From NCBI GenBank assembly GCA_946409675.1, contig CAMJXI010000050.1, positions 1 to 7,351 of the forward strand: DNA of 7,351 nucleotides, read 5' to 3'. The notes beneath the pieces were generated by a model. That model saw nothing but the letters and a program-made list of their open reading frames with translations, had not been told where the DNA came from and did not search any database. How positions within the stretch are numbered: position 1 is the stretch's first letter; each line of letters starts with the position of its first letter. The position numbers were made by a program, and so were the translations under genes. The stretch comes from an uncultured Lactobacillus sp. (GTDB lineage: Bacteria; Bacillota; Bacilli; Lactobacillales; Lactobacillaceae). Shown here in pieces: positions 1-7,351 of the stretch.

Positions 1-2
1 AC

Positions 3-1037
3 AATGTTAATTACCGCTTTGTCTGGCTCCAACTACTCATTCCCGCACTTATTTTAACAAGTGGAACTAGTTTAGGACCAGAAGCGACTTTAGTTAGTTC
101 GACCGTTCTTTTTGGTGTCTGGATTCGTGACAAGATGCATTATTATGAAGTTAATTACACCGCCATTCGTTCCAAAACATGGTGGCTCCAATTTAAGGAG
201 CTCTATTTCACCAGAAATAATTTGGTGCAGGGCAAGTCGTCCAATAAAGATGAAGTAATTGATTCGACCTTCAGCCTCAGAGTCAAAAAGGTACTGAAGT
301 ATTTTTACTTCGCCAACGGCATAGCCTGGTTTGCCCTTTTTTATAAACTAAGTGGTCAACCTAGCCTAATTATTCGCATCGGCGAGAGTCACTGGCAACC
401 AAAAGCCTGGTTTATCATGATTCCCTTGTTAATCATGAGTTTTGGCTTCGGCAAGTTCTTGAACTTTTTAATGAAGAAACTCAAACAGATTATTCTCTTC
501 CGCTTTACCAACCAAACTTGGTTGATTGTTTTCGGAGGAATCATGATTTACCTCGCAAGTATCCTCGGACCCGAGATGCTCTTTTCCGGCCAACACAATT
601 TCCATCTCTTTAGTACCGGCTGGCAAAATTCACCGCTCTGGTATTTGGCATTTATCTCCCTCGGAAAGTTTGCCCTTCTATCTATTTGTAAGGTAACCGG
701 ATGGCTCGGTGGGGATATTTTCCCTGTTCTCTTTGCTTCTACGATTATTGGATTCATCGTGGCTTCTTGGCTACCGATGTTGGACCAGATTTTTGTTGTC
801 GTGATGGTTGCGATGGGGATTAGTACCGCTATCCTGAAATCAAGCATCTTAGTTGGTAGCCTGATGGGGATTATGTTTGCCCCAGTCTATTTGCTCCCAC
901 TAGTGATTGCAGCAACCGCCTTACTCTACATTTACCATCACTACAATAAGATTGATTTAAAACCAATTTTCATCAAAATCAGTGCTAAATTCAAAACAAT
1001 TAAACGCAGTTTTTTGGACAAAAATGTGACCGAATAA
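3..1037 (+). CDS. ClC-family chloride channel/antiporter, 5'-truncated by the window edge
   Basis: This is a membrane protein of the ClC family, which moves chloride or related anions, either as a channel or as an anion/proton exchanger. The reading frame is open from base 3, so the start lies upstream; 344 C-terminal residues are present. An internal ATG at 135 is not the true start, because the conserved LGPEATL motif (residues 24-30, bases 72-92) lies before it in the same frame. That motif aligns without gaps to the LGREGPT segment of ClC transporters, which places E27 at the gating glutamate. A second family motif, GGDIFP (residues 236-241), corresponds to the GGIFAP anion-filter motif. 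Several hydrophobic segments follow, then a short basic tail with no CBS domains. Family members without CBS domains are usually somewhat over 400 residues, so roughly 80-120 are probably missing. Ion preference (chloride or fluoride, channel or exchanger) cannot be told from this part. No convincing terminator follows the gene. Confidence 0.85.
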   Translation, partial: NVNYRFVWLQLLIPALILTSGTSLGPEATLVSSTVLFGVWIRDKMHYYEVNYTAIRSKTWWLQFKELYFTRNNLVQGKSSNKDEVIDSTFSLRVKKVLKYFYFANGIAWFALFYKLSGQPSLIIRIGESHWQPKAWFIMIPLLIMSFGFGKFLNFLMKKLKQIILFRFTNQTWLIVFGGIMIYLASILGPEMLFSGQHNFHLFSTGWQNSPLWYLAFISLGKFALLSICKVTGWLGGDIFPVLFASTIIGFIVASWLPMLDQIFVVVMVAMGISTAILKSSILVGSLMGIMFAPVYLLPLVIAATALLYIYHHYNKIDLKPIFIKISAKFKTIKRSFLDKNVTE

Positions 1038-1070
1038 ATTTGGTAAAACTTCTCTCTGATAATCTTGAAA

Positions 1071-1091
1071 TTAATATTAAGTTAATATTAA
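1071..1091. repeat. Tandem pair of a perfect 10-bp palindrome
   Basis: TTAATATTAA occurs at 1071-1080 and again at 1082-1091, separated by a single G. Each copy is its own reverse complement, and the copies are spaced 11 bp apart, about one helical turn. They lie just upstream of the likely pepN -10 element. This could be an operator for a dimeric regulator bound twice on one DNA face, or an AT-rich UP-like element. The sequence is very AT-rich, so chance occurrence is more likely than for a mixed sequence. No regulator is recognised. Confidence 0.45.
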
Positions 1092-1108
1092 AAACTTAAA
1101 TTATCGTG

Positions 1109-1120
1109 TATACTTATACT
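1109..1120 (+). promoter_or_regulatory. Probable pepN promoter (-10 region)
   Basis: Two overlapping-register -10 candidates, TATACT at 1109-1114 and TATACT at 1115-1120, lie 25-36 bp before the pepN start. No good -35 is present at the standard spacing: TATTAA at 1086-1091 is 17 bp before the first candidate but is weak, and it falls inside the palindromic repeat. GTATA and TATAC at 1108-1119 form a small inverted repeat over the element. A transcript starting near 1120-1127 would have a leader of about 20 bases, just enough for the ribosome site. Confidence 0.45.
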
Positions 1121-1131
1121 ATTAATGAGAA

Positions 1132-1137
1132 GAGAGG
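1132..1137 (+). promoter_or_regulatory. Ribosome binding site that fixes the pepN start
   Basis: GAGAGG ends 7 bases before ATG 1145. The longer alternative, GTG at 1106, would add 13 residues but has no ribosome site and lies upstream of or within the likely -10 element. ATG 1145 is therefore preferred, and it gives 844 residues, the usual length for lactobacillal PepN. Confidence 0.8.
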
Positions 1138-1144
1138 TTTATCA

Positions 1145-3679
1145 ATGATAAATACGCAACGTTTTTTTGAAATTTTCCACCCAGAACACTATACCCTAGC
1201 GTTTGATATTGATCGTGGAGCTAAGACCATTCAAGGCACTACAACCATTGTTGGTGAAGCCTTAGATACTGAAATTTATCTTCATCAAAAAGATTTAACA
1301 ATTTTGTCAGTTTACGCAAAAGAAACTGAACTAGAATTCGAAGTTTTACCTGACGATGAAGCAGTCAAAATCTTGCTTAAAGATGAAGGCGAAGTCACCC
1401 TAACTATTAAATATGAAACAAAATTGACTGATACAATGATGGGCATCTACCCATCTTATTACATGCTCGACGGCGAGAAAAAACAAATTATCGGTACCCA
1501 ATTTGAATCAACAGCTGCGCGCCAAGCTTTCCTATGCGTTGACGAACCAGAAGCCAAAGCTACCTTTGACCTCCAAATCAAGTTCGACGAACAACCCGGC
1601 GAAACAATTCTTGCTAACATGCCAGAAAACAAAGAAGTTGACGGCGTGCATTACTTTGACCGGACCCTTAAAATGTCTACTTACTTAGTTGCCTTCGTCT
1701 TTGGTGACCTCCAAAGTCAAATCGTCACAACCAAGAGTGGCATTAAAGTTGGTGTCTTTGCAACCAAGGCACATGCTGCTAACGAACTCGATTTTGCCAC
1801 TGATATTGCTAAACGCTCAATCGAATTTTTCGAAGACTTCTACCAAACACCATATCCACTTCCACAAGCTTATAATGTCGCTTTACCTGACTTTTCTGCT
1901 GGTGCCATGGAGAACTGGGGCCTGCTCACTTATCGTGAAGCTTACCTCGTCCTCGATGAAGACAAGACGGCTTTAGATACAAAACAACTCGTTGCAACTG
2001 TAATTGCCCATGAACTTGCGCACCAATGGTTCGGTGATTTAGTTACAATGAAGTGGTGGGATGACCTCTGGTTGAACGAAAGTTTTGCCAACATGATGGA
2101 ATACGTTGCTATCGATGCAATCGAACCTGATTGGAAGATTTGGGAAATGTTCCAAACTTCAGAATCACAAGCTGCTCTTTTCCGTGACGCTACCGATGGC
2201 GTGCAATCTGTTCACGTCCCAGTTAACAACCCTGGCGAAATCGATTCCCTTTTCGATGGTGCCATTGTTTATGCTAAGGGTGCCCGGATGCTTGTAATGG
2301 CGCGCGCAATGATTGGCGACGATGCCTTACGTAAAGGTTTGAAAGCTTACTTTGCTGAACACCAATATGGTAACGCAACAGGGGATGACCTCTGGCAAGC
2401 CTTTAGCGATGCTTCCGGAATTGATGTTGGAACAGTCATGAAGACTTGGCTCGAACAACCTGGTTACCCAGTTGTAACTGCTAGCCTCAAAGATGACAAA
2501 ATTGTCTTGTCACAAGAACAATTCTTCATCGGCGAAGCCAAACCACAAAACCGTCAATGGCAAATTCCTTTGGAAAGTAATTTTGCAGAACTACCAGAAA
2601 TCATGAAGGACCAAGAAGTCAGTGTTGCTGGCTACAAGGAACTCCGTGCTAAGTATGGTGTGCCTTTCCGTCTTAACGTGGGCAACAATTCCCACTTTAT
2701 CGTCCAATATGACGACGAATTGATGGCTGATATTTTGGCAAATACTGCTGCATTAAATTCCATCGATCAATTGCAATTATTACAAGCACAACAATTACTT
2801 GCTTCTGGTTCTAAAATTTCTTACGCCGACATTGTCCCATTGTTGGCTAAATTCCAAGACAGCACTTCAAACATCGTGAACGCTACAATCTTCCGCTTGT
2901 TAGGTGATTTGCAAGAATTCGTCGAACCAAAAACCGATGAAGAAAAGCAATTCAAGCTTTTTGTGAACCAGTTGAGCAAGGACCAAGTTGCTCGCTTAGG
3001 TTGGGCCAAGAAGGCCAACGAATCAATGGACGACAAACTTTCTCGTCGCTTTGTTTTGGCAAACGCACTTTACGCTGAAAATGCAGACGCAAGTGCAGCT
3101 GCTCACGAATTATATCAAGCAAACGAAGCTAACCCAGAAGCACTCGATGCCTCTGTTCGTTACTTAGTTTTGAAGAACGAAGTGAAGAACTACGGTTCTA
3201 AGGAATTATTAGAAAAACTAATTAAAGCTTATCAAACTACTTCAAATTCAAGTTACAAGACAGACTTGCGTGTTGCTGTCACAAGTACCAAAGATCCTGA
3301 ACTAGTTAAGTTAGTCATCTCCAAGTTTGAAGATGCTGATACCGTTAAACCACAAGATTTACGTGGTTGGTACGCAGGAGTTCTCGGTAACGACGCCGGC
3401 GAACAAGCAGCTTGGGACTGGTTACGTAATGACTGGTCATGGCTTGAAAAGACTGTTGGTGGAGACATGGAATTCACGACCTTCATCACAGTTACTGCTA
3501 ATGTCTTCAAAACGGCAAACCGTTTGGCCGAATTCAAAGAATTCTTCGAACCAAAACTCAACGTTCCTGGTTTTGAACGAGAAATCAAGATGGATACCAA
3601 CGTGATTGCAAGCCGTGTTGCATTGATTGCAGCCGGTAAGGATGAAGTTGCAGCCGCAGTTGCCAAAGCTTTGAATTAG
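1145..3679 (+). CDS. pepN: Aminopeptidase N (M1-family zinc metallopeptidase)
   Basis: PepN removes N-terminal amino acids from peptides in the cytosol. In lactic acid bacteria it is a major general aminopeptidase, working downstream of peptide uptake. The 844-residue product has the expected M1 layout: an N-terminal beta domain, the substrate-anchoring GAMEN motif at residues 253-257, the zinc site HELAH at 289-293 with the third ligand E312 exactly 18 residues later in WLNESFA, and the transition-state tyrosine Y376 in IVYAKGARM. A long helical C-terminal domain (about 540-844) matches the ERAP1_C-like region. There is no signal peptide, consistent with a cytosolic location. All catalytic residues are intact, and I see no frameshift. 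The gene has its own promoter region and ribosome site. The stop codon TAG is 17 bp before the next gene, with no terminator between, so the two are probably co-transcribed. Confidence 0.97.
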   Translation: MINTQRFFEIFHPEHYTLAFDIDRGAKTIQGTTTIVGEALDTEIYLHQKDLTILSVYAKETELEFEVLPDDEAVKILLKDEGEVTLTIKYETKLTDTMMGIYPSYYMLDGEKKQIIGTQFESTAARQAFLCVDEPEAKATFDLQIKFDEQPGETILANMPENKEVDGVHYFDRTLKMSTYLVAFVFGDLQSQIVTTKSGIKVGVFATKAHAANELDFATDIAKRSIEFFEDFYQTPYPLPQAYNVALPDFSAGAMENWGLLTYREAYLVLDEDKTALDTKQLVATVIAHELAHQWFGDLVTMKWWDDLWLNESFANMMEYVAIDAIEPDWKIWEMFQTSESQAALFRDATDGVQSVHVPVNNPGEIDSLFDGAIVYAKGARMLVMARAMIGDDALRKGLKAYFAEHQYGNATGDDLWQAFSDASGIDVGTVMKTWLEQPGYPVVTASLKDDKIVLSQEQFFIGEAKPQNRQWQIPLESNFAELPEIMKDQEVSVAGYKELRAKYGVPFRLNVGNNSHFIVQYDDELMADILANTAALNSIDQLQLLQAQQLLASGSKISYADIVPLLAKFQDSTSNIVNATIFRLLGDLQEFVEPKTDEEKQFKLFVNQLSKDQVARLGWAKKANESMDDKLSRRFVLANALYAENADASAAAHELYQANEANPEALDASVRYLVLKNEVKNYGSKELLEKLIKAYQTTSNSSYKTDLRVAVTSTKDPELVKLVISKFEDADTVKPQDLRGWYAGVLGNDAGEQAAWDWLRNDWSWLEKTVGGDMEFTTFITVTANVFKTANRLAEFKEFFEPKLNVPGFEREIKMDTNVIASRVALIAAGKDEVAAAVAKALN

Positions 3680-3696
3680 AAATTGGAGACACCAAA

Positions 3697-4074
3697 ATGG
3701 ATTTACCAGCGAAATTTTTAGAGGTCTTAAAATATGAGGGAGTTGTCTCAGTTGTCACTTGGACTCATGAAGGACCCCATATTACCAATACGTGGAATTC
3801 GTATTTGCGGTTTAACGACGAAAACGAAATTCTCATTCCGGCTGCTGGTTTCACGCATGCCGAATCTGATTTGGAGACGTATGATCACGTGCTTTTGACA
3901 GCTGGTGCGCGCCAAGTTATGGGCCACAACAACTATCAGGGGACAGGATTTCGAGTGCACGGTGAAGCTTGGTTCGAAGATAAAGGACCAAATTTTGAGC
4001 TGATGCATGACGCTTACCCATTTATTCGCGAAGTCTTAATTATTAAGCCGGAAGAATTTAAACAATTGCTCTAA
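3697..4074 (+). CDS. Small FMN-binding split-barrel protein (pyridoxamine 5'-phosphate oxidase-like family)
   Basis: The 125-residue protein belongs to the flavin-binding split beta-barrel superfamily. From memory it closely resembles the small FMN-binding protein of Desulfovibrio vulgaris, about 122 residues long. Shared features are FLEVLKYEGVV near the start (residues 7-17), GPHITNTWNSYL (26-37), TAGARQVMG (68-76) and GTGFRVHG (82-89). In this family the conserved NTWNSY and glycine-rich segments line the FMN phosphate and ring pocket. The protein is soluble, has no signal peptide, and probably forms a dimer. Its physiological reaction is unknown. Despite the family label it need not oxidise pyridoxamine phosphate, and it is much shorter than true PdxH (roughly 200 residues or more). 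GGAGA at 3685-3689, 7 bases before the ATG, supports the start. It lies 17 bp after pepN and just before the terminator at 4106, so it looks like the last gene of a pepN operon. Confidence 0.85.
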   Translation: MDLPAKFLEVLKYEGVVSVVTWTHEGPHITNTWNSYLRFNDENEILIPAAGFTHAESDLETYDHVLLTAGARQVMGHNNYQGTGFRVHGEAWFEDKGPNFELMHDAYPFIREVLIIKPEEFKQLL

Positions 4075-4105
4075 ATTGAGCTTTAACAAGTAACTTAGTT
4101 ATTTT

Positions 4106-4151
4106 AAAAAGGGAACTTAGATAACGTTATCGTTTTCTATGTCCTTTTTTT
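4106..4151 (+). terminator. Intrinsic terminator of the pepN-FMN protein unit
   Basis: A long hairpin starts 32 bases after the stop codon at 4074. The lower stem pairs AAAAAGGGA (4106-4114) with TCCTTTTTT (4142-4150), with one G-U wobble. After a bulged A4115, the upper stem pairs CTTAGATAACG (4116-4126) with CGTTTTCTATG (4131-4141), with two T-T mismatches. The loop is TTAT (4127-4130). The seven-base T run at 4145-4151 forms the 3' arm and the tail. The matching A run on the left means the hairpin could also act on the opposite strand. Confidence 0.75.
4120..4131. promoter_or_regulatory. 12-bp perfect palindrome, possible operator
   Basis: GATAACGTTATC is its own reverse complement, is centred on CG, and ends one base before the -35 position of the exporter promoter. 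CG-centred palindromes of this size are typical of LacI/GalR-family operators. It fits the catabolite (cre) consensus poorly, with about three mismatches. It also lies in the upper part of the terminator hairpin, so it may simply be part of that structure. Confidence 0.25.
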
Positions 4152-4161
4152 CTGCTATAGT
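4133..4161 (+). promoter_or_regulatory. Extended -10 promoter for the ABC exporter operon
   Basis: TGCTATAGT at 4153-4161 is an extended -10 element (TGn followed by TATAGT). At 17 bp spacing the -35 would be TTTTCT (4133-4138), which is weak, as is common when the extended -10 is present. Transcription would begin near 4167-4169, giving a leader of about 25 bases with AAGGAG at 4181-4186, 5 bases before ATG 4192. The promoter overlaps the 3' arm of the upstream terminator. Confidence 0.55.
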
Positions 4162-4191
4162 TATTAGTACTACTAAAATTAAGGAGTAATT

Positions 4192-5925
4192 ATGAAAGTC
4201 TTATTACCATACCTAAAACGTTATCAAAAAGATGCATGGCTCTCTTTTGCTTCCGTTTTAGTTGTTGTCTTTGCTAGTCTCTGGCAACCAAAAATATTGC
4301 AGACCATTATGGAAGCAATAATGAACCAAGATAAGTCAGTAATTATGGGCGAAGGCATCAAGATTATTGGCCTCGCCTTGATCGGAATCCTGGCTGGGAT
4401 TCTAAATACTATCTTTTCTGCCCGTGTGGCCTTGAATATCTCGACTGATTTAAGAGCCGACATGTTCAAAAAAATTCAAACTTTTGCCTACGCTGATATC
4501 GAAAAATTCAGTGCCTCAAACCTTGTGGTGCGGATGACTAACGATATTAACCAAGTGCAAATGGTTGTAATGGCCTTTTTCCAACAAGTAACGAGAATCC
4601 CAATCATGTTGGCTGGTGCCTTTATTCTGGCAATGATTACCATGCCCCAACAATGGTGGGTTGTCTTAATCATGCTGGCGATTATCATCGGCGTTTCCTT
4701 GTACTCATTCACGAGAATGGCGAAGCTCTTTGCGAGCACCCAAAAGGAAATTGAAGAAGTTAACACGCTTGCCCGTGAAAACTTGATGGGGATCCGAGTG
4801 GTTAAATCATTCGTCCAAGAACCAGCCCAAATTGAACAATTTTCAGAAACCAGTGACCGTTTGACCGATATCACTACCAAAATCGGTTACTTATTTGCGA
4901 TGCTGATGCCCGTGTTCTTCTTGGCCGCTCATTCAGCAATCGGTGTTTCAATCTTTATCGTCGGTAAGAATATTGTGGCGCACCCAGCTTACTTGGCTGC
5001 GATCAGCTCATTTACCACTTACATGATGATTATTCTCTTCTCTGTGATCAACGGCGGAATGTTGATGACTTTTGCCTCACGTGCCTTTATTTCACTCGGC
5101 CGGATGAGGGAAGTCTTGGACACTGAACCTTCAATGAAGTTCACCGCGGACAAGGACGTCGAAATTAACGGCGATATTACCTTTGATCACGTTGACTTCA
5201 CTTACCCTGGTGATGACCAAGCAACTCTGCAAGACTTGAGTTTCAAGGTATCTGCTGGTCAAATGATTGGGATTGTCGGAGCTACTGGCTCTGGGAAGAC
5301 CTCATTGGCTCAACTGATTGCGCGTTTGTATGATCCGCAATCAGGTGAAGTTCGCTTAGGCGACGTCAACATTAAGGATGTTCCGGAAAAAGAACTCCGC
5401 GAAATGATCGCCTTTGTTTTGCAAAGAGGGACTTTATTCTCCGGCACAATCTCAAGTAACCTACGTCAAGTTAAGGAAGACGCCACGATGTCGAACATGC
5501 AGTGGGCAGCTAACATTGCCCAAGCATCTGAGTTCATCGAACGCTTGCCTGAAAACTATGACGCTCCTGTTGAAGAACGTTCCGCTAACTTCTCTGGTGG
5601 GCAAAAACAACGTTTGGCGATTACCCGGGGAATTATTGCAGAACCTAAGATTTTAATTTTGGATGACGCAACTAGTGCCTTGGATGCTAAATCCGAAAAA
5701 CTCGTGCAAGAAGCATTGGACCGCGAATTGAAACACACCACCACTGTGGTAATTGCAGAAAAAATTTCTTCAATTATTCGCGCAGACCAAATTATCGTCA
5801 TGGATCAAGGTAAGCTAGCCGGAATTGGCACGCACCACGACCTCGTGAAGAATAACGAGATCTACCGTGAGATTTATCTCACCCAAAAGGCTAAGGAAGG
5901 GGGATTAGCAAATGCAGGACTTTAA
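4192..5925 (+). CDS. ABC exporter half-transporter, subunit with degenerate ATP site
   Basis: This 577-residue half-transporter has an N-terminal membrane domain of six predicted helices (roughly residues 15-35, 55-78, 130-150, 155-172, 240-258 and 270-295) fused to a C-terminal nucleotide-binding domain. The ATPase motifs are: A-loop Y338, Walker A GATGSGKT (363-370), Q-loop Q411, signature FSGGQ (467-471) and Walker B ILIL followed by D491 and D492, with D-loop SALD. The catalytic glutamate after Walker B is replaced by D492, and the H-loop histidine by E523 (in VIAEKISS). These changes mark the non-hydrolytic subunit of heterodimeric exporters such as LmrCD, BmrCD, EfrCD and TM287/288. The near-canonical signature should complete the working site of the partner. 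The last 14 bases overlap the next gene, which encodes the partner. Substrates in related pumps are drugs or lipophilic compounds; here the substrate is unknown. No regulator gene is adjacent within the window. Confidence 0.93.
   Translation: MKVLLPYLKRYQKDAWLSFASVLVVVFASLWQPKILQTIMEAIMNQDKSVIMGEGIKIIGLALIGILAGILNTIFSARVALNISTDLRADMFKKIQTFAYADIEKFSASNLVVRMTNDINQVQMVVMAFFQQVTRIPIMLAGAFILAMITMPQQWWVVLIMLAIIIGVSLYSFTRMAKLFASTQKEIEEVNTLARENLMGIRVVKSFVQEPAQIEQFSETSDRLTDITTKIGYLFAMLMPVFFLAAHSAIGVSIFIVGKNIVAHPAYLAAISSFTTYMMIILFSVINGGMLMTFASRAFISLGRMREVLDTEPSMKFTADKDVEINGDITFDHVDFTYPGDDQATLQDLSFKVSAGQMIGIVGATGSGKTSLAQLIARLYDPQSGEVRLGDVNIKDVPEKELREMIAFVLQRGTLFSGTISSNLRQVKEDATMSNMQWAANIAQASEFIERLPENYDAPVEERSANFSGGQKQRLAITRGIIAEPKILILDDATSALDAKSEKLVQEALDRELKHTTTVVIAEKISSIIRADQIIVMDQGKLAGIGTHHDLVKNNEIYREIYLTQKAKEGGLANAGL
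5893..5903 (+). promoter_or_regulatory. Ribosome binding site inside the upstream gene
   Basis: The purine-rich AAGGAAGGGGG ends 8 bases before ATG 5912 and lies within the last codons of the first exporter gene. An in-frame TAG at 5906-5908 rules out any earlier start, so ATG 5912 is the first possible start codon. Confidence 0.8.
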
Positions 5926-7306
5926 GAATGCAGCACGCTACTATCAACATTATTTAGCGAAGTTTAAATGGCAGTTCTTGTGGGCAACAATCCTCATCTG
6001 TATTAGTACAGCCGCAATCGTGATTGCACCAACCTACTTGGGTCGGGCAATTGAACAACTGACTACTTATTTACAACTATATGGCAACGAAACGACCAGA
6101 CACTTGGCTAATTTCTCCGCCTTTAACAAAACCCTAGCAATTTACTTAACGCTTTACTTCATTGATGCAGCAACCATCTTTATCGCCAGTCGTTACTTTG
6201 CGGTCATCACTGCAAAATCAACGGGTACGATGAGAATCGGTTTGTTCCGCAAAATGCAAAGAATGAAGATTCAATACTTCGATTCACATAGTGACGGCGA
6301 TATTTTGGCACGTTACACAAGTGACCTCGATAACATCTTCAACGCAATGAACCAAGCAATGCTCGAAATTTTCCTTTCAGTGACGCAATTCGTCGGAATC
6401 ATCATCGTGATGTTCCACGCGAACGTGACGCTCGCTTGGGTGACAATGGCAAGTACGCCAATCACCATTGTTTTGGCAATTTTCGTCATGAAAAAAGCTG
6501 GAACGAGTGTTAACCAACAACAAGATGAGATGGGTCGTTTGAACGGCTACATCAACGAACAAATCACCGGACAAAAGAGTATTATCACGAACGGCTTGCA
6601 AGCTGAATCAGTTAAGGGCTTTGAGGTCGTGAACAACGACTTCAAGAAGGTCGCACTCCGTGGCCAAATCTGGTCCGGTTCGCTTAACCCATTGATCGTT
6701 GGGATGTCACTTTTGAACAACGCTATTGTGATTTTTGCCGGCTCATGGTTAGTTCTAAGTGGTAACTTAGGCGCTGGGGCAGCTCTTGCTACTCTGGTTG
6801 TGTTTGTGAACTACGCTAACCAATATTACCAACCAATTCAATCGTTGACTTCACTTTATGGCATGATCCAATTGGCCATTACTGGGGCACGAAGAATTGA
6901 TGAAGTTCGGAATCAACCTGACGAAGAGAAACCCGTTGATGGTAATGAATTTACTGGTATTCAAGAAGAAATTAACTTGAACGACATTAAATTCAGTTAT
7001 AACCCGGGCAAAGAAATTCTTCATGGAGTTTCGATTAACGTTCCTAAGGGTCACATGGTCGCTTTAGTTGGACCAACCGGTTCTGGTAAGACGACTGTCA
7101 TGAACTTGCTTAATCGCTTCTATGACGTCGATTCTGGCTCGATTAAGTTTGATGAGACGGATATCAAAACCTTCGACCTCGATTCATTACGTAAAAATGT
7201 GGGGATTGTCTTACAAGATCCGCAATTATTTACGGGTACAATTGCCGACAATATTCGTTTTGGTAACCCCGATGCAAGTATGAGTCGAGTGGTGGCGGCT
7301 GCTAAG
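5912..7306 (+). CDS. ABC exporter half-transporter, partner subunit, 3'-truncated at contig end
   Basis: Residues 1-465 of the partner half-transporter are present. A membrane domain with six expected helices (clear hydrophobic runs near 21-43, 72-97, 150-195 and 258-305) includes the family-typical RMKIQYFDSHSDGDILARYTSD stretch at about 117-138, just after the second helix. The nucleotide-binding domain begins near residue 350: A-loop Y363, Walker A GPTGSGKT (387-394) and Q-loop Q435 in VLQDPQLFTGTI. The genomic sequence ends at K465 in the VVAAAK segment. About 120-140 residues are therefore missing, including the signature, Walker B, D-loop and H-loop. By analogy with heterodimeric exporters this should be the subunit with the intact catalytic glutamate, but that part cannot be seen. 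The 14-bp overlap with the first subunit suggests translational coupling and equal production. Bases after 7306 continue in frame but are adapter, not gene. Confidence 0.93.
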
Positions 7307-7351
7307 AGATCGGAAGAGCACACGTCTGAACTCCAGTCACCAACGGAAATC
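7307..7351 (+). other. Illumina TruSeq adapter contamination with probable index
   Basis: From 7307 the sequence is the 34-base TruSeq 3' adapter read from insert into adapter. It begins AGATCGGAAGAGC and ends CTCCAGTCAC at 7340, with no mismatch to the adapter as I remember it. The next eight bases, CAACGGAA (7341-7348), sit where the i7 index belongs. The last three, ATC, match the start of the constant sequence that follows the index. In the gene's frame it reads RSEEHTSELQSPTEI, a peptide known from adapter-contaminated protein records. It is a library artefact and marks the end of real sequence. Confidence 0.98.

Follow-up and report, generated by a model that had tools for sequence, protein, structure and literature searches.

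An Illumina TruSeq adapter and sample index at the end of a Lactobacillus draft contig, with adapter tails at 111 contig ends of the same genome

Introduction

Adapter sequence in public genome assemblies has been described before. Moeller et al. 2024 (BMC Genomics 25:1033, PMC11536531) reported adapter contamination in 1,110 of 15,657 public assemblies (p below 0.01). In the sections of that paper drawn on here, the adapter stands at contig ends and its reverse complement at contig starts, tails of both read-1 and read-2 type occur, and contigs are broken by the adapter. All of these features are also present in the genome studied herein. The published method used a 12-base core in MGnify genomes, whereas a 13-base core was used here in one genome. 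The adapter at the contig end is this published fault, nothing new in kind, and an assembly artefact rather than biology. A relation between tail length and base differences was found here, and the same sections of PMC11536531 make no mention of it.

A similar library is described in parts of an orchid RNA study (PMC6207065), a TruSeq-type single-index library with an 8-base i7. The index CAATGGAA is among its sample indexes, and the flanking adapter letters match those found here. The genome studied herein resembles that library in the adapter letters and in CAATGGAA; however, the study is one of orchid RNA, and an index in common shows use only, not a shared origin.

The window, which is the whole stretch of DNA analyzed, is contig C50 with a length of 7,351 bases. 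It belongs to a draft genome of 172 contigs and 1,175,876 bases that is recorded as 66% complete.

Results

The terminal bases of the window were compared with the TruSeq read-1 read-through adapter. All 34 bases at 7307-7340 were identical to the adapter with zero mismatches, followed by the eight bases CAACGGAA and then by ATC, where the contig ends (Table 1). By hand arithmetic with equal base use, about 5e-17 exact copies of this 34-mer would be expected by chance in 7,351 bases, both strands counted. The longer tails of contigs C78 and C108 run on behind the index as ATCTCGTAT. The window shows the read-1 tail structure, in which the 34-base adapter is followed by an index and then ATCTCGTATGCC on the outward strand, as far as the first 3 of the post-index bases. 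When both strands were searched with the 13-base core at up to 2 mismatches, the single match was at 7307-7319 on the forward strand with 0 mismatches, and no core was found at the contig start. This search is not proof by itself, because at least one match was also obtained in 18 of 200 shuffles (0.10 matches on average). The 45 terminal bases are almost certainly the Illumina TruSeq adapter with a sample index, most likely derived from untrimmed read-through of a short insert. The first-pass annotation had proposed such an adapter at the contig end, followed by eight bases and ATC, and the comparison verified it. No paper containing the translated adapter tag SEEHTSELQS was found in a literature search.

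Table 1 Positions of the adapter parts, the contig overlap and the genes within the window.
Feature	Position	Strand	Evidence
TruSeq read-1 read-through adapter, synthetic, 34 bases	7307-7340	+	Exact match, 34/34; 54 exact 34-mer copies in the same genome
8-base i7 index, reads CAACGGAA; library index likely CAATGGAA, differing at 7344	7341-7348	+	39/41 tails
ATC, first three post-index bases, from the adapter on the P7 side	7349-7351	+	Longer tails; oligo printed in PMC6207065
69-base overlap with the end of C24	7238-7306	+	68 identical, difference at 7270
ABC-transporter gene, genomic part, 465 codons, cut by the adapter	5912-7306	+	Open reading frame list; Pfam; C24; 593-aa relatives
Chloride-channel gene, truncated at the contig start	Within 3-7306		Pfam
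M1-family aminopeptidase	Within 3-7306		Pfam
Small PNPOx-like protein	Within 3-7306		Pfam
Overlapping pair of ABC-transporter genes, of which the second is the gene at 5912-7306 listed above	Within 3-7306		Pfam

The boundary between genomic and synthetic DNA is located by a second contig of the same genome, C24 (11,279 bases). The reverse complement of window 7238-7306 forms the end of C24, identical at 68 of 69 positions with the mismatch at 7270. At 7307 the window has A and C24 has C. Past this position C24 carries on the reading frame of the gene starting at 5912 into a conserved ABC-transporter C-terminus. In the window the adapter stands in the place of this real genomic continuation, and the two contigs differ from 7307 onward. 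The relatives compared, five loci from other genomes (L254, with 26 residues only, was left out), continue past the boundary much like C24, and their full-length frames are 590-593 aa. The 593-aa database protein P0001, with 99% identity over 98% of the query, has the same continuation as C24 with one residue different; its source is not given, and it may be non-independent of this genome. Because C24 parts from the window at 7307 and the relatives continue alike, genomic sequence ends with base 7306, and residues 466-480 of the frame are false. These 15 residues are added by the adapter to the frame, which is open from 5912 to 7351. The earlier claim that the contig truly ends at 7306, and that any feature beyond is false, is in agreement with this result.

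Pfam assigned ABC_membrane and a partial ABC_tran to the frame starting at 5912. Among the best 120 of 7,974 matches, the best named relatives of this ABC transporter are from Lactobacillaceae genera such as Lacticaseibacillus, Companilactobacillus and Lactiplantibacillus, with 61-72% identity, which makes a lactic acid bacterium the likely source. The remaining window, from 3 to 7306, has an ordinary gene content by Pfam. At 7270, inside the last 37 genomic bases, the window has C and C24 has T; this difference may be a read error, as is likely at 7344, or it may reflect variation between strains. Elsewhere in the genome, an adapter tail at bases 1-45 of contig C45 (L361) likewise cuts a second ABC-transporter gene, whose first 271 residues share 53% identity with the ABC transporter in the window.

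The 13-base core was then counted in the whole genome. It was found in 111 copies, 55 forward and 56 reverse, and the reversed control pattern gave 0 copies in the same genome. Every end was read, and all 111 copies were at contig ends and faced outward. The excess of the core at contig ends by which contamination is recognized in the manner of Moeller et al. 2024 is thus found here, as 111 copies versus 0 in the control, all outward. Of these copies, 110 begin no more than 54 bases from the contig end and one begins 88 bases from it. At least one adapter tail is carried by 89 of the 172 contigs, 22 of which have tails at both ends. By the letters after the core, 57 copies are of the read-1 type and 51 of the read-2 type; in the remaining three, the contig stops after 13, 16 and 17 bases of adapter. 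The tails total 4,933 bases, about 0.42% of the draft genome.

The exact read-1 34-mer has 54 copies in this genome. In a family search of 201 genomes, namely this one and 200 others drawn from a larger group, the read-1 34-mer was the pattern searched, and it was present in 0 of the 200 others. The first-pass annotation had named the same bases in closely related genomes as one of two findings that would speak against an adapter; for the 34-mer, no such occurrence was seen in these 200 genomes. The 45 bases could alternatively be genuine genome, such as a natural repeat or a gene end resembling the adapter, and the ABC-transporter frame is indeed open through 7351. However, C24 has a different and conserved continuation from 7307, the 57 read-1 and 51 read-2 tails adjoin unrelated sequence at contig ends, and the 34-mer is missing from the 200 other genomes of the family. 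The probability of genuine sequence is close to nil. A natural repeat or gene end was rejected on the continuation in C24, the index structure and these 200 genomes without the 34-mer.

Chimeric ligation of adapter to genomic fragments, or a construct in the sample that carried the adapter, would likewise place the adapter beside genomic DNA at scattered sites, and the junctions would then be real molecules. In contrast, all 111 tails open with the first bases of the adapter and terminate the contig, and C76 alone has letters past the full adapter. Such chimeras or constructs are very improbable, and read-through of short inserts is the preferred origin of the tails. The C76 tail itself (L282) is 88 bases long and holds the read-2 adapter at full length, altered at several bases; beyond the adapter come an A-rich stretch and then about 20 further bases, as if the read had overrun the fragment end. 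Of the 111 bases directly preceding the adapter, 55 were G, 29 were C, 17 were T and 10 were A. This skew may reflect a fragment-end or ligation preference, or the merging of tails.

The index was compared between all tails that hold the full read-1 adapter, eight bases and ATC. There are 41 such tails; 39 read CAATGGAA, one (C78) reads CAATGGAG, and the window alone reads CAACGGAA, which is one base off the index of the 39, at 7344. Because 39 of the 41 full tails read CAATGGAA, this is likely the index of the library, and CAACGGAA is most likely a read error. The first-pass annotation had suggested that the index could identify the library. The 8-base index followed by ATC is present; however, CAACGGAA probably fails to identify the library, given the 39 of 41 tails with CAATGGAA. 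A sample-sheet look-up with CAACGGAA would probably fail.

The tails could also come from read-through in two co-assembled libraries, with CAACGGAA correctly read and belonging to a second library beside the CAATGGAA library. The index CAACGGAA is unique to the window among the 41 tails, as would be seen with a second library. Indexes within a set usually differ by more than one base, and a single base separates CAACGGAA from the index carried by the 39 other tails. One-base differences are also seen elsewhere in the tails, in 10 of 111 in all. In the literature search, no paper carrying CAACGGAA was found, and CAATGGAA was found in one. A second library is unlikely, and a misread of CAATGGAA is the preferred explanation. 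We take CAATGGAA to be also a member of a commercial 96-index set. The read-2 tails go straight from the adapter into AGATCTCGGTGG; because they carry no i5 bases, the library looks single-indexed from these sequences. None of the 243 adapter tails among the public-contig matches listed starts with CAATGGA or CAACGGA.

The tail lengths were concentrated around one value. The median was 45 bases, and 85 of the 111 tails were within 43-47 bases. Compared with the consensus adapter, 101 tails were clean and 10 of 111 were differing. The longest clean tail had 49 bases (n=101), and all tails of at least 50 bases (7 of 7) differed from the consensus. The differing and the clean tails were separated in length by a one-sided rank test that was picked after the lengths had been seen (p about 9e-5).

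Discussion

The tails can be explained by the passage of reads through short inserts. When an insert is shorter than the read, sequencing would pass into the adapter, and untrimmed reads bearing the adapter would then enter the assembly. In a k-mer graph, error-free tails would have k-mers in common and would fuse into one adapter hub. Where a path runs from genomic sequence into adapter, it would halt at this shared hub, which would give a common length near 45. Tails with a base error would stay unmerged and extend further. The odd base at 7344, and perhaps the one at 7270 too, would likely be errors in one or a few supporting reads.

The limit of 49 bases for clean tails, with base differences in all tails of at least 50, is as expected if clean tails merge into the shared path. 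Against merging, the window tail differs from the consensus yet has 45 bases, and two further differing tails have 39 and 49 bases. The spread of the clean tails also speaks against it, with an observed sd of 1.43 (for the 92 clean tails with 41 bases or more, the 9 shorter clean tails being left out) that is wider than the simulated value of about 1.0, although the simulated lengths were narrowly spread as well. In the simple simulation, k is confounded with the number of junctions: with between a thousand and a million junctions it gave a k of about 50 to 55, and at a million a k near 55. We tentatively suggest that the tails might serve as a readable log of the assembly. The length would reflect the k-mer (about 55 if about a million junctions had the adapter hub in common), the consensus index would name the library, and the tails with errors would flag contig ends supported by one or a few reads.

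For users of this genome, about 4,900 bases of the draft are synthetic and are spread over 111 contig ends. The genes cut by the adapter lose their true ends and gain false residues, 15 of them in the ABC-transporter frame of the window. Matches, proteins or primers based on 7307-7351 would be wrong. At 66% completeness and 172 contigs, the genome could well gain contiguity if the reads were trimmed and reassembled. C50 overlaps C24 over 69 bases, a result for one contig end of the 111, and the two contigs might merge once the tail is trimmed.

Adapter copies were similarly found in other public contigs. The scans gave at least 243 copies in at least 239 stretches, with at least 119 stretches from species genomes and at least 120 viral. 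Among the 243 copies listed, 132 had a parsable index, and in 239 no more than 220 bases lay between the far end of the adapter and the end of its stretch. In one 5.5 Mb record of Mycolicibacterium houstonense (NZ_LT546207.1, stretch 1936001-1944000; L104), the 34-mer occurs well away from either end.
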